This document shows positions 1 to 64,000 of a stretch of 64,000 bases of DNA, piece by piece; the stretch's first letter is position 1; the number at the start of each line of letters is the position of its first letter. The notes beneath the pieces are model-generated. The model searched no databases, had not been told where the DNA came from, and saw only the letters and a list, made by a program, of their open reading frames with translations. The position numbers were made by a program, and so were the translations under genes. Source of the stretch: Chloroflexota bacterium (GTDB lineage: Bacteria > Chloroflexota > Limnocylindria > P2-11E > CF-107); contig VBHP01000027.1 in NCBI GenBank assembly GCA_005881435.1, positions 1 through 64,000 of the forward strand. Direction: 5' to 3'.

Positions 1-381
1 CGCCACCCAGGCTTGGATGCCGCCGTGCAGCAGCGCGACCGCGTCGTGTCCGTAGTACCGGAGCGCCCACCACAGACGCGCGGCTTGATGCCCGCCGTCG
101 GCGTCGTAGCCGATCACGAACGTGTCGTCGCCGATCCCGAACCGCGACATCGCCGCGGCGAAGCGGTCCGGCGAGGCGATCATCCAGCGCACCGGCGACG
201 GCGGGTCGGACAGGTCCTCCGCCCAGTTGCAATAGACCGCACCAGGAATGTGCGCCGCGCGGTAGGCAGCGCGCAGGTCCGCGTCGAAGCTGTAGCGGCA
301 GTCCACGATGCGCACTGTCGGATCAGCGAGCCGCCGAGCGACCTCGTCGACCTCGACGAGGAAGCGATGGCGCCAGGTCAT
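1..381 (-). CDS. Rhodanese / thiosulfate sulfurtransferase (SseA-like), N-terminal part, runs off window edge
   Basis: Reverse complement reads MTWRHRFLVEVDEVARRLADPTVRIVDCRYSFDADLRAAYRAAHIPGAVYCNWAEDL...GIGDDTFVIGYDADGGHQAARLWWALRYYGHDAVALLHGGIQAWVA; typical rhodanese IVDCR...HIPGA. Absent from ORF track because no stop lies within the window. Confidence 0.85.
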   Translation of the reverse strand, partial: MTWRHRFLVEVDEVARRLADPTVRIVDCRYSFDADLRAAYRAAHIPGAVYCNWAEDLSDPPSPVRWMIASPDRFAAAMSRFGIGDDTFVIGYDADGGHQAARLWWALRYYGHDAVALLHGGIQAWVA

Positions 382-408
382 CGCTCCAGAGCGTAGTCTG
401 ACTCTCCC

Positions 409-1782
409 GTGCGCTCCACGCCCACGTTCGATGCGCTCGCGGCACCGATGGACGAGATGGTCGACGTGATGTCCTCTCGAGGCGGTGATGTTTCGGCGCT
501 CGCGACCGAGCAATCTGGCATGGCCATCTCGGTGGACGACCGCAAGCAGGACGTCAGCGACGTGCCGCTGCTGCGTGGCATCGTCCTCCGCGCCTTCGAC
601 GGGCAGGGTTTTGTCGAGTTCGCAACCGATGGGGCACCGCGCGCGGAAACGTTGCGCGCGGCCAAGCGGCTCGCGCGTGTGGCCGTGCGCGGCGGCATTC
701 GCGCGGAGACGTCGACCGGCCGATTCGACACCGTCTGCGAGATCGATCCCGTGGACGTCAGCACCGAGGACAAGTTCGCTCGCGTGCGCGAGCTGCAAGC
801 GACGCTGCGCGCGCTGCATCCCAAGGCCGTGAACGCTCGCGCGACGTACAGCGAGCGCATCACGCTCCAGCGGTTCCGCTCGCCGGAGCGCGATCTGGTG
901 CAGCGCGTCGTCCGCGTCGTCGCCACGGCGATCCTCTTCGTCGCTGAAAACGGACGGACCGAGTACGCGTACGAGCCGCACGGCGCAACGAAGGGGGTCG
1001 AGCTCCTGCGTTTCGGCAGTGACGAGCTGGACAAGATCCGTGACACCGCGAGCGCGATGCTTCGCGCCGAGCGGATCGAGCCGGGCACGTACGAGATCGT
1101 CACATCGCCGGAGGCCAGCGGTCTGATCGCGCACGAGGCTTTCGGCCATGGCGTCGAGATGGACATGTATCCGAAGGAGCGCGCCCGCTCGCAGCTGTAC
1201 CTCGGCAAGCGGGTGGCATCTCCGCTCACGACGATGCTCGACGACCCCAGCGTGGCGGGCGCGTACGGATCGTTCTTCTTCGACGACGAAGGGCATCTGG
1301 CGCGGCCGACGACGATCATCCAGGACGGCATCTACATCGGCGGCCTGGCCGACGATTCGGCGGCGCTGGCGCTGGGTTACCCCGCGACGCCGAACGGCCG
1401 ACGCGAGTCCTACCGGCGCAAGGCCTACGCGCGTATGACGAACACGTTCTTCGTCGCCAATGGCAAGACGCCGGACGAGCTGATCGCGAGCATCGATAGC
1501 GGGATATACCTGGACCGCGGCTCCAGCGGCATGGAGGATCCGAAGTCCTGGGGCATCCAGGTGACCATGCGCGACGCGCGCGAGATCCGTGGCGGCAAGC
1601 TCACCGATCGCTACTTCAAAGAGGTCGGCGTCACCGGGTATGTGCCCGAGGTCCTCGGCAGCATCACCGCCGTGGCGAACGACCTGTCGTTCGACGCCGG
1701 GATGTGCGGCAAGGGGCACAAGGAGCTCGTTCCCGTGAGCTCCGGCGGGCCGCACCTGCGCCTGCGGGCGCGGCTCTCCTAG
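409..1782 (+). CDS. tldD: TldD family metalloprotease
   Basis: GLIAHEAFGHGVEMD (HExxxH) motif, TldD-like C-terminal half; followed immediately by a TldE/PmbA-like gene. Confidence 0.88.
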   Translation: MRSTPTFDALAAPMDEMVDVMSSRGGDVSALATEQSGMAISVDDRKQDVSDVPLLRGIVLRAFDGQGFVEFATDGAPRAETLRAAKRLARVAVRGGIRAETSTGRFDTVCEIDPVDVSTEDKFARVRELQATLRALHPKAVNARATYSERITLQRFRSPERDLVQRVVRVVATAILFVAENGRTEYAYEPHGATKGVELLRFGSDELDKIRDTASAMLRAERIEPGTYEIVTSPEASGLIAHEAFGHGVEMDMYPKERARSQLYLGKRVASPLTTMLDDPSVAGAYGSFFFDDEGHLARPTTIIQDGIYIGGLADDSAALALGYPATPNGRRESYRRKAYARMTNTFFVANGKTPDELIASIDSGIYLDRGSSGMEDPKSWGIQVTMRDAREIRGGKLTDRYFKEVGVTGYVPEVLGSITAVANDLSFDAGMCGKGHKELVPVSSGGPHLRLRARLS

Positions 1783-1785
1783 CCG

Positions 1786-3105
1786 ATGCCACGGGATCCG
1801 TTCGACCGGTTGGCGGCCCTGCTCTCTTCGACGAAGGGCATCGCTGACTGGAAGCTGCGGCATCGCTCCGATCGTGAGACGCAGCTGTACCTCGTCGGTC
1901 AGCGGCGCGAGGCGCTGCGCACGGTCGACGGCGACCGCTACGACGCGACGGTCTACGTCGATCACGAAGGGAAGCGCGGCAGCTCCGGCACGACCCTACT
2001 GCGCGACTATCCCGACGAATGGGCCGAGCGCATCGCCGCTGCGGTCTTCCGCGCCGGCCTGCAGTCGAATCCGCCGTTCGCGCTACCGGGAAAGTCGCGA
2101 TACCCGGCCGTGCCGCTCGTCGATGCGACGATTCGCGACCGGCCCGAGGAACGCGCGCAGGATGTGGCCGCGCGTCTGCTCCGCCTCGTCCGGCGCGAAG
2201 GCGGCGTGCGACTGTCGAGCGCGGAAGTGTTCCTGACCCACGCTCGAACGCGGTTCGCGAACAGCCGCGGCGCGGGAGGGGAGTACGACGAGACTTCGGC
2301 CGACATCGAGTTCGTGGTGCTGGCCGGCGACGGCGTGCGCGGCACCGAGGCGCTGGCGGAGTACGGTCGCCGTCGCGTCGCGGACCTCGCGCTCGAGGAG
2401 TCGGTCGCGGAGGCGTCGCGGTTCGCGCGCGACGCGCTCGTGGCCACGCCGCCGCGCGGCGCCCGTGCCGGCGTCGTGGTGTTCCACGGCGAACCGCTTC
2501 GCGACGGGACCATCTCGGACTTCTGGCAGCCCTTCCGCTTCCACCTTTCGGCCGAAGCGGCGTACCGTAAGTTGTCGCGGTTCGCTCCGGGGCGTTCGAT
2601 CACGAGCGGGCGTCTCGCGGGCGAGCCGCTTCGCTTGTCCGCGGACCCGACGCTCCGCTACGGGGTGGCCAGCGCGCCCTTCGATCGCGACGGCGTCGCG
2701 CTCCGCCGCGCGCCGCTCGTCGAGGGCGGGAAGCTCGAGCGCTACTGGGCCACTAAGGAATACGCCGACTACCTCGGCGTCGAGCCGACGGGCGCGCTCA
2801 CCAACATCGACGTGCCGGCCGGTCGCACCTCGGAGCGGCAACTGCTGTCGGACGGTCCGCTCCTCGAGGTCGTGTCGTTCTCGTGGTTCAACCCCGACTT
2901 CGTCACCGGCGATTTCTCGTGCGAGATCCGTCTCGGATACGAGCGCCGACGCGGCACGATCCGGCCGGTGAAGGGCGGTGCGGTGCAGGGCAACCTCTTC
3001 GCCGCGTTCGCGCGGGCGCACTTCGGGCGCGAGGTCGAATGGATGGGCACGTATCACGGACCGCGCGCCATTCGCTTCGAGCACCTCACCGTCGCGGGCA
3101 GCTAA
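1786..3105 (+). CDS. TldE/PmbA family partner protein
   Basis: Tandem with TldD, 439 aa, lacks HExxxH, ends KGGAVQGNLFAAFARAHFGREVEWMGTYHGPRAIRFEHLTVAGS. Confidence 0.75.
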   Translation: MPRDPFDRLAALLSSTKGIADWKLRHRSDRETQLYLVGQRREALRTVDGDRYDATVYVDHEGKRGSSGTTLLRDYPDEWAERIAAAVFRAGLQSNPPFALPGKSRYPAVPLVDATIRDRPEERAQDVAARLLRLVRREGGVRLSSAEVFLTHARTRFANSRGAGGEYDETSADIEFVVLAGDGVRGTEALAEYGRRRVADLALEESVAEASRFARDALVATPPRGARAGVVVFHGEPLRDGTISDFWQPFRFHLSAEAAYRKLSRFAPGRSITSGRLAGEPLRLSADPTLRYGVASAPFDRDGVALRRAPLVEGGKLERYWATKEYADYLGVEPTGALTNIDVPAGRTSERQLLSDGPLLEVVSFSWFNPDFVTGDFSCEIRLGYERRRGTIRPVKGGAVQGNLFAAFARAHFGREVEWMGTYHGPRAIRFEHLTVAGS

Positions 3106-3411
3106 ATGCGCCGCGGCAACCTCCGGCGGGCGCTGTCGCTCGCGTTCAGGCGCACGCCGCGTGGACCTCTCCGGACCGTCATGCTGTACGAGACGCAAGG
3201 CTGCGGGCTGTGCGCCGAGACCTTCCGCCAGCTGTCACGCGTCGCGCTGGACACGGCGATCGAGATCGTTCGGGTCGACATCGCCACCGATCCGGCGCTG
3301 TTCCAGCGCTACGGGCTCCGCGTGCCGGTCGTCGCGACCGATGGCCGGGAGCTGGACGCCTCCGGCGTCAGCGAAAGCGCGCTCCGCGCGTTCGTCGCCG
3401 CGTCTCGGTAG
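3106..3411 (+). CDS. Glutaredoxin-like small thiol protein (DUF836-like)
   Basis: LYETQGCGLCAETFRQL...VRVDIATDPALFQRYGLRVPVVATDGRELDASG: CxxC-type thioredoxin-like fold with VPV segment. Confidence 0.7.
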   Translation: MRRGNLRRALSLAFRRTPRGPLRTVMLYETQGCGLCAETFRQLSRVALDTAIEIVRVDIATDPALFQRYGLRVPVVATDGRELDASGVSESALRAFVAASR

Positions 3412-3441
3412 CGCGCCGGCCGCGTTCCTTCCCCCGCTGGG

Positions 3442-6400
3442 GTGACCTGCGCGCTGACCAATACTGAAAGACTCCGCGCGGTGGGGGCGGAAGGCACCAC
3501 AGCGGCGCACGCGCCGGGCCGCGCAGACTCGAGGCCCGCACTGACCGCCCGCCCGTGGCGGCCGCGGCTCATCTCCGTCGCCGTGACCCTGGCCTATCTC
3601 TTCGCACTCCCGGTGCTGCGCGCAGCCTGGGGCGCCGGCGCGACGTCGTTGTCGGTGCTGCCGGTCGCGGCCATCGCCTGGTCCTTCGGCCAGCGCGCCG
3701 GCATCGCCGCCGGCATCGCTGCGATCGTCGCGGACACGGCGATCCTGGCGGCGCTGGGTGAGCCGGAATGGATCGACGTGGCCATGGCCGGCGGCGGTCT
3801 CATCGCCATCGCGGACGTCCTCGTCGGCGCGACGTTCGGCTGGATGGGCGAGGTGACCGGACGTCTGGCCGATCAGTCACGGCAGCTCGAGGTCCTGACC
3901 GACGAGGCGATGCGCCGGCGCATCGAATCCGAGACGCTGGCCGAGGCCGCGCGACTCGTCGCCGAGAGCCCGCTCAACGGCGAGACGCTCCAGACCATTC
4001 TCGAGGCGTCGATGCGCGTCGTGCCGGCCCGGCTGGCGGTACTGGCGATACCCGTCGACGGCGACACGTTGGAGGTGGCGGCCGTCGTCGGCGCACCCGC
4101 ACGCTGGCTCGGCACCCGCTACGCGACGACGCAGGGCATCGCCGGCCGCGCCTTCCGCTCGCGGGCACCACAGGTCGTGCACGACGTCGCCACCGACAGC
4201 GACTACGTCCGCTGGGTCGACGGCATTCGTGCGGCGCTGTCGGTGCCGATCGTGTCGCGTGGCGCGGTCGCGGGCGTCCTGCATCTCGAGGCGAACGAGT
4301 TCGCGCGGTTCAACACGGGCGAGGCGCAGCTGCTGCAAGGGTTTGCCGCGTTCGCCGCGATCGCCATCGAGAGCGATCGACTGCTGCGCGATTCCGCCTC
4401 CCGCACTCAGGAGCTGACGACGGCGAACGAGCGGCTCCGCACCAGCGAGGACCGCCTGCATGCCGTGGTGGCCACCGCGCCGGTCGCACTGTTCGCGCTC
4501 GATCGTGACGGCGTGTTCACGCTGTCCGAGGGGAGCGCGCTCGGCGCGCTCGGGCTGCGCTCCGGGGAAGTGCTCGGGCGCTCGGTGTTCGAGATCTATC
4601 GCGACAACCCCGACATCCTGATGAATGTGCGCCGCGCGCTCGACGGCGAAGAGCTCCGTGCCCTGGTGCGCGTCGGTCAGAGCGCGTTCGAGACCCTGTA
4701 CGTGCCGCAGCGCGAGCAGGAGACCGTCACCGGTGTCATCGGCATCGCGCTCGACGTGACCGAGCGCGTGCGCCAGGACCAGGCGCTGAAAGAGCAGCTC
4801 GAGCTCTATGGCGCGGTGATGCGATCGCAGAGCGATCTCGGCGAGATCCTCATCGTCAGCGAGGGCGCGCGGCCGGCGTACTGGAACCAGGCCTTCCTCG
4901 ACGTCACCGGCTACAGCGGCGAGGAGCTGGCCGGGATGAAGTCGTTCTTCGATCTCGTCGTTGCCGAGGAACGCGACGCGCTCATCGAGCGGGTGCGCGC
5001 GAACACCGGCACGCGGATGAAGTTCGAGATCGGCGTTCGGGCCAAGGACGGCAGGCGCATCGATCTGGAGGTCGCGATGACGCCGTTCAAGAGCGCGGCG
5101 CGGGGCGGGACCGTCACGGTGGCCCGCGACATCAGCGAACGTAAGCGCGCGCAGAGCACGCTGGAACACCAGGCCGTGCACGACGTCCTCACCGGCCTGC
5201 CGAACCGCATGTTGCTGCGCGATCGGCTGGAGCAGGCCGTCCACCTGGCGCGCCGGCAGCGGTCGTCAGTGAGCCTGCTGATGATGGATCTCGACCATTT
5301 CAAGGAGATCAACGACACGTTCGGTCACCACGTCGGCGACGCGCTGCTGCAACAGGTCGGACCGCGCCTGCGGACGCAGATCCGCGAGACCGACACCGTG
5401 GCGCGGCTCGGCGGCGACGAATTCGCGCTCGTGCTCGTCGGCGCCGACGCCAGCGGCGCGGAGCTCGCCGCGCGTCACGTGCTCGAGCAGCTCGAGCGAC
5501 CGTTCCTGCTGGAAGGACAATCGTTGGACATCGGGGCGTCGATCGGCATCGCGATCTTCCCCGACCACGGCGACGACGCCGACATGCTGCTACGCCGCGC
5601 CGACATCGCGATGTACGCGGCCAAGCGCTCACGCGTCGGTTACGCGCGCTACGCCGCCGAGCAGGACGAATACAACCCCAGCCGCCTCGCACTCATGAGC
5701 GAGCTGCGCGCAGGGATCGAACGCTCGGAGCTGGTGCTGCATTTCCAGCCCGTCGTGTCGGTGCCCAGCGGCGACGTCACCGGGCTCGAGGCCCTGGTGC
5801 GCTGGATCCATCCCGAGCGCGGCCTGATCTCGCCGGCCGACTTTGTCCCGCTGGCCGAGCGCAGCGGCCTCATTCGACCGCTGACGCAGTGGGTCCTCAC
5901 CGCAGCTCTGCGCGAGGCGCGCGCGTTGCGCCAGGCCGGGATGCCGGTCGGGATCAGCGTGAACCTCTCGACCCGGAACCTGCTCGATCCCGAGCTCGCC
6001 GAGCTCGTCCAGAAGCTTCTCGAGACCTGGCAGGTCGAGCCCGGCGCGCTCTCGCTCGAGATCACCGAGTCGAACATGGTGTCGGAGCCGCAGCGGACGC
6101 TCGACGTTCTGGCGCAGTTGCGGCGCATCGGCGTCCGTCTCGCTGTCGATGATTTCGGCACCGGCTACTCCTCGCTCGCGTACCTCAACCGTCTCCCCGT
6201 CGACGCGATCAAGATCGACAAGACCTTCGTCCGGGCCATGGTCGGGAGCGAATCGAGCGCCGCGATCGTGCGCGCGACCGTCGATCTCGGCCACAACCTC
6301 GGCTTCACCGTCGTGGCCGAAGGCGTCGAGGACCGCGCCACCTGGGATCTCGTGGCCGCGGCTTCCTGCGACGAGGTGCAGGGCTTCCTGGTCGCCCGTC

Positions 6401-6471
6401 CGATGCCCGCGGATGACCTTCGCACGTGGCTCCGGGCGCGACGTGTCGCGAGCGCGGCGGCCGGCGATTAG
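3442..6471 (+). CDS. Membrane-anchored GAF-PAS-PAS-GGDEF-EAL cyclic-di-GMP turnover protein
   Basis: N-terminal hydrophobic segments; RETDTVARLGGDEFALVL (I-site RxxD plus GGDEF); LEALVRWIHPERG and VDDFGTGYSSLAYL (EAL). Confidence 0.92.
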   Translation: MTCALTNTERLRAVGAEGTTAAHAPGRADSRPALTARPWRPRLISVAVTLAYLFALPVLRAAWGAGATSLSVLPVAAIAWSFGQRAGIAAGIAAIVADTAILAALGEPEWIDVAMAGGGLIAIADVLVGATFGWMGEVTGRLADQSRQLEVLTDEAMRRRIESETLAEAARLVAESPLNGETLQTILEASMRVVPARLAVLAIPVDGDTLEVAAVVGAPARWLGTRYATTQGIAGRAFRSRAPQVVHDVATDSDYVRWVDGIRAALSVPIVSRGAVAGVLHLEANEFARFNTGEAQLLQGFAAFAAIAIESDRLLRDSASRTQELTTANERLRTSEDRLHAVVATAPVALFALDRDGVFTLSEGSALGALGLRSGEVLGRSVFEIYRDNPDILMNVRRALDGEELRALVRVGQSAFETLYVPQREQETVTGVIGIALDVTERVRQDQALKEQLELYGAVMRSQSDLGEILIVSEGARPAYWNQAFLDVTGYSGEELAGMKSFFDLVVAEERDALIERVRANTGTRMKFEIGVRAKDGRRIDLEVAMTPFKSAARGGTVTVARDISERKRAQSTLEHQAVHDVLTGLPNRMLLRDRLEQAVHLARRQRSSVSLLMMDLDHFKEINDTFGHHVGDALLQQVGPRLRTQIRETDTVARLGGDEFALVLVGADASGAELAARHVLEQLERPFLLEGQSLDIGASIGIAIFPDHGDDADMLLRRADIAMYAAKRSRVGYARYAAEQDEYNPSRLALMSELRAGIERSELVLHFQPVVSVPSGDVTGLEALVRWIHPERGLISPADFVPLAERSGLIRPLTQWVLTAALREARALRQAGMPVGISVNLSTRNLLDPELAELVQKLLETWQVEPGALSLEITESNMVSEPQRTLDVLAQLRRIGVRLAVDDFGTGYSSLAYLNRLPVDAIKIDKTFVRAMVGSESSAAIVRATVDLGHNLGFTVVAEGVEDRATWDLVAAASCDEVQGFLVARPMPADDLRTWLRARRVASAAAGD

Positions 6472-6493
6472 TGCCCGAGACCACAATGTCGCC

Positions 6494-6850
6494 GTGCCCA
6501 TCTACCGCTGCCCGCGATGCCTCGCCACGGACATCTCCGCCGACGCCCATCCGACGCGCGTGCTTCGCGGCGCGATCGAGGTCCAGGACGTCATGGTCTG
6601 CCGCGGCTGTTACCGCGCGGCGGAGCTGGAGTTCCGGATCGCCTGCGAGACCAGCGGTCTACCGTACGCGCCGCAGTCCATCCGCGAGGGTCTTCGCCGG
6701 CTCGCGTTCTTCTATCGCGACCGGCTGGCGGCCTGGTCCGCTCCGGAGCTGCTCGTCGACGACGCCGATCGCGACGCCGCAACACGGCCGATCCGCGTCG
6801 CTCTGGAGGACGTCGAACGGCGTCTCCGCCTGGCGGTGCTCGAGCCCTAA
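6494..6850 (+). CDS. Small 4-Cys (CPRC...CRGC) zinc-ribbon-like protein
   Basis: GTG start at 6494: VPIYRCPRCLATDISADAHPTRVLRGAIEVQDVMVCRGCYRAAELEF...; lies between two GGDEF-EAL genes on the same strand. Confidence 0.55.
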   Translation: MPIYRCPRCLATDISADAHPTRVLRGAIEVQDVMVCRGCYRAAELEFRIACETSGLPYAPQSIREGLRRLAFFYRDRLAAWSAPELLVDDADRDAATRPIRVALEDVERRLRLAVLEP

Positions 6851-6877
6851 GCGCGAGCCGGCGCGCGTGTAGGCGCC

Positions 6878-9637
6878 GTGCTGCATCTGCCGCATGCCCT
6901 AACGTCTCTGCCGCGGCGTTCGACGCGCGTGCGGGTCCTGTACTCGTTCGCCGCAACGCTGTTGTATGCGGCGCTGCTGCCGCCGGCGCAACGGATCGTC
7001 GGCGACGAGTTCGCCAGCCTGGTGGTACTGCCGGTGGCGCTGCTGGCGTGGCTGTGGGGCTGGCGTATCGGACTGCTCGCCGGGGTCCTCGCGGGGCCGT
7101 TGAACCAGGGACTCTACGAGCTGACCGCGTTTACCGAGACCATCAGCTTGCTGCCCTCGGCGATCGCGAGCGTCGCGGTGGGGCTGGCCGTCGGGGGACT
7201 CAGCGAGATCGCGGGCCGCTTGAACGCGAGCCAGCAACGGCTCACGACGCTGATCGCGAACGCGCCGGTCGTTCTCTTCGCCGTCGATGCCGCGGGCACG
7301 ATCACCCTGGAGCAGGGCAAGGCGCTCGAGCGCATCGGGCTCCATCCCGGCCAGAACGTTGGCAAGAACTTCTTCGAGACATATAAGGACCAGGGGGATG
7401 CGGTCGCGCTGATGCGTCGCGCGCTCGCCGGTGACGACGTGTCGCGTCTCATCGCCGGAGCGGACCTCGCGTTCGAAGTGCACTACTCGCCCGTGCGCAA
7501 CGGCGGAAAGGTCGTCGGCGCCATCGGCGTGGCCTTCGATGTCACCGAACGGCATCGCGCCGAGCTTCAAGCGCGCGGCTCGGAAGAACGCTTCCGGCGC
7601 CTCTTCGAGCTGAGCCCGACCGGCTCGATCGTCACGCGCCGCGCCGACGGCACGATCGTCGATGCCAATCCGGCGTTCCTGGCCATGACCGGCTTCTCCC
7701 GCGACGACATGTTGGGCAAGACCACGGTCGAGCTCGGGTTCTGGAGCGAGGAGCAGTGGCGTCGCGAGCTCTTCGCCGACGCGACCGCCGAGCGCGGCCG
7801 GAACGTCGAGATGCATCTGCGCACGCGAAGCGGTGAAGAGCGCAGCCTCCTGATCTCCTGGGACGCGGTGGAGCTCGGCGACGACCGCTACATCGTCGCC
7901 ACCGGTACCGATCTCACCGAGCACCTTCGTTCGGAGGAGGCGCTGCGCCAGAGCGAGGAGCGCTTCGCCCGACTCTTCCGCGAGAACCCGGCCGGCCTGC
8001 TGGTGAGCCGGCTGTCGGACGGCGTCGTCCTCGACGTGAACGAGGCCTGGCTCGGGATGACCGGCTTCGGGCGCGACGAGACCGTCGGCAAGACCGTGGT
8101 CGAGCTCGGTCTGTGGGTCGAGCCCGGTTCGCGCCGCGCCTTATCCGACCGCCTCGAGCGCGAGGGCCAGATCCGCGACTACGAGTTCAAGTCGCGCGTT
8201 CGCTCCGGCGAGATCCGCGAAGCGCTGGCGTCATTCGAGCTGGTCGAGTTCGGTGGCGAGCGCTGCGTCCTGACCAGCGCGATCGACATCACCGACCGCA
8301 AGCGTGCCGAGCGGGCGCTGGAGCACCGCGCCCTGCACGACGAGCTGACCGGCCTGCCCAATCGCGTGCTGCTGCTCGATCGCCTCGAGCAGTCGATCCT
8401 GGCGGCGCGTCGTCATCACGGCACGTTCGCGCTGCTGGTGATGGACCTCGACCACTTCAAGGAGGTCAACGACACCTTCGGCCACCACGCCGGCGACGAG
8501 CTCCTGGCGCAGGTGGGACCGCGGCTGCGTGAGCTGCTGCGCGAGAGCGACACTGTGGCGCGCCTCGGCGGCGACGAGTTCGCGCTGATCCTGTCCGGAG
8601 CAGGGGACACCGCCGCGCAGCGCGTCGCGCGCGGCGTGCTCGACGCCTTGTCCGAACCCTTCGTCGTCGAGGGCCAGGCGCTGCGCATCGAGGCCAGCAT
8701 GGGCATCGTCATCTACCCGCAGCACGGCGAGGACGGGGACACGCTGCTGCGACGAGCGGACATCGCGATGTATGTCGCCAAGCGCGCCGGCAGCAGCGCC
8801 GTCGAGTACGACCCCGCCAGCGACGAGCACACCCCGGCCCGGCTGGCGCTGCTGGGCGAGCTCGGCGCGGCCATCGAGCGCGGCGAGCTGGTGCTGCACT
8901 TCCATCCCGAAGTGAGCCTGCGCACCGGCAAGGTCGTGGCCATGGAGGCGCTCGTGCGCTGGCGCCATCCCGAGCGCGGCCTCATCCCGCCCGACGAGTT
9001 CATCCCCATCGCCGAGCGCAGCGGCCTGATGAAGCCGCTGACGCTGTGGGTGCTGCGGCACGCGCTCGCCGAATGCGCGACGTGGCAGGCTGCGGGACTC
9101 GCGCTCGGCGTCGCGGTCAATCTCTCGCCACGCAGCCTCGTCGACCCGGAGCTGCCGCAGATGGTCGGCGCACTGCTCGATGCCAGCCGTGTGTCGCCGC
9201 TGTGGCTGTCGTTGGAGATCACCGAGAGCGTCCTCATGACCGATCCGAAGCGTGCGACCGAGACGCTGGCGCGACTGCGGCGCATGGGCGCGCGTCTGTC
9301 GATCGATGACTTCGGCACGGGATACTCGTCGCTCGGCTATCTCCACGAGCTCGCCGTGCATCAGGTGAAGATCGACAAGTCGTTCGTCAAGGGCGTGCGC
9401 ATCGATCGCGGCAGCGCTGCGATCGTCCGCGCCACGGTCGAGCTCGGACACAACCTCGGCTTCGAGGTCGTGGCCGAAGGCGTCGAGGACGAGGCCACGA
9501 CGGAGCTGCTCGGTCGCGTCGGCTGCGACCTCATCCAGGGCTACTACGTCGCGATGCCGATGCCGGCGGACGAGGTGCTCGGCTGGATCGAGCGCTACGG
9601 CAAAGAGCCACGGATCACGAGCCGACTCACCGCGTAA
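6878..9637 (+). CDS. Membrane-anchored multi-PAS GGDEF-EAL protein
   Basis: Several PAS segments (ANAPVVLFAVDAAGTI..., ELSPTGSIVTRRADGTIVDANPAFLAMTGF..., RENPAGLLVSRLSDGVVLDVNEAWLGMTGF...); RESDTVARLGGDEFALIL; MEALVRWRHPERGL; IDDFGTGYSSLGYL. Confidence 0.92.
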   Translation: MLHLPHALTSLPRRSTRVRVLYSFAATLLYAALLPPAQRIVGDEFASLVVLPVALLAWLWGWRIGLLAGVLAGPLNQGLYELTAFTETISLLPSAIASVAVGLAVGGLSEIAGRLNASQQRLTTLIANAPVVLFAVDAAGTITLEQGKALERIGLHPGQNVGKNFFETYKDQGDAVALMRRALAGDDVSRLIAGADLAFEVHYSPVRNGGKVVGAIGVAFDVTERHRAELQARGSEERFRRLFELSPTGSIVTRRADGTIVDANPAFLAMTGFSRDDMLGKTTVELGFWSEEQWRRELFADATAERGRNVEMHLRTRSGEERSLLISWDAVELGDDRYIVATGTDLTEHLRSEEALRQSEERFARLFRENPAGLLVSRLSDGVVLDVNEAWLGMTGFGRDETVGKTVVELGLWVEPGSRRALSDRLEREGQIRDYEFKSRVRSGEIREALASFELVEFGGERCVLTSAIDITDRKRAERALEHRALHDELTGLPNRVLLLDRLEQSILAARRHHGTFALLVMDLDHFKEVNDTFGHHAGDELLAQVGPRLRELLRESDTVARLGGDEFALILSGAGDTAAQRVARGVLDALSEPFVVEGQALRIEASMGIVIYPQHGEDGDTLLRRADIAMYVAKRAGSSAVEYDPASDEHTPARLALLGELGAAIERGELVLHFHPEVSLRTGKVVAMEALVRWRHPERGLIPPDEFIPIAERSGLMKPLTLWVLRHALAECATWQAAGLALGVAVNLSPRSLVDPELPQMVGALLDASRVSPLWLSLEITESVLMTDPKRATETLARLRRMGARLSIDDFGTGYSSLGYLHELAVHQVKIDKSFVKGVRIDRGSAAIVRATVELGHNLGFEVVAEGVEDEATTELLGRVGCDLIQGYYVAMPMPADEVLGWIERYGKEPRITSRLTA

Positions 9638-9663
9638 ACCGGCTCGACCTTCACAATTCACAC

Positions 9664-11034
9664 GTGTCGCAGACGACGCTCACCGCACCGGTCGCGGCCG
9701 CGCCGTCTCGACTGAGTGACGCCCGCTGGCGCGGGCTCACCCTCGCGCTCGTGCTCAACGTCACGTTCGTCGCCTTCGAAGCGCTGGCGATCGCGACGGT
9801 CATGCCGCTCGTCGCCGCCGACCTCGGCGGTCTCGAGCTGTACGGCTGGGTCTTCAGCGCCTTCCTGCTGGCGGACCTCGTCGGGATCGTCGTCGCGGGC
9901 GAGATGGCCGACCGTTTCGGACCGGCCGTGCCGTTCGCAGCTGGGCTCGCGCTCTTCGCCGCGGGTCTGCTGGTGGGCGGTCTCGCGCCGTCGATGCCCG
10001 TCCTGGTCGCCGCTCGCGCGGTGCAGGGCTTCGGCGCGGGGACCATCCCCGCCGTGGCTTACGTCGTGATCGGGCGCACCTATCCCGACGCGTTGCGGCC
10101 GCGGATGTTCGCCGTGCTCGCGACGGCGTGGGTCGTGCCCGGAATCGCCGGACCGGCGCTCGCGGCCGTGGTCGCGCAACAGCTCAGCTGGCGTTCGGTC
10201 TTTCTCGGTCTGCTGCCGCTCGTGCTCGTCGCCGGCGGCTTCGCGCTGCGACAGCTACGCCGCATGGTCCCGCAGGCCGGACGCGCCTCGCGTCACGTCG
10301 TGCCCGACGCGCTCGCCGTCGCCGGCGGCGCGGCGCTCTTCCTCGGCGGTCTGCAGTCGTTGCACCCGCTGCTCACGCCGGCGCTCATCGCCGCGGGGCT
10401 CGTGCTCGGCGTGCCCGCGTTCCTCCGGCTCGTGCCGGAAGGGACACTTCGCGCCATGGGACCGCTGCAGGCCGCGGTACTCGCACGCGGCTTCCTCACA
10501 TTCGCGTTCTTCGCCGCGGACGTCTATGTGCCGCTGACGATCACCGTGCTGCGCGGCGAGGGGATCGTCCTCTCCGGCATCGCGCTGACCGCGGGCACCG
10601 TCGCCTGGACCAGCGGCGCATGGATTCAGGAGCGCGTGGTGCTGCGCGTCGGCGTGATGCCGCTGGTGCGGAACGGGTTCGTCCTGCTCGCCGCGGGCAT
10701 CCTCGGCATGGTCGTGGTCCTCGTCGCCCTCGTGCCCGCGTGGATCGCGATCGTCGCCTGGGGCGTCGCCGGACTCGGCATCGGCATGGCCTACAGCTCG
10801 ATCTCGCTGACCGTCCTGCGTCACGCGCCCTCCGGGAGCGAGGGCGCCACGGCGTCGGCGATGCAGCTCAGTGACGCCCTCGGCACGGCGCTCGGCACCG
10901 GCATCGGCGCGGTCGCCGTCGCGATCGCGGTGTCCAGCTTTGGCACGCCGTTCGACGGCGTCGCGATCGCCGACGTGCTCGCGGCGGCCAGCGCCGTCGC
11001 GGGTGTCGTGGTCGCGGGTCGGCTACGCGCCTGA
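9664..11034 (+). CDS. MFS transporter
   Basis: Multi-TM, DLVGIVVAGEMADRFGPAVPF loop, 456 aa. Confidence 0.85.
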   Translation: MSQTTLTAPVAAAPSRLSDARWRGLTLALVLNVTFVAFEALAIATVMPLVAADLGGLELYGWVFSAFLLADLVGIVVAGEMADRFGPAVPFAAGLALFAAGLLVGGLAPSMPVLVAARAVQGFGAGTIPAVAYVVIGRTYPDALRPRMFAVLATAWVVPGIAGPALAAVVAQQLSWRSVFLGLLPLVLVAGGFALRQLRRMVPQAGRASRHVVPDALAVAGGAALFLGGLQSLHPLLTPALIAAGLVLGVPAFLRLVPEGTLRAMGPLQAAVLARGFLTFAFFAADVYVPLTITVLRGEGIVLSGIALTAGTVAWTSGAWIQERVVLRVGVMPLVRNGFVLLAAGILGMVVVLVALVPAWIAIVAWGVAGLGIGMAYSSISLTVLRHAPSGSEGATASAMQLSDALGTALGTGIGAVAVAIAVSSFGTPFDGVAIADVLAAASAVAGVVVAGRLRA

Positions 11035-11082
11035 ATTCAACGGTGCAATCCGATCGTGGTGTTATCCGAAGTTTTTCGCGCG

Positions 11083-11886
11083 CTAGGAGCGCAGGTTCGC
11101 CACGAGTGCCGGAAGCTCGAGCAGCGTCGCGATCTCGAAGTCAGGGTGCGGCTCACGAGTCAGACGGGTCCCGGGACGATTCAGCCACACGCAGGTGAGC
11201 CCGGCGTTCCGCGCACCCGCGATATCACGTTCCTGCGTGTCGCCGATGAACACGGCCGCGTCGTGCCCGACGCCGATCCGCTCGAGCGCGATCGCGAAGA
11301 TGCGGGCGTCCGGCTTTCCGATACCGACCGCACCCGAGAAGACGGTCACGGCAAAGAAGTCCCGAAGACCGGATGCGTGCAACTTCGCGTCCTGGACATC
11401 GGACGGACCATTCGACACCACCGCGAGCCGAATGCCGCGATCGAGCTGGGCCAGCGCGACGATGGCGTCGTCGTAGCCCACACACGCCGTTCGCATGCGT
11501 CGGCGGAAGGAATCGTCCATCTCGCGCCCGAGCGCGCCCGTGGCGCCGCGTGGTACGCCGAGGCGTGCGAGCGCGTCGGACCAGCACCGTGCGCGGTACG
11601 AGCGCGCCCATTCGCGCAGGCCAACCAGCTCCGGCGGGCCCTCCGCGAACTCGCTGAGGAGAGTCGTCGGCGACGCGATGCCCAGTGCCGCGCAGTATTC
11701 GAACCGTGGCGACCGCCGCCACATCTCGTCGGAAATCGTGAATACGGCCTCGCGCAGGCGATCGAGATCGAGCTCGTAACGGGCAGCCGCCTCGGCGCAG
11801 GCGTCGGTGAACGCCCGCTCGTAGTTCGGACGTTCGGGCACGAGGGTGTTGTCGAGGTCGAAGAGGAGCGTGTCGATCCGCGGCAC
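11083..11886 (-). CDS. HAD family hydrolase (YjjG/phosphoglycolate-phosphatase-like)
   Basis: MPRIDTLLFDLDNTLVPERPN; LAVVSNG; GAVGIGKPDARIFAIALERIGVGHDAAVFIGDTQERDIAGARNAGL. Confidence 0.9.
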   Translation of the reverse strand: MPRIDTLLFDLDNTLVPERPNYERAFTDACAEAAARYELDLDRLREAVFTISDEMWRRSPRFEYCAALGIASPTTLLSEFAEGPPELVGLREWARSYRARCWSDALARLGVPRGATGALGREMDDSFRRRMRTACVGYDDAIVALAQLDRGIRLAVVSNGPSDVQDAKLHASGLRDFFAVTVFSGAVGIGKPDARIFAIALERIGVGHDAAVFIGDTQERDIAGARNAGLTCVWLNRPGTRLTREPHPDFEIATLLELPALVANLRS

Positions 11887-11893
11887 CGCGGAC

Positions 11894-12835
11894 CTACCCG
11901 TCGCGATCCTTGCGTTCGGCTTCGTCGTACGCGGCGCGGAGCCGCTCGTCGGTCACATGGAGATAGCGCGCGGTGGTCGCGAGGCTGGAGTGCCCGGCGA
12001 TGCGCTGCGCCGTCTCGACACCTGCATGTCTCGCCAACGCCGTCAGGCGCGTGTGCCTGAACCAGTGCGGGGAGACGCGGAACGGCAGGCCGGCGCGGCG
12101 TGAGGCCTGGTCGACGACGCGCTGCACCTGGCGCACCGAGAGCGCGCGCAAGACACCATCGTCGTCCTTGCGATTCGAGACGAAGAGCCAGGGCGACTCA
12201 TCCGCGCGTGTCTCGAGATAGCGCCGCAGCCAATGGGCGGCGTCCGTCGTCAGCAGCACCAGCCGTGACTTGCCGCCCTTGCCGACGACCTCGGCCTCGC
12301 GACGATCGAGATTGACCTGGCGCCGCGTCATCGCGCAGAGCTCGGACACGCGCACGGCCGTGCCGAAGAGCATCTCCACCACGGCGCGATCGCGGAGCCC
12401 GCTCGGGTCGGTCAATACGATCGCGGCCGACACGCGCACGGCCTCGTCTCGGCTGAGGTGGCGGATCTCGCGGTCGCGCTCCTTGGCGAGCTGGAGGTGC
12501 TCGTCGGGATCGGGCGCGTCGAGCTTCCGGCGACGGCAGTAGCGCAAGAAGTTCCGCAACGCGACCTGATATAGGTTGCGCGTGCCGGCGCCGATGACGT
12601 TCCCGGTGTCCGGATCGCGCCGTCGCGCCAGGAACAGCCGGTACTGCCGGAGCCGTTCCGGATCGACGGTGTCGAGAGCGACGGCATCGCGAGAGGTCGC
12701 TGTCGTCGCGGCGAGCCAGTCGATGAACGTGCTCACGTAGGCGCCGTAGCGCTTCGCGGTGATCGCGGCGCGACCCTCGACCTCGAGCTCTTCGAGGAAC
12801 TCGAGTGCGAGGCGATCCAGCGCTTGGCTGCTCAG
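11894..12835 (-). CDS. Tyrosine recombinase / integrase (XerC/D-like)
   Basis: GTAVRVSELCAMTRRQV, GKGGKSRLV, HWFRHTRLTALARHAG, GHSSLATTARYLHV. N-terminus extended beyond the ORF track: upstream in-frame ILSSQALDRLALEFLEELEVEGRAAITAKRYGAYVSTFIDWL with GAGGTGA SD at 12849-12843; start CTG (12835) or a nearby non-ATG codon. Confidence 0.82.
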   Translation of the reverse strand: MSSQALDRLALEFLEELEVEGRAAITAKRYGAYVSTFIDWLAATTATSRDAVALDTVDPERLRQYRLFLARRRDPDTGNVIGAGTRNLYQVALRNFLRYCRRRKLDAPDPDEHLQLAKERDREIRHLSRDEAVRVSAAIVLTDPSGLRDRAVVEMLFGTAVRVSELCAMTRRQVNLDRREAEVVGKGGKSRLVLLTTDAAHWLRRYLETRADESPWLFVSNRKDDDGVLRALSVRQVQRVVDQASRRAGLPFRVSPHWFRHTRLTALARHAGVETAQRIAGHSSLATTARYLHVTDERLRAAYDEAERKDRDG

Positions 12836-12887
12836 GATGCAGTCACCTCGTTCGGCGCGAAACGCACAAAGTGCGACATCGTTGGCA

Positions 12888-12917
12888 ACAGTAAGGTCGC
12901 CTCCAGTCGGAGGTCAA
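12888..12917 (-). promoter_or_regulatory. Candidate promoter with operator-like inverted repeat upstream of the recombinase
   Basis: Minus strand TTGACC (12917-12912), 18-nt spacer, TACTGT (12893-12888); CCTCC-agtc-GGAGG inverted repeat (12900-12913) overlaps the -35 and spacer. Confidence 0.4.
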
Positions 12918-12961
12918 GGACGTTTCCCTAGCTCGCCGCAGGCCGCGTTGGGGCCCGCGCG

Positions 12962-14311
12962 ATGATGGAGCCATTGGTCCACCTTCAGTCCTTCGAGCAC
13001 GACGCTCTCGGCGATCGCTCGTACCTGATCGCGGATCGCGGCTCGGGTCTCGCCGCCGTGGTCGACCCGCAGCGCGAGATCGAGGCGTACCTGCGGGCCG
13101 CGGACCTTCTGGGCTGCCGTGTTGTCCTCGCGCTCGAGACGCACCTGCACAACGACTTCGTCTCTGGCGCGCGCCGGCTGCACGACGAGCATGGCGCCGA
13201 GGTCATTGGCTCGCGTCGGGCCGAGCTCGGCTTCGCGCATCGCGCCGTGGCGGGTGGCGACGTCGTCCGTCTTGGCGAGGTCGAGATCCAGGTACTCGAC
13301 ACGCCCGGCCACACCCCAGAGCACGTCGCCTATCTCGTCCCTGGCGCACCTGCTGTCTTGTTCTCGGGTGGCGCGTTGCTGCCCGGCGGAGCGGCGCGCA
13401 TCGATCTCTTCGGGCCGCAGCTCGCCGCGACGCTCGCGGACGACGCCTTCGCCACCATCCGCCGCCTACTCGCTCTCGACGACGACACGCGGGTCCTGGC
13501 CACCCACGGCGCCGGCTCGTTCTGCTCCTCCGGCGTGCAGCGGCGTCGCGAGACGACCGTGGCCGAGGAACGCGAGCGGAACCGTTTCGCGCGCGTGCTC
13601 GATGCCGCCGGCCTGCTCCGCGAGGCCACCCGCGATGTGCCGCCGGTGCCGCGCTACTACGCGCGCGTGCGCGCACTCAATCGTGTCGGCGCCGGAGCCG
13701 CGCCACCCGCGGCGCGACTGCTGCCGACGGCGTTCGCCGCGCTGGCGCGTTCGCGCGCGGTCACGGTCCTCGACACCCGACCGGAACGCGAGTACTGCGC
13801 CGAGCACATCGACGGCGCGCTCGCGGTGCCGTACGGCGGCGCGTTCGGTCCGTGGGTCGCCTGGATCGCACCCGACGAATTGCCGCTCGCGGTGGTCGCC
13901 GGCAGCGACGACGCGGCGCGTCGGGTCTCTATCGGACTGGCCGCGGTCGGCCGCGACGACGTGGCCGGCTACGTCACGAACGTCAACGAGCTCGGCCTGC
14001 CGCTGGCGCACGTCGGCCGCGCCAATCCAGACCTGCTGGCGGCGGACTACGACGCGACCGTCGTGGACGTGCGCTGGGACGCGGAGTGGGACGAGGGGCA
14101 CATCCCCTACGCGCTGCACATCCCACTCCCCGACCTCGCGGCTCGGGCGAACGAGGTGCCCCGTACCGACCGCGTCGCGGTGCACTGTCGCTCCGGCTAT
14201 CGCTCCGTGATCGGCGTCTCGCTGCTCGAGCGCGCCGGCGTGCCGAATCTCGCGCATCTCCCGGGCGGCATCGAAGCTTGGGGCGACGCCGGCGGCATCG
14301 TCATGGGTTAG
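12962..14311 (+). CDS. MBL-fold metallohydrolase with two C-terminal rhodanese domains (persulfide-dioxygenase-like family)
   Basis: ETHLHNDFVSGARRL, DTPGHTPEHVAYLV; rhodanese segments VTVLDTRPEREYCAEHIDGALAVPYG and ATVVDVRWDAEWDEGHIPYALHIPL...VAVHCRSGYRSVIG. Confidence 0.87.
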   Translation: MMEPLVHLQSFEHDALGDRSYLIADRGSGLAAVVDPQREIEAYLRAADLLGCRVVLALETHLHNDFVSGARRLHDEHGAEVIGSRRAELGFAHRAVAGGDVVRLGEVEIQVLDTPGHTPEHVAYLVPGAPAVLFSGGALLPGGAARIDLFGPQLAATLADDAFATIRRLLALDDDTRVLATHGAGSFCSSGVQRRRETTVAEERERNRFARVLDAAGLLREATRDVPPVPRYYARVRALNRVGAGAAPPAARLLPTAFAALARSRAVTVLDTRPEREYCAEHIDGALAVPYGGAFGPWVAWIAPDELPLAVVAGSDDAARRVSIGLAAVGRDDVAGYVTNVNELGLPLAHVGRANPDLLAADYDATVVDVRWDAEWDEGHIPYALHIPLPDLAARANEVPRTDRVAVHCRSGYRSVIGVSLLERAGVPNLAHLPGGIEAWGDAGGIVMG

Positions 14312-14357
14312 CGCGCGCGACCACGATCAGGAACTCGAATGACGCGAACGGCTGCGG

Positions 14358-15527
14358 CTAGACGACTTTGCCGCGCTCTACGGTCTCGAACTCGTTGCCG
14401 AAACGCGCGCCGCCGAAGCGTTTGCCGATGAGGTGGTGGTACGGCACGCCGGAAAAGAGGTGGTGGCTCTTCGTGGGCACGTCGCCGTCGGCGGCCCACT
14501 CCGCTCGTTGCAGATCGTGGTACGCCTGCTCGTTGGTCTGTTCCATCGCCGCGAGCAGCTGCGTGAAGCCGTAGCCCATGGCGTGCTGCGCCGCGAGGGT
14601 GATGAAGATGAAGCGGCAGCCCATTTCCCCCAGCTCGGCGAACGACAGCGGGTGCGCATCGGCGAACCGCTTGAACGAGCTGGAGTAGTTGAAGGCGAAG
14701 AGGGCCCGCGGGAATCGCTTCGTGACGGCTGTCACGTATGTTTCGAGCGGCCCGCGCTCGGCTGTGGAGAACTCGCACCACACCAGATCGGGGACGCCGG
14801 AATCGAGATAGCGGAGCGTGCGCTCGATCGCGAGGTCCATACCCCGCGTCGACTCCGGCGCATCTACGGCGGACAACGCGTCGGTGCGCGCCACGATGAC
14901 GAAGTCGGGATTGCCGAGATCGTCGGCCACCGCGCGGGCCATGCGCAGCTTGCCGACGAATTCCGCTGCCGGCACGAGGGCCTTGCCGCCGATGTGGCCG
15001 CAGCGCTTGGGCATCACCTGGTCCTCGAGGTGCGCCGCCGCGATGCCGGCGCTGACGTAGAGCTCAGCGGTGCGCATGACGTTGAAGGCGTTGCCATACC
15101 CGGTGTCCATGTCCACGAGCAGCGGCGGGATCTCGAGGTGCCGCGGCGCGACGCCGTGATCCGGATCGCCGACCGCCTGCGTGAGCTGGAATTTGCGCAG
15201 CGCCGACACCGTGCGCCGGGCTCCGTCGGCGATTTCGACGCTGTTGTAGAGATCCATGTCGGTCGAGCCGAGATGACCGATCGCGAAGGAATAGCCGCTG
15301 AAGTACACCGCCGCGGCGCCGTGATACATCGCCAGCTCGGCGCCGAACGGATCGAAAACGCCGGGTGCAAAGACGAACGGCTCGGTCGCGAGCAGTTCGC
15401 GGAGGCGGATGCTCGGGTGTACCCACCGTGAGCTCGGCACGTAAAAGCCGTCGGGCAGGAGCGGCGTCGGCGAAAGATCGAGCGCTTTCCGTTTCGCGAG
15501 CATCTCGGCGCTCGCTGTTTCGGTCAC
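14358..15527 (-). CDS. Isocitrate lyase / ICL-PEPM superfamily protein
   Basis: VDMDTGYGNAFNVMRTAELYVSAGIAAAHLEDQVMPKRCGHIGGKALVP; likely start GTG at 15527 (VTETASAEMLAKRKALDL). Confidence 0.83.
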   Translation of the reverse strand: MTETASAEMLAKRKALDLSPTPLLPDGFYVPSSRWVHPSIRLRELLATEPFVFAPGVFDPFGAELAMYHGAAAVYFSGYSFAIGHLGSTDMDLYNSVEIADGARRTVSALRKFQLTQAVGDPDHGVAPRHLEIPPLLVDMDTGYGNAFNVMRTAELYVSAGIAAAHLEDQVMPKRCGHIGGKALVPAAEFVGKLRMARAVADDLGNPDFVIVARTDALSAVDAPESTRGMDLAIERTLRYLDSGVPDLVWCEFSTAERGPLETYVTAVTKRFPRALFAFNYSSSFKRFADAHPLSFAELGEMGCRFIFITLAAQHAMGYGFTQLLAAMEQTNEQAYHDLQRAEWAADGDVPTKSHHLFSGVPYHHLIGKRFGGARFGNEFETVERGKVV

Positions 15528-15543
15528 GGTTTGATCTCTCGGC

Positions 15544-15708
15544 CTAGTTGTCGTGGTCGACGAGACATTCGTCCGGACAGCAGCACTCCGCGACCTCGCA
15601 GGCGCTACGCACAGGGGCCGGGCGAGCAATGTCTGGCTCGCCAGCGCCGCGCTGGCGCTCGAGGATCGGGTAGTGCCGCGTGGTGAAGGCCTCGCCTGGT
15701 GTGCCCAT
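15544..15708 (-). CDS. 54-aa Cys-rich small protein upstream of the ICL gene
   Basis: MGTPGEAFTTRHYPILERQRGAGEPDIARPAPVRSACEVAECCCPDECLVDHDN with near-ideal SD AGGAGGT then cggcct before ATG; same strand as and 16 bp from the ICL start. Confidence 0.6.
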   Translation of the reverse strand: MGTPGEAFTTRHYPILERQRGAGEPDIARPAPVRSACEVAECCCPDECLVDHDN

Positions 15709-15760
15709 AGGCCGACCTCCTAGCAAGTGTGGTTCCAATCGATGGCGGGGCCCCCTGGCC

Positions 15761-15775
15761 ATAGATGTGCTCTAT
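15761..15775. promoter_or_regulatory. LysR-type T-N11-A box
   Basis: ATAGA-tgtgc-TCTAT: perfect inverted repeat, T-N11-A, between divergent LysR and sORF-ICL genes. Confidence 0.65.
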
Positions 15776-15783
15776 ACGGGCGC

Positions 15784-16671
15784 ATGCTGTTGGTGCAGCT
15801 CGAGGGCTTCGTTGCCGTTGCCGCTCACGGCAACGTCACCCGTGCCGCGCGCGACCTCGGCATCTCGCAGCCGGCGCTGACCACCCGCGTGCGCACGCTC
15901 GAACACGAGCTTGGGGTCGCGCTGCTGGCGCGCGGTCCACGTGGTGTGCGGCTCACCGATGAGGGCCGCGCGCTGCTTCCCTACGCCGAGCGAGTCGTCG
16001 GAGCGGCCGGAGAGGCGGCGCGCGTCGTGTCACGCGTCCGCGGTGGCGCGGCCGGCGTGCTCGACATCGGGGCCGCGCCGTCCGTGGGCACCTATGTGCT
16101 GCCCGGCGTGTTGCAGCAATTCCGCCAGCGGCATCCGGCAGTGGAGATCAACGTCCGGACCGGCCACTCTGAAGAGATCCTGGAAATGGTCTTACGCGAT
16201 CGGGTGCACGTGGGCGTCGTGCGCGCCCTCCGTCATCCGAACATCGAAGCCACCCCGCTGTACGAGGACGAGTTGGCGCTGGTGGTGAATCGCGCGCATC
16301 CGTTCGCTGGACGCGGCGACATTCGCATCGAGGAGATCGCCGAGCAGCAGCTCATCCTCTTCGACCGCGCCTCGTCGTATCACGACCTGACCTCGACGTT
16401 CATCCGCGAAGCGGGCGTGCGCCCGCGCGGGGTCATGGAGCTGGACAACATCGACGCCGCGAAGAAGATGGTCGAGCACGGCCTCGGCGTGGCGCTCCTG
16501 CCACGGACCGCGATCACCGAGGAGCTCGCCTCCGGGGTCATGCGCAGCGTGGTGATCCGCGATGCCGCTCCCCTGCGGCGGCAGATCATCGTCATCCGCC
16601 GGGCCGACGCCGGCGCACCCTCCCCCACCCTCGCCAGCTTTCTCGAGACGCTCAGCGCGCGAACGTTGTAG
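15784..16671 (+). CDS. LysR family transcriptional regulator
   Basis: MLLVQLEGFVAVAAHGNVTRAARDLGISQPALTTRVRTLEHELGVALLARGPRGVRLTDEG. Confidence 0.93.
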   Translation: MLLVQLEGFVAVAAHGNVTRAARDLGISQPALTTRVRTLEHELGVALLARGPRGVRLTDEGRALLPYAERVVGAAGEAARVVSRVRGGAAGVLDIGAAPSVGTYVLPGVLQQFRQRHPAVEINVRTGHSEEILEMVLRDRVHVGVVRALRHPNIEATPLYEDELALVVNRAHPFAGRGDIRIEEIAEQQLILFDRASSYHDLTSTFIREAGVRPRGVMELDNIDAAKKMVEHGLGVALLPRTAITEELASGVMRSVVIRDAAPLRRQIIVIRRADAGAPSPTLASFLETLSARTL

Positions 16672-16720
16672 ACGACACGATCGCGGCCGGTCGGTTTCGG
16701 TAGGGTGTGCCGCGTCGCAG

Positions 16721-17965
16721 ATGACTGCCTCTACGTTGCTCGCGCCCTACCGCGACGGGCTGGCCGGCGTCGATCGACGCGCGTATCTCGTGGTCACGCT
16801 GACGCTGATCGCCGTGGCCGCGCGGATGAGCGTGTACACGTTCCTCGGGATCTACCTCACCCGCGATGCCGGCCTGTCGCTGGCGCTCGTCGGAGTCGGC
16901 TTGCTGGTGGAGAACGTCGTCCGCGGTACGGCGTCGCCCATCGCCGGGGCACTGTCCGATCGCGTCGGTCGCCGGCCCGTCATCGCCGGTGCGGCGCTCG
17001 CGGTCGCCGCGGTCCTGCCGTTCTTCCTGTTGGTACGCACCCCTGCGCAGCTGCTGCTCTGGAGCGCGGCGGTCGGGGTCGCGCAGGCGGGTCTGTGGCC
17101 GGCCACCAGCGCGTTGCTGCTCGACCTCGCCCTTCCGCAGCGGCACCAGGCCGTGCTCAGCCTCAACTACACCGCGATCAGCATCGGCTACACGATCGGC
17201 GTCATTCCCGCCGGCTTCCTCGCTGAGATCGGATTCTCCGCGCTCGCGGTCGCCGGCTCGATCGGGTTCGTGCTGATCGCAGTGCTCGCGCTGGCGGGGA
17301 TCCGCGGACCGCTCGCGCCGAGCGGCGTACCGGACGCGAACGCCTCGTTCATGGGCGATACGCTTCGCGCGCCGCGCGATCCCGCGTTCCTCTTCCTGGC
17401 CGCGCTCGCGTTCGTGTTCCCCTTCGGGATCGGGCTGATCGGGTACGTCACGCCGCTGTACGGCAAAGACGCCGGCCTGGCCGAGGGCGCAATCGGCCTC
17501 GCTCTGGCGATGAACGGGCCGCTCCTGGCGGTCCTCGCCATCCCCGTGGCGGTGCGCATGGCGCCGCACGGTCCCTACCGGTACCTGAGCCTGTCAGCGC
17601 TGCTGCTGGCGTTCAGCTATGCGCCACTGGTCGTCGCCGGAAATTTCGCCGCGCTGGCGCTCGCCACGCTGGTCTTCACCTTCGGCGAGCTCATCTTCAG
17701 CAGCGCGCTCCCGGCCGCCGTCGCGGCTCTCGCGCCGCGCGGCCTGCGCGGCGCTTATCAGGGCGCCTGGGCGATGGTGTTCGCTGTCGCGATCGGCGCC
17801 GGTGTCGCGCTCAGCGGTGTGGTGCACGGGGCCCTGTCGTGGGAATGGACCTGGATCGTCTGGATCGCGCTCAGCGCTCTGGCCGCAGTGGGGCTCGGGT
17901 TGGCCCGCGGGCGTTTCGAGCGCACCGCGGCATCGCGGGCTGCCTCCACCGGCTCTACCCGCTAA
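16721..17965 (+). CDS. MFS transporter
   Basis: GALSDRVGRRPVIAGAALAVAAVLPFFLL, 12-TM-like; ATG at 16721. Confidence 0.85.
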   Translation: MTASTLLAPYRDGLAGVDRRAYLVVTLTLIAVAARMSVYTFLGIYLTRDAGLSLALVGVGLLVENVVRGTASPIAGALSDRVGRRPVIAGAALAVAAVLPFFLLVRTPAQLLLWSAAVGVAQAGLWPATSALLLDLALPQRHQAVLSLNYTAISIGYTIGVIPAGFLAEIGFSALAVAGSIGFVLIAVLALAGIRGPLAPSGVPDANASFMGDTLRAPRDPAFLFLAALAFVFPFGIGLIGYVTPLYGKDAGLAEGAIGLALAMNGPLLAVLAIPVAVRMAPHGPYRYLSLSALLLAFSYAPLVVAGNFAALALATLVFTFGELIFSSALPAAVAALAPRGLRGAYQGAWAMVFAVAIGAGVALSGVVHGALSWEWTWIVWIALSALAAVGLGLARGRFERTAASRAASTGSTR

Positions 17966-18065
17966 ATGACGCTTGCCGGCGGGATTACTGTTTAGCCCCC
18001 TGGTCATCGGGGGGTCCAGGTTCGGGCGCGATCGGGCGGACCAGTTTGCGCGCAGGGGGAGCGGA

Positions 18066-18626
18066 ATGATCGAACGCGTTCGCCTCATTGTCGTGAGCAT
18101 CGCGATCTTGACGCTGATGCTGGGCTCGCCCGCGTCAGCGCATACGGCCGTCGTCGCAGATCCCGTGGGGGACATGGCGACAGCCGCATCGCCGGCTTTC
18201 GACATCGTCCAGGCCAAGGTCACGGAACGGAAGGGTGCGGGGATTCTCTATTTCCAGCTCGAGCTCGCGGCACCGGTAACGGAGACAACCGGATTCGGCG
18301 CGTGGGCCTTCCTCGTCAACGCGCCTGCGGGCTCTGCGACCTTCTACGGCGTGGTCGTGCGGCATTGTGATCGACAGGTCCAGGCGGTCTGTGGAGCGAA
18401 CGGCTATCACTGGGAGAGTGCGTTGCTGACGGCGACTGGAACGACGGTCGGCGCATTCGGGTTCAGCGTTGACGGCGCGACCGTCAAGGCGTACGTCGAT
18501 CCCGCGCTCCTCGGAGACGTAGGCGTATTGCGCTGGTCCGCAAACACACGAAATGCGCCCGCCGGTGGCGGAAGTCGAGCCCTAGACTTCGCGCCGAACA
18601 GCGGTTTCGTCACGCTCGAACGTTGA
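18066..18626 (+). CDS. Secreted hypothetical protein
   Basis: MIERVRLIVVSIAILTLMLGSPASAHTAVVADPVGDMATAASPAFDIVQAKVTE...; signal peptide with AxA site. Confidence 0.6.
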   Translation: MIERVRLIVVSIAILTLMLGSPASAHTAVVADPVGDMATAASPAFDIVQAKVTERKGAGILYFQLELAAPVTETTGFGAWAFLVNAPAGSATFYGVVVRHCDRQVQAVCGANGYHWESALLTATGTTVGAFGFSVDGATVKAYVDPALLGDVGVLRWSANTRNAPAGGGSRALDFAPNSGFVTLER

Positions 18627-18631
18627 ACGCC

Positions 18632-18661
18632 GGCGCCCGTGGCTTGGACGCCGCGGGCGCC
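18632..18661. terminator. Terminator-like hairpin between convergent genes (no T-tract)
   Basis: GGCGCCCG (18632-18639) / CGGGCGCC (18654-18661) inverted repeat. Confidence 0.4.
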
Positions 18662-18670
18662 TACCTCGCG

Positions 18671-19066
18671 TTAGACCGTGCGCGCGGAGCGCTCCTCGCC
18701 GAGTCCCCAGCTGACGATCCGTTTCGGTCGGATACGAAAGTGCTCGGCATCGAAGCCTGGTCCGATGCTGTCGCCGCCGGTCAGCAGGATGTCGGCACGA
18801 CCGCGGATCTCGATCCCTCTCGGACGCCACGGCGATGTCGAGGCGAGGTCGTCCACGACGAGGGCGACTCTGGGGTTGCGTTGCACGTCGCGAAACTTCT
18901 TCCGTCCAGCGAAGCCGTGGCCGCCCACATCGATCGCGTCGTGTTCGGGGTTGTAGCGGAAGGCCACCGGCACGACATGCGGCTGCCCGTTTTCGCCGAC
19001 GGTGGCAATGCGACCGAGCCGCTGAGTCTTCAGGTATGCGATCTCGGCATCGCTGAAGAGGCTCAT
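18671..19066 (-). CDS. PPOX-class (pyridoxamine-5'-phosphate-oxidase-like) F420-dependent protein
   Basis: MSLFSDAEIAYLKTQRLGRIATVGENGQPHVVPVAFRYNPEHDAIDVGGHGFAGRKKFRDVQRNPRVALVVDDL...RGIEIRGRADIL. Confidence 0.8.
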   Translation of the reverse strand: MSLFSDAEIAYLKTQRLGRIATVGENGQPHVVPVAFRYNPEHDAIDVGGHGFAGRKKFRDVQRNPRVALVVDDLASTSPWRPRGIEIRGRADILLTGGDSIGPGFDAEHFRIRPKRIVSWGLGEERSARTV

Positions 19067-19071
19067 CGCTT

Positions 19072-20127
19072 CTAGACGAATTTCTCCGCGACGGCGAGCT
19101 CCGCGTTCAGCACCGATGCCCCAGCCGCGCCCCGAATGGTGTTGTGCGAGAGCGCCACGAACTTGACCCCCAGCACCTCGTCCTCGCGGATCCGCCCGAC
19201 GGTCACGGCCATGCCGCGTTCGACGTCGCGGTCCAGCACGGGCTGCGGTCGATCGGGCTCCTCGCGAACGACGATCGGGCATCGCGGCGCGGTCGGCAGG
19301 CCGAGCTCTTGCGGCTTGCCGCGAAAGCCACGAAGCGTCGCGGTCACGTCCAGGAGCGAGGGTGATCCGCGGAGCGTGAGGGCGATGATCTCGGTGTGCC
19401 CGTCGCGCACCGCGACGCGGTTGCAGCTCGCCGACATCTCGAACGCGGCCGCGGCGAAGCGCGAGCCGTCCCATCCTCCGAGGAACTTGCGCGATTCCTC
19501 GACGAGCTTCTCCTCCTCCTCGCGGATGAACGGCACGACGTTGTCGAGCCCGTCCAGCGAGGCGACCCCGGGGTAGCCGGCGCCAGACAGCGCCTGCAGC
19601 GTGGTCACGAGTGCGCGCTCGATGCCATAGGCGCGGTGCAGCGGCGCGGTCGCAAGGCTGAACCCGATGGCCGAGCAGTTGCCATTGGCCACGATCGAGC
19701 CTGACCAGCCGCGCCGCTTGCGCTGCACGCGCAACGCGTCGAGATGCTCGGGGTTGACTTCGGCGATCACCAGCGGCACGTCGCCATCCATGCGGTGGGT
19801 CTTGACGTTGGAGAACACGTGATGACCCGTCTTCGCCAGCCCGGCCTCCCACTCCACCGCGGCCTCGTGCGGCAACGCCGAGAAGCACAGCTCGGCGTCG
19901 AGGTCGTCGGTCGTCGGCGTCAGCGTGATGTCGCGGGCGCGCTCCGGGATCGGTTCGGAGAGATGCCAGTGCGCCGCGTCGGCGTACCGCTTCCCGGCAT
20001 TCCGTTCCGACGTCGTGAGGGTCGTCAATTCGAACCAGGGATGCTCCGCCAGCAGGCTCACGAAGCGTTGGCCGACGGTACCGGTGGCGCCCAGCACGGC
20101 CACCGTGCGCTTGCGCGCCGCGATCAC
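19072..20127 (-). CDS. asd: Aspartate-semialdehyde dehydrogenase
   Basis: VAVLGATGTVGQRFVSLLAEHPWF; IVANGNCSAIGFSLATAPL catalytic Cys motif; adjacent to aspartokinase. Confidence 0.9.
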   Translation of the reverse strand: MIAARKRTVAVLGATGTVGQRFVSLLAEHPWFELTTLTTSERNAGKRYADAAHWHLSEPIPERARDITLTPTTDDLDAELCFSALPHEAAVEWEAGLAKTGHHVFSNVKTHRMDGDVPLVIAEVNPEHLDALRVQRKRRGWSGSIVANGNCSAIGFSLATAPLHRAYGIERALVTTLQALSGAGYPGVASLDGLDNVVPFIREEEEKLVEESRKFLGGWDGSRFAAAAFEMSASCNRVAVRDGHTEIIALTLRGSPSLLDVTATLRGFRGKPQELGLPTAPRCPIVVREEPDRPQPVLDRDVERGMAVTVGRIREDEVLGVKFVALSHNTIRGAAGASVLNAELAVAEKFV

Positions 20128-21539
20128 GAGGCCGCCGCCGCCCGCGCGCTGCGTCCGTGGAACTCCTCATGGATCGCGCGCACCGCGGCGTCGCGCTGCG
20201 CCTCTTCGACGACGAGCGAGATGTTGAGCTCGCTCGATCCCTGCGCGATGGCCACGACGTTGATCTTCATGCGGCCGAGGGCGCTGAAGACGCGCGCCGC
20301 GACGCCTGGCGTTCCCTTCATCCCCTCCCCTACCGCGGCCACGATCGCCACCGGCTGTTCAGCGTACACGCGGCCGACGTCGTGCCGGCCGAGCTCGGCC
20401 GCGAACGCGCGCTCGAGATCGCGAATGATCCGCGCGGTGTGCTCCGCGCCGACGACGAAGCAGATGTTGTGCTCGCTGCTGGACTGGCTGATCATCAGCA
20501 CTGAGACGCCGTCCGCCGCGACGGTATCGAAGACGCGAGCGGCCATGCCGGGCACGCCGGACATCCCGGCGCCTTCCACCGTGATCAGACCAAGACCGCC
20601 CAGCGACGTCGTCGCCTTGACGATGCTGCCGTCGGTCGCCTCGGCCTCGGAGGTGATCGTCGTGCCGGCGAACGACGCGTCGAAGGTGTTGAGGATCCGT
20701 ACCGGTATGCGCGCCTCGATCGCGGGCAGCACCGTCCGCGGGTGGATGACCTTCGCACCGAAGAACGACAGCTCCTGCGCTTCCTCGTATGACACGCGCT
20801 CCAGCGGTCGCGCGCCGGGCACGCTGCGCGGATCGGCGCTCATGATGCCGTTCACATCGGTGTAGATCAGGACCTCCTCCGCGCCGAGCGCGGCGGCCAA
20901 GATGCTGGCGGAATAATCCGATCCGCCGCGCCCGAGTGTGGTCGTGACGCCCTCGCGCGTGGCGGCGATGAATCCGGTGAGGACCGGAACGACGCCGTAC
21001 CCCAGGCGCGGCGTGAGCTGTTTCGCGGCACGCTCGCGCGTCTCCGTGGACAGCGGCGCGGCCTCGCCGAAGCGCTCGTCGGTAACGATGATGCCCTCCG
21101 CCGACAGCGCCTCGGCGCGTGTGCCGGCGTCGTCGAGCGCGGCCGCGACGATCGGGGCCGAAATGCGCTCGCCGTAGGAGGCGATCGCGTCGAGCGAACG
21201 TCGCGTCAGCTCGCGCAGGATGGCCACGCTCGACAGCAGCGCCTCGACGCGTTCGGTCAGGTCCGCGATCTCGCGCAGCACGGCCGCACCTTTGACGCCA
21301 AGCAGATCGGCGACGAGGTTCTGGTGGCGTCGCGCGATCTCGGCCAGCTCCGACTGTGCGCCGGCGAGGTCGCCGGCCTCGGCGCGCCGCGCGGCACGGA
21401 TGATCGCGTCCGTCGTCCCCGCGGTCGCAGACACGACGACGATCGGAGACCGCTCGCGCGCCGCGGCGACGATCTGCACCACACGTCGGATCGCGTCGGT
21501 GGTGCCGACCGACGTGCCGCCGAACTTCAAGATGATCAT
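20124..21539 (-). CDS. lysC: Aspartate kinase
   Basis: MIILKFGGTSVGTTDAIRRV; LGRGGSDYSASILAAALGAEEVLIYTDVNGIMSADPRSVP; C-terminal ACT-like repeats. Confidence 0.93.
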   Translation of the reverse strand: MIILKFGGTSVGTTDAIRRVVQIVAAARERSPIVVVSATAGTTDAIIRAARRAEAGDLAGAQSELAEIARRHQNLVADLLGVKGAAVLREIADLTERVEALLSSVAILRELTRRSLDAIASYGERISAPIVAAALDDAGTRAEALSAEGIIVTDERFGEAAPLSTETRERAAKQLTPRLGYGVVPVLTGFIAATREGVTTTLGRGGSDYSASILAAALGAEEVLIYTDVNGIMSADPRSVPGARPLERVSYEEAQELSFFGAKVIHPRTVLPAIEARIPVRILNTFDASFAGTTITSEAEATDGSIVKATTSLGGLGLITVEGAGMSGVPGMAARVFDTVAADGVSVLMISQSSSEHNICFVVGAEHTARIIRDLERAFAAELGRHDVGRVYAEQPVAIVAAVGEGMKGTPGVAARVFSALGRMKINVVAIAQGSSELNISLVVEEAQRDAAVRAIHEEFHGRSARAAAAS

Positions 21540-22459
21540 CGCCGGCTCGCTAACGCCAGTACGTCGCCGAGGATCGCGGTGGCCGTCGCCTCGCCACCGG
21601 CGCCGGGTCCGCGCAGTTGGATCGTGCCCGCGTCCGCCGTCGCGATCTCCGCGGCGTTCTCCGGACCACGTGGAGCGGCGAGGATCGACCCCTCGTCGAC
21701 CTCCTCGAGGCCGACCCGCGCCTTCACCGCTTTCGCGCCGAAATCCGCGGCCGCGACGTAGCGCAGGCGCTTTGCCCGCCGGCGCGCGTCAGCGAGCCGG
21801 TCGCGCGACACACCGCGCACGGACTCGCGCCGCACCAACCCGGGATCGAACGGTCGTCGCTCGATGGTCGCGACACAGATCGCCAGCTTATAGGCGGGAT
21901 CGAATCCGTCGAGGTCCATCGACGCATCGGCCTCGGTGTAACCGGCGCGCTGCGCCGCGCCGAGCGCGTCCTCGAAGAAGGTCGCGTCGTCCTCCATCTT
22001 GGTCAGGATGAAGTTCGTCGTGCCGTTGAGGATGCCGCGCAGCGAGACCACCTTCGTGCCGGCAAGCTCGCGCAGGGTGGCGATGATCGGCATCGCGCCA
22101 CCCACCGAGGCCTCGTAGCGCAGCTCGCGCTTGGCCACGCGCGCCGCGGCCTGAAGCTCGGCCCAATGCGTCGCTAGCGCCATTTTGTTCGCGGTCACGA
22201 CGTGCTTCCCGCGCTCGAAGGCCGCGAGCATGAGCGACCGCGCCGGCTCCTCTCCGCCGAGGACCTCCACGACCACGTCGACGGTGGCGTCGTCGAGCAG
22301 ATCGAAGGCGTTGGCCGTCAGCCGCGGCACGCCATCTCGGGCGCGCGAGGCATCGCGCACGAACGCGCCGGCGATCTCGATCTTCAGTGCCGGCCGTCGC
22401 GCGGCGAGACGCGCCACCGCGGCGCCGACGGTCCCGGCACCGAGCAATGCGATCCTCAT
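21536..22459 (-). CDS. hom: Homoserine dehydrogenase (short form without ACT domain)
   Basis: MRIALLGAGTVGAAVARLAARR; KHVVTANKMALA; YEASVGGAMPIIATLRE; GILNGTTNFILTKM. Confidence 0.9.
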   Translation of the reverse strand: MRIALLGAGTVGAAVARLAARRPALKIEIAGAFVRDASRARDGVPRLTANAFDLLDDATVDVVVEVLGGEEPARSLMLAAFERGKHVVTANKMALATHWAELQAAARVAKRELRYEASVGGAMPIIATLRELAGTKVVSLRGILNGTTNFILTKMEDDATFFEDALGAAQRAGYTEADASMDLDGFDPAYKLAICVATIERRPFDPGLVRRESVRGVSRDRLADARRRAKRLRYVAAADFGAKAVKARVGLEEVDEGSILAAPRGPENAAEIATADAGTIQLRGPGAGGEATATAILGDVLALASRR

Positions 22460-22956
22460 CGCAGCGCCTCGGCCAGGAGCTCGAGCGCGACCGCGACACT
22501 GGCGCGCCGGTTGCCGTCGCGGTCGAAGCTGAACTGCGATTTCTTGACTCGGCTGCTGCGATCGCTGTCCACAGCGACATAGACGAGTCCGACCGGTTTG
22601 CCGGGCGTCGCGCCACCGGGTCCGGCGATACCGGTGATGCCGAGTCCGATATCCGCGCTGAGCCTGCGGCGGGCGCCGGCGGCGAGCGCCTGCGCGACGA
22701 CGCTCGAGACGGCGCCATGCCCGTGGAGCAGATCCGGTGCGACGTCTGCGAGCACGGTCTTGGCCGCATTGTCGTAGACGATCGCGCCGCCCCTATAGAA
22801 CGCTGACGCGCCGCCGTGCGCGGTCAGGACCGCGCCGAGCAGTCCACCGGTGCACGACTCGGCCGTGGCCACCGTCTGCTTCGTTTTGATCGCGCGCTGC
22901 TGTAGCGCGCGCATCCGTTCGGTGAGCTCATCCAGCGATGGCGCCGCCCTAGGCAT
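22456..22956 (-). CDS. CinA C-terminal domain / nicotinamide-nucleotide amidohydrolase
   Basis: VATAESCTGGLLGAVLTAHGGASAFYRGGAIVYDNAAK; GLGITGIAGPGGATPGKPVGLVYVAV. Confidence 0.9.
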   Translation of the reverse strand: MPRAAPSLDELTERMRALQQRAIKTKQTVATAESCTGGLLGAVLTAHGGASAFYRGGAIVYDNAAKTVLADVAPDLLHGHGAVSSVVAQALAAGARRRLSADIGLGITGIAGPGGATPGKPVGLVYVAVDSDRSSRVKKSQFSFDRDGNRRASVAVALELLAEALR

Positions 22957-23500
22957 GCGCGGCGCGGGCGCGGGAGAAGTAGCGGAGCGCGCTGGTCAGC
23001 GACAGGAACACACCACCGACGAGCGCGCCGTATGCGATGCCCAGGAAGACCGATCCGAACGTGGCCATCGCCAGCAACAGGAAGACGCAAGCGACGTCGA
23101 GGAAGGCCGTCTTCGCCTTAGATGCCGGCACGGCGGGAAGAGCGATGCCATGCCGGGCCAGCCGCACTCGCAGATCGAACACGAACGCGTCGCGAAGAGC
23201 CAGGACGATGAACGCAAACGTCAACGCCGGGATGTGAAGCGCGAACGGAAAGATCGCCGCAAGGATGAGCACCGCGTCGGCGACGGGATCCAGGGCCGAA
23301 CCCAGTAGCGTGCCACCGTGGCGGCGAGCGACGATGCCGTCGGCGATGTCGGTGATGATCCCGACCAGGAAGCACGCCAGCGCGACGAAATAGAGCCGGT
23401 CCGCGTACGGCACGACCACACCGATCCACACGATCGGTATCGCCAGGGCCACTCGCGTGAGCGACAGCGCGTTCGCGGCGTTGAGACGAATGGTATTCAT
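22949..23500 (-). CDS. pgsA: CDP-alcohol phosphatidyltransferase (PgsA-like)
   Basis: NAANALSLTRVALAIPIVW; DIADGIVARRHGGTLLGSALDPVAD (CDP-AP motif). Confidence 0.8.
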   Translation of the reverse strand: MNTIRLNAANALSLTRVALAIPIVWIGVVVPYADRLYFVALACFLVGIITDIADGIVARRHGGTLLGSALDPVADAVLILAAIFPFALHIPALTFAFIVLALRDAFVFDLRVRLARHGIALPAVPASKAKTAFLDVACVFLLLAMATFGSVFLGIAYGALVGGVFLSLTSALRYFSRARAAHA

Positions 23501-24798
23501 GCCGTCGTCGCCCGCAGCCAGGTGGCACCGGCCCCGTTCACCCGTGCGGACACGAACGAACCGATCGGTGGCAGCGCTCCAGCAGGAACGCGGACGCTCA
23601 CCTCGCCATCGACCTCCGGGGCCTCGCGCACGCTCCGACCGATGGCCCAGCGCCGCTCGTGCCGCTCGACGAGGATCGCGAAGGTCTCGCCGACGACGCG
23701 GCGGTTCGCTGACAGCCCGATCCGCTGCTGCAGGCGCTGCGCCCGCTCGAGCCGCTCGCGTTTGACGGCGTCGGGCACCTGCGCCTCTGCGTCGCCGGCC
23801 GGCGTGCCACGCTCCGAGGAGTACGGGAAGAAGCCGGCATGCTCGATCCGCGCCGCCTCCAGGAACTCGAGCAGCGTCGTGAACTCCGCTTCGGTCTCGC
23901 CAGGAAAGCCGACGATGAACGTGCTGCGCAACGTCATGTCCGGGACGCGAGCGCGGATCCGCTCTATCAGCGCGAGATGCCAGTCCGCGCTTCCACCGCG
24001 CTTCATCCGCCGCAGCGTGTCGCGATGCGCGTGCTGCAGCGGCATGTCCAGGTACGGAACCACCGCGGCGCACTCTCCCATCGCGTCCAGCAGCGCGTCA
24101 TTGACGTGGTGCGGATAGCCGTACATCAGACGGATCCACACCCCGCGATCGGCGACGCGCGCGTCGAGCGCACGCAACAGCGTGGCCAGGGTGGTGCCGT
24201 CGCGGAGGTCGTGGCCGTAGTCGGTGGTGTCCTGCGCGATCAGCACCAGCTCCTTCGTCCCGGATGCGACGAGGAGCTCGGCCTCAGCGAGGATTAACGG
24301 CAGCGGCTTCGAACGGAGCGGCCCCTTGAACGACGGGATCGTGCAGAACGTGCAGACGTGATCGCACCCGTCCGCGATCTTGACGTATGCGGACACGCCC
24401 CCAGCGACGCGCCGCCAGCCGTCGGTGAGATCGAGGGCGCGTGGCGAGCCGCGATCCGGCACGCCGTCGTGGCACGCCGCGCCGATCTCGGCGATGCGCT
24501 TGGTGCCGAGCACCGCGTCGACGCCCGCGATCGCCCGTACCGCGTCAGGCTCGCGCTCCGAGAGACACCCGGCGACCACCAGACGCTGGCCGCGGCGCTT
24601 GATCTGCGCCAGCGCCCGCGCCGTGTCCAGCGATTCCTCGCGAGCCGGCGCGATGAAGCCGCAGGTGTTCAGCACCAGGACGTCGGCGTCCTCCGGTCGC
24701 GACACCGGAACGTCGCCCGCGGCGATGAGCCGCGAGGCCATCTCCTCGGCATCGACGACGTTCTTGGGACACCCGAGTGTGTGTAGGTAGTACTTCAC
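23497..24798 (-). CDS. rimO: Ribosomal protein S12 methylthiotransferase
   Basis: MKYYLHTLGCPKNVVDAEEM; IADGCDHVCTFCTIPSFKGPLRSKP radical-SAM motif; C-terminal TRAM-like region. Confidence 0.93.
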   Translation of the reverse strand: MKYYLHTLGCPKNVVDAEEMASRLIAAGDVPVSRPEDADVLVLNTCGFIAPAREESLDTARALAQIKRRGQRLVVAGCLSEREPDAVRAIAGVDAVLGTKRIAEIGAACHDGVPDRGSPRALDLTDGWRRVAGGVSAYVKIADGCDHVCTFCTIPSFKGPLRSKPLPLILAEAELLVASGTKELVLIAQDTTDYGHDLRDGTTLATLLRALDARVADRGVWIRLMYGYPHHVNDALLDAMGECAAVVPYLDMPLQHAHRDTLRRMKRGGSADWHLALIERIRARVPDMTLRSTFIVGFPGETEAEFTTLLEFLEAARIEHAGFFPYSSERGTPAGDAEAQVPDAVKRERLERAQRLQQRIGLSANRRVVGETFAILVERHERRWAIGRSVREAPEVDGEVSVRVPAGALPPIGSFVSARVNGAGATWLRATTA

Positions 24799-24844
24799 GG
24801 AGGCTCAAGGATAGGGCCGCGGGCGCGCGGCGGCCTGCCGCCGG

Positions 24845-25807
24845 TTAGTGACAGACGCCGCTGCCGCTGTCGGTGAAGGACGATCCCTCGACGGGCACAA
24901 ACCGCCAGTCGTAGCCGCTGGTCCGTAACGTGAGGACGAGCACCCCATACGTGTCGTCGCGCAGCACCTCGCTGTTCGCGATCGGCGCTCGTACCGGATA
25001 GAGACTCCTCCCGCCGGTGCCGACGACGAACTCGCGGACACCCGTCGCGGAATCAGGCTTACCGTCGGGTGTCTGCGGAGCGAACCGCTCGTAATCGTGA
25101 TCGTGGCCGTTGAGCACGATCTCGGCTCCGGCAGAGTAGAGCTCCGTCCAGAACGTCCCGTATCGCGGATCGCTGCCGTGCTCGGCGCCTGAGCTCCACC
25201 GCGGCTCGTGCCACACGGCGAGAGTGCATGTGGCGGTCGACGCCTGCAGATCGAGTCGCAGCCAGATCGCTTCCGGGGAAGATGGGCCGCAGCCCCCGAC
25301 CGCCCCACATTCGCCGTTGAGGACGACGATGTGCCATGACCCGAGGTCGTAGGAGTAATAGCCGTTGCTACTTTGGCCAGCGGCCGCGCCGAAGTATTTG
25401 AAATAAGCAGCGGCGTTGGGCGTGTAGTACTCGTGGTTTCCCACGGCGGGCCGCATGCGCTCGCGGAACTGCCCCCACGTTCGATCGAAGCAGTTCGCGA
25501 ACTCTGCGGCGGTACCGCTTTCGTACGCGTTATCGCCCAGCGTCTGGATCGTGCCATCGATCGTCGCGAGCAAGCGCGCGGTCTGTTCGGACTCGCCCGC
25601 CCCACAGGCGGCGATGTCGCCTGCAGCGATGAGCGTCGCCACCGGGCCGGCGGAGAACGACGTCGGTTGCTCGACCGAGGGCGTGGCATCAGCTGGAGGG
25701 AACGTGTCGATCGGTGGTTCGTAGGCTCGAAGCGAGGCCGCGCTCATGGCAATGAAGATCGCGCACAGTAAGAGGATGACGATGAGCGGCACGCCACGGC
25801 GGCGCAT
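24845..25807 (-). CDS. Secreted/anchored metallophosphoesterase (copy 1)
   Basis: Start MRRRGVPLIVILLLCAIFIAMSA; AAGDIAACG, LGDNAYESGTAAEF, PAVGNHEYYTPNAAAYFKYFG, WHEPRWSSG, LNGHDHDYERF. Confidence 0.87.
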   Translation of the reverse strand: MRRRGVPLIVILLLCAIFIAMSAASLRAYEPPIDTFPPADATPSVEQPTSFSAGPVATLIAAGDIAACGAGESEQTARLLATIDGTIQTLGDNAYESGTAAEFANCFDRTWGQFRERMRPAVGNHEYYTPNAAAYFKYFGAAAGQSSNGYYSYDLGSWHIVVLNGECGAVGGCGPSSPEAIWLRLDLQASTATCTLAVWHEPRWSSGAEHGSDPRYGTFWTELYSAGAEIVLNGHDHDYERFAPQTPDGKPDSATGVREFVVGTGGRSLYPVRAPIANSEVLRDDTYGVLVLTLRTSGYDWRFVPVEGSSFTDSGSGVCH

Positions 25808-25829
25808 CAGACCGTCATGTGGTGTCCGT

Positions 25830-26423
25830 CTAGGACAGCGCCAGGGCCGATACCGCGGCCGCGGCGGCCGCACGATTCGGTACGCCGAGCTTCCGCAACA
25901 CGTTCGTCACATGCTTCTGCGCAGTCGCCGTGCTGATCCCGAGGACGTGCGCGATCTCCTTGTCGGCGGCGCCCCTGGCAATGAGTGCAACGACCTCACG
26001 CTGTCGCGCCGTGAGCCGCGAAGCACGGCGCGCCTGCGGTGAGTGCAATTGCATCCGAACGAAATCCGCGAGCACGCCTCTCGCGTAGGCGAGCTCGCCG
26101 CCGAGGGCCGCCTGGATCGCGCGACGCAGGACCAGAGCGTCCGCGGCGGCATCGACGTAGCCGGTAGCGCGGAGGCACATCGCACGAAGCGCGTCGTCGC
26201 GGTTGTGCGGCGATGCCATGACGAGCGTTGGAGCGCGCAGCACCAGACGCGTGAGCTGGTCCCAATCGACGTGGCGATAGGCGGCGAGCACGACGAGCCC
26301 GATCTGCGGCGTCGTGCCATTGAGGTGATTGATGCGGCGCATCGGGACGCCGATGTCGGCGCGCACCAGCGAGTCGTAGGCGTCTCCGATAGGATCGATC
26401 ACCGCGATTCCCGCGTATTCCAC
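25830..26423 (-). CDS. LuxR/NarL-family regulator with degenerate receiver-like N-terminus
   Basis: RLTARQREVVALIARGAADKEIAHVLGISTATAQKHVTNVLRKLGVPNRAAA; N-terminus lacks a clear phospho-acceptor Asp and conserved Lys. Confidence 0.8.
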   Translation of the reverse strand: MEYAGIAVIDPIGDAYDSLVRADIGVPMRRINHLNGTTPQIGLVVLAAYRHVDWDQLTRLVLRAPTLVMASPHNRDDALRAMCLRATGYVDAAADALVLRRAIQAALGGELAYARGVLADFVRMQLHSPQARRASRLTARQREVVALIARGAADKEIAHVLGISTATAQKHVTNVLRKLGVPNRAAAAAAVSALALS

Positions 26424-26442
26424 CGGCCCTCACAGTGAGCAA

Positions 26443-26459
26443 GCGGTCTGCCAGACCGC
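26443..26459. promoter_or_regulatory. 17-bp perfect palindrome (operator candidate)
   Basis: GCGGTCTG-C-CAGACCGC, about 28 bp upstream of the LuxR start codon, in the divergent LuxR/BY-kinase intergenic region. Confidence 0.5.
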
Positions 26460-26575
26460 ACCCCCGCCAAGCGGAAGGAAGCATTCCACCAGCTCGGCTG
26501 ACCAGGTCTCTCGCCCGTACGGCGACCAAGCTCAGTCCGGCTCGGTCGAGTCCAGGTCGAGGGCCCGCCCACTGG

Positions 26576-26591
26576 TGGCAAAAATCTTGCT
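26576..26591 (+). promoter_or_regulatory. Sigma-54-like -24/-12 sequence
   Basis: TGGCAAAAATCTTGCT: GG-N10-GC spacing, compare consensus TGGCACG-N4-TTGCW; just upstream of the BY-kinase start. Confidence 0.3.
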
Positions 26592-26603
26592 CCCTCACCA
26601 TCC

Positions 26604-29357
26604 GTGCAGTCGCTGGTCCCTGAAGGCGACGCGCGACCGAGCGCCGACCTCTCTGAACGTCCGTTTGTGCCACCCCGGCGGGCGCTGCTTGCCGGCGAGC
26701 GGCTGCTCCGCGCCATCCGTCGATGGGCGGGTCTGGTCGGTATCGCCATGATCGTCGGGGCGGTGGTCTCCTTTGGCGTCAGCCGGGTGATCCCGCCCGA
26801 ATATCGCGCGACCGCACAGTTGTATCTGGCGCCCGCTCCCAACGCGACGGCATCGGTCGACATCGTCGGCGGCCAGAACCTCGCGCGTAGTTACGCGCAG
26901 CTGGCCAACAGTTCGGTGGTGCTTCGGGCGGCGATGGATGATGTCGGCTGGACCGACCTGAAGACGTTCCGCGATTTGGCCAACAGCGCCTGGGTCCGCG
27001 ATACCTCGATCATCACGGTCAGCTTCAAGCATGGCAACGCTGACTTCGCCGCCCGCGCCGCGAACGCGATCGCCAACGCGTTCATCGTCCAGAGCCGCAG
27101 CTTGCAGTCCTCCCTGCAAGGCACCGCCGTACAGCAGCTCGACGAGCAGATCAAGCAGCTGCAGGACGATATCAAAGGGCTCGACGTGCAGATCGCCGCC
27201 ACCGCGCAACAGGCGCAGAAGGTCCAGCTCGACAGTCAGCGACAGACCAAGCAGCAGACGCTCGCGCAGCTCCTGATGACGCGCGACGACATCAGTCTCG
27301 CCGCGGCTCGGGCGCAGAACACGGTCAGCCTTTGGGAGGCGGCGGTGGCGCCGGCCGAGCCGGACTCGCCGCACGTCGGCCTCAACACCGCGCTCGGCGC
27401 CATCGTGGCCGGCCTCCTCGTGATCCTCGCGATCGGGATGCTCGGCTACGTGGAGGACCGCATCACCGATTTCGACGCGATGCACGAGAAGCTCGGGATC
27501 ACGCCGCTGGCCGAGGTCTACCGCGCCGGCCCCAGCGAGACCGCTGCCGGCATGCTCTTCGTCCGCGACGCGCCGATGTCACCGGACGCAGAAGCGTTCC
27601 GCGGATTGCGCACGAACATCCTGTTCGCGAGTCCCGATCGCCGCCCGCGGACGATCCTCGTCACATCCGCTCTGCCGCTCGAGGGCAAGTCCGTCGTCAG
27701 CGCCAACCTCGCGCTGGCGTTCGCTCAAGCCGGCTCGCCCACCGTGCTCATCGATGCGGACCTGCGCCGGCCGTCGCAGCACCGGCTCTTCGGGCTGGAC
27801 TCGTCGAAAGGCCTGACCACGTTGTTGACAGCGGACGACCCGCTCGGCCGGCTCGATGCGTTCAGCGTGGCTCCGAATCTGCACGTCGTGCCCTCTGGTC
27901 CTCTGCCACCGGATCCCGCCGAGTTCCTGTCATCGGCCCGCATGTCGACTCTTCTCGAGCTGCTCGCGAAGCGCGCGCCGAACGCGACCGTCATCGTGGA
28001 CACGAGCCCGACGCTTGCCGTCACCGACGCGATCGCGCTCTCCGCCAAGGTCGACGCCTGCCTCGTCGTGGTCGACGCCGCTCGTACGCGCACTGGCTCG
28101 GCGATCCGCACGGTCGAGTCGCTGCGACGCGTGCGGGCCCGCATCGTCGGCGGCGTCGTGAACAAGGTCCGCTCGACACCGGCAGGCTATTACGGTTACT
28201 ACGGCCCAGGCGATGCGCGCAAGAACGCGTCGCGCGCGTCGGGGATCCGCCTCCCTTTTTCTAGCCGCTGGCTTCTCGTTCCGCTTATCGGGATCGTCGT
28301 GCTCGGTGCGGGCGCGCTGTTCGCGCGTGCCGGTCAGACCGTAGTGCCTGAAGCGCCGCGTAAGACGGTCTCCCTCGAGCGCGCGATCGAAGAGCTGGCG
28401 GCGGCGCGCGCGGCCTGGGAGGGCGACCTGCATGACGCGAGCAGCGCGCGCTCACGTCTCGAGAGCGCGGATGCCTATCTCGCTGACGCCACCGCCGCGG
28501 GAGCAGACGCCACGCGTGTCTCATCCGTCGCGCAGGACGTCGCCAGGCTTCGCGCGACCCTCGACGCCGCGCCGGCCAAGAGTGCGCTGGTGGTGAATCT
28601 GGCGAAGCTGGACAAGGCCGCGATGCCGACACAGATCGTGATCGCGGGTGTGACGTATGCCCTCGACAGCGGGACGCAGAAGATCTGGCGCATCGACACC
28701 GACGGATCCGCCACGGCGGTCATCCAGAAAGGGCTCGCGGGGATCGGGTCACCGCAGCGCATGGCGGTGGCGGGCGATGTGCTGTACGTGCTCGACGACG
28801 GCGGGAAGATCTTCAAGTGGCAGCGCGAAACGTTGACGCCGCTGTCCGTGGCTGATCGCCGCTACAAGGACGTGGCCCAATTTGTCGTCGTCGCGAACAG
28901 CATGTACGTGCTCGACAAGACCAGTGCTCAGGTGTGGAGGTACCAACTCGTCGTGGGCGGCTTCGCCGCGCCGGTCGCGCTGCTCGACCAGCCGGTCCCC
29001 GGCACGCCGCGGAGCCTGGCCGTGGACAGCGACATCTGGATCGTGACGACCGACGCGCAGGTGCTGCGTTATCACATCAACGCCGGAGCGACAACCGCCT
29101 CGCGCGTGCCCTTCGATATCCACTGGACCGCCGACGCCGCGCTGCCGATCGACCTGCAAGTCCGCGACGGCGACTCGCGGCTCTTCCTGCTCGACGATCG
29201 TGCGCGTCGCTTCATCGTCGTCGACCGCGACGGCCGCGAAATCGCACGGATCGCGACGGCGCCCGAGCTCCCGCGACCCATCGCGTTCGCGATCTCAGGC
29301 GACGGCATCCTGAGCGCTAACGAGGGCACGATCCAGCGCACGCCGATCCCGAAGTAG
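26604..29357 (+). CDS. Wzz/BY-kinase (polysaccharide co-polymerase/tyrosine autokinase) with extra C-terminal TM and propeller-like domain
   Basis: N-terminal Wzz-like segment; ILVTSALPLEGKSVVSANLALAFAQAGSPTVLIDADLRRPSQH (Walker A/A'); TVIVDTSP; Tyr cluster YYGYYGPGD; third TM WLLVPLIGIVVLGAGALFA; then repeated VLYVLDDGGKIFKW / SMYVLDKTSAQVWRY / RLFLLDDRARRFIVVDRDG. Confidence 0.85.
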   Translation: MQSLVPEGDARPSADLSERPFVPPRRALLAGERLLRAIRRWAGLVGIAMIVGAVVSFGVSRVIPPEYRATAQLYLAPAPNATASVDIVGGQNLARSYAQLANSSVVLRAAMDDVGWTDLKTFRDLANSAWVRDTSIITVSFKHGNADFAARAANAIANAFIVQSRSLQSSLQGTAVQQLDEQIKQLQDDIKGLDVQIAATAQQAQKVQLDSQRQTKQQTLAQLLMTRDDISLAAARAQNTVSLWEAAVAPAEPDSPHVGLNTALGAIVAGLLVILAIGMLGYVEDRITDFDAMHEKLGITPLAEVYRAGPSETAAGMLFVRDAPMSPDAEAFRGLRTNILFASPDRRPRTILVTSALPLEGKSVVSANLALAFAQAGSPTVLIDADLRRPSQHRLFGLDSSKGLTTLLTADDPLGRLDAFSVAPNLHVVPSGPLPPDPAEFLSSARMSTLLELLAKRAPNATVIVDTSPTLAVTDAIALSAKVDACLVVVDAARTRTGSAIRTVESLRRVRARIVGGVVNKVRSTPAGYYGYYGPGDARKNASRASGIRLPFSSRWLLVPLIGIVVLGAGALFARAGQTVVPEAPRKTVSLERAIEELAAARAAWEGDLHDASSARSRLESADAYLADATAAGADATRVSSVAQDVARLRATLDAAPAKSALVVNLAKLDKAAMPTQIVIAGVTYALDSGTQKIWRIDTDGSATAVIQKGLAGIGSPQRMAVAGDVLYVLDDGGKIFKWQRETLTPLSVADRRYKDVAQFVVVANSMYVLDKTSAQVWRYQLVVGGFAAPVALLDQPVPGTPRSLAVDSDIWIVTTDAQVLRYHINAGATTASRVPFDIHWTADAALPIDLQVRDGDSRLFLLDDRARRFIVVDRDGREIARIATAPELPRPIAFAISGDGILSANEGTIQRTPIPK

Positions 29358-29365
29358 GCCACGGC

Positions 29366-31384
29366 TTGCGCGCGGCGACCGCCGCGACGACCCGTTTCGA
29401 TTTCGCCGGCTCGACGGTGCGTCGCGCGATCGTCGCCCTGGTCGCGTTGAAGCTCGCGGGTATCGTCCTGGTGATCGATCCGCAGGGCCTGCAGTCCTTC
29501 GACTTTCCGAAGTCTCTCTTCTCACGAGCGCTGGCGTGGCTCATCGGTGGATGCATCGTCATCGCGTTCGTGCGATACGGCGCGGGGATCCTCCCGCGGA
29601 CGCGCTTGCATCTCTTCGTGGCCGGGTTCGCGGCGGCGGCGACGCTATCGGCGATCGTCGCACCGGTGCCCTACGTCGCCCTCTTCGGCGACCAGGACAG
29701 CTATCTCGGCCTCAGCCTCATCGCCGACATGCTGGTCCTGTATCTCGGGCTCGCGATCGCCTTCCGCGATCGCGACGACGCGCTCGCCCTCACGGCGCCG
29801 CTCGCGGCCGCCGGCGTCATTGCGCTGCTGTACGGCGCGATACAGCGGGCTGGACTCGATCCAATTCGCTGGACCGAGGATGCCGGCGCGCGTCCGTTCT
29901 CGACATTCGGGCACCCCGACGACTTCGGTTTCGCCCTGGCGCTTCTCTTCGCCGCCGCGGCCGCGATCGCGGTCGGTCCGAACACGCCGTCAGTCGCTCG
30001 CGCAGCCGCGGGCGTGTTCGCCCTTGCGGCCCTGGTGATGGCGGGCTTCGTCGCGACGCGGGGAACCCTTCTCGGCGTCGGCGCTGCGGCCGTCGCGATC
30101 GTGTGTGTGCGTGGGGCCTTCACCACGTGGCAGCTCGGACGCGCTGTGCTGGTGATCACGATCGCCCTGGCTGGCCTCGCGGCCGTGCTCGTGCTGACCC
30201 CCCTTGGTGCGCGCGCGCGCGGCGTGGCATCCGGTGCGCCGATCGTGGATCGCGCGCTTATCTACGCGAGCGCGATCGATGCATTCGCGGATCGGCCGCT
30301 CCTCGGCTACGGGCCCGATGGGTTCGCGATCGCCTATCCAGCCCACCGCCTCGCCGAGAGCGCGGGCATCCTCGGCCCGGCTCGGCCACAGGTGTCGGCG
30401 CACGACTGGGTGCTCCAGGCCGCGGTCTCGTATGGCGCGATCGGGCTCGCCACGCTCGTCGTGCTCATCGTCGCCGGGACGCTGGCGCTCGCGCGCGCGT
30501 TCCAGCGTCATCGCGTCCTCGCCGGTTCGCTGCTCGCGGCGTGGTGCGCCTATTGGGTGCAAGGTCTCGTCACCGTCGGATCCGTCAGCGTCGATTGGGT
30601 TCCCTGGCTCGCGCTCGGTGTCGCCGCCGCGCTCACCGGAAGCCGCGCGCGCCACGTCCCGCTGCGACATCGCGCCCTTGTGCTCTCGACCGCCACGGCG
30701 GCGGTTTGCGTCGTGGGCGTGGCCGCGGGAGCCGTTGCGTTCGCCGCGAATCGCGATGCCTGGCGCGCCGGCGTGGAGGACAGCGTTGTCGCGTCGCGCG
30801 CGGGCGAGCTCGCGGTCGCGCGTGATCCCGGACGGGCGACGTACTGGAACCGCCTGGGGCTTGCGCTCGAACGGAATGGGCGGATCGAGGAGGCTGGGCG
30901 CGCGTATGCGGAGGCAGCGCGCCGCGCACCGTATCGCGCGACGTTCTGGTCCAACCTGACGTGGATCCGGCTTCGTCAGGGCGACGTGGCGGCCGCGGTC
31001 ACCGCCTCGAGGATCGCTGTCACGCGCGATCCGAATGATCCGTTCGCCTCCTACGCTCTGGCCGAAGCGCTGCGCGCGTCGGGCGATTGCGACGAGGCGC
31101 TCAGCGCGGCCCGCGTGGCGATGTGGCTCTATCACGATGGACCCGGTTTCTCGCGGGCCCTCGCGCGCGCTGCGCTGTGCAGCACCGATCCAGGGCATGC
31201 TCGCTCGATCCTCGAGCAAGCAGTGGTCTGGGATAGCGCTGAAATCCACGCGGCACTGGCGAGCCTGCTCTACACCGCAGGCGACACCGAGCTGGCCAGA
31301 CTGCACGCCGCGCGGGCGCTGCAGATCGATCCAAAGAACGCTGTCGCTTTGTCTGTGCTGAGCGCTCTCACGCCGTCTCGATAA
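29366..31384 (+). CDS. O-antigen ligase/polymerase-like membrane protein with C-terminal TPR repeats
   Basis: Many TMs, STFGHPDDFGFALAL; C-terminus NRLGLALERNGRIEEAGRAYAEAARRAPYRATFWSNLTWIRLRQGDV... Confidence 0.75.
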   Translation: MRAATAATTRFDFAGSTVRRAIVALVALKLAGIVLVIDPQGLQSFDFPKSLFSRALAWLIGGCIVIAFVRYGAGILPRTRLHLFVAGFAAAATLSAIVAPVPYVALFGDQDSYLGLSLIADMLVLYLGLAIAFRDRDDALALTAPLAAAGVIALLYGAIQRAGLDPIRWTEDAGARPFSTFGHPDDFGFALALLFAAAAAIAVGPNTPSVARAAAGVFALAALVMAGFVATRGTLLGVGAAAVAIVCVRGAFTTWQLGRAVLVITIALAGLAAVLVLTPLGARARGVASGAPIVDRALIYASAIDAFADRPLLGYGPDGFAIAYPAHRLAESAGILGPARPQVSAHDWVLQAAVSYGAIGLATLVVLIVAGTLALARAFQRHRVLAGSLLAAWCAYWVQGLVTVGSVSVDWVPWLALGVAAALTGSRARHVPLRHRALVLSTATAAVCVVGVAAGAVAFAANRDAWRAGVEDSVVASRAGELAVARDPGRATYWNRLGLALERNGRIEEAGRAYAEAARRAPYRATFWSNLTWIRLRQGDVAAAVTASRIAVTRDPNDPFASYALAEALRASGDCDEALSAARVAMWLYHDGPGFSRALARAALCSTDPGHARSILEQAVVWDSAEIHAALASLLYTAGDTELARLHAARALQIDPKNAVALSVLSALTPSR

Positions 31385-31420
31385 GCGATCGCTCTCTAAC
31401 TTTCCGGTGAGGTGAGCCGT

Positions 31421-31495
31421 CGCTTAACCGCTAGCCGATCGTTAAGGCGAACGGGACGCTTAACAGCGGTCCACACCCGCGGGTCGGGCCCGCGG
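31421..31495 (+). promoter_or_regulatory. Leader region with three GTTAAG(C)G-like boxes and a GC-rich hairpin
   Basis: CGCTTAAC 31421-31428, GTTAAGGCG 31441-31449, CGCTTAAC 31457-31464; hairpin CCGCGGG-tcggg-CCCGCGG 31477-31495, just before SD ggagg and GTG 31512. Confidence 0.35.
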
Positions 31496-31511
31496 TTCGT
31501 GGAGGATCTCC

Positions 31512-33299
31512 GTGCGCCGACAACTTGCCCTGCCCGCGCTTGCCCTCATCCTCGTCGCCGCTTCGTTCGCTGTGGTCAACGCGGCGCAGCCGCGTGATGC
31601 GACGCCCACTAGCGATCCATCCGGGACCAGCGCCGCCACGCTTCGGGGATCTGGCCCGCTCGCGGCCGCTCCGGCGTCAGCGGCGGTAGCGACTCAGACG
31701 CGCACCGCGAGCGCGGCAGCGTCCTCCGCGACGCCGCTGACGGCCACGTCGAGCCCAGCGACAGCGCCGCGAACGTCGACGCCGTCGAGCGCCGCACCGG
31801 TCGCGTCTCCACCGGCGACTTCAGTCCCCTCGAGCGCCATCGCGACGACAGTGCCGACCTTCCCACCCAGCGCCGCGCCGACCTTAAGCTCCACGCCCGT
31901 CCCGACGGCCGCCCTAACCGCCGCGCCGACGTCAACGTCCACGCCCATCCCGACGGCCGCGCCGACGGTCGCGCCGACGGTCGCTCCGACACCGACTCCC
32001 ACCGTCGCGCCGACTCCGATTCCCACGGCGCCCACGTCCGCCCCGCAAACTGGGACGCTCGTCACCGCATTCGGCGCCACCGGCGACGGACGGACCGACG
32101 ACACCGCCGCCATTCTGGCCGCGCGAGACGCTGCCGGTTCTGGTGGCACCGTCATCTTCCCGGCCGGTACATACCTCGTCTCGAGCCTGACCTTGAACGT
32201 TGCGGGGCAGCGCTGGTCGCTGAACGCGGCCGCGGTACTGCGCCTGCGTGCCGGTGCGAATGCGTCGATGGTCCGGCTCTCGGCTGCGGATGCGAAGATC
32301 TCCGGCGGTCACATCGACGGCAACGCCTCCGCGCAGTCGAGCTCGGGGACGTGCGTCGTGGTGACGGGCGATCGCGCCGCGGTCGAGAACGTCGACATCG
32401 GGGCCTGCCTCGGCTGGGGTATTTACGTACGTGGCGCCGACAATGTGCGCATCGCCGGGAACACGGTCCAGGACACCGGCGATGCCGCGATCTTCGCCGA
32501 GAACGACGAGTCCAGCGGCGCGAACAACGGCGTCTACGACGGCAACACCGTGCGGCGCACGCAGCGCTCCGGTGCCGGCGGGATCATCGTGCACGGCAAC
32601 GGGGCGATCGCTTCGACGGGCTCGCGCATCACCAACAACCGCGTTGAGAACGTCGCGCAGATCTCGATCGAAGTCTGGGGCAAGGCCTCCAGCGCCACGA
32701 TCAACAACAACGTCACCGTCGGCGGCGACATGGGCATCTCGGTCGACACCTCCGACGACACGCAGGTCCTGGGGAACACGGTGCGCGGCGCGCGGACCTA
32801 CGGCATCGAGAGTGCGGGATCGCAGCGCGTCACGATCCGGGGGAACACCGTCGACGAGACCGGCGTGGCGAACGGCACCGGCATCGCCCTCACCGGCATC
32901 AACGCGACCTCACATTCGAACATCCTCGACCAGAATCACCTCACCGGCGTGAACCGCGGCATCCAGCTGAATGTCGGCGCGAACGACAACACCATCACCG
33001 CGAACCTGATCGAGACCTGGACGACCTTCGGCGTGGAGATCATCGGCAGTTTGCGCGTACGCGTCTCCGGCAATACGGTCGCGGCTGGCGGCAGCCAGGG
33101 GGTTGCGCTGGACAATTCCAGCAACGTCGACATTCTGAACAACATTTTCCGCACCGCACAGACGGCCGTCGGCCTCTATGGACACGGGGGCACGACCGTC
33201 GACTTCATCACCGTGACCGGGAATGCGCTGGAAAGCGTGGGCCTCGGGCTGTCGCGGGCGGGCGCCATCGGAACGCACATCACCTACGACGGCCCCTAG
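31512..33299 (+). CDS. Secreted right-handed beta-helix (pectate-lyase-like) protein with Ala/Thr/Pro-rich linker
   Basis: Signal peptide; about 150-aa A/T/P/S linker; VTAFGATGDGRTDDTAAILAARDAAGSGGTVIFPAGTYLVSSLTL; repeated N-rich coils (VRIAGNTVQDTGDAAIF, TINNNVTVGGDMGI, VTIRGNTVDETG). Confidence 0.85.
   Translation: MRRQLALPALALILVAASFAVVNAAQPRDATPTSDPSGTSAATLRGSGPLAAAPASAAVATQTRTASAAASSATPLTATSSPATAPRTSTPSSAAPVASPPATSVPSSAIATTVPTFPPSAAPTLSSTPVPTAALTAAPTSTSTPIPTAAPTVAPTVAPTPTPTVAPTPIPTAPTSAPQTGTLVTAFGATGDGRTDDTAAILAARDAAGSGGTVIFPAGTYLVSSLTLNVAGQRWSLNAAAVLRLRAGANASMVRLSAADAKISGGHIDGNASAQSSSGTCVVVTGDRAAVENVDIGACLGWGIYVRGADNVRIAGNTVQDTGDAAIFAENDESSGANNGVYDGNTVRRTQRSGAGGIIVHGNGAIASTGSRITNNRVENVAQISIEVWGKASSATINNNVTVGGDMGISVDTSDDTQVLGNTVRGARTYGIESAGSQRVTIRGNTVDETGVANGTGIALTGINATSHSNILDQNHLTGVNRGIQLNVGANDNTITANLIETWTTFGVEIIGSLRVRVSGNTVAAGGSQGVALDNSSNVDILNNIFRTAQTAVGLYGHGGTTVDFITVTGNALESVGLGLSRAGAIGTHITYDGP
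31890..32050 (+). repeat. Low-complexity in-frame repeats encoding TxAPTxxPTP linker
   Basis: Repeated gccgcgccgacg / gtcgcgccgac / gtcgctccgacaccgactccc units inside the beta-helix gene. Confidence 0.6.
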
Positions 33300-34255
33300 T
33301 GACAGCGGCTCTCCCCTGAATCGAGCGTCGAGCCGTCGCTCGCGATGAACGACCAGGCGTAACGGTCCGAATACAGCTCAAGGCGGATGACGCCGTACGT
33401 GCTCGTGCGCACGAACTCGCTGTTGCGCGCCCGCGCCACGATCTGACGCAACTCTCCCCCGCCGGTACCGACGACGAACTGGCGGACGCCCCGAGCGGCG
33501 TCGGGATTGCCCAGACCGTCCTGCGGCGCGAACCGCTCGTACTCGTGGTCGTGGCCCGACAGGACGACTTCGGCGCCGCGGTCGTAGAGCAGCTGCCAGA
33601 TGTCGCTCATCTCGGTCGTCGGTCCGTGTTCACCAGAGCTGAAGCGGGGGTGATGCCAGTACGCAAGGGTGCATCGCGCCGGATGCGCCGCAAGGTCGGC
33701 GCTGAGCCAGGCGTACTGCGGCGAACCCTTCGAGCAGGGCACCTGCTGGCAGTTGCTGTTCAGCACGACGATGTGCCAGCCGCCAGCCGGGTAGCTGTAA
33801 TAGCCGAGACCGGCCGGACCTGCGGCGGCACCGAAATACTGGAAGTACGGCGCGGCGTTCGGCGTGTGGTAGTCGTGATTTCCGGGCGTCGGGCGCGTGC
33901 GATCGAGCTCGTGGCCCCACGTCGGCGCGTAACAATCGCGGTACTGCGCGGCGGTCCCGTCCTCGTAGGCGTTGTCGCCGAGGGCGATGACGATGCCCGG
34001 GATCCGCTCGAGCAGATCGCTCGTCGCCCTTTCGCCGCCGCCACACGTGGCGATATCCCCGGCGCCGACGAGGACCGTCGGCGCGTCGACCGGCGGGACG
34101 TCGATCGGCTCGCCATGCGGCGCCGGTGTCTCGCTCACGCGCGATCCGGCCTGCCCAGCGGTCGCAACGGCCGCCGAGACACCGACCGCGATGAGCGCCG
34201 CCGCGAGTCCCAGCGCCACGAACGCGGCCAGCGGTCGACTCGCGATCCGGCGCAC
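33296..34255 (-). CDS. Secreted/anchored metallophosphoesterase (copy 2)
   Basis: GTG start 34255: VRRIASRPLAAFVALGLAAALIAVGV; GAGDIATCGGGERATSDLL, LGDNAYEDGTAAQYRDCYAPTWG, PTPGNHDYHTPNAAPYFQYFGAAAG, LSGHDHEYERF. Confidence 0.87.
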   Translation of the reverse strand: MRRIASRPLAAFVALGLAAALIAVGVSAAVATAGQAGSRVSETPAPHGEPIDVPPVDAPTVLVGAGDIATCGGGERATSDLLERIPGIVIALGDNAYEDGTAAQYRDCYAPTWGHELDRTRPTPGNHDYHTPNAAPYFQYFGAAAGPAGLGYYSYPAGGWHIVVLNSNCQQVPCSKGSPQYAWLSADLAAHPARCTLAYWHHPRFSSGEHGPTTEMSDIWQLLYDRGAEVVLSGHDHEYERFAPQDGLGNPDAARGVRQFVVGTGGGELRQIVARARNSEFVRTSTYGVIRLELYSDRYAWSFIASDGSTLDSGESRCH

Positions 34256-35028
34256 TAGCGTCGTTCCCCGAGATCGCGGACATCCAGAGCCTGGCCGAGG
34301 AGGAGCGCGAGGAACCGGGCGTTCGCGATCGTGTATCGCCTTCCGAGCCGGCGCGGCTCGCTGACGAGACGGAACAGCCACTCGAACCCGGCACGCTGGA
34401 GCCACCGCGGCGCGCGCGGTCGAACGCCGGCATGGAAGTCGAACGCCGCGCCGACCGCGAGAAGCGCAGCCGCGCGAAGGCGCTCGCGGAACCGCGAGAT
34501 CCACAGATACTGCCGGGGCGTGCCGAGGCCGCACCAGACGTAGTCGGGGCGGGCTGCGTTGATGCGGCTCGCGAGCTCGGTCTCCTCGGCGTCGCTCAAC
34601 GCACGGAACGGCGGTGTCTCGCACCCGACGATGCGTAGATCCGGGTAGCGCTCGCGCATCCGCGATGCGAGCCGTTCGGCCACACCGTCCGCTCCACCGT
34701 AGAAGAAGTGCGTCCGGCCATCGGCGCGCGAACGATCCAGCAGCGCCAGCATCATGTCCGGACCGCAGACGCGTTCGACACGGCGCCCCGCCGCGCGCCC
34801 GACCCAGACCAGGGGCATCCCGTCCGGACAGACGAGGGCCGCGTCACGGAAGGCTTGCGACAGCCGCGGATCGTCACGCGCTTCGACCACGGCATGCGCG
34901 GCGCAGAAGTGCACGTCCAACGGCCGAGCCGTTACCGGCGCGTGCGCGAGCAGCTCGAGGACGTCGGCGAAGCGCAACGGATCGACGTCCATCGCGCCGA
35001 CGCGATATCGCGACGAGCTCGCGGTCAT
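34255..35028 (-). CDS. WecG/TagA/CpsF family glycosyltransferase
   Basis: LVCPDGMPLVWVGR, THFFYGGADGVAERLASRM, PDYVWCGLGTPRQYLWISRF, VGAAFDFHAGVRPRAPRWLQRAGFEWLFRLVSEPRRLGRRY. Confidence 0.9.
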   Translation of the reverse strand: MTASSSRYRVGAMDVDPLRFADVLELLAHAPVTARPLDVHFCAAHAVVEARDDPRLSQAFRDAALVCPDGMPLVWVGRAAGRRVERVCGPDMMLALLDRSRADGRTHFFYGGADGVAERLASRMRERYPDLRIVGCETPPFRALSDAEETELASRINAARPDYVWCGLGTPRQYLWISRFRERLRAAALLAVGAAFDFHAGVRPRAPRWLQRAGFEWLFRLVSEPRRLGRRYTIANARFLALLLGQALDVRDLGERR

Positions 35029-36485
35029 ACCGATCCCCCGCCGCGCGCCGCGATCGCCGCTTGTTGGTGGCGGACCGCGGCCAGCCCGAGGCCGAGGATG
35101 CTCCAGAACCAGATCCCGCCTTGCGGGCCCTCGAGGTAGGGGTCGAACGACGTGTTTACCAGGATCGCGAGCCAGTACGCCAGCAGCCACGCGTCGATTC
35201 GACACCACAGGTGCATCCCCGCGCGACGCGATGCGAAGAAGGCGCGGACCAGCAGCACGCCGAACCAGAGCTGCATCGCCAGCCACATCACGAATCCGGG
35301 CACGCCCATACGCGCCAACACGGTCATATGGCTGTTGTGCGGCGCGCGCACGGAGTCGTCGCTCTTGAACTGATAGCCGTCGTCGTCCGCCAGATTCACG
35401 CCGAATCCTTTGCCGGTCCAGAAGTACTGACCGCCGACGGTGTAATCGAAGATGTCGTGCCACCAGCGAAGGCGAAAATCTCGTGTGCCGTCGAGGTTGG
35501 CCGTGCCCGTGTCGCTCAGCACGCTGCCGACGTTCGCCGCGAGCTGGTCGAGCGAGATCGTGCGCGTCTTGCCGAGGTCGAGCGTCGCGTCGGCGAACAC
35601 CGCGCCGACCAGCACGACCGCGGCAGCGGCGAAGGAGAACCACCAGCGCGTCGGAGGGCGGATCAAGAACGCCGCGATCCAGCCGCACAGCGAGGCGAAG
35701 AGCCCGCCGCGATTCAGCGACCCGGCGACGCCCACGGCGATGACCCACAGCGGCACGAGGAGCGTCGCGCGCAGCGAAGCCGCGGCGAGCGACCCCGGCC
35801 AGAGCGCGACGATCAGGAACGCGATCACGCCCGCGAGGTGCACGCCCATGTCGCCGCCCTTGAAGAACACGACGCCGACATCGCTGCCGGGAATGGTGGG
35901 GAGCGAGGGCGCGAGCGAAAGCACCGCCGACACGCCGACCCAGGCCAGGAAGAACGGCACGAGCCTCGCGTAGAGCTGGCGCAGGCGCTCGAAGTGCTCG
36001 GGGCGAGCGCTCACGGAGGCCGCGAGCGCAAAGCCTCCGTACCCCCACAGGACGCCGTCGCGGAGCGCGTCGATCCCGTAGGTCGAGATATACGGGAGCG
36101 TTCGGGCCGCGCCCCACAGCATGAAGACGATGACCAGCAACTCGAGGCCATGCCAGGTCCGCCGCGCCAGACGGATCGTCGCCAGGACGCCGAGACCAAG
36201 CACGAGCTCCCCGACATAGATCGGCGCGATGCCGAGGTAGGCGAAGGATCTTCCGAAGAACCCATATCCCGCCAGCAGGACCGACAGCGCAGCGAGGAAT
36301 AGGCTCGGCAGCGACGGCGTGATGACGAGCGTCATCGCTACGGCCACGCCGACCACCACAAGGCCGGCCATCGGCACGAAGGCGACGATCGCGCCAGCGC
36401 AGATCGCGACGACGAGAGCGACGATCGGCGTCCGCGTGTCGCCGTGTGGATCGACGAGCGGAAGACGCTGCGGACGAAGGGTCAT
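35025..36485 (-). CDS. O-antigen ligase/Wzy-like polymerase
   Basis: Multi-TM; SVRAPHNSHMTVLARMGVPGFVMW (PHN-type loop motif). Confidence 0.8.
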   Translation of the reverse strand: MTLRPQRLPLVDPHGDTRTPIVALVVAICAGAIVAFVPMAGLVVVGVAVAMTLVITPSLPSLFLAALSVLLAGYGFFGRSFAYLGIAPIYVGELVLGLGVLATIRLARRTWHGLELLVIVFMLWGAARTLPYISTYGIDALRDGVLWGYGGFALAASVSARPEHFERLRQLYARLVPFFLAWVGVSAVLSLAPSLPTIPGSDVGVVFFKGGDMGVHLAGVIAFLIVALWPGSLAAASLRATLLVPLWVIAVGVAGSLNRGGLFASLCGWIAAFLIRPPTRWWFSFAAAAVVLVGAVFADATLDLGKTRTISLDQLAANVGSVLSDTGTANLDGTRDFRLRWWHDIFDYTVGGQYFWTGKGFGVNLADDDGYQFKSDDSVRAPHNSHMTVLARMGVPGFVMWLAMQLWFGVLLVRAFFASRRAGMHLWCRIDAWLLAYWLAILVNTSFDPYLEGPQGGIWFWSILGLGLAAVRHQQAAIAARGGGSV

Positions 36486-37792
36486 GCCACGAGGTCCGCG
36501 TCGAGGTGCCGCAGCAGCTCGCGGTATTTCAGCGTGAGCGGGCTCTCTTCGCCGTGGCCGCCATCGAGCCGCCGCAGATACATATCCAGCAGGTAGATGG
36601 CCTGCAGCGCGCGTACCCGTGTGCGAGACAACCCGTCTCGGGCTCGTTCTACGGCGAGGCGATCGAGCGCTCGGATCGCGCTGCGAATGTCCCAATCTTG
36701 GAGGAGGAAGCCAACCTGAAGTTCGTGATGGATCGCGTCGAGCAGCGGGAGGCCGTCGAGCCAGGCGTTCTCCCAATCGAAAGCGCGCAGGACCCCGCCC
36801 TCCATGCGTAAGTTGAACGGCGCGAAGTCGCCGTGCACGACGGTCGGGACGAACGCCGCGCCACGCAGCGCCTCGATCGCTCGCGTGGCGATCTGGGTCA
36901 GCGAGCCGATACGTTTCTCGGCCATCCGTTCGGGGAGCGATCGAAGCAGAGTCGAGGCGGCGGCATCGCGCGGCTCGCCGCCACCGAGAGCCGCGAGGAA
37001 ACGCATGTGCGCCGGCGACATCCGTGCCGGACCGGGACGGCCAATGAGCGGGGTTTGCACATTCGCGAACACGCCGTCGATCGGGCCGGCGAACAGGACG
37101 CGCGGGATCACGTCGCCTATCTCGGGACGGCGACCGAGCGCAGCGAGCACCTCAGCCTCGTGTGTCACGAGCCGGCGGGACCGCTCGCTGCCCGCCAGCT
37201 TGGCGTACGCGAGTGGCTGTCCATCAGCCGCGAGAGCCACGACGGTCGGGGTGTGTCGCAGGCCCCAGCCGCCGGACGCGAGTCCGATCGCCGCCGGATC
37301 ATGACCGAGGATGCGGGCGAGCTCGGTCTCGAGGGGCGGCGATTCGCGTGACGCGATCCAGAGCTCCGCGCCGCGCAGGAGCGGGCCGGCGGCGCGCAGC
37401 GCGACGGATGCGAGCGCCGCGAGCGCTCGTCCGCGCGGGCGATAGGGCGTGGCGAGCACCCGGAGAGCCGCCCGTGCGAGACCGGGCCGGCCCATGGGCA
37501 CGAACCAGCGGGGACGGGCGGGGGTCGGAAAGACCGCGAAGCGGCGCACGTAGACGAAGCCGGCGCGCGCGAGGTCTCTCTCGGTGAGATCACCCGGCCC
37601 GAATAGGGCGGCGCCCCAAAGCTCGTTCGCACGCGCCAGCGCCGCTTTGGCTTCTCCGGCATGGACGAGAACGCGACGCCGACCGTCCGATGGCGCGCCA
37701 CGGATGAGGTCGCTATCCGCCGGGGCGGCCGCCTCGAATGAGGCATCCGAGCGGAAGAGATAGGTCCACGCCGGCCGAGGCGCGATCAGCAT
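36482..37792 (-). CDS. Aminoglycoside-phosphotransferase-fold kinase in polysaccharide locus
   Basis: VVHGDFAPFNLRMEGGVLRAFDWENAWLDGLPLLDAIHH; start MLIAPRPAWTYLFRS. Confidence 0.75.
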   Translation of the reverse strand: MLIAPRPAWTYLFRSDASFEAAAPADSDLIRGAPSDGRRRVLVHAGEAKAALARANELWGAALFGPGDLTERDLARAGFVYVRRFAVFPTPARPRWFVPMGRPGLARAALRVLATPYRPRGRALAALASVALRAAGPLLRGAELWIASRESPPLETELARILGHDPAAIGLASGGWGLRHTPTVVALAADGQPLAYAKLAGSERSRRLVTHEAEVLAALGRRPEIGDVIPRVLFAGPIDGVFANVQTPLIGRPGPARMSPAHMRFLAALGGGEPRDAAASTLLRSLPERMAEKRIGSLTQIATRAIEALRGAAFVPTVVHGDFAPFNLRMEGGVLRAFDWENAWLDGLPLLDAIHHELQVGFLLQDWDIRSAIRALDRLAVERARDGLSRTRVRALQAIYLLDMYLRRLDGGHGEESPLTLKYRELLRHLDADLVA

Positions 37793-39102
37793 CAGGACAG
37801 AGTCCTTCGCGGCGCGTGCGTCCTGCGGTACACGAACCAGGCATACGCATTGGTGGCGACGGCACCGATCGTCATTCCGATCACCGCGCCCTCGACGCCG
37901 AGCCATCGCACCAGAAGCCAGCCGAAGGGGATCGAGATCGCCGACACGTAGACCTGGATGAGGAAGAGATGCCGCGCGAGACCCTGCACCTGGAGCAAAC
38001 TCGACACGATCGGGACGAGACAGACGAAGAAATACTGCACCGACGTCAACACGACGACGGCCGCGTCGTCGCCGTACTTGTCGTGGTACAGCAGCCGCAG
38101 CACCGGGGTGGCGAGGAGCGCGAGCGGAACGCAGTACATCAGCAGCACCGGGACGACCATGAGGTAGGCGCGCCCGACCTCACGGTGCAGCGCTTCGGGC
38201 CCTGCGTTCGCGCGAGCTCGCGAGAAGCTTACCGGCAGGACGCTGTAGAGAAAGGTCAGCACGATCCGCAGCGGGCCGAACAGCACCTGCGTCGCGCGGA
38301 TCGTCGCCGCGGCGACGGGCCCAAGCAAGAGCGCCGCGACGTAGAGGTAGATCTGGGTCGACGTCCAGTGCGCCGCTTCCGCGGCGGCGAGCCACTTTCC
38401 CATCGCGAAGTTGTCCCGGATCGCGTCCGGATCGAGGATGCGTGAGAGGCTTCGCCGGATCTGGACCATCCCCAGCGCGAGTCCGGCGAGCGACGTGGCG
38501 CCGATGATCACGAGGGCTTCGGGCGCGGTCAACGTGCCGAACGCGACGATGAGGACGAGGACGAGAGCCTGCCCGGCGTAGGTCAGAAGATCGTTGACGA
38601 ACGCATCACCGCCGCGCTCTTCGGTGTAGAGAACGCGCCTGACGAATTCCTGCAGCTGCCAGGCGACACCGGCGAAGACGAGCGCGCCGAGAAGCGGAAC
38701 GGCGCTCGGCGCGAGCGCGGCGGCCGCGATCGTCGCCAGGATGCCGACGACGGCCGATGCCGCAGAGAACGCGAGCTGCAGCAACGCCGTGGCCGCCGTG
38801 TACCCCGCATAGCGCTCCGGGGCGCGCGCCGCTCCGAGCAGGTTGTGCGGGCGTGTTATCGCTCCGGCTTGGAGTGTGTTCACCAGGTAGATCGCGGCCA
38901 GTGCGAGCGCGAATTCGCCGAATTCGTTTTCGCTGAGTGCGGTCGCCGCCAGGAGCGTCGTGACGAAGCTGACCGCGGCTGTCAGCGCTTGGTCCGCGAG
39001 ACCCCAGAACCCGTGCCGGAACTTGAGCGACGGCCGCGTCAGGCCGGCACGCGTGAAGACCGTCAACGCCCGGACGGGTCCGATCAAGGCTCGCGCCCGC
39101 AT
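37792..39102 (-). CDS. Oligosaccharide flippase (Wzx/MOP-like)
   Basis: 436 aa, 12-TM-like, LKFRHGFWGLADQALTAAVSFVTTLLAATALSENEFGEFALALAAIYL. Confidence 0.78.
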   Translation of the reverse strand: MRARALIGPVRALTVFTRAGLTRPSLKFRHGFWGLADQALTAAVSFVTTLLAATALSENEFGEFALALAAIYLVNTLQAGAITRPHNLLGAARAPERYAGYTAATALLQLAFSAASAVVGILATIAAAALAPSAVPLLGALVFAGVAWQLQEFVRRVLYTEERGGDAFVNDLLTYAGQALVLVLIVAFGTLTAPEALVIIGATSLAGLALGMVQIRRSLSRILDPDAIRDNFAMGKWLAAAEAAHWTSTQIYLYVAALLLGPVAAATIRATQVLFGPLRIVLTFLYSVLPVSFSRARANAGPEALHREVGRAYLMVVPVLLMYCVPLALLATPVLRLLYHDKYGDDAAVVVLTSVQYFFVCLVPIVSSLLQVQGLARHLFLIQVYVSAISIPFGWLLVRWLGVEGAVIGMTIGAVATNAYAWFVYRRTHAPRRTLS

Positions 39103-39149
39103 GCGCTTCGTTGCTCGCTGAGGGCCGGGTACGCTTGGATTCGAGAGAG

Positions 39150-40334
39150 ATGCGTGTCCTCATCGCGCACAACGCTTATCGGTATCGCGGCGGCGAGGAG
39201 CAGGCGATCGAGTCGGACCGCGCGCTGCTCGAGGCGAAGGGGCACCACGTCGAGCTTTACGTGCGCAAGTACGACGAGCTCGCGCCCAACGACGGAATTC
39301 TGGGCGGCGCTCGTCTTGCGCTCGCGGCCTTCTGGTCCGCGCGGACATACCTCGAAGTTCGACGTCTCATTCGCGCGGGACGTCCCGACGTACTTCACGT
39401 GCACAACATCTTTCCGCTGATCTCGGCCTCGGTGTACCGCGCGGCACACGCCGAGAGGGTCCCGGTCGTGCAGACGTTGCACAACTACCGTCTCGTGTGT
39501 CCGGCATCGACACTGTTGCGCGACGGCAAGCCGTGCGAGCTGTGCGTCGGCACCGCACCCTGGCGCGCGGTGCGCTATCGCTGCTATCGCGACTCGCGCC
39601 TGCAATCGCTCGCTCTGGCCACGATCCTGACGACGCACCGCGCGCTCGGCACCTGGTCCAGCGACGTCGACGCGTACGTGGCGCTGACAGAGTTCGGCCG
39701 ACGTGTGTTCGTCCGCGGCGGATTGCCACCCGATCGCATCTTCGTTCGGCACAACGCGGTCCACGCGCGAGCGCGGCATCCGTACCACGGAGCCCGGTCC
39801 GCGATCTTCGTCGGGAGACTGTCGCGAGAGAAGGGCGTGAAGGTCTTGCTCGATGCCTGGCGCGCGTTGCCTGAGGTGCCGCTCGAGATCATCGGCGACG
39901 GGCCGCTCGCCGCGGAGGTGCACGCCGCGGCCATGCGTCCGGAGCTCGCTCATGTTCGCGTGCTTGGGCAGCTGCCGCATGGCGAGGTGCTGGAGCATGT
40001 CGCGCGTGCGGGGATGCTCGTCTTCCCGTCGGTGTGTTACGAGGGATTCGCGCTGGCGATCGCCGAGGCACTGGCGCAGGGCATACCCGTGATCGGAAGT
40101 CGCCTCGGCGCGCAGGCCGAGATCGTCCGCGACGGCGTGAGCGGTCTCCTCTTCCGTGCCGGCGATGCGAACGCGCTTCGTGATGCGGTCCGTCGCGTCG
40201 TTGACACGGATGGTCTCGCGGACGATCTCTCGCGTGGTGCGCGAGCCGAATTCGACAGTCGCTTCTCGCCGGACATCAGCTATCGCGCGCTCATCGACAT
40301 CTATCGACGCGTTGCCACCTCCGCTAGCGCGTAG
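39150..40334 (+). CDS. Glycosyltransferase family 4
   Basis: MRVLIAHNAYRYRGGEEQAIESD; DVLHVHNIFPLIS; IFVGRLSREKGVKVLLDAW; CYEGFALAIAEALAQGIPVIGSRLGAQAEIV. Confidence 0.9.
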   Translation: MRVLIAHNAYRYRGGEEQAIESDRALLEAKGHHVELYVRKYDELAPNDGILGGARLALAAFWSARTYLEVRRLIRAGRPDVLHVHNIFPLISASVYRAAHAERVPVVQTLHNYRLVCPASTLLRDGKPCELCVGTAPWRAVRYRCYRDSRLQSLALATILTTHRALGTWSSDVDAYVALTEFGRRVFVRGGLPPDRIFVRHNAVHARARHPYHGARSAIFVGRLSREKGVKVLLDAWRALPEVPLEIIGDGPLAAEVHAAAMRPELAHVRVLGQLPHGEVLEHVARAGMLVFPSVCYEGFALAIAEALAQGIPVIGSRLGAQAEIVRDGVSGLLFRAGDANALRDAVRRVVDTDGLADDLSRGARAEFDSRFSPDISYRALIDIYRRVATSASA

Positions 40335-40497
40335 CGGACCTGGCGCCAACCTGGCAAAAAATCGGTACGTAAGAGGCTGCCCCACGTCTGCTTGCCCAGC
40401 GACCTGTGGCATGTTGCGTGCCGCGCTTTGCCCGCATCGCCACTCATTCGAGTGCCGGAACGACCGATCTCGATACGAACCGCGCGGAGGTTTCGCC

Positions 40498-41184
40498 TTG
40501 ACCGGCCTGACGCAGGAGCTCACGCAATCCGGCCCGGCTATCACTCGCGTGCCCGCCGTCGAGCCGGTGGAGCACCGGATCGTTCGATCGACTACCAAGC
40601 GTGCGATCGATGTTCTTCTAGCCGGGACCGGGCTGGCGGTGCTGTGGCCGGCCTTGCTGCTCATTGCGGTGTCGATCGTCCTCGACTCGGGGTGGCCGCC
40701 ATTCCACCTGCAGGAGCGCGTCGGCCTCAATGGTCGGCGCTTCCGGATGTGGAAGTACCGCACGATGGTGCGCGGCGCGGATGGATTGAAGGCCCAGCTC
40801 GCGCATTTGAATGAGGCGCCGTTTCCCGCATTCAAGGTGCGCGATGATCCGCGCATCACGCGCGTGGGCCGGGCCCTTCGCCGAACGAGCGCGGACGAGC
40901 TGCCACAGCTCTGGAATGTGCTGAAGGGCGACATGAGCCTTGTCGGTCCGCGACCGCCGCTCGCTGCCGAAGTGGAGCACTACGACGAACGCGCACGCCG
41001 TCGTTTGTCGGTCCGTCCCGGGATCACCTGCTTCTGGCAGGTTGAGGACCGTCATGCGAACGGCGCGACGTTCGCCGCTTGGGTCGAGCGTGATCTCGCG
41101 TACATCGATCGCTGGAGCCTCTGGCTCGATCTGGTGCTGCTCTACCGGACCGCGTGCGTCGTCCTGAAACTGACGGGGTGCTAG
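40498..41184 (+). CDS. Undecaprenyl-phosphate sugar-1-phosphate transferase (WbaP/PglC catalytic-domain family)
   Basis: TTG start with GGAGG SD (40486-40490); KYRTMVRGADGL; RRTSADELPQLWNVLKGDMSLVGPRPPLAAEVEHY. Confidence 0.88.
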   Translation: MTGLTQELTQSGPAITRVPAVEPVEHRIVRSTTKRAIDVLLAGTGLAVLWPALLLIAVSIVLDSGWPPFHLQERVGLNGRRFRMWKYRTMVRGADGLKAQLAHLNEAPFPAFKVRDDPRITRVGRALRRTSADELPQLWNVLKGDMSLVGPRPPLAAEVEHYDERARRRLSVRPGITCFWQVEDRHANGATFAAWVERDLAYIDRWSLWLDLVLLYRTACVVLKLTGC

Positions 41185-42458
41185 ATGTGGACGAGGTGAA
41201 CTGGGGCGGCGACGTCGCGATCATCGGTCTCGGACGCGTCGGCCTGCCGCTCGCGCTCTCCTTCGCCGATCACGGGCTGCGCGTGATCGGCGTGGACAAG
41301 GACGGCCGGCGGCTCGCGACCGTCCGCGCCGGCAGGATGCCCTTCAAGGAAACGGGGACGCAGGAGCTTCTCGACCGCGTGAACGCGAAGGGCAATCTCA
41401 CACTCACCGATCGGGTCGCCGATGCCGGCGCGGCGGAGCACATCGTCATCACCATCGGCACGCCCTCGTTCTCGCACATCGAGATCGACATCCGCGATAT
41501 CCGCGCCGCGCTCGATGAGCTCCTCCCGGCGTTGCGTCGAGGAGCATCGCTCATCCTGCGCTCGACGGTCGCCCCGGGCACGACCGAGTTCGTGGCCGGG
41601 TACGTCGCGAAGCGTACCGGTCTCCGCGCCGGGCGCGACTTCTATGTCGCGCACGCCCCGGAGCGAATCGCCGAAGGCCGCTTCCTGACCGAGATCCATT
41701 CGCTCCCTTGCATCGTCGGCGGCGTCGACGACATGTCGACGGAGCGAGTCGTCCAGCTGTTCGAGGTCTTCGGCACGGAGATGCTGCGAACCACGGCGGT
41801 CGCGGCCGAGTTGGCGAAGATCTGGACGAACATACTGCGCTACACCAAGTTCGCACTCCCGAACCTGCTGATGATGAACTGCGAGCAGTACGACGCGAAC
41901 GTGTTCGAGGTCATCGACCTCATCAACCGCGACTACCCGCGCGGCGGGATGGCGCTTCCGGGATTCACCGCGGGCACGTGTCTGCGGAAGGACTTCGCCT
42001 TCTCGGAGGAGCGCTCCAACGCACCGGGCATGCTCCTGGCGGTGTCGCGCGTGAACGAGTCGGTCCCGCTCTTCGTGGTGCAGGGCGTCAGACGTCGCCT
42101 CGGCACGCTCAACGGAAAGAAGGTCGCGGTCCTCGGCCTCACGTTCAAGCGCGATTCCGATGACGATCGTGACTCGCTGTCATACAAGCTCATTCGCTTC
42201 CTGGAACGCGAGCTCGCCGACATCGCTGTCCACGATCCGTTCTTGCCGCAGCAGTCCGAGCCGTATGAGGACGCGGTGGCCAGCGCCGACGTCATCATCG
42301 TCGCCACGAACCACAGTGCCTACAGCGACACAGCCGCGCTGAACACGATCCTGATGGTGGCGCGGCCTGACTGCCTAATCGTCGATGTCTGGAACGCGTT
42401 CGGCACCGGACAGGTCTTCTCCTATGCCGCAGAGGTGGCGGCGGTCACGGCCGCGTGA
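41178..42458 (+). CDS. UDP-glucose/UDP-ManNAc dehydrogenase family
   Basis: VAIIGLGRVGLPLALSFADHGLRVIGVDKD; ELAKIWTNILRYTKFALPN; GFTAGTCLRKDFAF catalytic Cys. Start GTG at 41178 or 41187. Confidence 0.9.
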   Translation: MLDVDEVNWGGDVAIIGLGRVGLPLALSFADHGLRVIGVDKDGRRLATVRAGRMPFKETGTQELLDRVNAKGNLTLTDRVADAGAAEHIVITIGTPSFSHIEIDIRDIRAALDELLPALRRGASLILRSTVAPGTTEFVAGYVAKRTGLRAGRDFYVAHAPERIAEGRFLTEIHSLPCIVGGVDDMSTERVVQLFEVFGTEMLRTTAVAAELAKIWTNILRYTKFALPNLLMMNCEQYDANVFEVIDLINRDYPRGGMALPGFTAGTCLRKDFAFSEERSNAPGMLLAVSRVNESVPLFVVQGVRRRLGTLNGKKVAVLGLTFKRDSDDDRDSLSYKLIRFLERELADIAVHDPFLPQQSEPYEDAVASADVIIVATNHSAYSDTAALNTILMVARPDCLIVDVWNAFGTGQVFSYAAEVAAVTAA

Positions 42459-43429
42459 GCCGAGTTCTCGTCACTGGCGGCGCCGGCAACATCGGCACAG
42501 CCGTCGTGCGACGTCTGTTGCGCGAGGGTGATCTCGAGGTCCGCGTCGCGGATCAGCGCGAGCCCGCGCCATGGGTGCGGGCGCAGTGCGAGATCGTGCA
42601 GACGGACCTTCGCGACCTGTCGAATGCGCGGCGTGCCGCGTCGGGGTGCGACCGCATCGTGCACCTCGCGGCGATCGTCGGCGGCATCGGCAACTTTCAC
42701 AAGCTGCCGTACACCTTGACCGAGGTCAACAGCGGACTCAACAACGCGATCTTCCACGTTGGCATCGAGAACGAGGTCGAGCGCTTCGTGTACGTGTCGT
42801 CGTCGATGGTTTTCGAGCGCGCGGCGCTCTTCCCCACACCCGAGGAGTACCTCGCCGATTGTCCTGTCCCGCAGTCGGCCTATGGCTTCTCCAAACTGGC
42901 GGGTGAGATGTACTGCCGTGCGGCGCACGCCCAGCATGGGCTTCGCTTCACGATCTGCCGTCCATTCAATGCCTATGGCCCTGGCGAGATCCCCGATGCC
43001 GAGCCCGGCATCGCGCACGCGGTACCCGACCTCATTCGCAAGGTGCTGTCGGGATCGAGCCCGCTCGAGATCTTCGGCTCGGGCACGCAGACCCGAACGC
43101 TGACGTACGTCGACGACATCGCCGACGGCATCGTCCGCGCGATGCGGTCTCCGGCCGGACTAAACGAAGACTTCAACATCTCGGCGAAGGAGGAGCTCAG
43201 CGTCGCTGAGATCGCCCGTCTGATCTGGGACGCCTGCGGCGCGGCGCCGGGCGATTTCGCGCTCAAGAGCGTCCCGAGCTTCGCAGTCGACGTGCAGCGC
43301 CGGTGGCCCTCGGTACGCAAAGCGAAAGAGTGGCTTGGGTGGGAAGCACCCACGGCGCTGCGAGACGGACTGGCGCGGACGGTGGACTGGATCCGCGCCC
43401 AGCAACCAGAGCTCGCTCGCGCCTCCTGA
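42455..43429 (+). CDS. NAD-dependent sugar epimerase/dehydratase (SDR)
   Basis: VLVTGGAGNIGTAVVRRLL; YVSSSMVFE; SAYGFSKLAGEMYCR; RPFNAYGPGE. Confidence 0.9.
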   Translation: MSRVLVTGGAGNIGTAVVRRLLREGDLEVRVADQREPAPWVRAQCEIVQTDLRDLSNARRAASGCDRIVHLAAIVGGIGNFHKLPYTLTEVNSGLNNAIFHVGIENEVERFVYVSSSMVFERAALFPTPEEYLADCPVPQSAYGFSKLAGEMYCRAAHAQHGLRFTICRPFNAYGPGEIPDAEPGIAHAVPDLIRKVLSGSSPLEIFGSGTQTRTLTYVDDIADGIVRAMRSPAGLNEDFNISAKEELSVAEIARLIWDACGAAPGDFALKSVPSFAVDVQRRWPSVRKAKEWLGWEAPTALRDGLARTVDWIRAQQPELARAS

Positions 43430-43437
43430 GATCCGCG

Positions 43438-44928
43438 TTGCGTCGTCGCGATTTCCTCACGCGAGGTCTCGGCGCCGGGGTGGTGCTGGCCGTGCTCGGT
43501 CCAGCCTGTTCGAAGCCGGAGGCGGCGCCGCGCAATCCGATCGAGACCGAGAACCTAAATCCGGGATCGGACGGCTGGCGCATCGCCACGCTCGCGCAGA
43601 AGCGGGAGATCGAGGGCTATGCCTCCGCGGTGAGCGTCGCGCCCGGCAGTTCGATCGACCTCATGGTGTCGACCTCCATCCCAAAGACGTTCACGATCCA
43701 GATCTATCGCGTCGGCTGGTACGGCGGCGCGGGCGGACGGCTCATGGTCAGCAAGGACGCGCCGAGCGGCGTCATCGGTCCGCTCGCGGGTGAGCCACGG
43801 CCCGTCCCCGCGCCAACCGCCGCACCGGACTTCCTCATCGAAGCGCGTTGGCCGGTCTCGTACACCCTCGCGATACCCGCGACGTGGCCCAGCGGGTACT
43901 ACCTGGCGAAGCTCACGCGCGAGGATGGCTTCGAACGGTACGCGATCTTCGTCGTCCGCGACCCGCGGTCGAAAGCCGCGATCGTCATGCAAGCGAGCGT
44001 GACCACGTGGCAGGCGTACAACTATTGGGGCGGGAAGAGCCTGTATTCGACCTTCGGCGGCACCGGGACCGACGGATTCGCGACGAAGCTGAGCGATGTG
44101 CGCTCGGGCATGATCTCCTTCGATCGGCCGTACGAGACGACACACGCGCGTGACGGCGCCGGTGAATTCTTCGTCTGGGAAGTGAACATGGTGCGCTGGC
44201 TCGAGCGCAACGGCTACGACGTCACATATGCGACGAACCTCGACGTGCACGCCGATGTCGATCTTTTGCGCGGTCGCAATGCATTCCTCTCTGTCGGCCA
44301 CGACGAGTACTGGACGAATGAGATGCGCCGCAATGTGACCGTCGCCCGGGACAACGGCGTCAACCTCGGTTTCTTCAGCTCGAACGTCTCCTACTGGCGG
44401 ATCCGTCTCGGACCGAACGACGCTGGTGTCCCCGATCGTCGTGTCATCGGCTACAAGGACGTTTCGGTCGACCCCACCACGACGCGCTGGCGCGATCAGA
44501 ACCGTCCGGAGAACCTGCTCGTCGGCGTGATGTACTCGGGGGTCTGGGCTGGGGACTATGTGATCCTGGATCCGTCGAGCTGGGTATTCGACAGCACCGG
44601 GTTCAAGGCCGGCGATCGCGTCAGCAATCTCGTCGGTTACGAGTACGACCGCACGTTCGCGAACGGATTCACGCCGCCCGGCCTATCAGTCCTGTCCCGC
44701 TCGGTCGTCGGCGACGATATCGTCGAGTCCGCGGTGTACAGCGCGCCGAGCGGGGCGGTGGTCTTCGCGACCGGTACGAATCACTGGGCCTGGGCGCTCG
44801 ACGATTACCGGCATCCATGGGTCTCCAGCGAGTTCAAGCCGGTGAAGCCGCACCCGGGGATCGAGCGCGCGACGCAGAACGTCTTCTCGCGCTTCGCGGT
44901 GAGCGGCAGCGCGCTCGCGCGCCGCTAG
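43438..44928 (+). CDS. Tat-exported N,N-dimethylformamidase-large-subunit-like protein
   Basis: LRRRDFLTRGLGAGVVLAVLGPACS (Tat-like, RRRDFL); WYGGAGGRLM, TTWQAYNYWGGKSLYS, FLSVGHDEYWTNEMRRNV, GTNHWAWALDDY. Confidence 0.72.
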   Translation: MRRRDFLTRGLGAGVVLAVLGPACSKPEAAPRNPIETENLNPGSDGWRIATLAQKREIEGYASAVSVAPGSSIDLMVSTSIPKTFTIQIYRVGWYGGAGGRLMVSKDAPSGVIGPLAGEPRPVPAPTAAPDFLIEARWPVSYTLAIPATWPSGYYLAKLTREDGFERYAIFVVRDPRSKAAIVMQASVTTWQAYNYWGGKSLYSTFGGTGTDGFATKLSDVRSGMISFDRPYETTHARDGAGEFFVWEVNMVRWLERNGYDVTYATNLDVHADVDLLRGRNAFLSVGHDEYWTNEMRRNVTVARDNGVNLGFFSSNVSYWRIRLGPNDAGVPDRRVIGYKDVSVDPTTTRWRDQNRPENLLVGVMYSGVWAGDYVILDPSSWVFDSTGFKAGDRVSNLVGYEYDRTFANGFTPPGLSVLSRSVVGDDIVESAVYSAPSGAVVFATGTNHWAWALDDYRHPWVSSEFKPVKPHPGIERATQNVFSRFAVSGSALARR

Positions 44929-47669
44929 AGACGCGCTGCCGCGATCAGTAGCGCGATCGTCGCCCGCATCTTGCCCACACGATCCAGTCCCTGTGGCGCG
45001 AGCGCACCCAGCAGCAGACGCGCGTCATCCGATAGGACCGGCGGCGCGCAATGCTCGCAGGATCCGACCCGGTGGCCGAGCTCGGTCTCGACGGCGCGGA
45101 TGAATCCCGCGACGTAGCGGGCCGGGGCGATGCGCATGCGGCCCGACGCCAGGCTTCGCGCGTTGAGGGGCACGTAGGCATGCTTCGCTAGGTGCAGCAT
45201 CGGCAGATCCGAGGCGCTGTCGCCGATCGCGAACGCGAGCGGTTGGTCCGCATCGACGCCGAGTGCGGCGGCGCAGGCGCGGACACCGCTGGCCTTGTCC
45301 ACTCCCGCCGGGACGAAATCCGTTTGGGACCGTCCGCGGATCGCTGCCGCGGCGCTGGGCAGGCCGAGCGCCATGATGGTGTCGTCGGCAAGGCCGAGTC
45401 GTCGCCCATCCGCGAGCCGATAGGCTCGGATGCCCGCGGCGTACGCCGGATCGAGTCGCACCTCGGGCAGGGTCGCGATCTGGTCGCGCAGGTCCTGCAT
45501 CGCCCGCTGGGCCTCGAAAGACGCTATCGACGTGGCTGCGCCTTGGCCGTCCACGATCACGGCGCCGTATTCGGCGACGCCGCCGGCGAGCGGATATGAG
45601 GCGCAGCGGGTCCGGACCTCCTCGAGGCTCCGTCCGGTGACGATGACGATGCGGTACCCGTGTCGCGCCAGCGCGCGCAGAGCGAACGCGCCCGGAGGGG
45701 GAAGCGCTGCGAAGCCGAGCTCGCCCGTCTCGAGCACGCCGTCCACGTCGATGGCGCAGATCGGTCCACTCGTCGGCGCTTTCGTGTCGGCGAAGATCGT
45801 GCGCGCGAGGTAACGCTCGAGCGCGGCCGACATCTGCCGGCGCGTCTGCTGTAGCGAGTCCGGGCGATCGCGCATCGTCGCGCCCAGGTGCACGAGCGAA
45901 TACAGCAGCCACCGTTCCTCGCCGACGGCGGCGCCATCCTGATGGGCGTACTCGCGCCGCAGCGCGTCGGCGCATTCCGGCAGGCTCGCCGCCGCGCCGG
46001 CCAGGTCGAAGACCGGGTCGTAGCAGTAGAGCTCGCGACTTGCGAACGCGCGATGGTCGACCGTCACCTTGGCGAGATCGCGCCGTCCCGGCGCGGAGAG
46101 GAACCAGCGCGTCGCGTCCATCGTGCCATCGACGATGCACGGACGTTCGACCCGCAGCAGGCGCTTGACCACGCGCGCCGCGGCGGGAAGCGCCAGCGGC
46201 GCGGCCACGCCGTGCGCTCGCGCGAGCTGTTCGGCCCCACGTCGCCACGCGGTGCCTCTGCCGAAGAGCCGCTCGGCCTTGTCCTCCGCGACCGCCAGCA
46301 CGCGCCCGCGTGCCGCCACATACTGTGCGACGCCGCGCGCGAGCTCATCGGTTGTGAGCCGATTCGCGGCAAGGCGCTCCGGCGGCAGCCACTCCCGGAA
46401 CAGCACACCGTCGGCGATCCCATATGACTCGGGAACGCGGTCGCGAAGACGACGCGCGACCGCTAGGGCGTGTTCGCCGAAGTAGCCGAGTCCGGCGCCC
46501 TTCGCGTACACGAGCCGCTCGCCGTCGCCGTCCCGGCCGCGGACCGCGACGCGGTACAGCGCTCGCGCGTGGCGCCGCTGCTGTTTCGACGCCGGGGCGT
46601 CGTCGCGACGAACTGCGATGACGGCGACGCCGCGGTCGCCCCAGAGCCGCGCCAGAGTCGCGCGGACGGCCTCACTCTCGAACCGATCGTGGATCGACCA
46701 GCGGGGCCAGGGCAAGGTCACGGCCGAGAGCCGCGCGAGCGCCAGCGCCTCCGGCAGCCGGTCTTCGAAGAGTGGCACGCAGACGACGACCGAGCGCTCC
46801 GCGACGCCGATGCGGCGCAACTCCGCTGCGATCTCGCGCAGCGAGCCCCCGGTGTTCGGCGGGTCATCGAACACGGCCACAAGTCCGCGCTCGTGAGCGA
46901 TCTGACGCAGCGTCGCTTCGGCCCGGCCGGGCACGAGCTGGCCCGGACGGAGCGTCACGGTCCGGACGTCGCTGAAACCCTCGCGCGCCAGAAATGCCGC
47001 AGCCAGCGGAGCCAGGTAGTTACCCGAAGTGCGCACGCCGAGCGCCGCGATGGGTCGCCGTCGGTCTGGGAACTGAGACGCGAAATCATGCACCAGCGTG
47101 GCGATGTCTTCAGGGCGGACGTCGAAGCTGCGGAAGCATGACGGAATGCGCACGATCGCGCGGCGAAGCGACTTCGGAGCGTGCCGTGCCGCCGCGGCGA
47201 GCGCGAGCGCGTCTCTTTGAAGATCGTCGCCGGCCGCCCCGGCATCGACGACCACTTCCGCGAGCCGGACAGCCAGCGCTGCGCTTTCGAGCTCGAAGTC
47301 GCTGACATCGAACGCGCCAGGCCGTCGGCGAGTGATCGCGATGGCGCGACCGGCCATGGTCGTCGCGATCCCCGCGGCGGTGCCGGCGATCCGAAGGCGG
47401 CGCATCCGTTTTCGGACGAGCGAGAGCGAGTACGGATCATGTTCGTGATCCTCGACGATCTGCTGTATGCCGGCGGCGACGAGGAACGCGTCGAGCCACG
47501 AGCCAGTGGCGACGAGCGCGGGCAGGGCCCCCGCCAGTGTCTCAAAGTCATTGAGCAGATCGAGGGCGAGCTCGTCCCCGCGAAGCGTCAACGCGCCGTT
47601 GCGATCGCTCCGCGCGTTCCCTATTGGCGCGAGCGCGAGAGGATCGGCGAATGCCTCGCCGATCCCCAC
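44925..47669 (-). CDS. 914-aa fusion: PRTase-like domain + APH/kinase-like domain + HAD (Cof-like) phosphatase
   Basis: PIAALGVRTSGNYLAPLAAAFL...GLVAVFDDPPNTGGSLREIAAEL (PRPP-loop-like); LVYAKGAGLGYFGEHALAVARRL...CIVDGTMDATRWFL...DPVFDLAGAAA; ICAIDVDGVLETGELGF...RIVIVTGRSLEEV...AIGDSASDLPMLHLAKHAYVP. Confidence 0.75.
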   Translation of the reverse strand: MGIGEAFADPLALAPIGNARSDRNGALTLRGDELALDLLNDFETLAGALPALVATGSWLDAFLVAAGIQQIVEDHEHDPYSLSLVRKRMRRLRIAGTAAGIATTMAGRAIAITRRRPGAFDVSDFELESAALAVRLAEVVVDAGAAGDDLQRDALALAAAARHAPKSLRRAIVRIPSCFRSFDVRPEDIATLVHDFASQFPDRRRPIAALGVRTSGNYLAPLAAAFLAREGFSDVRTVTLRPGQLVPGRAEATLRQIAHERGLVAVFDDPPNTGGSLREIAAELRRIGVAERSVVVCVPLFEDRLPEALALARLSAVTLPWPRWSIHDRFESEAVRATLARLWGDRGVAVIAVRRDDAPASKQQRRHARALYRVAVRGRDGDGERLVYAKGAGLGYFGEHALAVARRLRDRVPESYGIADGVLFREWLPPERLAANRLTTDELARGVAQYVAARGRVLAVAEDKAERLFGRGTAWRRGAEQLARAHGVAAPLALPAAARVVKRLLRVERPCIVDGTMDATRWFLSAPGRRDLAKVTVDHRAFASRELYCYDPVFDLAGAAASLPECADALRREYAHQDGAAVGEERWLLYSLVHLGATMRDRPDSLQQTRRQMSAALERYLARTIFADTKAPTSGPICAIDVDGVLETGELGFAALPPPGAFALRALARHGYRIVIVTGRSLEEVRTRCASYPLAGGVAEYGAVIVDGQGAATSIASFEAQRAMQDLRDQIATLPEVRLDPAYAAGIRAYRLADGRRLGLADDTIMALGLPSAAAAIRGRSQTDFVPAGVDKASGVRACAAALGVDADQPLAFAIGDSASDLPMLHLAKHAYVPLNARSLASGRMRIAPARYVAGFIRAVETELGHRVGSCEHCAPPVLSDDARLLLGALAPQGLDRVGKMRATIALLIAAARL

Positions 47670-47693
47670 CGCGTCAATCTTCGTCAGTACGGT

Positions 47694-47972
47694 CTAGCGC
47701 TTGGAGACAAGGGCCCGCAACGCGAGGGCCGCCATCCCGAACGTCACGATGACCGCGCCGAACACGAAGTACATCGCCGAGAAGTCAGTCGAAGTATTCG
47801 GGAGATTGCCGACCCCGCCGGCCTGCGTCGTTCCGGGCTGCTGCAGGGCGGCACCGGCGATGGATCCGGCCGCCGTAGCGGCGGCTTCCATGGACCCGCT
47901 CGCGAGCGCGCTCGCCGCGAGCAGGAGCGTGAGAACCGCGGTCGCGAGGAGCGTGAGCAGCGCAATCTTCAT
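47694..47972 (-). CDS. Small secreted protein with LPxT-like sorting signal
   Basis: MKIALLTLLATAVLTLLLAASALASGS...NLPNTSTDFSAMYFVFGAVIVTFGMAALALRALVSKR; SD AAGGAGA. Confidence 0.7.
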   Translation of the reverse strand: MKIALLTLLATAVLTLLLAASALASGSMEAAATAAGSIAGAALQQPGTTQAGGVGNLPNTSTDFSAMYFVFGAVIVTFGMAALALRALVSKR

Positions 47973-48079
47973 CGAGCTCTCCTTATCCGAGGCATCCATT
48001 GGCGGTATACGCAGAGCACGAGCCGGTGCCCACCGTTTTGCGGGAAATTCGGTATCGAAGCAGAGCGGTTGGTGGCTTG

Positions 48080-49243
48080 CTAAGGCGTCGCGAACGTGCG
48101 CTCGGCAGCCTGTCCGCCCTGGCCCATCGCGCCGGCCGACTGGCCGTTGTAGGTCAGATATGTGACGCCGGCGTTTCCGGTCCGCACGCTGACCTGCTTG
48201 CCAACGAAGGTCAGCGTGGTGCCGTCGGGATAGACCTTATTGGTCCGCGCGTCCTGTGTGCCGTCCACGACCGCGAGGAGCCAGGCCGATCCGCCCTTGA
48301 TCTGCACGAACACCACGGCGTGGGTGTAGGTCACCGACACGGTGCGCTGCTCTTGCACTTCGGCGCCCGCAGCGGTCCGCGCCACCACGCGGATGCTCTG
48401 CTGTCCGGGTGCGAAGCTCACGGTGATGGAGAAACGACCGTCGGCCTGCGGCTGCACCGGCGTCGCGTTGACCAGCAGCGCGGCGACGCTCGAGTCGACG
48501 TGCCCGGAGACCGTGACCGGTCCGTCGGTGTAGGTCGCGCCGTTCGCCGGCTGCTCCAGCACGAGCTGTGGACCCTGCACCGACGTCACGGAGGTATCGA
48601 GTCGGATGATGCGTGTCGCCGAGTTCACTTTGCCGGAAGCGTCGAGCACCTCGACCTCGACATGGTTCGGTCCCGGTTTCAGCCGGATCGCGACGCTGAA
48701 GCCGCCGTCGGAGGCGGGATGGATGTCGCTGTACCGATCCGGCCCGGGGAACACCGTGACCGAGACTTTGCCGTCGGGAACGGTGTGTCCGCGCAGCGTG
48801 AACTCCTGTGCCTGCACCAACGCCTCGGCGGCCGGCTCCTCGATGGCCAGACGCGGCGGCACCGCGAAGGACACGAACTGGTAGTAGAGCCAGCCGACGA
48901 AGATCACCACGCCCGCGGCGATGACCGCGGGCACGACCAGCTTTGGGGTGAAGATGAGCGCGCCACGCTCGATGGGCTTGATCGGATCGAGCCGCTGCGG
49001 CGTATCGTTCTGCAGCGGTCGTTCGGACTGGAACGCGGCCATCAGCTCCTCGATGTCGAGCGCGAGGTACTCGCCGTAGTTCCGCAGAAATCCGCGCGTG
49101 TAGACGGCGCCGGGTAGCGATTGCCAGTCGTCGGCTTCGAGCGCCCGCAGGAACTTCTCGCGGATGCGCGTGTCCTCGCCGGCCTGATCGAGGGCGATCC
49201 CCTTCTTCTCTCGAGCGTCCCTCAGCGTCTCGCCGAGCGTCAC
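48080..49243 (-). CDS. rodZ: RodZ-like protein (HTH - TM - Ig/Big-like domains - DUF4115)
   Basis: MTLGETLRDAREKKGIALDQAGEDTRIREKFLRALEADDWQSLPGAVYTRGFLRNYGEYLALD; single TM; C-terminal VFVQIKGGSAWLLAVVDGTQ...YPDGTTLTFVGKQVSVRTGNA. Confidence 0.85.
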   Translation of the reverse strand: MTLGETLRDAREKKGIALDQAGEDTRIREKFLRALEADDWQSLPGAVYTRGFLRNYGEYLALDIEELMAAFQSERPLQNDTPQRLDPIKPIERGALIFTPKLVVPAVIAAGVVIFVGWLYYQFVSFAVPPRLAIEEPAAEALVQAQEFTLRGHTVPDGKVSVTVFPGPDRYSDIHPASDGGFSVAIRLKPGPNHVEVEVLDASGKVNSATRIIRLDTSVTSVQGPQLVLEQPANGATYTDGPVTVSGHVDSSVAALLVNATPVQPQADGRFSITVSFAPGQQSIRVVARTAAGAEVQEQRTVSVTYTHAVVFVQIKGGSAWLLAVVDGTQDARTNKVYPDGTTLTFVGKQVSVRTGNAGVTYLTYNGQSAGAMGQGGQAAERTFATP

Positions 49244-51501
49244 GACTCGTCGTCCTCGTCGTCATCCCCGAGATACGCGCGAGCGTCGGTGATGAGCACC
49301 TCGCGCGGCTTCGCGCCGTCGCCCGGACCGACGACGCCGCGCTCCTCGAGGATGTCCATCAGGCGGGCGGCGCGCGCGTAGCCGATGCGCAAGCGGCGCT
49401 GGAGCAGCGACGCGGAGGCGCGGTCGAATTGAGTCACGACGCGGACCGCGTCTTTGAACAGAGCGTCGCCGATCTCCTCGCCCTCTCCGTCCTCGCCTCC
49501 CTTGCGTTTGATGGGGGCCTCCAGGATGGCGAGCTGGTACTGGGGCTGACCCTGCTTGCGCCAGAAATCCGTCACCCGATCGAGCTCTCGCTCCGAAACG
49601 TAGACGCCCTGCGCGCGCACGGGCTTCGCCTGATCGGGGGGTAGGAAGAGCATGTCGCCGCGGCCCAAGAGTTTCTCCGCGCCGGTCATGTCCAGGATTG
49701 TCCGCGAGTCGATGGACGAGGCCATGGCGAAGGCGGTGCGCGCCGGGATGTTGGCTTTGATCAGGCCGGTGATGACCTCGACCGACGGGCGCTGGGTGGC
49801 GATGACCAGATGGATACCGGTGGCGCGCGCCAGCTGAGCGATGCGCGTGATGGCCTCCTCGACGTCGATCGGGGCGAGCATCATCAGGTCGGCCAGCTCG
49901 TCGACGATGATCACGATGTACGGGATCCGCTCGGCCGGGGCGCGCTTCTCGTTGTAGCGCTCGATGTTCCGCGCCGCGTTCTGCGCGAAGAGCCGGTAGC
50001 GCCGATCCATCTCGCCCGTCGCCCAGCGCAGCGCCGTGAGGATCTTGTCGTGGTCGGTGATCACCGGGACGAGCAGGTGCGGCACGCCGTTGTAGTTGGT
50101 GAGCTCGACGCGCTTGGGGTCGATGAGCAGCAGACGCACCTCTTCGGGCGTCGCCCCCAGCAGCAGGCTGGTGATGATCGCGTTGATGCAGACGCTCTTG
50201 CCGGAGCCGGTCTGGCCGGCGACCAGGAGGTGCGGCAGCTTTCCAAGGTCGGCCAGCACTGGCGCGCCGGCGATGTCGCGTCCGAGCGCGACCGTGAGCT
50301 TCGACCCCGCGGCCTTGAACAGCGCCGATCCGACGACGTCGCGGACCGAGACCAGGCCGATGGCGAGGTTCGGGATCTCGATACCGACGACGCTCTTCCC
50401 CGGCACCGGCGCTTCGATTCGCAGCGAGCGCGCCGCGAGCGCGAGCGCGAGGTCGTCCGCGAGGGCCTCGATGCGTGACAGCTTCACGCCGGGCGAGGGT
50501 TTGAGCTCGTATCGCGTCACGACGGGCCCGACGTTGACCTCGACGACCTTGGCCGCGATCGAGAAGTGCGCCAGGGTCTCCTCGATGACCCGAATGTTGT
50601 GGCGGATCTCTTCTTGCCCGTGTCGCGCGGCGGAGCCCTCTTCGAGCAGGTCGATCGGCGGCAGTGCCCATTGCTTGCCGGAGGCACCGAGCACCCCCGC
50701 CCCCGCCTCCGCCGACGGCGTGACCGGCATGGGCGCAGTCTCGTCGGCGTCGAATAGTTTCGGTCGCTCGAAATTGCGCGGGCTCGACTCGAGCGCGGCG
50801 GTCTCGTCGGCCGCGTGCGCGATGACGCGAAGCTTCGGCTTCTCCTCGTCCTTGCCGGCCTCATCCAGCACGCGCTGCCGCGGTCGCGGCGCGTTGATCT
50901 TCACCGGCTCGTCCCCGTCCGCATCCTCGAGACGGGCGGACCTGCCCGGAAGAATGTCGCCGGAGGCGAACCGGTCGCGCAGACGTCCGAAGGGCGGCAC
51001 GAATTCGCCAAGGGGGCGGTTCGCCGCGACGACGCCACAGGCGAGCAGCAGCGCCCCGAGCGCGATCGGCGTCCCGATCGCTCCCAGGACGCTGCGGAAC
51101 GCGCCTGCGATTGTCGCGCCGACGTAGCCACCGGCGCTGTCGCCGGTCGCAGGGTCGACCGACTGGTAGTGCTGCAGCAGGCCGAGGAGCACGAAGCCGC
51201 TGATGAACGTCGCAAACAACGCCGCACCCGGGCGTGGCCGCATGGCTTCGACCCACACCGCCAGGCCGAGCACGACCAGCGGCACCGGTACGACGAGCGC
51301 GCCCCAGCCCAGAGTGGCGCGAAGCCCGTCGTGCCACCACGCCAGCAGCGCGCCCTCAGGCGCGGCTAAAGCCACGAGCGACAGCAGCGCAACGGCGAGG
51401 AGCGCGATGCCGACGACTTCGTTCCGCACGCGGTTGTCGACTTCGTGCTGGGCGGCGCGCCGGCGCTTGGAGCGGTCCCGGTCCCAGATCGGTTGCAGCA
51501 C
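49240..51501 (-). CDS. ftsK: FtsK/SpoIIIE DNA translocase
   Basis: N-terminal TMs; HLLVAGQTGSGKSVCINAII; LLIDPKRVELTNYNGVPHLL; C-terminal winged-helix RLRIGYARAARLMDILEERGVVGPGDG. Confidence 0.95.
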   Translation of the reverse strand: MLQPIWDRDRSKRRRAAQHEVDNRVRNEVVGIALLAVALLSLVALAAPEGALLAWWHDGLRATLGWGALVVPVPLVVLGLAVWVEAMRPRPGAALFATFISGFVLLGLLQHYQSVDPATGDSAGGYVGATIAGAFRSVLGAIGTPIALGALLLACGVVAANRPLGEFVPPFGRLRDRFASGDILPGRSARLEDADGDEPVKINAPRPRQRVLDEAGKDEEKPKLRVIAHAADETAALESSPRNFERPKLFDADETAPMPVTPSAEAGAGVLGASGKQWALPPIDLLEEGSAARHGQEEIRHNIRVIEETLAHFSIAAKVVEVNVGPVVTRYELKPSPGVKLSRIEALADDLALALAARSLRIEAPVPGKSVVGIEIPNLAIGLVSVRDVVGSALFKAAGSKLTVALGRDIAGAPVLADLGKLPHLLVAGQTGSGKSVCINAIITSLLLGATPEEVRLLLIDPKRVELTNYNGVPHLLVPVITDHDKILTALRWATGEMDRRYRLFAQNAARNIERYNEKRAPAERIPYIVIIVDELADLMMLAPIDVEEAITRIAQLARATGIHLVIATQRPSVEVITGLIKANIPARTAFAMASSIDSRTILDMTGAEKLLGRGDMLFLPPDQAKPVRAQGVYVSERELDRVTDFWRKQGQPQYQLAILEAPIKRKGGEDGEGEEIGDALFKDAVRVVTQFDRASASLLQRRLRIGYARAARLMDILEERGVVGPGDGAKPREVLITDARAYLGDDDEDDES

Positions 51502-51520
51502 GCTCACTCCTCTCGAACGC

Positions 51521-51558
51521 AAAAAGGGCGGCACTCGTGCTCGACACGAGGTCCGCCC
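51521..51558 (-). terminator. Intrinsic-terminator-like hairpin immediately upstream of ftsK
   Basis: Minus strand GGGCGG-ac-CTCGTG-tcgag-CACGAG-tg-CCGCCC-TTTTT. Confidence 0.65.
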
Positions 51559-51715
51559 CGCCTCTTCCCGCCGCAGTGTACGTCAGGCGCTTGGTCGACC
51601 GCGGCGCTCTAGCGCATTCGCGGTAGTCGATCGCGGGTCAGGGGGTCGAAAGCCGAGGCGGGTTAGGTGCTTGGACCGATGGCCGGCCGGAACACCAACG
51701 GTAGCGTCGACCATC

Positions 51716-52039
51716 GTGTGGAATGGGGCGCTATCCGGGCTGATCGATCCGTTCTTTTCCGGGGGCGGCGCTCTCTACGGCCTCCTGATCCTCGCTGAAG
51801 TGGCCGCGGTCGCTTTGCTGCTACGCGCGCGACGTCGTCGGCTCCAGCTCGCGGCCGCGCACGCTTGGACCGAACCGCTCGATCTGCAGACGTTGCGAGC
51901 GCGCATGCGCACCGTCGAGCCCGAAGCGCAAGCGACGGGCTTGCGTCACACGCGCGAGCTGCTCGACGACCTCCGACGCCAGCGGACCGATGTCGGACCC
52001 GGATTCGGTGGGATCGCCGGATCGTCGCGCCGCCGCTAG
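51716..52039 (+). CDS. Small single-TM protein
   Basis: GTG start: VWNGALSGLIDPFFSGGGALYGLLILAEVAAVALLLRARRRRLQLAAAHAWTEPLDLQTLRARMRTVEPEAQ...GSSRRR. Confidence 0.55.
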   Translation: MWNGALSGLIDPFFSGGGALYGLLILAEVAAVALLLRARRRRLQLAAAHAWTEPLDLQTLRARMRTVEPEAQATGLRHTRELLDDLRRQRTDVGPGFGGIAGSSRRR

Positions 52040-52097
52040 TGCATCTTCGCCCAGCTGTTCCCGATTTGATGCGATCGACCTACGCCATTCGGCCGTC

Positions 52098-52589
52098 ATG
52101 GGCCGTCATGGCCCGATCGAGCCATGGCGCATTAGCCGCATCGTCCGGTTGGCGCTCCGGCACGGGACTCCTAAGGTGCTCCTGATGGCGCTCCTGCGCA
52201 TCGCCTTCCCCCTACGGCACGGAAAACCATACGGTGCCGCCTCGACCTCGTTCGCGTTCCTGCTGGCCGGTGGTGAGTTCGCGGTGCTGCTCTACGGCTC
52301 CGCGGCGCTGACCGGCGCGGGGACCACGGACAAGTTCGTGATGGCGCTCCTCCCGGCGGCGTACGTCGTCGCCGCGGCCGCGGCCGGTGTGATGTTCCTG
52401 GTCACGCGCCGCCGCAGCAAGAATCTCGAGACGCGCTTTCTCGCCGAGCAGATGGATCTCGAGACGCTCCGGCAGCGGGTCATCGGCGAGCTGCGCGCCA
52501 CGCAGGAAGGCAAGCCGCGGAGCAAGACGCGCCAGATCCTCGACCAGTACCACGGCACCGGCGCGGCCGGCACCTCGCGCCGCCGCTAG
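52098..52589 (+). CDS. Small two-TM protein
   Basis: MGRHGPIEPWRISRIVRLALRHG...FAFLLAGGEFAVLLYGSAAL...LLPAAYVVAAAAAGVMFLVTRRRSKNLETRFLAEQMDLETLRQRVIGELRATQ...TSRRR. Confidence 0.6.
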   Translation: MGRHGPIEPWRISRIVRLALRHGTPKVLLMALLRIAFPLRHGKPYGAASTSFAFLLAGGEFAVLLYGSAALTGAGTTDKFVMALLPAAYVVAAAAAGVMFLVTRRRSKNLETRFLAEQMDLETLRQRVIGELRATQEGKPRSKTRQILDQYHGTGAAGTSRRR

Positions 52590-52591
52590 CC

Positions 52592-54247
52592 CTAGACCTC
52601 GGTCACGATCGGCAGCACCATCGGCCGGCGCTTTGTTCGTTCGTAGAGCAGCGGGCCGACGCTTTCATGGATGCGGTCCTTGATCACGCTGACCTCGGCT
52701 CGCGTGTCCGGGCCGGCACCGTTCAGGGCTTCGAGGATGCGCTGCCGTGAGGCTTCGACGATCTCGCCTTCGTCCTCCGGCGGGACGAAGCCTTTGGTGA
52801 TGATGTCCGGACCGGACACGAGCCGGCCGGTCTCGTGGTCCACGCCGACGACCACGACGAAGATGCCGTCGCTCGCCAGGGCCCAGCGATCGCGCACCAC
52901 GACCTGCGTCACGTCCCCCACGCCCAGGCCGTCGACGTAGACGTAGCCGGCCGAGACGCTCCCGGACACGCGCGCGCCGTTCTCGTCGAGCTCCAGGACG
53001 TCGCCGTTCTCCAGCACGTGCACGTTCTCGTGCGCCACGCCGAGGTCCTCGGCCAGGCGCGCGTGCCGCACCAGCATGCGGTACTCGCCATGCAGCGGGA
53101 CGAAGTGCGTCGGCCTGAGGATGTTCAGCATCAGCTTCAGCTCCTCCTGGCTGGCGTGACCGGAGACGTGCGGCCGGACCGCCGCGTCGTAAATGACCTC
53201 GGCCCCGAGCTTGTAGAGGTTGTCGATGGTGCGGTTGACCAGCTCCTCGTTGCCAGGGATAGGCGTCGCCGAGAGCACCACCGTATCGCCCGGCTTCACC
53301 GCGACGAACTTGTGGTCGCCGAGCGCCATCCGCGCCAGCGCGCTCGTCGGCTCGCCCTGGCTTCCCGTGGTGATGATGCAGAGCTTCGCGTCCTCGACGT
53401 CGCCGATCCGCGACGGATGCAGCAGCGCCTGCTCGGGCAGGTCGAGGTAGCCGAGCTCCCGCGCGGTCTTGGAGTAGTTCTCCATGGAACGGCCGATGAT
53501 CGAGGTGCGCCGTCCCCACGCCGCGGCGATCTCCACGATCTGCTTGATGCGCGAGATGTTCGAGGCGAAGGTGGTGATGATGATGCGGCCGGCGGCGCGG
53601 GCGAAGATGCTCTCCAGCAGATCGCCGACGTAGGCCTCTGAACGCGTGTAGCCGGGCACCTCGGCGCGGGTCGAATCCGACAGCAGGAGATGGACGCCGC
53701 GCTCGGCGATGCGCGCCAGATGCGCGAAGTCTGTCTGCTGCCCGTCGACGGGTGTGTGATCGAACTTCCAGTCGCCGGTGTGGACGATCTGGCCGAGGCG
53801 CGTCCGCGCCACGAATCCGACGGCATCGGGGATGGAGTGACACACGTGGTACGCCTCGAGGTCGACGGCGCCGATGCGGAAGGGCTCGCCGATGCCGATC
53901 TCGCGGAAGTCGGTGCTCTCGTGCAGCTTGTGCTCCTTCAGCTTGGTGCGGAGCAGGCCGAGCGTGAGCTTCGTACCGTATACCGGGACCGGGTGATCGC
54001 GCAGCAGGAATGGCAGCGCGCCGATGTGGTCCTCGTGGGCGTGGGTGATGAGGATGCCGCGGAACTGTCGCGCCCGTTCGCGCACGTAGGTGAAGTCAGG
54101 AATCACCAGATCGATGCCGAGCATCTCCTCTTCGGGGAACATCAGGCCCGCGTCCACGAGGACGAGCTCGCCGTCGACCTCGAGCACCATCGAGTTGCGG
54201 CCGACTTCGCCGAGACCGCCGAGGGGGATGATGCGAACGGTGCTCAA
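52592..54247 (-). CDS. rnj: Ribonuclease J
   Basis: MSTVRIIPLGGLGEVGRNSMVLEVDGELVLVDAGLMFPEEEMLGIDLVIPDF; ILITHAHEDHIGALPFLL. Confidence 0.95.
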   Translation of the reverse strand: MSTVRIIPLGGLGEVGRNSMVLEVDGELVLVDAGLMFPEEEMLGIDLVIPDFTYVRERARQFRGILITHAHEDHIGALPFLLRDHPVPVYGTKLTLGLLRTKLKEHKLHESTDFREIGIGEPFRIGAVDLEAYHVCHSIPDAVGFVARTRLGQIVHTGDWKFDHTPVDGQQTDFAHLARIAERGVHLLLSDSTRAEVPGYTRSEAYVGDLLESIFARAAGRIIITTFASNISRIKQIVEIAAAWGRRTSIIGRSMENYSKTARELGYLDLPEQALLHPSRIGDVEDAKLCIITTGSQGEPTSALARMALGDHKFVAVKPGDTVVLSATPIPGNEELVNRTIDNLYKLGAEVIYDAAVRPHVSGHASQEELKLMLNILRPTHFVPLHGEYRMLVRHARLAEDLGVAHENVHVLENGDVLELDENGARVSGSVSAGYVYVDGLGVGDVTQVVVRDRWALASDGIFVVVVGVDHETGRLVSGPDIITKGFVPPEDEGEIVEASRQRILEALNGAGPDTRAEVSVIKDRIHESVGPLLYERTKRRPMVLPIVTEV

Positions 54248-54870
54248 AAGAGCGTCGGCTGCGTCACGGGCCGCGGCTCTTCCTTCTTTGGCGGCGGCGC
54301 AACGGTCGCGGGAGTCCGCTCCAAAAAGTCCGAGAGCTTTCGGAAGTCGTCGAAGAGCTGCTGGCGCAGCGATGGCTGATGCAGCGCGGCGGCAGGGTGG
54401 TACATCGGGAAGACGACGTACCCGCCGGAGCGTCGCGGTTGGCCGTGGGCCCGGGAGATCGCCTCACCCGGTAAGAACCGCGACATGGCATGCCGTCCGA
54501 GCGTGACGATGACCTTCGGCGCCAGAGCCGTAAGCTGGCGTTTGGTATAGACGTCGCAGGCCTCGATCTCAGCCGGCAGCGGATCGCGGTTCTCCGGTGG
54601 ACGGCAGCGGACGACATTGGTGATCCACACCACGCGGCGTTCGAGGCCGATGGATTCGAGCAGCTCCGTGAGCAATTGGCCCGCCGATCCCACGAAGGGC
54701 CGTCCTTGTTCGTTCTCGTGGTAGCCCGGCCCCTCGCCGATGAAGTAGATGCCCGAGACGCCGCTCCCCTCGCCCGGCACGGCGTTCTTCCGACCGCGAT
54801 GCAGCGGGCATTGAGTGCAGGCCTTGACCTCGCCGGCGATGGCCTCGAGCGCGTCGGAAGGCACGGTCAC
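54244..54870 (-). CDS. Uracil-DNA glycosylase, type 4 (Fe-S family)
   Basis: VKACTQCPLHRGRKNAVPGEGSGVSGIYFIGEGPGYHENEQGRPFVGSAGQLL; WITNVVRCRPPENRDPLPAEI; FPMYHPAAAL. Confidence 0.93.
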   Translation of the reverse strand: MTVPSDALEAIAGEVKACTQCPLHRGRKNAVPGEGSGVSGIYFIGEGPGYHENEQGRPFVGSAGQLLTELLESIGLERRVVWITNVVRCRPPENRDPLPAEIEACDVYTKRQLTALAPKVIVTLGRHAMSRFLPGEAISRAHGQPRRSGGYVVFPMYHPAAALHQPSLRQQLFDDFRKLSDFLERTPATVAPPPKKEEPRPVTQPTLF

Positions 54871-54914
54871 GTCAGCCGGAAGTATATGGACGGCCCGCGT
54901 ATCCTCTTGGCCCC

Positions 54915-55865
54915 ATGCAATTCGGCATTCAGATCGAGCCGGCGTTCGGCTTCAGCTTCGACGACGTGGTGGAGATCGCGCGCGACGCCGAGTCGCGCGG
55001 CTTCACCGGTCTGTGGGTCTCGGACCACTTCTTCTTGCGGAACGACGCGACGACGACCAATTGTCTCGAGGCCTGGACGCTCCTGGCGGGATTGGCACAG
55101 CACACGACCACCCTGCGACTCGGACCGATGGTGACCGCGGTCTCGTACCGCAATCCCGCGCTCCTGGCCAAGATCGCCGCCGGCGTGGATGTGATGTCCG
55201 GTGGCCGGCTTGAGTTCGGCATCGGCGCGGGCTGGAAGGAGCCGGAGTATCGCGCCTACGGCTATGAGTTCCCGCCGCCGGAGGTGCGCCTCGACCAGAT
55301 GGTCGATGCCATCGAGATCTGTCGCCGGATGTGGACCGAGGAGCGCGCGACGTATGCGGGCAAGTATTTCCGCATCGAGAACGCGCCGTGCGCGCCGAAG
55401 CCGCTGCAGCGACCGCGCCCGCGGGTCTGGATCGGCGGCAACCGTCCGCGAATGCGCCGGGTGATGGCGCGCTACGCCGATGCGGTGAACATCGGCGGGC
55501 CCGGTTTCGACGGCACGCTCGAGTCTTACGGGGCGGCGATGAAGGATCTGGACGAGGCCTGCCGCGTCAGCGGGCGGGATCCGCGCCAGATCCTGCGCAG
55601 TCATTTCGTCTCCTGCATCGTCGCCGAGACACGGCGCGACCTCGATGCCGTGATCGACGAGCTCGCCGCCGACGAAAAGACGACGGCGGACCGGTGGCGC
55701 AGCGCGCATCCGTCGGCCATTGCCGGCACCCCGGACGACGTCATCGCCCGGCTGCGCGCGTTCGAGAAGGTCGGCTGCGGCTACTTCCTGGCCGTGTTCC
55801 CGTACCGTCGCGAGCGCGAGATGCTCGGCGTGCTGGCTGAGCACGTCATTCCGGCGCTCGCGTGA
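54915..55865 (+). CDS. LLM-class F420-dependent oxidoreductase
   Basis: MQFGIQIEPAFGFSFDDVVEIARDAESRGFTGLWVSDHFFL; LRLGPMVTAVSYRNPALLAKIAAGVDVMSGGRLEFGIGAGW. Confidence 0.9.
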   Translation: MQFGIQIEPAFGFSFDDVVEIARDAESRGFTGLWVSDHFFLRNDATTTNCLEAWTLLAGLAQHTTTLRLGPMVTAVSYRNPALLAKIAAGVDVMSGGRLEFGIGAGWKEPEYRAYGYEFPPPEVRLDQMVDAIEICRRMWTEERATYAGKYFRIENAPCAPKPLQRPRPRVWIGGNRPRMRRVMARYADAVNIGGPGFDGTLESYGAAMKDLDEACRVSGRDPRQILRSHFVSCIVAETRRDLDAVIDELAADEKTTADRWRSAHPSAIAGTPDDVIARLRAFEKVGCGYFLAVFPYRREREMLGVLAEHVIPALA

Positions 55866-55875
55866 GGATGACGCG

Positions 55876-57330
55876 CTACTGACGGAGCTCGTCCGCGGCG
55901 CGGCCGCTCAGGAGGAGCATCGTTCCAGATGCGTGACCGATCTCGAGCTTCACGCCGGGGGCGACCTCCACGGTATCGAAGGCCGGCGGATCCAGCGGAC
56001 GCGCATGGCCCTCGTATACGACGAGAGTCGCGCCCGCGGGCACAGCCCGCGTGTACGTCCCGGTCGCGCGATCGTCGCTGTAGAGGATCGTGCGATCCGG
56101 TGCGTAGTACCGGGCAACGAGGAGTTCCACCGCGGCGAGCACGACTGTCGAGGACGCGGGCAGCCGATCGCGCAGGTACTGCGTCTTCGCATCGGTCGCG
56201 CGGTCATGCGCCGATAGCGATGCCGCTGAGAACACCGGGTCGTCTCCCAACACGAACAGGCCAGCGCCGACCAGCACGTTGGCGGCCAACAACAGTGCAC
56301 CGACTACGCGCCACGGCCGCGGCGTGGCGGCGATGATCGGCCGGAGGAGCCAGGCCAAGAGCGCGAAAAGGCCAGGAACGAGCGAAAGAACGTATCCCCA
56401 CTCACCGATGTGCACGAGGAGATAAAAGAGGAGTGGCGGCAGGATCCACAGCGCGAAGAAGATGCCGCCGGGGTGATCGTCGCGTGCCGCCGTCGAGCCG
56501 CGTAGCCGAGCCAACGCTCGTGCGAGAGCCAGCACGAGCAGAACCGGTCCGAGGGCGAGGAGCGACCACCACAGTGAGTCGAGGATGAGTACTGAGCTCA
56601 CGGCCACCGATACCGGACTCGCGGCGCTCACGCCAAGGCCGGCAAACTGGCGCCAGACACTGGCGACGTACGCGGTCGGACCATCAGAGAGAAGCGCTGA
56701 TGGAATGAACCAGGTAAGGCACCCTGCGGCGAGCGCCGCCGTCGCGGCCACGCGCTCGCGCGTTGTCGCAGGAGCAAGGAGCCAGATCCACAGTGGCGCC
56801 AGAAACAGCAGCACGTCCTGCCTAAAGCCCGCGAGCGCGCCAAAAAGCAGTGAGACGAAGACGCTGCGCACAGTGCCGCGGCTTCGTGCCCATAGGAAAG
56901 CCATCGCCAAGATCGTCACCAGCGGCGCGAGTAATACGTACGAGATCGCGACCTCACCGTGGAGCCAGAAGTTCGGGCTCGCCGCGAAGGCAAGCGTGAT
57001 GAGACCAGCCGGAACCACGCCGACGAGTCGCCGGCACAGCAGGTAGAGCGCGATCGCCCCGATCCCGCTGGCGACGATGCTGACGAGGACAAGGGCATGA
57101 TCGCTGTCGAGTCCGGCCCTTCTCGCCACGGCAGCGGAGGCAACATAAAAGATGTAGCCCGGTGGATGAGGGCGTGAGCCCGCGAGCGCATCCTCGACAT
57201 GGAAGCCGTTCTCCAGCGCGCGCGCGTACAGAACGGAGTCCCACTCCCAGAGACGCTGTGCCATGAACGGGAGGCGCGTCAATGAGGTCGCGATACCGAG
57301 CAGCAATGCCGTGAGCGCGTCTCGCGTCAA
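55876..57330 (-). CDS. Polytopic GT39/ArnT-like polyprenyl-P-sugar glycosyltransferase
   Basis: Multi-TM, RLPFMAQRLWEWDSVLYARALENGFHVEDALAGSRPHPPGYIFYV (WDS..Y, HPPGY). Confidence 0.72.
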   Translation of the reverse strand: MTRDALTALLLGIATSLTRLPFMAQRLWEWDSVLYARALENGFHVEDALAGSRPHPPGYIFYVASAAVARRAGLDSDHALVLVSIVASGIGAIALYLLCRRLVGVVPAGLITLAFAASPNFWLHGEVAISYVLLAPLVTILAMAFLWARSRGTVRSVFVSLLFGALAGFRQDVLLFLAPLWIWLLAPATTRERVAATAALAAGCLTWFIPSALLSDGPTAYVASVWRQFAGLGVSAASPVSVAVSSVLILDSLWWSLLALGPVLLVLALARALARLRGSTAARDDHPGGIFFALWILPPLLFYLLVHIGEWGYVLSLVPGLFALLAWLLRPIIAATPRPWRVVGALLLAANVLVGAGLFVLGDDPVFSAASLSAHDRATDAKTQYLRDRLPASSTVVLAAVELLVARYYAPDRTILYSDDRATGTYTRAVPAGATLVVYEGHARPLDPPAFDTVEVAPGVKLEIGHASGTMLLLSGRAADELRQ

Positions 57331-58010
57331 TGTGGCACCCGGCGAGCAACGTAGACGGCGTCGGTGTACGGGCGGCGTGGCAGCGGCACGACGTCGGTGA
57401 CGAAACCATGACGCGCGAGCGCCGCGACCATGTCCTCGCGGGAACGGTAGTGGAAGCCGCCGAACGGGTGATGCGTCACACCGACGCTCGTCGCGACAAG
57501 TTCCTGCGCATAGCCGATGAGGTACCGCGGATCAGTTCGCGCTTCCTGAGCACACACGACCATCGTCCGGCCTTCGGGGAGTGCCCGTGAGCACGAAGCG
57601 ATGAGCTCCTCCTGAACGTCTGCCGGCAGCAGGTACAGCAAATCGAGGATCGTGATCGAGTCGCATGGTGGCGGTGGCGTCGCGATCGCGTCGCCGAGCT
57701 CGAATCGAAGTCCTTCGCGCTCCGTGAGTTTCGCGACGCCGACCTTCCGCGGGTCCGCGTCCACGCCGAGTACGCGACGCGACTCAGACGCTTCGCAAAG
57801 AAGGTTGGCGAAGAGACCGTGGCCGCAGCCGACATCGACGACAAATCCCTTGCGCGGGACGAACGGTTCGATGAACGTGAAGTCGGACAGGAAAGCGCGG
57901 GCCCTGATGAAGAGTCGATCGACCAAAGGCGCCTCCCCGTAACGACGCAGTGCCCGCGCGAGCGCGGCCCGGTCCCGGCGCGGCTCCCTCACGCGTTCGC
58001 CACCCGCCAT
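57327..58010 (-). CDS. SAM-dependent methyltransferase
   Basis: GFVVDVGCGHGLFANLLCEASESRRVLGVDADPRKVGVAK; DSITILDLLYLLP. Start ATG 58010 or GTG about 57995. Confidence 0.83.
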   Translation of the reverse strand: MAGGERVREPRRDRAALARALRRYGEAPLVDRLFIRARAFLSDFTFIEPFVPRKGFVVDVGCGHGLFANLLCEASESRRVLGVDADPRKVGVAKLTEREGLRFELGDAIATPPPPCDSITILDLLYLLPADVQEELIASCSRALPEGRTMVVCAQEARTDPRYLIGYAQELVATSVGVTHHPFGGFHYRSREDMVAALARHGFVTDVVPLPRRPYTDAVYVARRVPH

Positions 58011-58786
58011 CTCACCCGGTCGAACGTGGGGCGCAGCCTCGGATCGCACAACAGCGCGAGCTCGTGCTCGCGCGGAGCGACGAGGCCGTCGCGTTCGGCC
58101 AGAAGCGTGTCGATCTCGCCGGGGTGACACCCGAACTCACCGTTGCCTTCCAGGGCCGCGAGACTCGCGATCGCCGCCGCGTCCGGCGCAGGTGACCACA
58201 TCGAGAGGTCGACGTACCAGTCGTTGCCTCCGATCCCGCGATACCGCGACGCGCTCGCGCGTGTCAGCAGGGCCAGGACCATTCGTTTTGCGACAAGGCG
58301 GCTGACTCGAACCGGCGGCAACGCCGCCCGCCGCACGTACCGCGCGCCGAGCTCTCGCGCGATCGGTGCGATGACACGGGCGGCCGGTGGAAGAAGGTGC
58401 ACGTGACGATGCGAATCCCACGCCAGCGCGGGGATCCCGAGCGCGCGGGCGCGCTGGACCTGGGCTCGCACTTCGCGCGCGAGCTCCGTGGATTGGACCG
58501 ATCCGAGCGCAAGCCGGCGCGCGAGCACAGCCAGCCCGACGAAGTGTCCTTCGATGTCCAGCAGCGAGGCGACGCTCGTGGGATCGCTCACTGGTGCGCC
58601 GACGAGCACGTTGATGTGGAGGCCGAGCTCGAGGCCGGTGACGGACCGAGCCGCTTCAGCAGCGTCTCCGCTCTCCGGCAAGTTGACGATAACGGAGACC
58701 GACCGGACGATGCCGTCGCGGGCCGCGCGCAACGCGCCCCGGGTGACGGCCGGAGAGAGTCCGACGTCGTCGGCGGTGACGATCAT
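57989..58786 (-). CDS. ChbG/HpnK (YdjC-like) family polysaccharide/lipid-sugar deacetylase
   Basis: MIVTADDVGLSPAVTRGALRA; GLHINV; WDSHRHVHLLPPAARVIAPIARELGARYVRR; CHPGEID. Confidence 0.88.
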   Translation of the reverse strand: MIVTADDVGLSPAVTRGALRAARDGIVRSVSVIVNLPESGDAAEAARSVTGLELGLHINVLVGAPVSDPTSVASLLDIEGHFVGLAVLARRLALGSVQSTELAREVRAQVQRARALGIPALAWDSHRHVHLLPPAARVIAPIARELGARYVRRAALPPVRVSRLVAKRMVLALLTRASASRYRGIGGNDWYVDLSMWSPAPDAAAIASLAALEGNGEFGCHPGEIDTLLAERDGLVAPREHELALLCDPRLRPTFDRVRWRVANA

Positions 58787-59553
58787 GCGTATTTGCCGCG
58801 CATCGCGTTCAGGCGGATGCGCGCGAGGTCGCGAACCATCCGGAACGTGTCACGCAGCAGGTGAATGCTCGTCCGACGGTCCTGGATCAGCGCAACAGGC
58901 AGCTCGACCAGGCGGTAACCGCGCAGGCGAGCGATGTACAAGACCTCGGCATCGAACGCGAAACCATCGATACGAGACCGCGCATAGAGGTCGCGAGCCA
59001 CCTCGGCTCGATAACACTTCGCGCCGCACTGTGTGTCCTGGAGCGCGGTCGGCACGAGTGCTCGCACGAAGAAACGAAATCCCACGGTCATGGCCTGACG
59101 GATGATCGGTCGGTGGACGATGGCACCGGGTACGTATCGCGACGCGACCGCGACGTCCGCCCCCTCGCGCACGGCGGCAACGAGTGAATCCAGGACCTCG
59201 ATCGGGATCGTGAGGTCGGCGTCCAGAAAAGCTACGAGCTCGGTCGCCTGGGCGTCGCGCACGCCGCTTCGTACTGCCGCACCCTTTCCTCGGTGTGCCT
59301 TGCGGATCAGCCGCAGCCATGGTCGCGATTCCGCCAGGTGTTCGACGAGTAGCGCAGTCTGATCGACTGATCCATCGTCCACGACGATGACCTCGGTACC
59401 TTCGGCGGAGGAGAGGTACGAACCGATCCGCTCCAGGCTGGCGGGAATGCGGTCCGCCTCGTTATACGCCGGCAGGATCAGACTGAGACGACATCGAGCC
59501 AGGGGCGCCTGTCGTGACGATGCCGGTGCCAGCGGCAGGTCGATGCGTTCCAT
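58783..59553 (-). CDS. GT2 dolichyl/polyprenyl-phosphate glycosyltransferase
   Basis: LSLILPAYNEADRIPASLERIGSYLSSAEGTEVIVVDDGSVDQT; GKGAAVRSGV; FLDADLTIPIEVLDSLVAAVREGADVAVASRY; TQCGAKCYRAEVA. Confidence 0.9.
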   Translation of the reverse strand: MERIDLPLAPASSRQAPLARCRLSLILPAYNEADRIPASLERIGSYLSSAEGTEVIVVDDGSVDQTALLVEHLAESRPWLRLIRKAHRGKGAAVRSGVRDAQATELVAFLDADLTIPIEVLDSLVAAVREGADVAVASRYVPGAIVHRPIIRQAMTVGFRFFVRALVPTALQDTQCGAKCYRAEVARDLYARSRIDGFAFDAEVLYIARLRGYRLVELPVALIQDRRTSIHLLRDTFRMVRDLARIRLNAMRGKYA

Positions 59554-59918
59554 GGCTTCGGCAGCTTAACGTCAGAGCTCGCGCTTTCGCGCCCACCAGC
59601 GGCGAACGGTGGTAGGTGCGCCCGGGACGAGTCGCTGTCGCGTGAAACAGCGCCCGCGCAGGTGGGGCCGTGCCGACGAGCACCGCGCCGAGCATGAGCA
59701 GTCCGATGTTCATTGCAATGTCTCCCCTCGATCCACCTGCGCGAAGGCTTCGCCGGCGAGCCTCGCAGCTCCTCCTCGATGCTTTCGGCGGCGCCGAGCG
59801 CTCGCCGTCACCTGCAGCCGCCTGCCGATCGCACTTTCGCGAGTACCCTCGTGTACGACGCGTCGCATACGACGCGTCTTCGGATGCCCAACACCGTGGC
59901 TGGAACAGGTCGGCCTAG

Positions 59919-59953
59919 AAAAGAAAAGCCGCCGAGAGGGTGCCTCTCGGCGG
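59919..59953 (-). terminator. Intrinsic terminator downstream of pnp
   Basis: Perfect 11-bp stem CCGCCGAGAGG / CCTCTCGGCGG, 3-nt loop, followed on the minus strand by CTTTTCTTTT. Confidence 0.88.
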
Positions 59954-59973
59954 CGGTCGCTGAATCGCGTGTT

Positions 59974-62184
59974 CTAGCGGCGCGGACCCCCACGGAACGG
60001 TGGGCCGCGGCGCTCGCCGGGACCGGAGCGAGCGAAGTCGCGACGTGGCGGCCGGTCCCGCTCCTCTTCCTGCTGGCGTTGCGCGTAGCCATCGCCGTCC
60101 GGCTCGCTCACGGCGCGGATGGACAGGTTCACGCGGCCCTGGCGGTCGACCTCGACGACCTTGACCTTGACCTCGTCGCCGATATTCACGACATCCTCGA
60201 TGCGCCGTGGACGTCCTTCGGATGACAGCTCGCTGGGCTTCACCAAGCCCTCTTTGCCCGGCGCGATCTCGACGAAGGCGCCGAGCCCCATGATGCGCGT
60301 GACCTTGCCGGTAAAGACCTCGCCGACCTCGACTTCCTTGGTCAGGGCGTTGATCAGCTGCTTCGCCTTCTCGCGGCCCTCCGGCTTCACGCCCGCGATG
60401 CGGACGGTGCCGTCGTCCTCGACCTCGATCTCCGTGCCGGATTCGGTCTGGATCTGCCGGATCATCTTGCCGCCTGGGCCGATGATCTCGCGGATGCGAT
60501 CGGGATGGACCTTCAGCGTCTCAATCCGCGGCGCGTACATCGAGAGCTCGCCGCGCGGCCGCGACAGCGCCGCCTCCATCTTGTCCAGGATGAATAGCCG
60601 CGCCTGACGCGCTTGATCGAGGGCTTTGCGCATGATCTCGATCGTCAGGTCCTTGATCTTGATATCCATCTGCATGGCGGTGACGCCGGTCCGCGAGCCG
60701 GTGACCTTGAAGTCCATGTCGCCGAGTGCGTCCTCGATGCCCTGGATGTCGCTGAGGATCGCGTACCGGCCCTGGCTCATGACCAGGCCCATGGCGATGC
60801 CACCGATCGGCGCCTTGATCGGAACGGCCGCATCCATCAGCGCGAGCGTCGAGCCACAGGTCGACGCCATAGAGGTCGAGCCGTTGGACGACAAGACCTC
60901 GGACACCACGCGGATCGTGTACGGGAATTCTTCCTTGGTCGGGATGACCGGCAGCAGCGCGCGCTCGGCAAGCGCGCCGTGCCCGATCTCGCGGCGCCCC
61001 GGGCCGCGGAGAGGTCGCGTTTCGCCGACCGAATATGGCGGGAAGTTGTAGTGATGCATGTACCGTTTGCTGTCGACCGGCTCGAGCGTGTCGATGATCT
61101 GCTCGTCGCCGCTGGGCCCGAGCGTGACGATGGAGAGGACCTGGGTCTGCCCGCGCTTGAAGATCGCGCTGCCATGTGCGCGCGGCAGAACCCCGACCTC
61201 GCAGCTGATCTCGCGGATCTGGTCGAGCTTTCGACCGTCGGGACGGATGCCCTCCTCGATGATCGCGGTCCGGACCGCGTCTTTGAGCGAGTCCTCGAAG
61301 ACCTTGGTGACCTCCGCCGGCGTGATATCACTTCCCTCGGAGGCAAGGACGCCGATCGCGGCGAGGCGCACCTGTTCGGTCGCTTCCTCGCGCGCGGGCT
61401 TGTCCGAATTGCGGACCGCCTGCTTGACGCGCTCGGTGATGTACGCGCGGATACGCTCGGCCTTCGACTCGTCCACGCCGAAAACGGGGAACTGGATCTT
61501 CGGCTTGCCGGCCATGCCCGCCAGCCGCTTCTGGATGTCGATCGACGCGCGGATGAGCGGTTGGGCGAATTCAAGGGCGCCGATCATGCGCTCCTCGGGC
61601 ACCTGCTTCGCGCCGCCCTCGACCATGAGAATGGCGTCGTACGTCCCGGCGATGACCATGTCGAGGTCCGATTCTTCGAGCTCGGAGATCGTCGGGTTGG
61701 CCACGAACTTTCCGTCGATCAGCCCGACGCGCACCGCGCCGACCGGTCCGTCGAATGGGATCTCCGAGATCGTCAGCGCCGCGGACGCGGCGTTGATCGC
61801 GAGCACGTCCGGGTCGTTCTCCTGATCAGCCGAGAGCGGCGTGACGATCACCTGCACGTCGTTGCGGAAGCCCTTCGGGAACAGCGGCCGCAGCGGGCGA
61901 TCCACGAGTCGGCCGGTGAGGATGCCGTACTCCGACGGCCGACCCTCGCGGCGTGGGAATGAGCCGGGGATCTTGCCCGCAGCGTACAGCCGCTCTTCAA
62001 AATCGACCGTCAGCGGGAAGAAATCAATGCCTTCGCGCGGCGCCTTCGACGCCGTCGCGGTGGCCAGTACCAGGGTGTCGCCATAACGCACGGTGACCGC
62101 GCCGCCGGCCTGCTCGGCAAGCTTTCCGGTCTCCAGGATCATCGGCCTCGAGCCGATCTGTGTTTCGACCTTCGCGGTCGGCAT
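59974..62184 (-). CDS. pnp: Polyribonucleotide nucleotidyltransferase (PNPase)
   Basis: RPLRPLFPKGFRNDVQVI; IREIIGPGGKMIRQIQ (KH); GEVFTGKVTRIMGLGAFVEIAPGKEGLV (S1). Confidence 0.97.
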   Translation of the reverse strand: MPTAKVETQIGSRPMILETGKLAEQAGGAVTVRYGDTLVLATATASKAPREGIDFFPLTVDFEERLYAAGKIPGSFPRREGRPSEYGILTGRLVDRPLRPLFPKGFRNDVQVIVTPLSADQENDPDVLAINAASAALTISEIPFDGPVGAVRVGLIDGKFVANPTISELEESDLDMVIAGTYDAILMVEGGAKQVPEERMIGALEFAQPLIRASIDIQKRLAGMAGKPKIQFPVFGVDESKAERIRAYITERVKQAVRNSDKPAREEATEQVRLAAIGVLASEGSDITPAEVTKVFEDSLKDAVRTAIIEEGIRPDGRKLDQIREISCEVGVLPRAHGSAIFKRGQTQVLSIVTLGPSGDEQIIDTLEPVDSKRYMHHYNFPPYSVGETRPLRGPGRREIGHGALAERALLPVIPTKEEFPYTIRVVSEVLSSNGSTSMASTCGSTLALMDAAVPIKAPIGGIAMGLVMSQGRYAILSDIQGIEDALGDMDFKVTGSRTGVTAMQMDIKIKDLTIEIMRKALDQARQARLFILDKMEAALSRPRGELSMYAPRIETLKVHPDRIREIIGPGGKMIRQIQTESGTEIEVEDDGTVRIAGVKPEGREKAKQLINALTKEVEVGEVFTGKVTRIMGLGAFVEIAPGKEGLVKPSELSSEGRPRRIEDVVNIGDEVKVKVVEVDRQGRVNLSIRAVSEPDGDGYAQRQQEEERDRPPRRDFARSGPGERRGPPFRGGPRR

Positions 62185-62186
62185 GA

Positions 62187-62213
62187 TGTGGTTCCTCCTA
62201 ATCGAGGACCACA
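62187..62213 (-). promoter_or_regulatory. Hairpin sequestering pnp Shine-Dalgarno
   Basis: Minus strand TGTGGT-CCTC-GATTAG-GAGG-a-ACCACA-TCATG; SD GGAGG lies in the 3' arm, 3 nt between hairpin and ATG (62184). Confidence 0.6.
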
Positions 62214-62279
62214 GGGATGGCAGCTAACGGCGACCCCGGAGGAGAAGCCTGGGGACTTACTGCATCGCGGGAGCGTTCG

Positions 62280-62549
62280 CTAACGTCGGAGGCCGAGTCG
62301 ACCAATGACTTCTTGGTAGCGCTCCGGGCTCCGACGGTGCAGATAGGCGAGCAGCCGGCGTCGTTGGCCGACCATCTGGAGCAGGCCGCGGCGAGAGGCA
62401 TTGTCATGCCCCGCGGTCCTGAGATGTTCCGTGAGGTCCTTGATCCGCTCCGTGAGAAGCGCGATCTGTACCTCCGGGCTGCCGGTGTCCTTCTCGTGCT
62501 GACGGTACGTCTTCACGAGCTCGTTTTTCTGCGTCTTCGCGAGCGGCAC
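62280..62549 (-). CDS. rpsO: Ribosomal protein S15
   Basis: [89 protein letters not shown]. Confidence 0.97.
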
Positions 62550-62626
62550 CCTGTGTCCTTTCGATGTTCTTTCGCGGGTTAGTGTAACAGGCGGTCCGTT
62601 CCGAGGCGGAAGGTCTTCGGTCGCCG

Positions 62627-62938
62627 CTAGAGACGGTCCATCAGCTCGTCCAGATCGCCCAGCGCACTCGCGTCACCACTCGCGCGGTCACGATCCATCC
62701 GGAATGCGTTCGCGCCGGTCGCTCGTGCCCACTCGATCGGGCCGGCGTTGTCGTCGACGACGATCGCTTCGGCCGCCGCGACACCGGCATGCGCGAAGAC
62801 TGCCTCGTAGTACTACGGCCCGCCCTTCCAGATGCGACCTCGCGACGCGAAATCTCGGACGTCCCGCTGCCATTGCAATGCCCGCACGCGGTTGTCGAAC
62901 AGCACGCCGCCATCGTCGAGGAAGATCTCGCGACTCAC
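62627..62938 (-). pseudogene. Decayed HAD-family hydrolase remnant
   Basis: Reads [102 protein letters not shown]; in-frame TAG at 62815-62813; middle of the domain missing. Confidence 0.75.
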
Positions 62939-63852
62939 GAATCCAATGCCCGTCGCACCGCGTCGACGTCCAGGGCGATCCGCGCACTCAGCTCCTCAGC
63001 GTTCGCGAACCGGCGTTCCTCTCGAATGCGTCTGACGAAACGCGCTTCGACCTGCTTCCCGTACAGATCACGATCCACGTCGAGCAGATGAGCCTCCAGC
63101 AGTCTCGAGCCGGCGTCCTCGAACGTCGGCCGGACGCCGAGATTCGCGGCCGCCGGCAGTAGTTCGCCGTCGACGGCGACCCGCATGGCGTAAATGCCAT
63201 CGGCGGGCAGCTGCCGATCCGACGGCGTGGCAATGTTGATCGTCGGAAACCCCAGCCCTCTCCCCCGCCCCGCGCCGTGCACGACGGTCCCGCGCACGCC
63301 GTACTCGCGACCGAGCATCGCGTTGGCCTCCTCGATACGGCCCTCGGCCAGGGTCATACGGATGCGCGTAGACGAGATCGCGCCCCCCTCGAAATGCATC
63401 TCGCCAGCCTCGCTGACGGTGTAGCCGAATCGCGGCGAGAGCTCGCGCAGTAGGCGGACGTCGCCACGGCGGTCGTGACCGAACACGAGGTCGAAGCCGG
63501 CCAGCACATGCCGCACGTCGCCGGCCTTCGCCAGCTGCAGCACGAACGCCTCGGCTTCGAGCGCGGCGAAGTCGCGATCGAAGGTCCACAACACGACGTC
63601 GTCCGCGCCGGCCTGTTGCAGGAGCTCGATCTTCTCCTCGGCCGAGGACAGCGCCAGCGGCGCCCGTTGCGGCGCGACGACGCGCGCCGGATGCACGTCG
63701 AACGTGCCGACGACGGCACGCGCCCCCGCGGCGCGAGCGCCCTCACGGAGCTCGCTCAGCAGCGCGCGATGACCGCGGTGCACGCCGTCGAACACGCCGA
63801 AGGTGAAATGCAGCGGCCCGTGCGGCCAGCCGGTCCAACCGTGTACGAGCAT
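62935..63852 (-). CDS. ribF: Bifunctional riboflavin kinase / FAD synthetase
   Basis: FTFGVFDGVHRGHRALLSEL; ISSTRIRMTLAEGRIEEANAMLGREYGVRGTVVHGAGRGRGLGFPTINIATP. Confidence 0.95.
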   Translation of the reverse strand: MLVHGWTGWPHGPLHFTFGVFDGVHRGHRALLSELREGARAAGARAVVGTFDVHPARVVAPQRAPLALSSAEEKIELLQQAGADDVVLWTFDRDFAALEAEAFVLQLAKAGDVRHVLAGFDLVFGHDRRGDVRLLRELSPRFGYTVSEAGEMHFEGGAISSTRIRMTLAEGRIEEANAMLGREYGVRGTVVHGAGRGRGLGFPTINIATPSDRQLPADGIYAMRVAVDGELLPAAANLGVRPTFEDAGSRLLEAHLLDVDRDLYGKQVEARFVRRIREERRFANAEELSARIALDVDAVRRALDS

Positions 63853-63872
63853 GCGGTGATGCTAGTGAGCGG

Positions 63873-64000
63873 TCAGGGCTCGCCAGCAGCGGCCTGCGAG
63901 GGCACTCCGCCGGACGCTGGTGCGGGCACGACGATGACGGGGCGCGACCGCGGGGCCAGGAACAGCGCCGGCGTCACCGCGGCGACGATGTAGCCGAGGT
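63873..64000 (-). CDS. C-terminal fragment of a membrane protein, truncated by window edge
   Basis: ...LGYIVAAVTPALFLAPRSRPVIVVPAPASGGVPSQAAAGEP* on the minus strand. Confidence 0.35.
   Translation of the reverse strand, partial: LGYIVAAVTPALFLAPRSRPVIVVPAPASGGVPSQAAAGEP

Follow-up and report, generated by a model that had tools for sequence, protein, structure and literature searches.

A three-domain fusion protein from a Chloroflexota exopolysaccharide locus as a candidate two-step ribofuranosyltransferase

What might a single polypeptide joining a phosphoribosyltransferase (PRTase), a kinase-like domain and a phosphatase do beside exopolysaccharide (EPS) genes? The question is raised by a gene in the window analyzed here, a 64,000-nucleotide stretch of contig VBHP01000027.1 from a Chloroflexota bacterium. 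Incorporation of ribofuranose into bacterial polysaccharides has been explained only recently, for Gram-negative systems, and we propose, with slightly better than even confidence, that the fusion protein is a soluble two-step ribofuranosyltransferase for a surface polysaccharide.

A conserved fusion family

The 914-amino-acid open reading frame (Table 1), which a preliminary description of the sequence had reported as uninterrupted without stating its strand, is real: it runs unbroken on the minus strand with no frame breaks, the plus strand there is rich in stops, and every peptide quoted in that description was found in the protein. The search for the same architecture and its neighbors that the description had suggested aligned 44 database homologues with the window protein (29 to 41% identity) and found a recurrent EPS context; family counts below refer to these 45 sequences. 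The homologues come mainly from Actinomycetota, Chloroflexota and Dormibacterota, and most are intact single-gene fusions, so this is a coherent, conserved family and not a set of motifs joined by chance. Most full-length members also retain the N-terminal helical domain. The gene is rare, patchily distributed and single copy in 8/8 genomes searched, as expected of a variable surface-glycan trait. Two split genes (L066 and L074) were rejected as a programmed event, being overlapping frames that are probable frameshift errors of draft assemblies, and two weak matches that the middle-domain profile gave elsewhere, in genomes outside the family (L121 and L128), were dismissed as chance hits to a Gfo/Idh-type oxidoreductase and a shadow frame. 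A scan of IMG/VR gave no matches, and PADLOC found no defense families.

Table 1. Positions of the fusion gene, its domains and motifs, and nearby EPS genes in the window
Feature	Positions	Strand	Basis or remark
914-aa PRTase/kinase-like/HAD fusion gene	44925..47669	-	GTG start; AF2 model pLDDT 90.9, pTM 0.91
N-terminal helical domain, residues ~30-165	47175..47582	-	Model DSSP: helices only; no known family
Type I PRTase domain, residues ~166-345	46635..47174	-	Profile A5, Foldseek, PF00156
Pyrophosphate-loop motif GVRTSGxY, residues 211-218	47016..47039	-	Alignment of 45
PRPP-binding motif VAVFDDPPNTGGS, residues 264-276, vicinal DD at 268-269	46842..46880	-	Alignment of 45
Kinase-like (APH/choline-kinase fold) middle domain, residues ~346-632, substituted catalytic loop	45774..46634	-	Foldseek, alignment
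HAD-IIB/Cof-type phosphatase domain, C2 cap, residues ~636-865	45075..45764	-	Hydrolase_3, Cof, SPP, MPGP families; Foldseek PH1421, T6PP, MPGP
HAD motif I DxDGVLE, residues 641-647	45729..45749	-	Alignment
C-terminal GHRxGxCxxC motif, residues 866-874	45048..45074	-	C871 and C874 in 37/38 rows reaching motif
WecG/TagA/CpsF glycosyltransferase	34255..34992	-	PF03808 E=1.5e-58
O-antigen ligase/polymerase	35025..36485	-	PF04932 E=1.9e-16
APH-like kinase, intact HGDFAPFN	36482..37792	-	Motif scan; no Pfam match
Membrane protein, possibly flippase	37792..39102	-	Judged only from location and hydrophobicity; no Pfam match
GT4 glycosyltransferase	39150..40334	+	PF00534/PF13439
Sugar-1-phosphate (undecaprenyl) transferase	40411..41184	+	PF02397 E=3.2e-62
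UDP-glucose/GDP-mannose dehydrogenase	41178..42458	+	PF03721 E=1.8e-37
NAD-dependent epimerase/dehydratase	42455..43429	+	PF01370 E=3e-52

Three folds in one chain

Single-sequence searches of Pfam, NCBIfam and the PDB with the window protein detected the HAD part only, and Pfam on this protein alone did not find the PRTase domain. Structure prediction, which the preliminary description had recommended, recovered both the N-terminal PRTase fold and the middle kinase-like fold. All 35 PDB matches at E<=1 to profile A5 (residues 160 to 350) were PRTases, the top seven Foldseek hits of this region were all HPRT or XPRT (E 1.6e-4 to 4.9e-4), the AlphaFold model resembles HPRT and PyrR, and PF00156 matched 31/45 family members (best E 1.4e-7), bearing out the PRTase-like region originally proposed. 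In the pyrophosphate loop, G211, R213, T214, S215, G216 and Y218 are invariant (45/45). The PRPP loop, DDPPx(T/S)G, has a vicinal acidic pair followed by T/S-G and is near-universal among the 45 members: D268, P270, P271 and T/S273 are present in all, D269 in 43 and G274 in 42. By fold and ligand motifs residues 166 to 345 are a type I PRTase, with transfer from PRPP predicted. The fold and both loops are shared with PyrR, OPRT, HPRT and APRT of nucleotide metabolism, but identity to these enzymes in structure alignments is only ∼11 to 23%, and the domain differs in its DDPP loop, in being fused and in its location in EPS loci. PRPP loops of PRTases usually carry hydrophobic residues where the fusion family has PP.

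The C-terminal region had been described as a Cof-like HAD phosphatase, and this assignment holds: the window protein matched Hydrolase_3 (E=1.1e-9) and Cof (E=2.1e-10), all NCBIfam scores lying under the curated cut-offs, and Foldseek returned C2-cap HADs. The hallmarks of HAD-IIB are all present (DxD motif I, Lys motif III, GDxxxD motif IV and a C2 cap), and D641 and D643 are kept in 41/41 readable rows. Motifs I and II (at 641 and 678) are not separated by an insert large enough for a cap; in the model the cap spans residues ∼696 to 778 and is β-rich. Core, cap and motifs are thus those of Cof-type sugar phosphatases (SPP, MPGP, T6PP and phosphoglycolate phosphatase), from which the present domain differs in being fused and in its sub-cut-off scores. 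The C-terminal cysteine motif perhaps binds metal.

The middle domain is where the preliminary description, which had likened it to an APH-fold kinase, was half right. Foldseek matched the model to choline kinase α, LxmK and ethanolamine kinase (E 1e-4 to 3e-4), with low TM-scores of 0.15 to 0.21 of the whole query and 0.34 to 0.47 of the target; Pfam APH had no match in the 45 members, nor did sequence searches find any for this domain. The overall fold is that of APH, choline kinase and LxmK; phosphoryl transfer is not supported, as HGDxxxxN is absent from the 45-member alignment and replaced by D514-G-x-T/M with no Asn, and the β-3 lysine is not conserved, position 390 after strand β-3 being E, Q, K or R. 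An active, divergent kinase would make the chain a sugar-activation enzyme by which ribose or another sugar is phosphorylated, transferred and dephosphorylated. Conservation of D514 (45/45), K534 (44/45), D551 (44/44) and D555 (43/44), like the fold itself, agrees with this, but given the substituted motifs, and since a bona fide APH kinase profile occurs at 25/45 loci (either in a gene of its own or joined to some other protein), so that the cluster is already supplied with a kinase, we regard it as very unlikely. The domain is probably an APH-like scaffold with a rebuilt catalytic loop, serving to bind the acceptor or to link the PRTase and HAD active sites and not to phosphorylate.

Exopolysaccharide context and the plasmid version

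The link to EPS genes extends well beyond the window. Such genes lie within 8 genes of the fusion at 35/45 loci, compared with 1/40 control stretches (20 kb each, from seven other genomes, identically scored), and at least two EPS categories do so at 26/45 loci versus 0/40 controls. The scored families are absent within 8 genes at 10/45 loci with at least 5 neighbors. Because the fusion recurs beside EPS genes in scattered soil bacteria, the protein probably adds ribose to a polysaccharide of the cell surface, along an as yet undescribed route. The dedicated nucleotide or sugar-phosphate pathway suggested initially is retained in its EPS connection and better read as PRPP-dependent glycan ribosylation. 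The small LPxT protein that the preliminary description had mentioned beside the gene had no Pfam match and no similar neighbor among the frequent neighbor clusters. Neighbor family CL4 was dropped as a "Wzy" candidate, having no Pfam or PDB match.

At 23/45 loci a Polysacc_synt/MVN-like flippase is encoded within 8 genes of the fusion, and at 18/45 a family of ∼600-aa polytopic proteins is found nearby. These neighbors, with the PRTase-HAD protein, agree with the parts list of three-component pentofuranose systems (PRTase-HAD, MOP flippase and membrane enzyme; PMC11127046). On that model the fusion would transfer ribose-5-phosphate to polyprenyl phosphate and its HAD would remove the phosphate; the neighboring flippase would then carry the lipid-linked ribose across the membrane, where a membrane glycosyltransferase would use it. 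Citrobacter ORF15 and mycobacterial Rv3806c/Rv3807c likewise combine a PRPP donor, as predicted for the fusion, with 5'-dephosphorylation and a nearby flippase. However, the polyprenyl phosphoribose synthases that are known lie in the membrane and have a UbiA fold (PMC11127046), whereas the fusion has a soluble type I PRTase fold; the flippase and polytopic enzyme are equally compatible with ordinary Wzx/Wzy assembly; and within the window both profiles were without match, and the membrane protein at 37792 to 39102 showed no detectable relationship to the flippase family common at other loci. Synthesis of a lipid-linked ribose donor is therefore unlikely, though it keeps some weight.

On Streptomyces and Kitasatospora plasmids, the PRTase and kinase-like domains form one protein and the HAD is a separate, overlapping downstream gene of a different class (HAD_2/Hydrolase); the phosphatase pairing recurs although the phosphatase differs. 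With the Streptomyces plasmid protein included, the alignment diverged too far to permit scanning for a pattern. Two such cassettes (L018 and L019) lack EPS genes and encode, besides the PRTase-middle protein and the HAD, a SAM methyltransferase, a 155-aa protein and an AdoHcyase-like NAD protein. They would suit a pathway whose product is a small metabolite, nucleoside-like or a sugar phosphate, that may decorate or regulate EPS, comparable to Ter-linked PRTase/HAD modules. Chromosomal fusions, in contrast, adjoin glycosyltransferases, flippases and deacetylases, and in Pfam searches of the 45 members PRTase_2 of the Ter modules matched just 2 (E about 0.07) and TRSP was not among the families listed; the Ter parallel was rightly offered as a loose analogy only, and a small-metabolite pathway appears quite improbable.

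Candidate reaction and known ribosylation systems

For the favored two-step ribosylation of a surface glycan, we infer donor, acceptor, order of steps and middle-domain role as follows. (i) The PRTase domain would bind Mg-PRPP through the GVRTSGxY and DDPPxT/SG loops and transfer ribose-5-phosphate to a hydroxyl of a growing or undecaprenyl-linked glycan, releasing PPi. (ii) In the same polypeptide, the HAD domain would strip the 5'-phosphate to leave a ribofuranosyl residue, which could be extended, flipped and polymerized. The middle domain would probably hold the acceptor or couple the two active sites. The PRTase fold and ligand motifs kept across homologues, the HAD-IIB sugar-phosphatase fold with intact motif I, the EPS context and the recurrent pairing with a phosphatase support this reading; the loci without scored EPS families, the plasmid version with its methyltransferase and AdoHcyase-like protein, and PP in the PRPP loop count against it.

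Butirosin biosynthesis offers a parallel, in which BtrL and BtrP ribosylate an aminosugar from PRPP and then dephosphorylate it, as separate proteins of an antibiotic pathway. The logic proposed for the fusion, PRPP transfer followed by HAD action, has been proved for the gPRT-PRP enzymes Haemophilus influenzae Bcs3 (CriT-CrpP) (PMC10299916), Campylobacter jejuni Cj1432 (PMC12096443) and those of Klebsiella O4/O7 (PMC11231755; summarized in PMC11127046). These and the Thermobacillus composti enzyme resemble the fusion in combining a PRPP-type transferase with a HAD in one large multidomain chain, and in lying in surface polysaccharide loci. Three differences stand out. First, the acidic residues of CriT, D680 and E818, sit in different loops with no vicinal DD (PMC10299916), whereas D268-D269 is conserved in the fusion family. 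Second, CrpP has an α-helical cap directly after motif I (PMC10299916), while the fusion HAD has no α-helical C1 cap between motifs I and II and carries its C2 cap after motif II. Third, the fusion has an extra kinase-like domain, in the order PRTase-kinase-HAD. No Bcs3 or T. composti chain was among the PDB matches listed for profiles A4 and A5, from a searched set that may not hold those chains.

By this comparison the fusion looks like a convergent third kind of system, working as gPRT-PRP enzymes do with a canonical PRTase, another HAD class and an extra domain. More tentatively, and with somewhat less than even confidence, we postulate that PRPP-dependent glycan ribofuranosyltransferases include a third class of independent origin. 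In it a nucleotide-salvage-type PRTase would have been recruited to form O-glycosidic bonds, a kinase-derived domain would have become the site for the acceptor, and the reaction would be finished by a HAD of the Cof type.

The two-step reading predicts that one soluble protein first consumes PRPP and then releases phosphate, which is easy to assay. The fusion also documents a kinase-fold domain lacking the kinase signature inside a putative glycan enzyme. If the postulated third class is real, it would establish a new family of glycosyltransferases acting on polysaccharides of Gram-positive bacteria and Chloroflexota. A convergent enzyme in Chloroflexota and in actinobacteria from soil would give a genetic marker by which relatives of Streptomyces with ribose in their exopolysaccharides could be recognized, and it would demonstrate that sugar polymers can be built by a classical fold of nucleotide salvage.

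Domain architecture and active-site residues

The preliminary description had one gene of the window encoding a phosphoribosyltransferase (PRTase)-like region, a kinase-like region, and a HAD phosphatase. A gene caller based on codon usage and trained on the family picked the same gene, and every quoted peptide was found in its 914-aa product. Single-protein searches detected the C-terminal HAD alone. A phylum search gave full-length relatives (32 to 41% identity), and scanning 85,462 species genomes for a sequence pattern yielded 49 loci, the majority with the same single gene (880 to 980 aa). Forty-five proteins were aligned (the window protein plus 44 homologues); the family tree branches deeply (median end branch, 0.59), with several phyla represented. 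Members split into two overlapping frames in two comparison loci (L066 and L074) are probably assembly frameshifts. No earlier description of the architecture was found in Pfam, NCBIfam, PADLOC, or the part of the literature searched.

Pfam Pribosyltran was matched by 31 of the 45 aligned proteins (best, 1.4e-7), Hydrolase_3 by 37, and APH by none. The profile of residues 160 to 350 searched against PDB gave 35 sequences at an E value of ≤1, 35/35 of them PRTases (PyrR and orotate, hypoxanthine, adenine, and uracil PRTases, plus one uncharacterised PRTase-fold entry), and a separate model of these residues matched HPRT, XPRT, PyrR, and APRT. In Foldseek, the whole AlphaFold model (input, 45 sequences; mean pLDDT, 90.9; pTM, 0.91) ranked Cof-type and trehalose-6-phosphate-type HADs first, followed by choline kinase, ethanolamine kinase, and the lanthipeptide kinase LxmK. 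The domain order is therefore helical, PRTase, kinase-like, HAD, and tail.

Features of the window, the fusion protein, and comparison loci (L-numbers)
Feature	Location	Strand	Remarks
Fusion gene	44925-47669	-	One uninterrupted frame, 914 codons, GTG start
Helical domain	residues 30-165
PRTase domain	residues 166-345
Kinase-like domain	residues 346-632
HAD domain	residues 636-865
C-terminal tail	after HAD		Conserved CxxC
101-aa protein	47694-47999	-	24 bp upstream of fusion gene
482-aa protein	43480-44928	+	N,N-dimethylformamidase beta-subunit C-terminal family, E 7e-108
Split family members	L066 8330-10950; L074 9731-12441
CL4 membrane protein	L051:13887-15677; L069:13902-15698		15 more loci
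1153-aa chain	L044:3-3464
Lone HAD homologue	L025:9516-10592 (= L007)		E 1.6e-45
Plasmid cassette	L018:11999-17375; L019:4998-10339		AdoHcyase-like NAD protein, 155-aa protein, SAM methyltransferase, PRTase+kinase-like, HAD

G211, R213, T214, S215, G216, Y218, R241, D268, P270, and P271 of the PRTase domain are invariant (45/45), and D269 is present in 43/45; these make up the pyrophosphate loop and the PRPP loop, the latter carrying the acidic residues side by side as a vicinal pair. The HAD domain keeps DxDG (41/41), T/S678, G679-R680 (42/42), and E700-Y701-G702 (41/41). Where APH has HGDxxxxN, the kinase-like domain has D514-G-x-(T/M), lacking the Asn, and no lysine is conserved at position 390, which follows strand beta-3. 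All members keep D514, and nearly all keep K534, D551, and D555. When the profile was compared with the APH-like gene of the window itself, the loops aligned, but weakly and at low probability, suggestive at most. We read the domain as a kinase scaffold with altered function, short of calling it a pseudokinase.

Polysaccharide gene neighborhoods

Tail-to-tail with the fusion gene is an EPS cluster encoding WecG, O-antigen ligase, an APH-like kinase whose catalytic motif reads HGDFAPFN, a membrane protein, GT4, an undecaprenyl sugar transferase, UDP-glucose dehydrogenase, and an epimerase; the 482-aa gene closes the cluster, convergent with the fusion gene and overlapping it by 4 bp. Ahead of the fusion gene, on the same strand, are the 101-aa gene and RodZ-like HTH and FtsK-like genes, the latter two identified by sequence alone. 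The 101-aa protein had no Pfam match; its signal-like N terminus, LPNTS motif, hydrophobic helix, and basic tail make it a candidate sortase-type anchor.

Among 45 loci with ≥5 neighbors, genes within eight of the fusion included those for APH kinase (25), flippase (23), glycosyltransferase (22), polysaccharide deacetylase (20), a ∼600-aa polytopic family without assigned function (18), GH16 (15), and FemAB/GNAT (10). At least one core EPS category was nearby in 35/45 fusion loci, a count somewhat inflated by kinship among loci though the tree branches deeply across several phyla, versus 1/40 identically scored 20-kb control stretches, taken from two other genomes and five of the actinobacterial genomes that also supplied fusion loci. 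BLAST-scored categories exclude own-locus matches.

Membrane flippase-like proteins of neighbor cluster CL2 carry a C-terminal APH kinase in L029, L034, L040-L042, L045, L048, L059, L060, and L066 (740 to 930 aa), a fusion that seems unusual in EPS loci; at other loci the flippase is shorter (∼440 aa), and a separate APH gene frequently lies close by. The polytopic family, CL4, has a soluble C-terminal part and invariant WPGF and WxxQ-Y-PQ; it had no match in Pfam or PDB and is a candidate for an unnamed family of membrane glycosyltransferases or polymerases. The L044 chain joins APH kinase, GT2-like glycosyltransferase, and CL4 membrane parts. In L025, an EPS locus, the HAD homologue stands alone: the ∼20-kb stretch yielded neither a PRTase nor a kinase-like part.

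Comparison with known ribofuranosyltransferases

PRPP-using transferases joined to 5'-phosphate-removing HADs are proven in polysaccharide loci for Bcs3 (PMC10299916), Cj1432 (PMC12096443), and Klebsiella O4/O7 (PMC11231755) (summarized in PMC11127046). According to PMC10299916, the two acidic residues of CriT, the Bcs3 transferase, sit in separate loops, and CrpP, its phosphatase, has an alpha-helical cap inserted beside motif I; in the fusion protein, the acidic residues are vicinal and the cap follows motif II. No chain of this dual-domain type (gPRT-PRP) appeared among the PDB matches listed for the family profiles. The fusion protein therefore probably works like gPRT-PRP enzymes without belonging to their family; by analogy, it would transfer ribose-5-phosphate from PRPP, and the HAD would then remove the 5'-phosphate. 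A lipid-donor route, as in three-component systems, is a possible alternative because flippases and the polytopic enzyme often lie near the fusion gene, but the synthases of those systems are UbiA-type membrane proteins (PMC11127046).

Plasmid variant and distribution

On plasmids of Streptomyces sp. MMBL 11-1 and Kitasatospora, the PRTase and kinase-like parts form one protein of 646 to 658 aa (L018 profile E values, 4.7e-26 and 9.9e-14), and its end is overlapped by a separate gene for a HAD of a different class, HAD_2/Hydrolase rather than Hydrolase_3. The PRTase and kinase-like parts are therefore the constant core, the phosphatase having been recruited repeatedly, as phosphoribosyl transfer followed by dephosphorylation predicts. 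Neighbors here are an SAM methyltransferase and an AdoHcyase-like protein, and the acceptor need not be a polysaccharide. The cassette of five genes, which is conserved between the two plasmids, both actinobacterial, and is followed in L018 by a B12/radical SAM gene, looks like a small biosynthetic pathway.

The fusion gene was single copy in 8/8 genomes checked, and was not found in the 40 closest relatives. In genome samples of the window's phylum and of Actinomycetota, it occurred in ∼2% and <1%, respectively. This patchy distribution fits an accessory surface trait.
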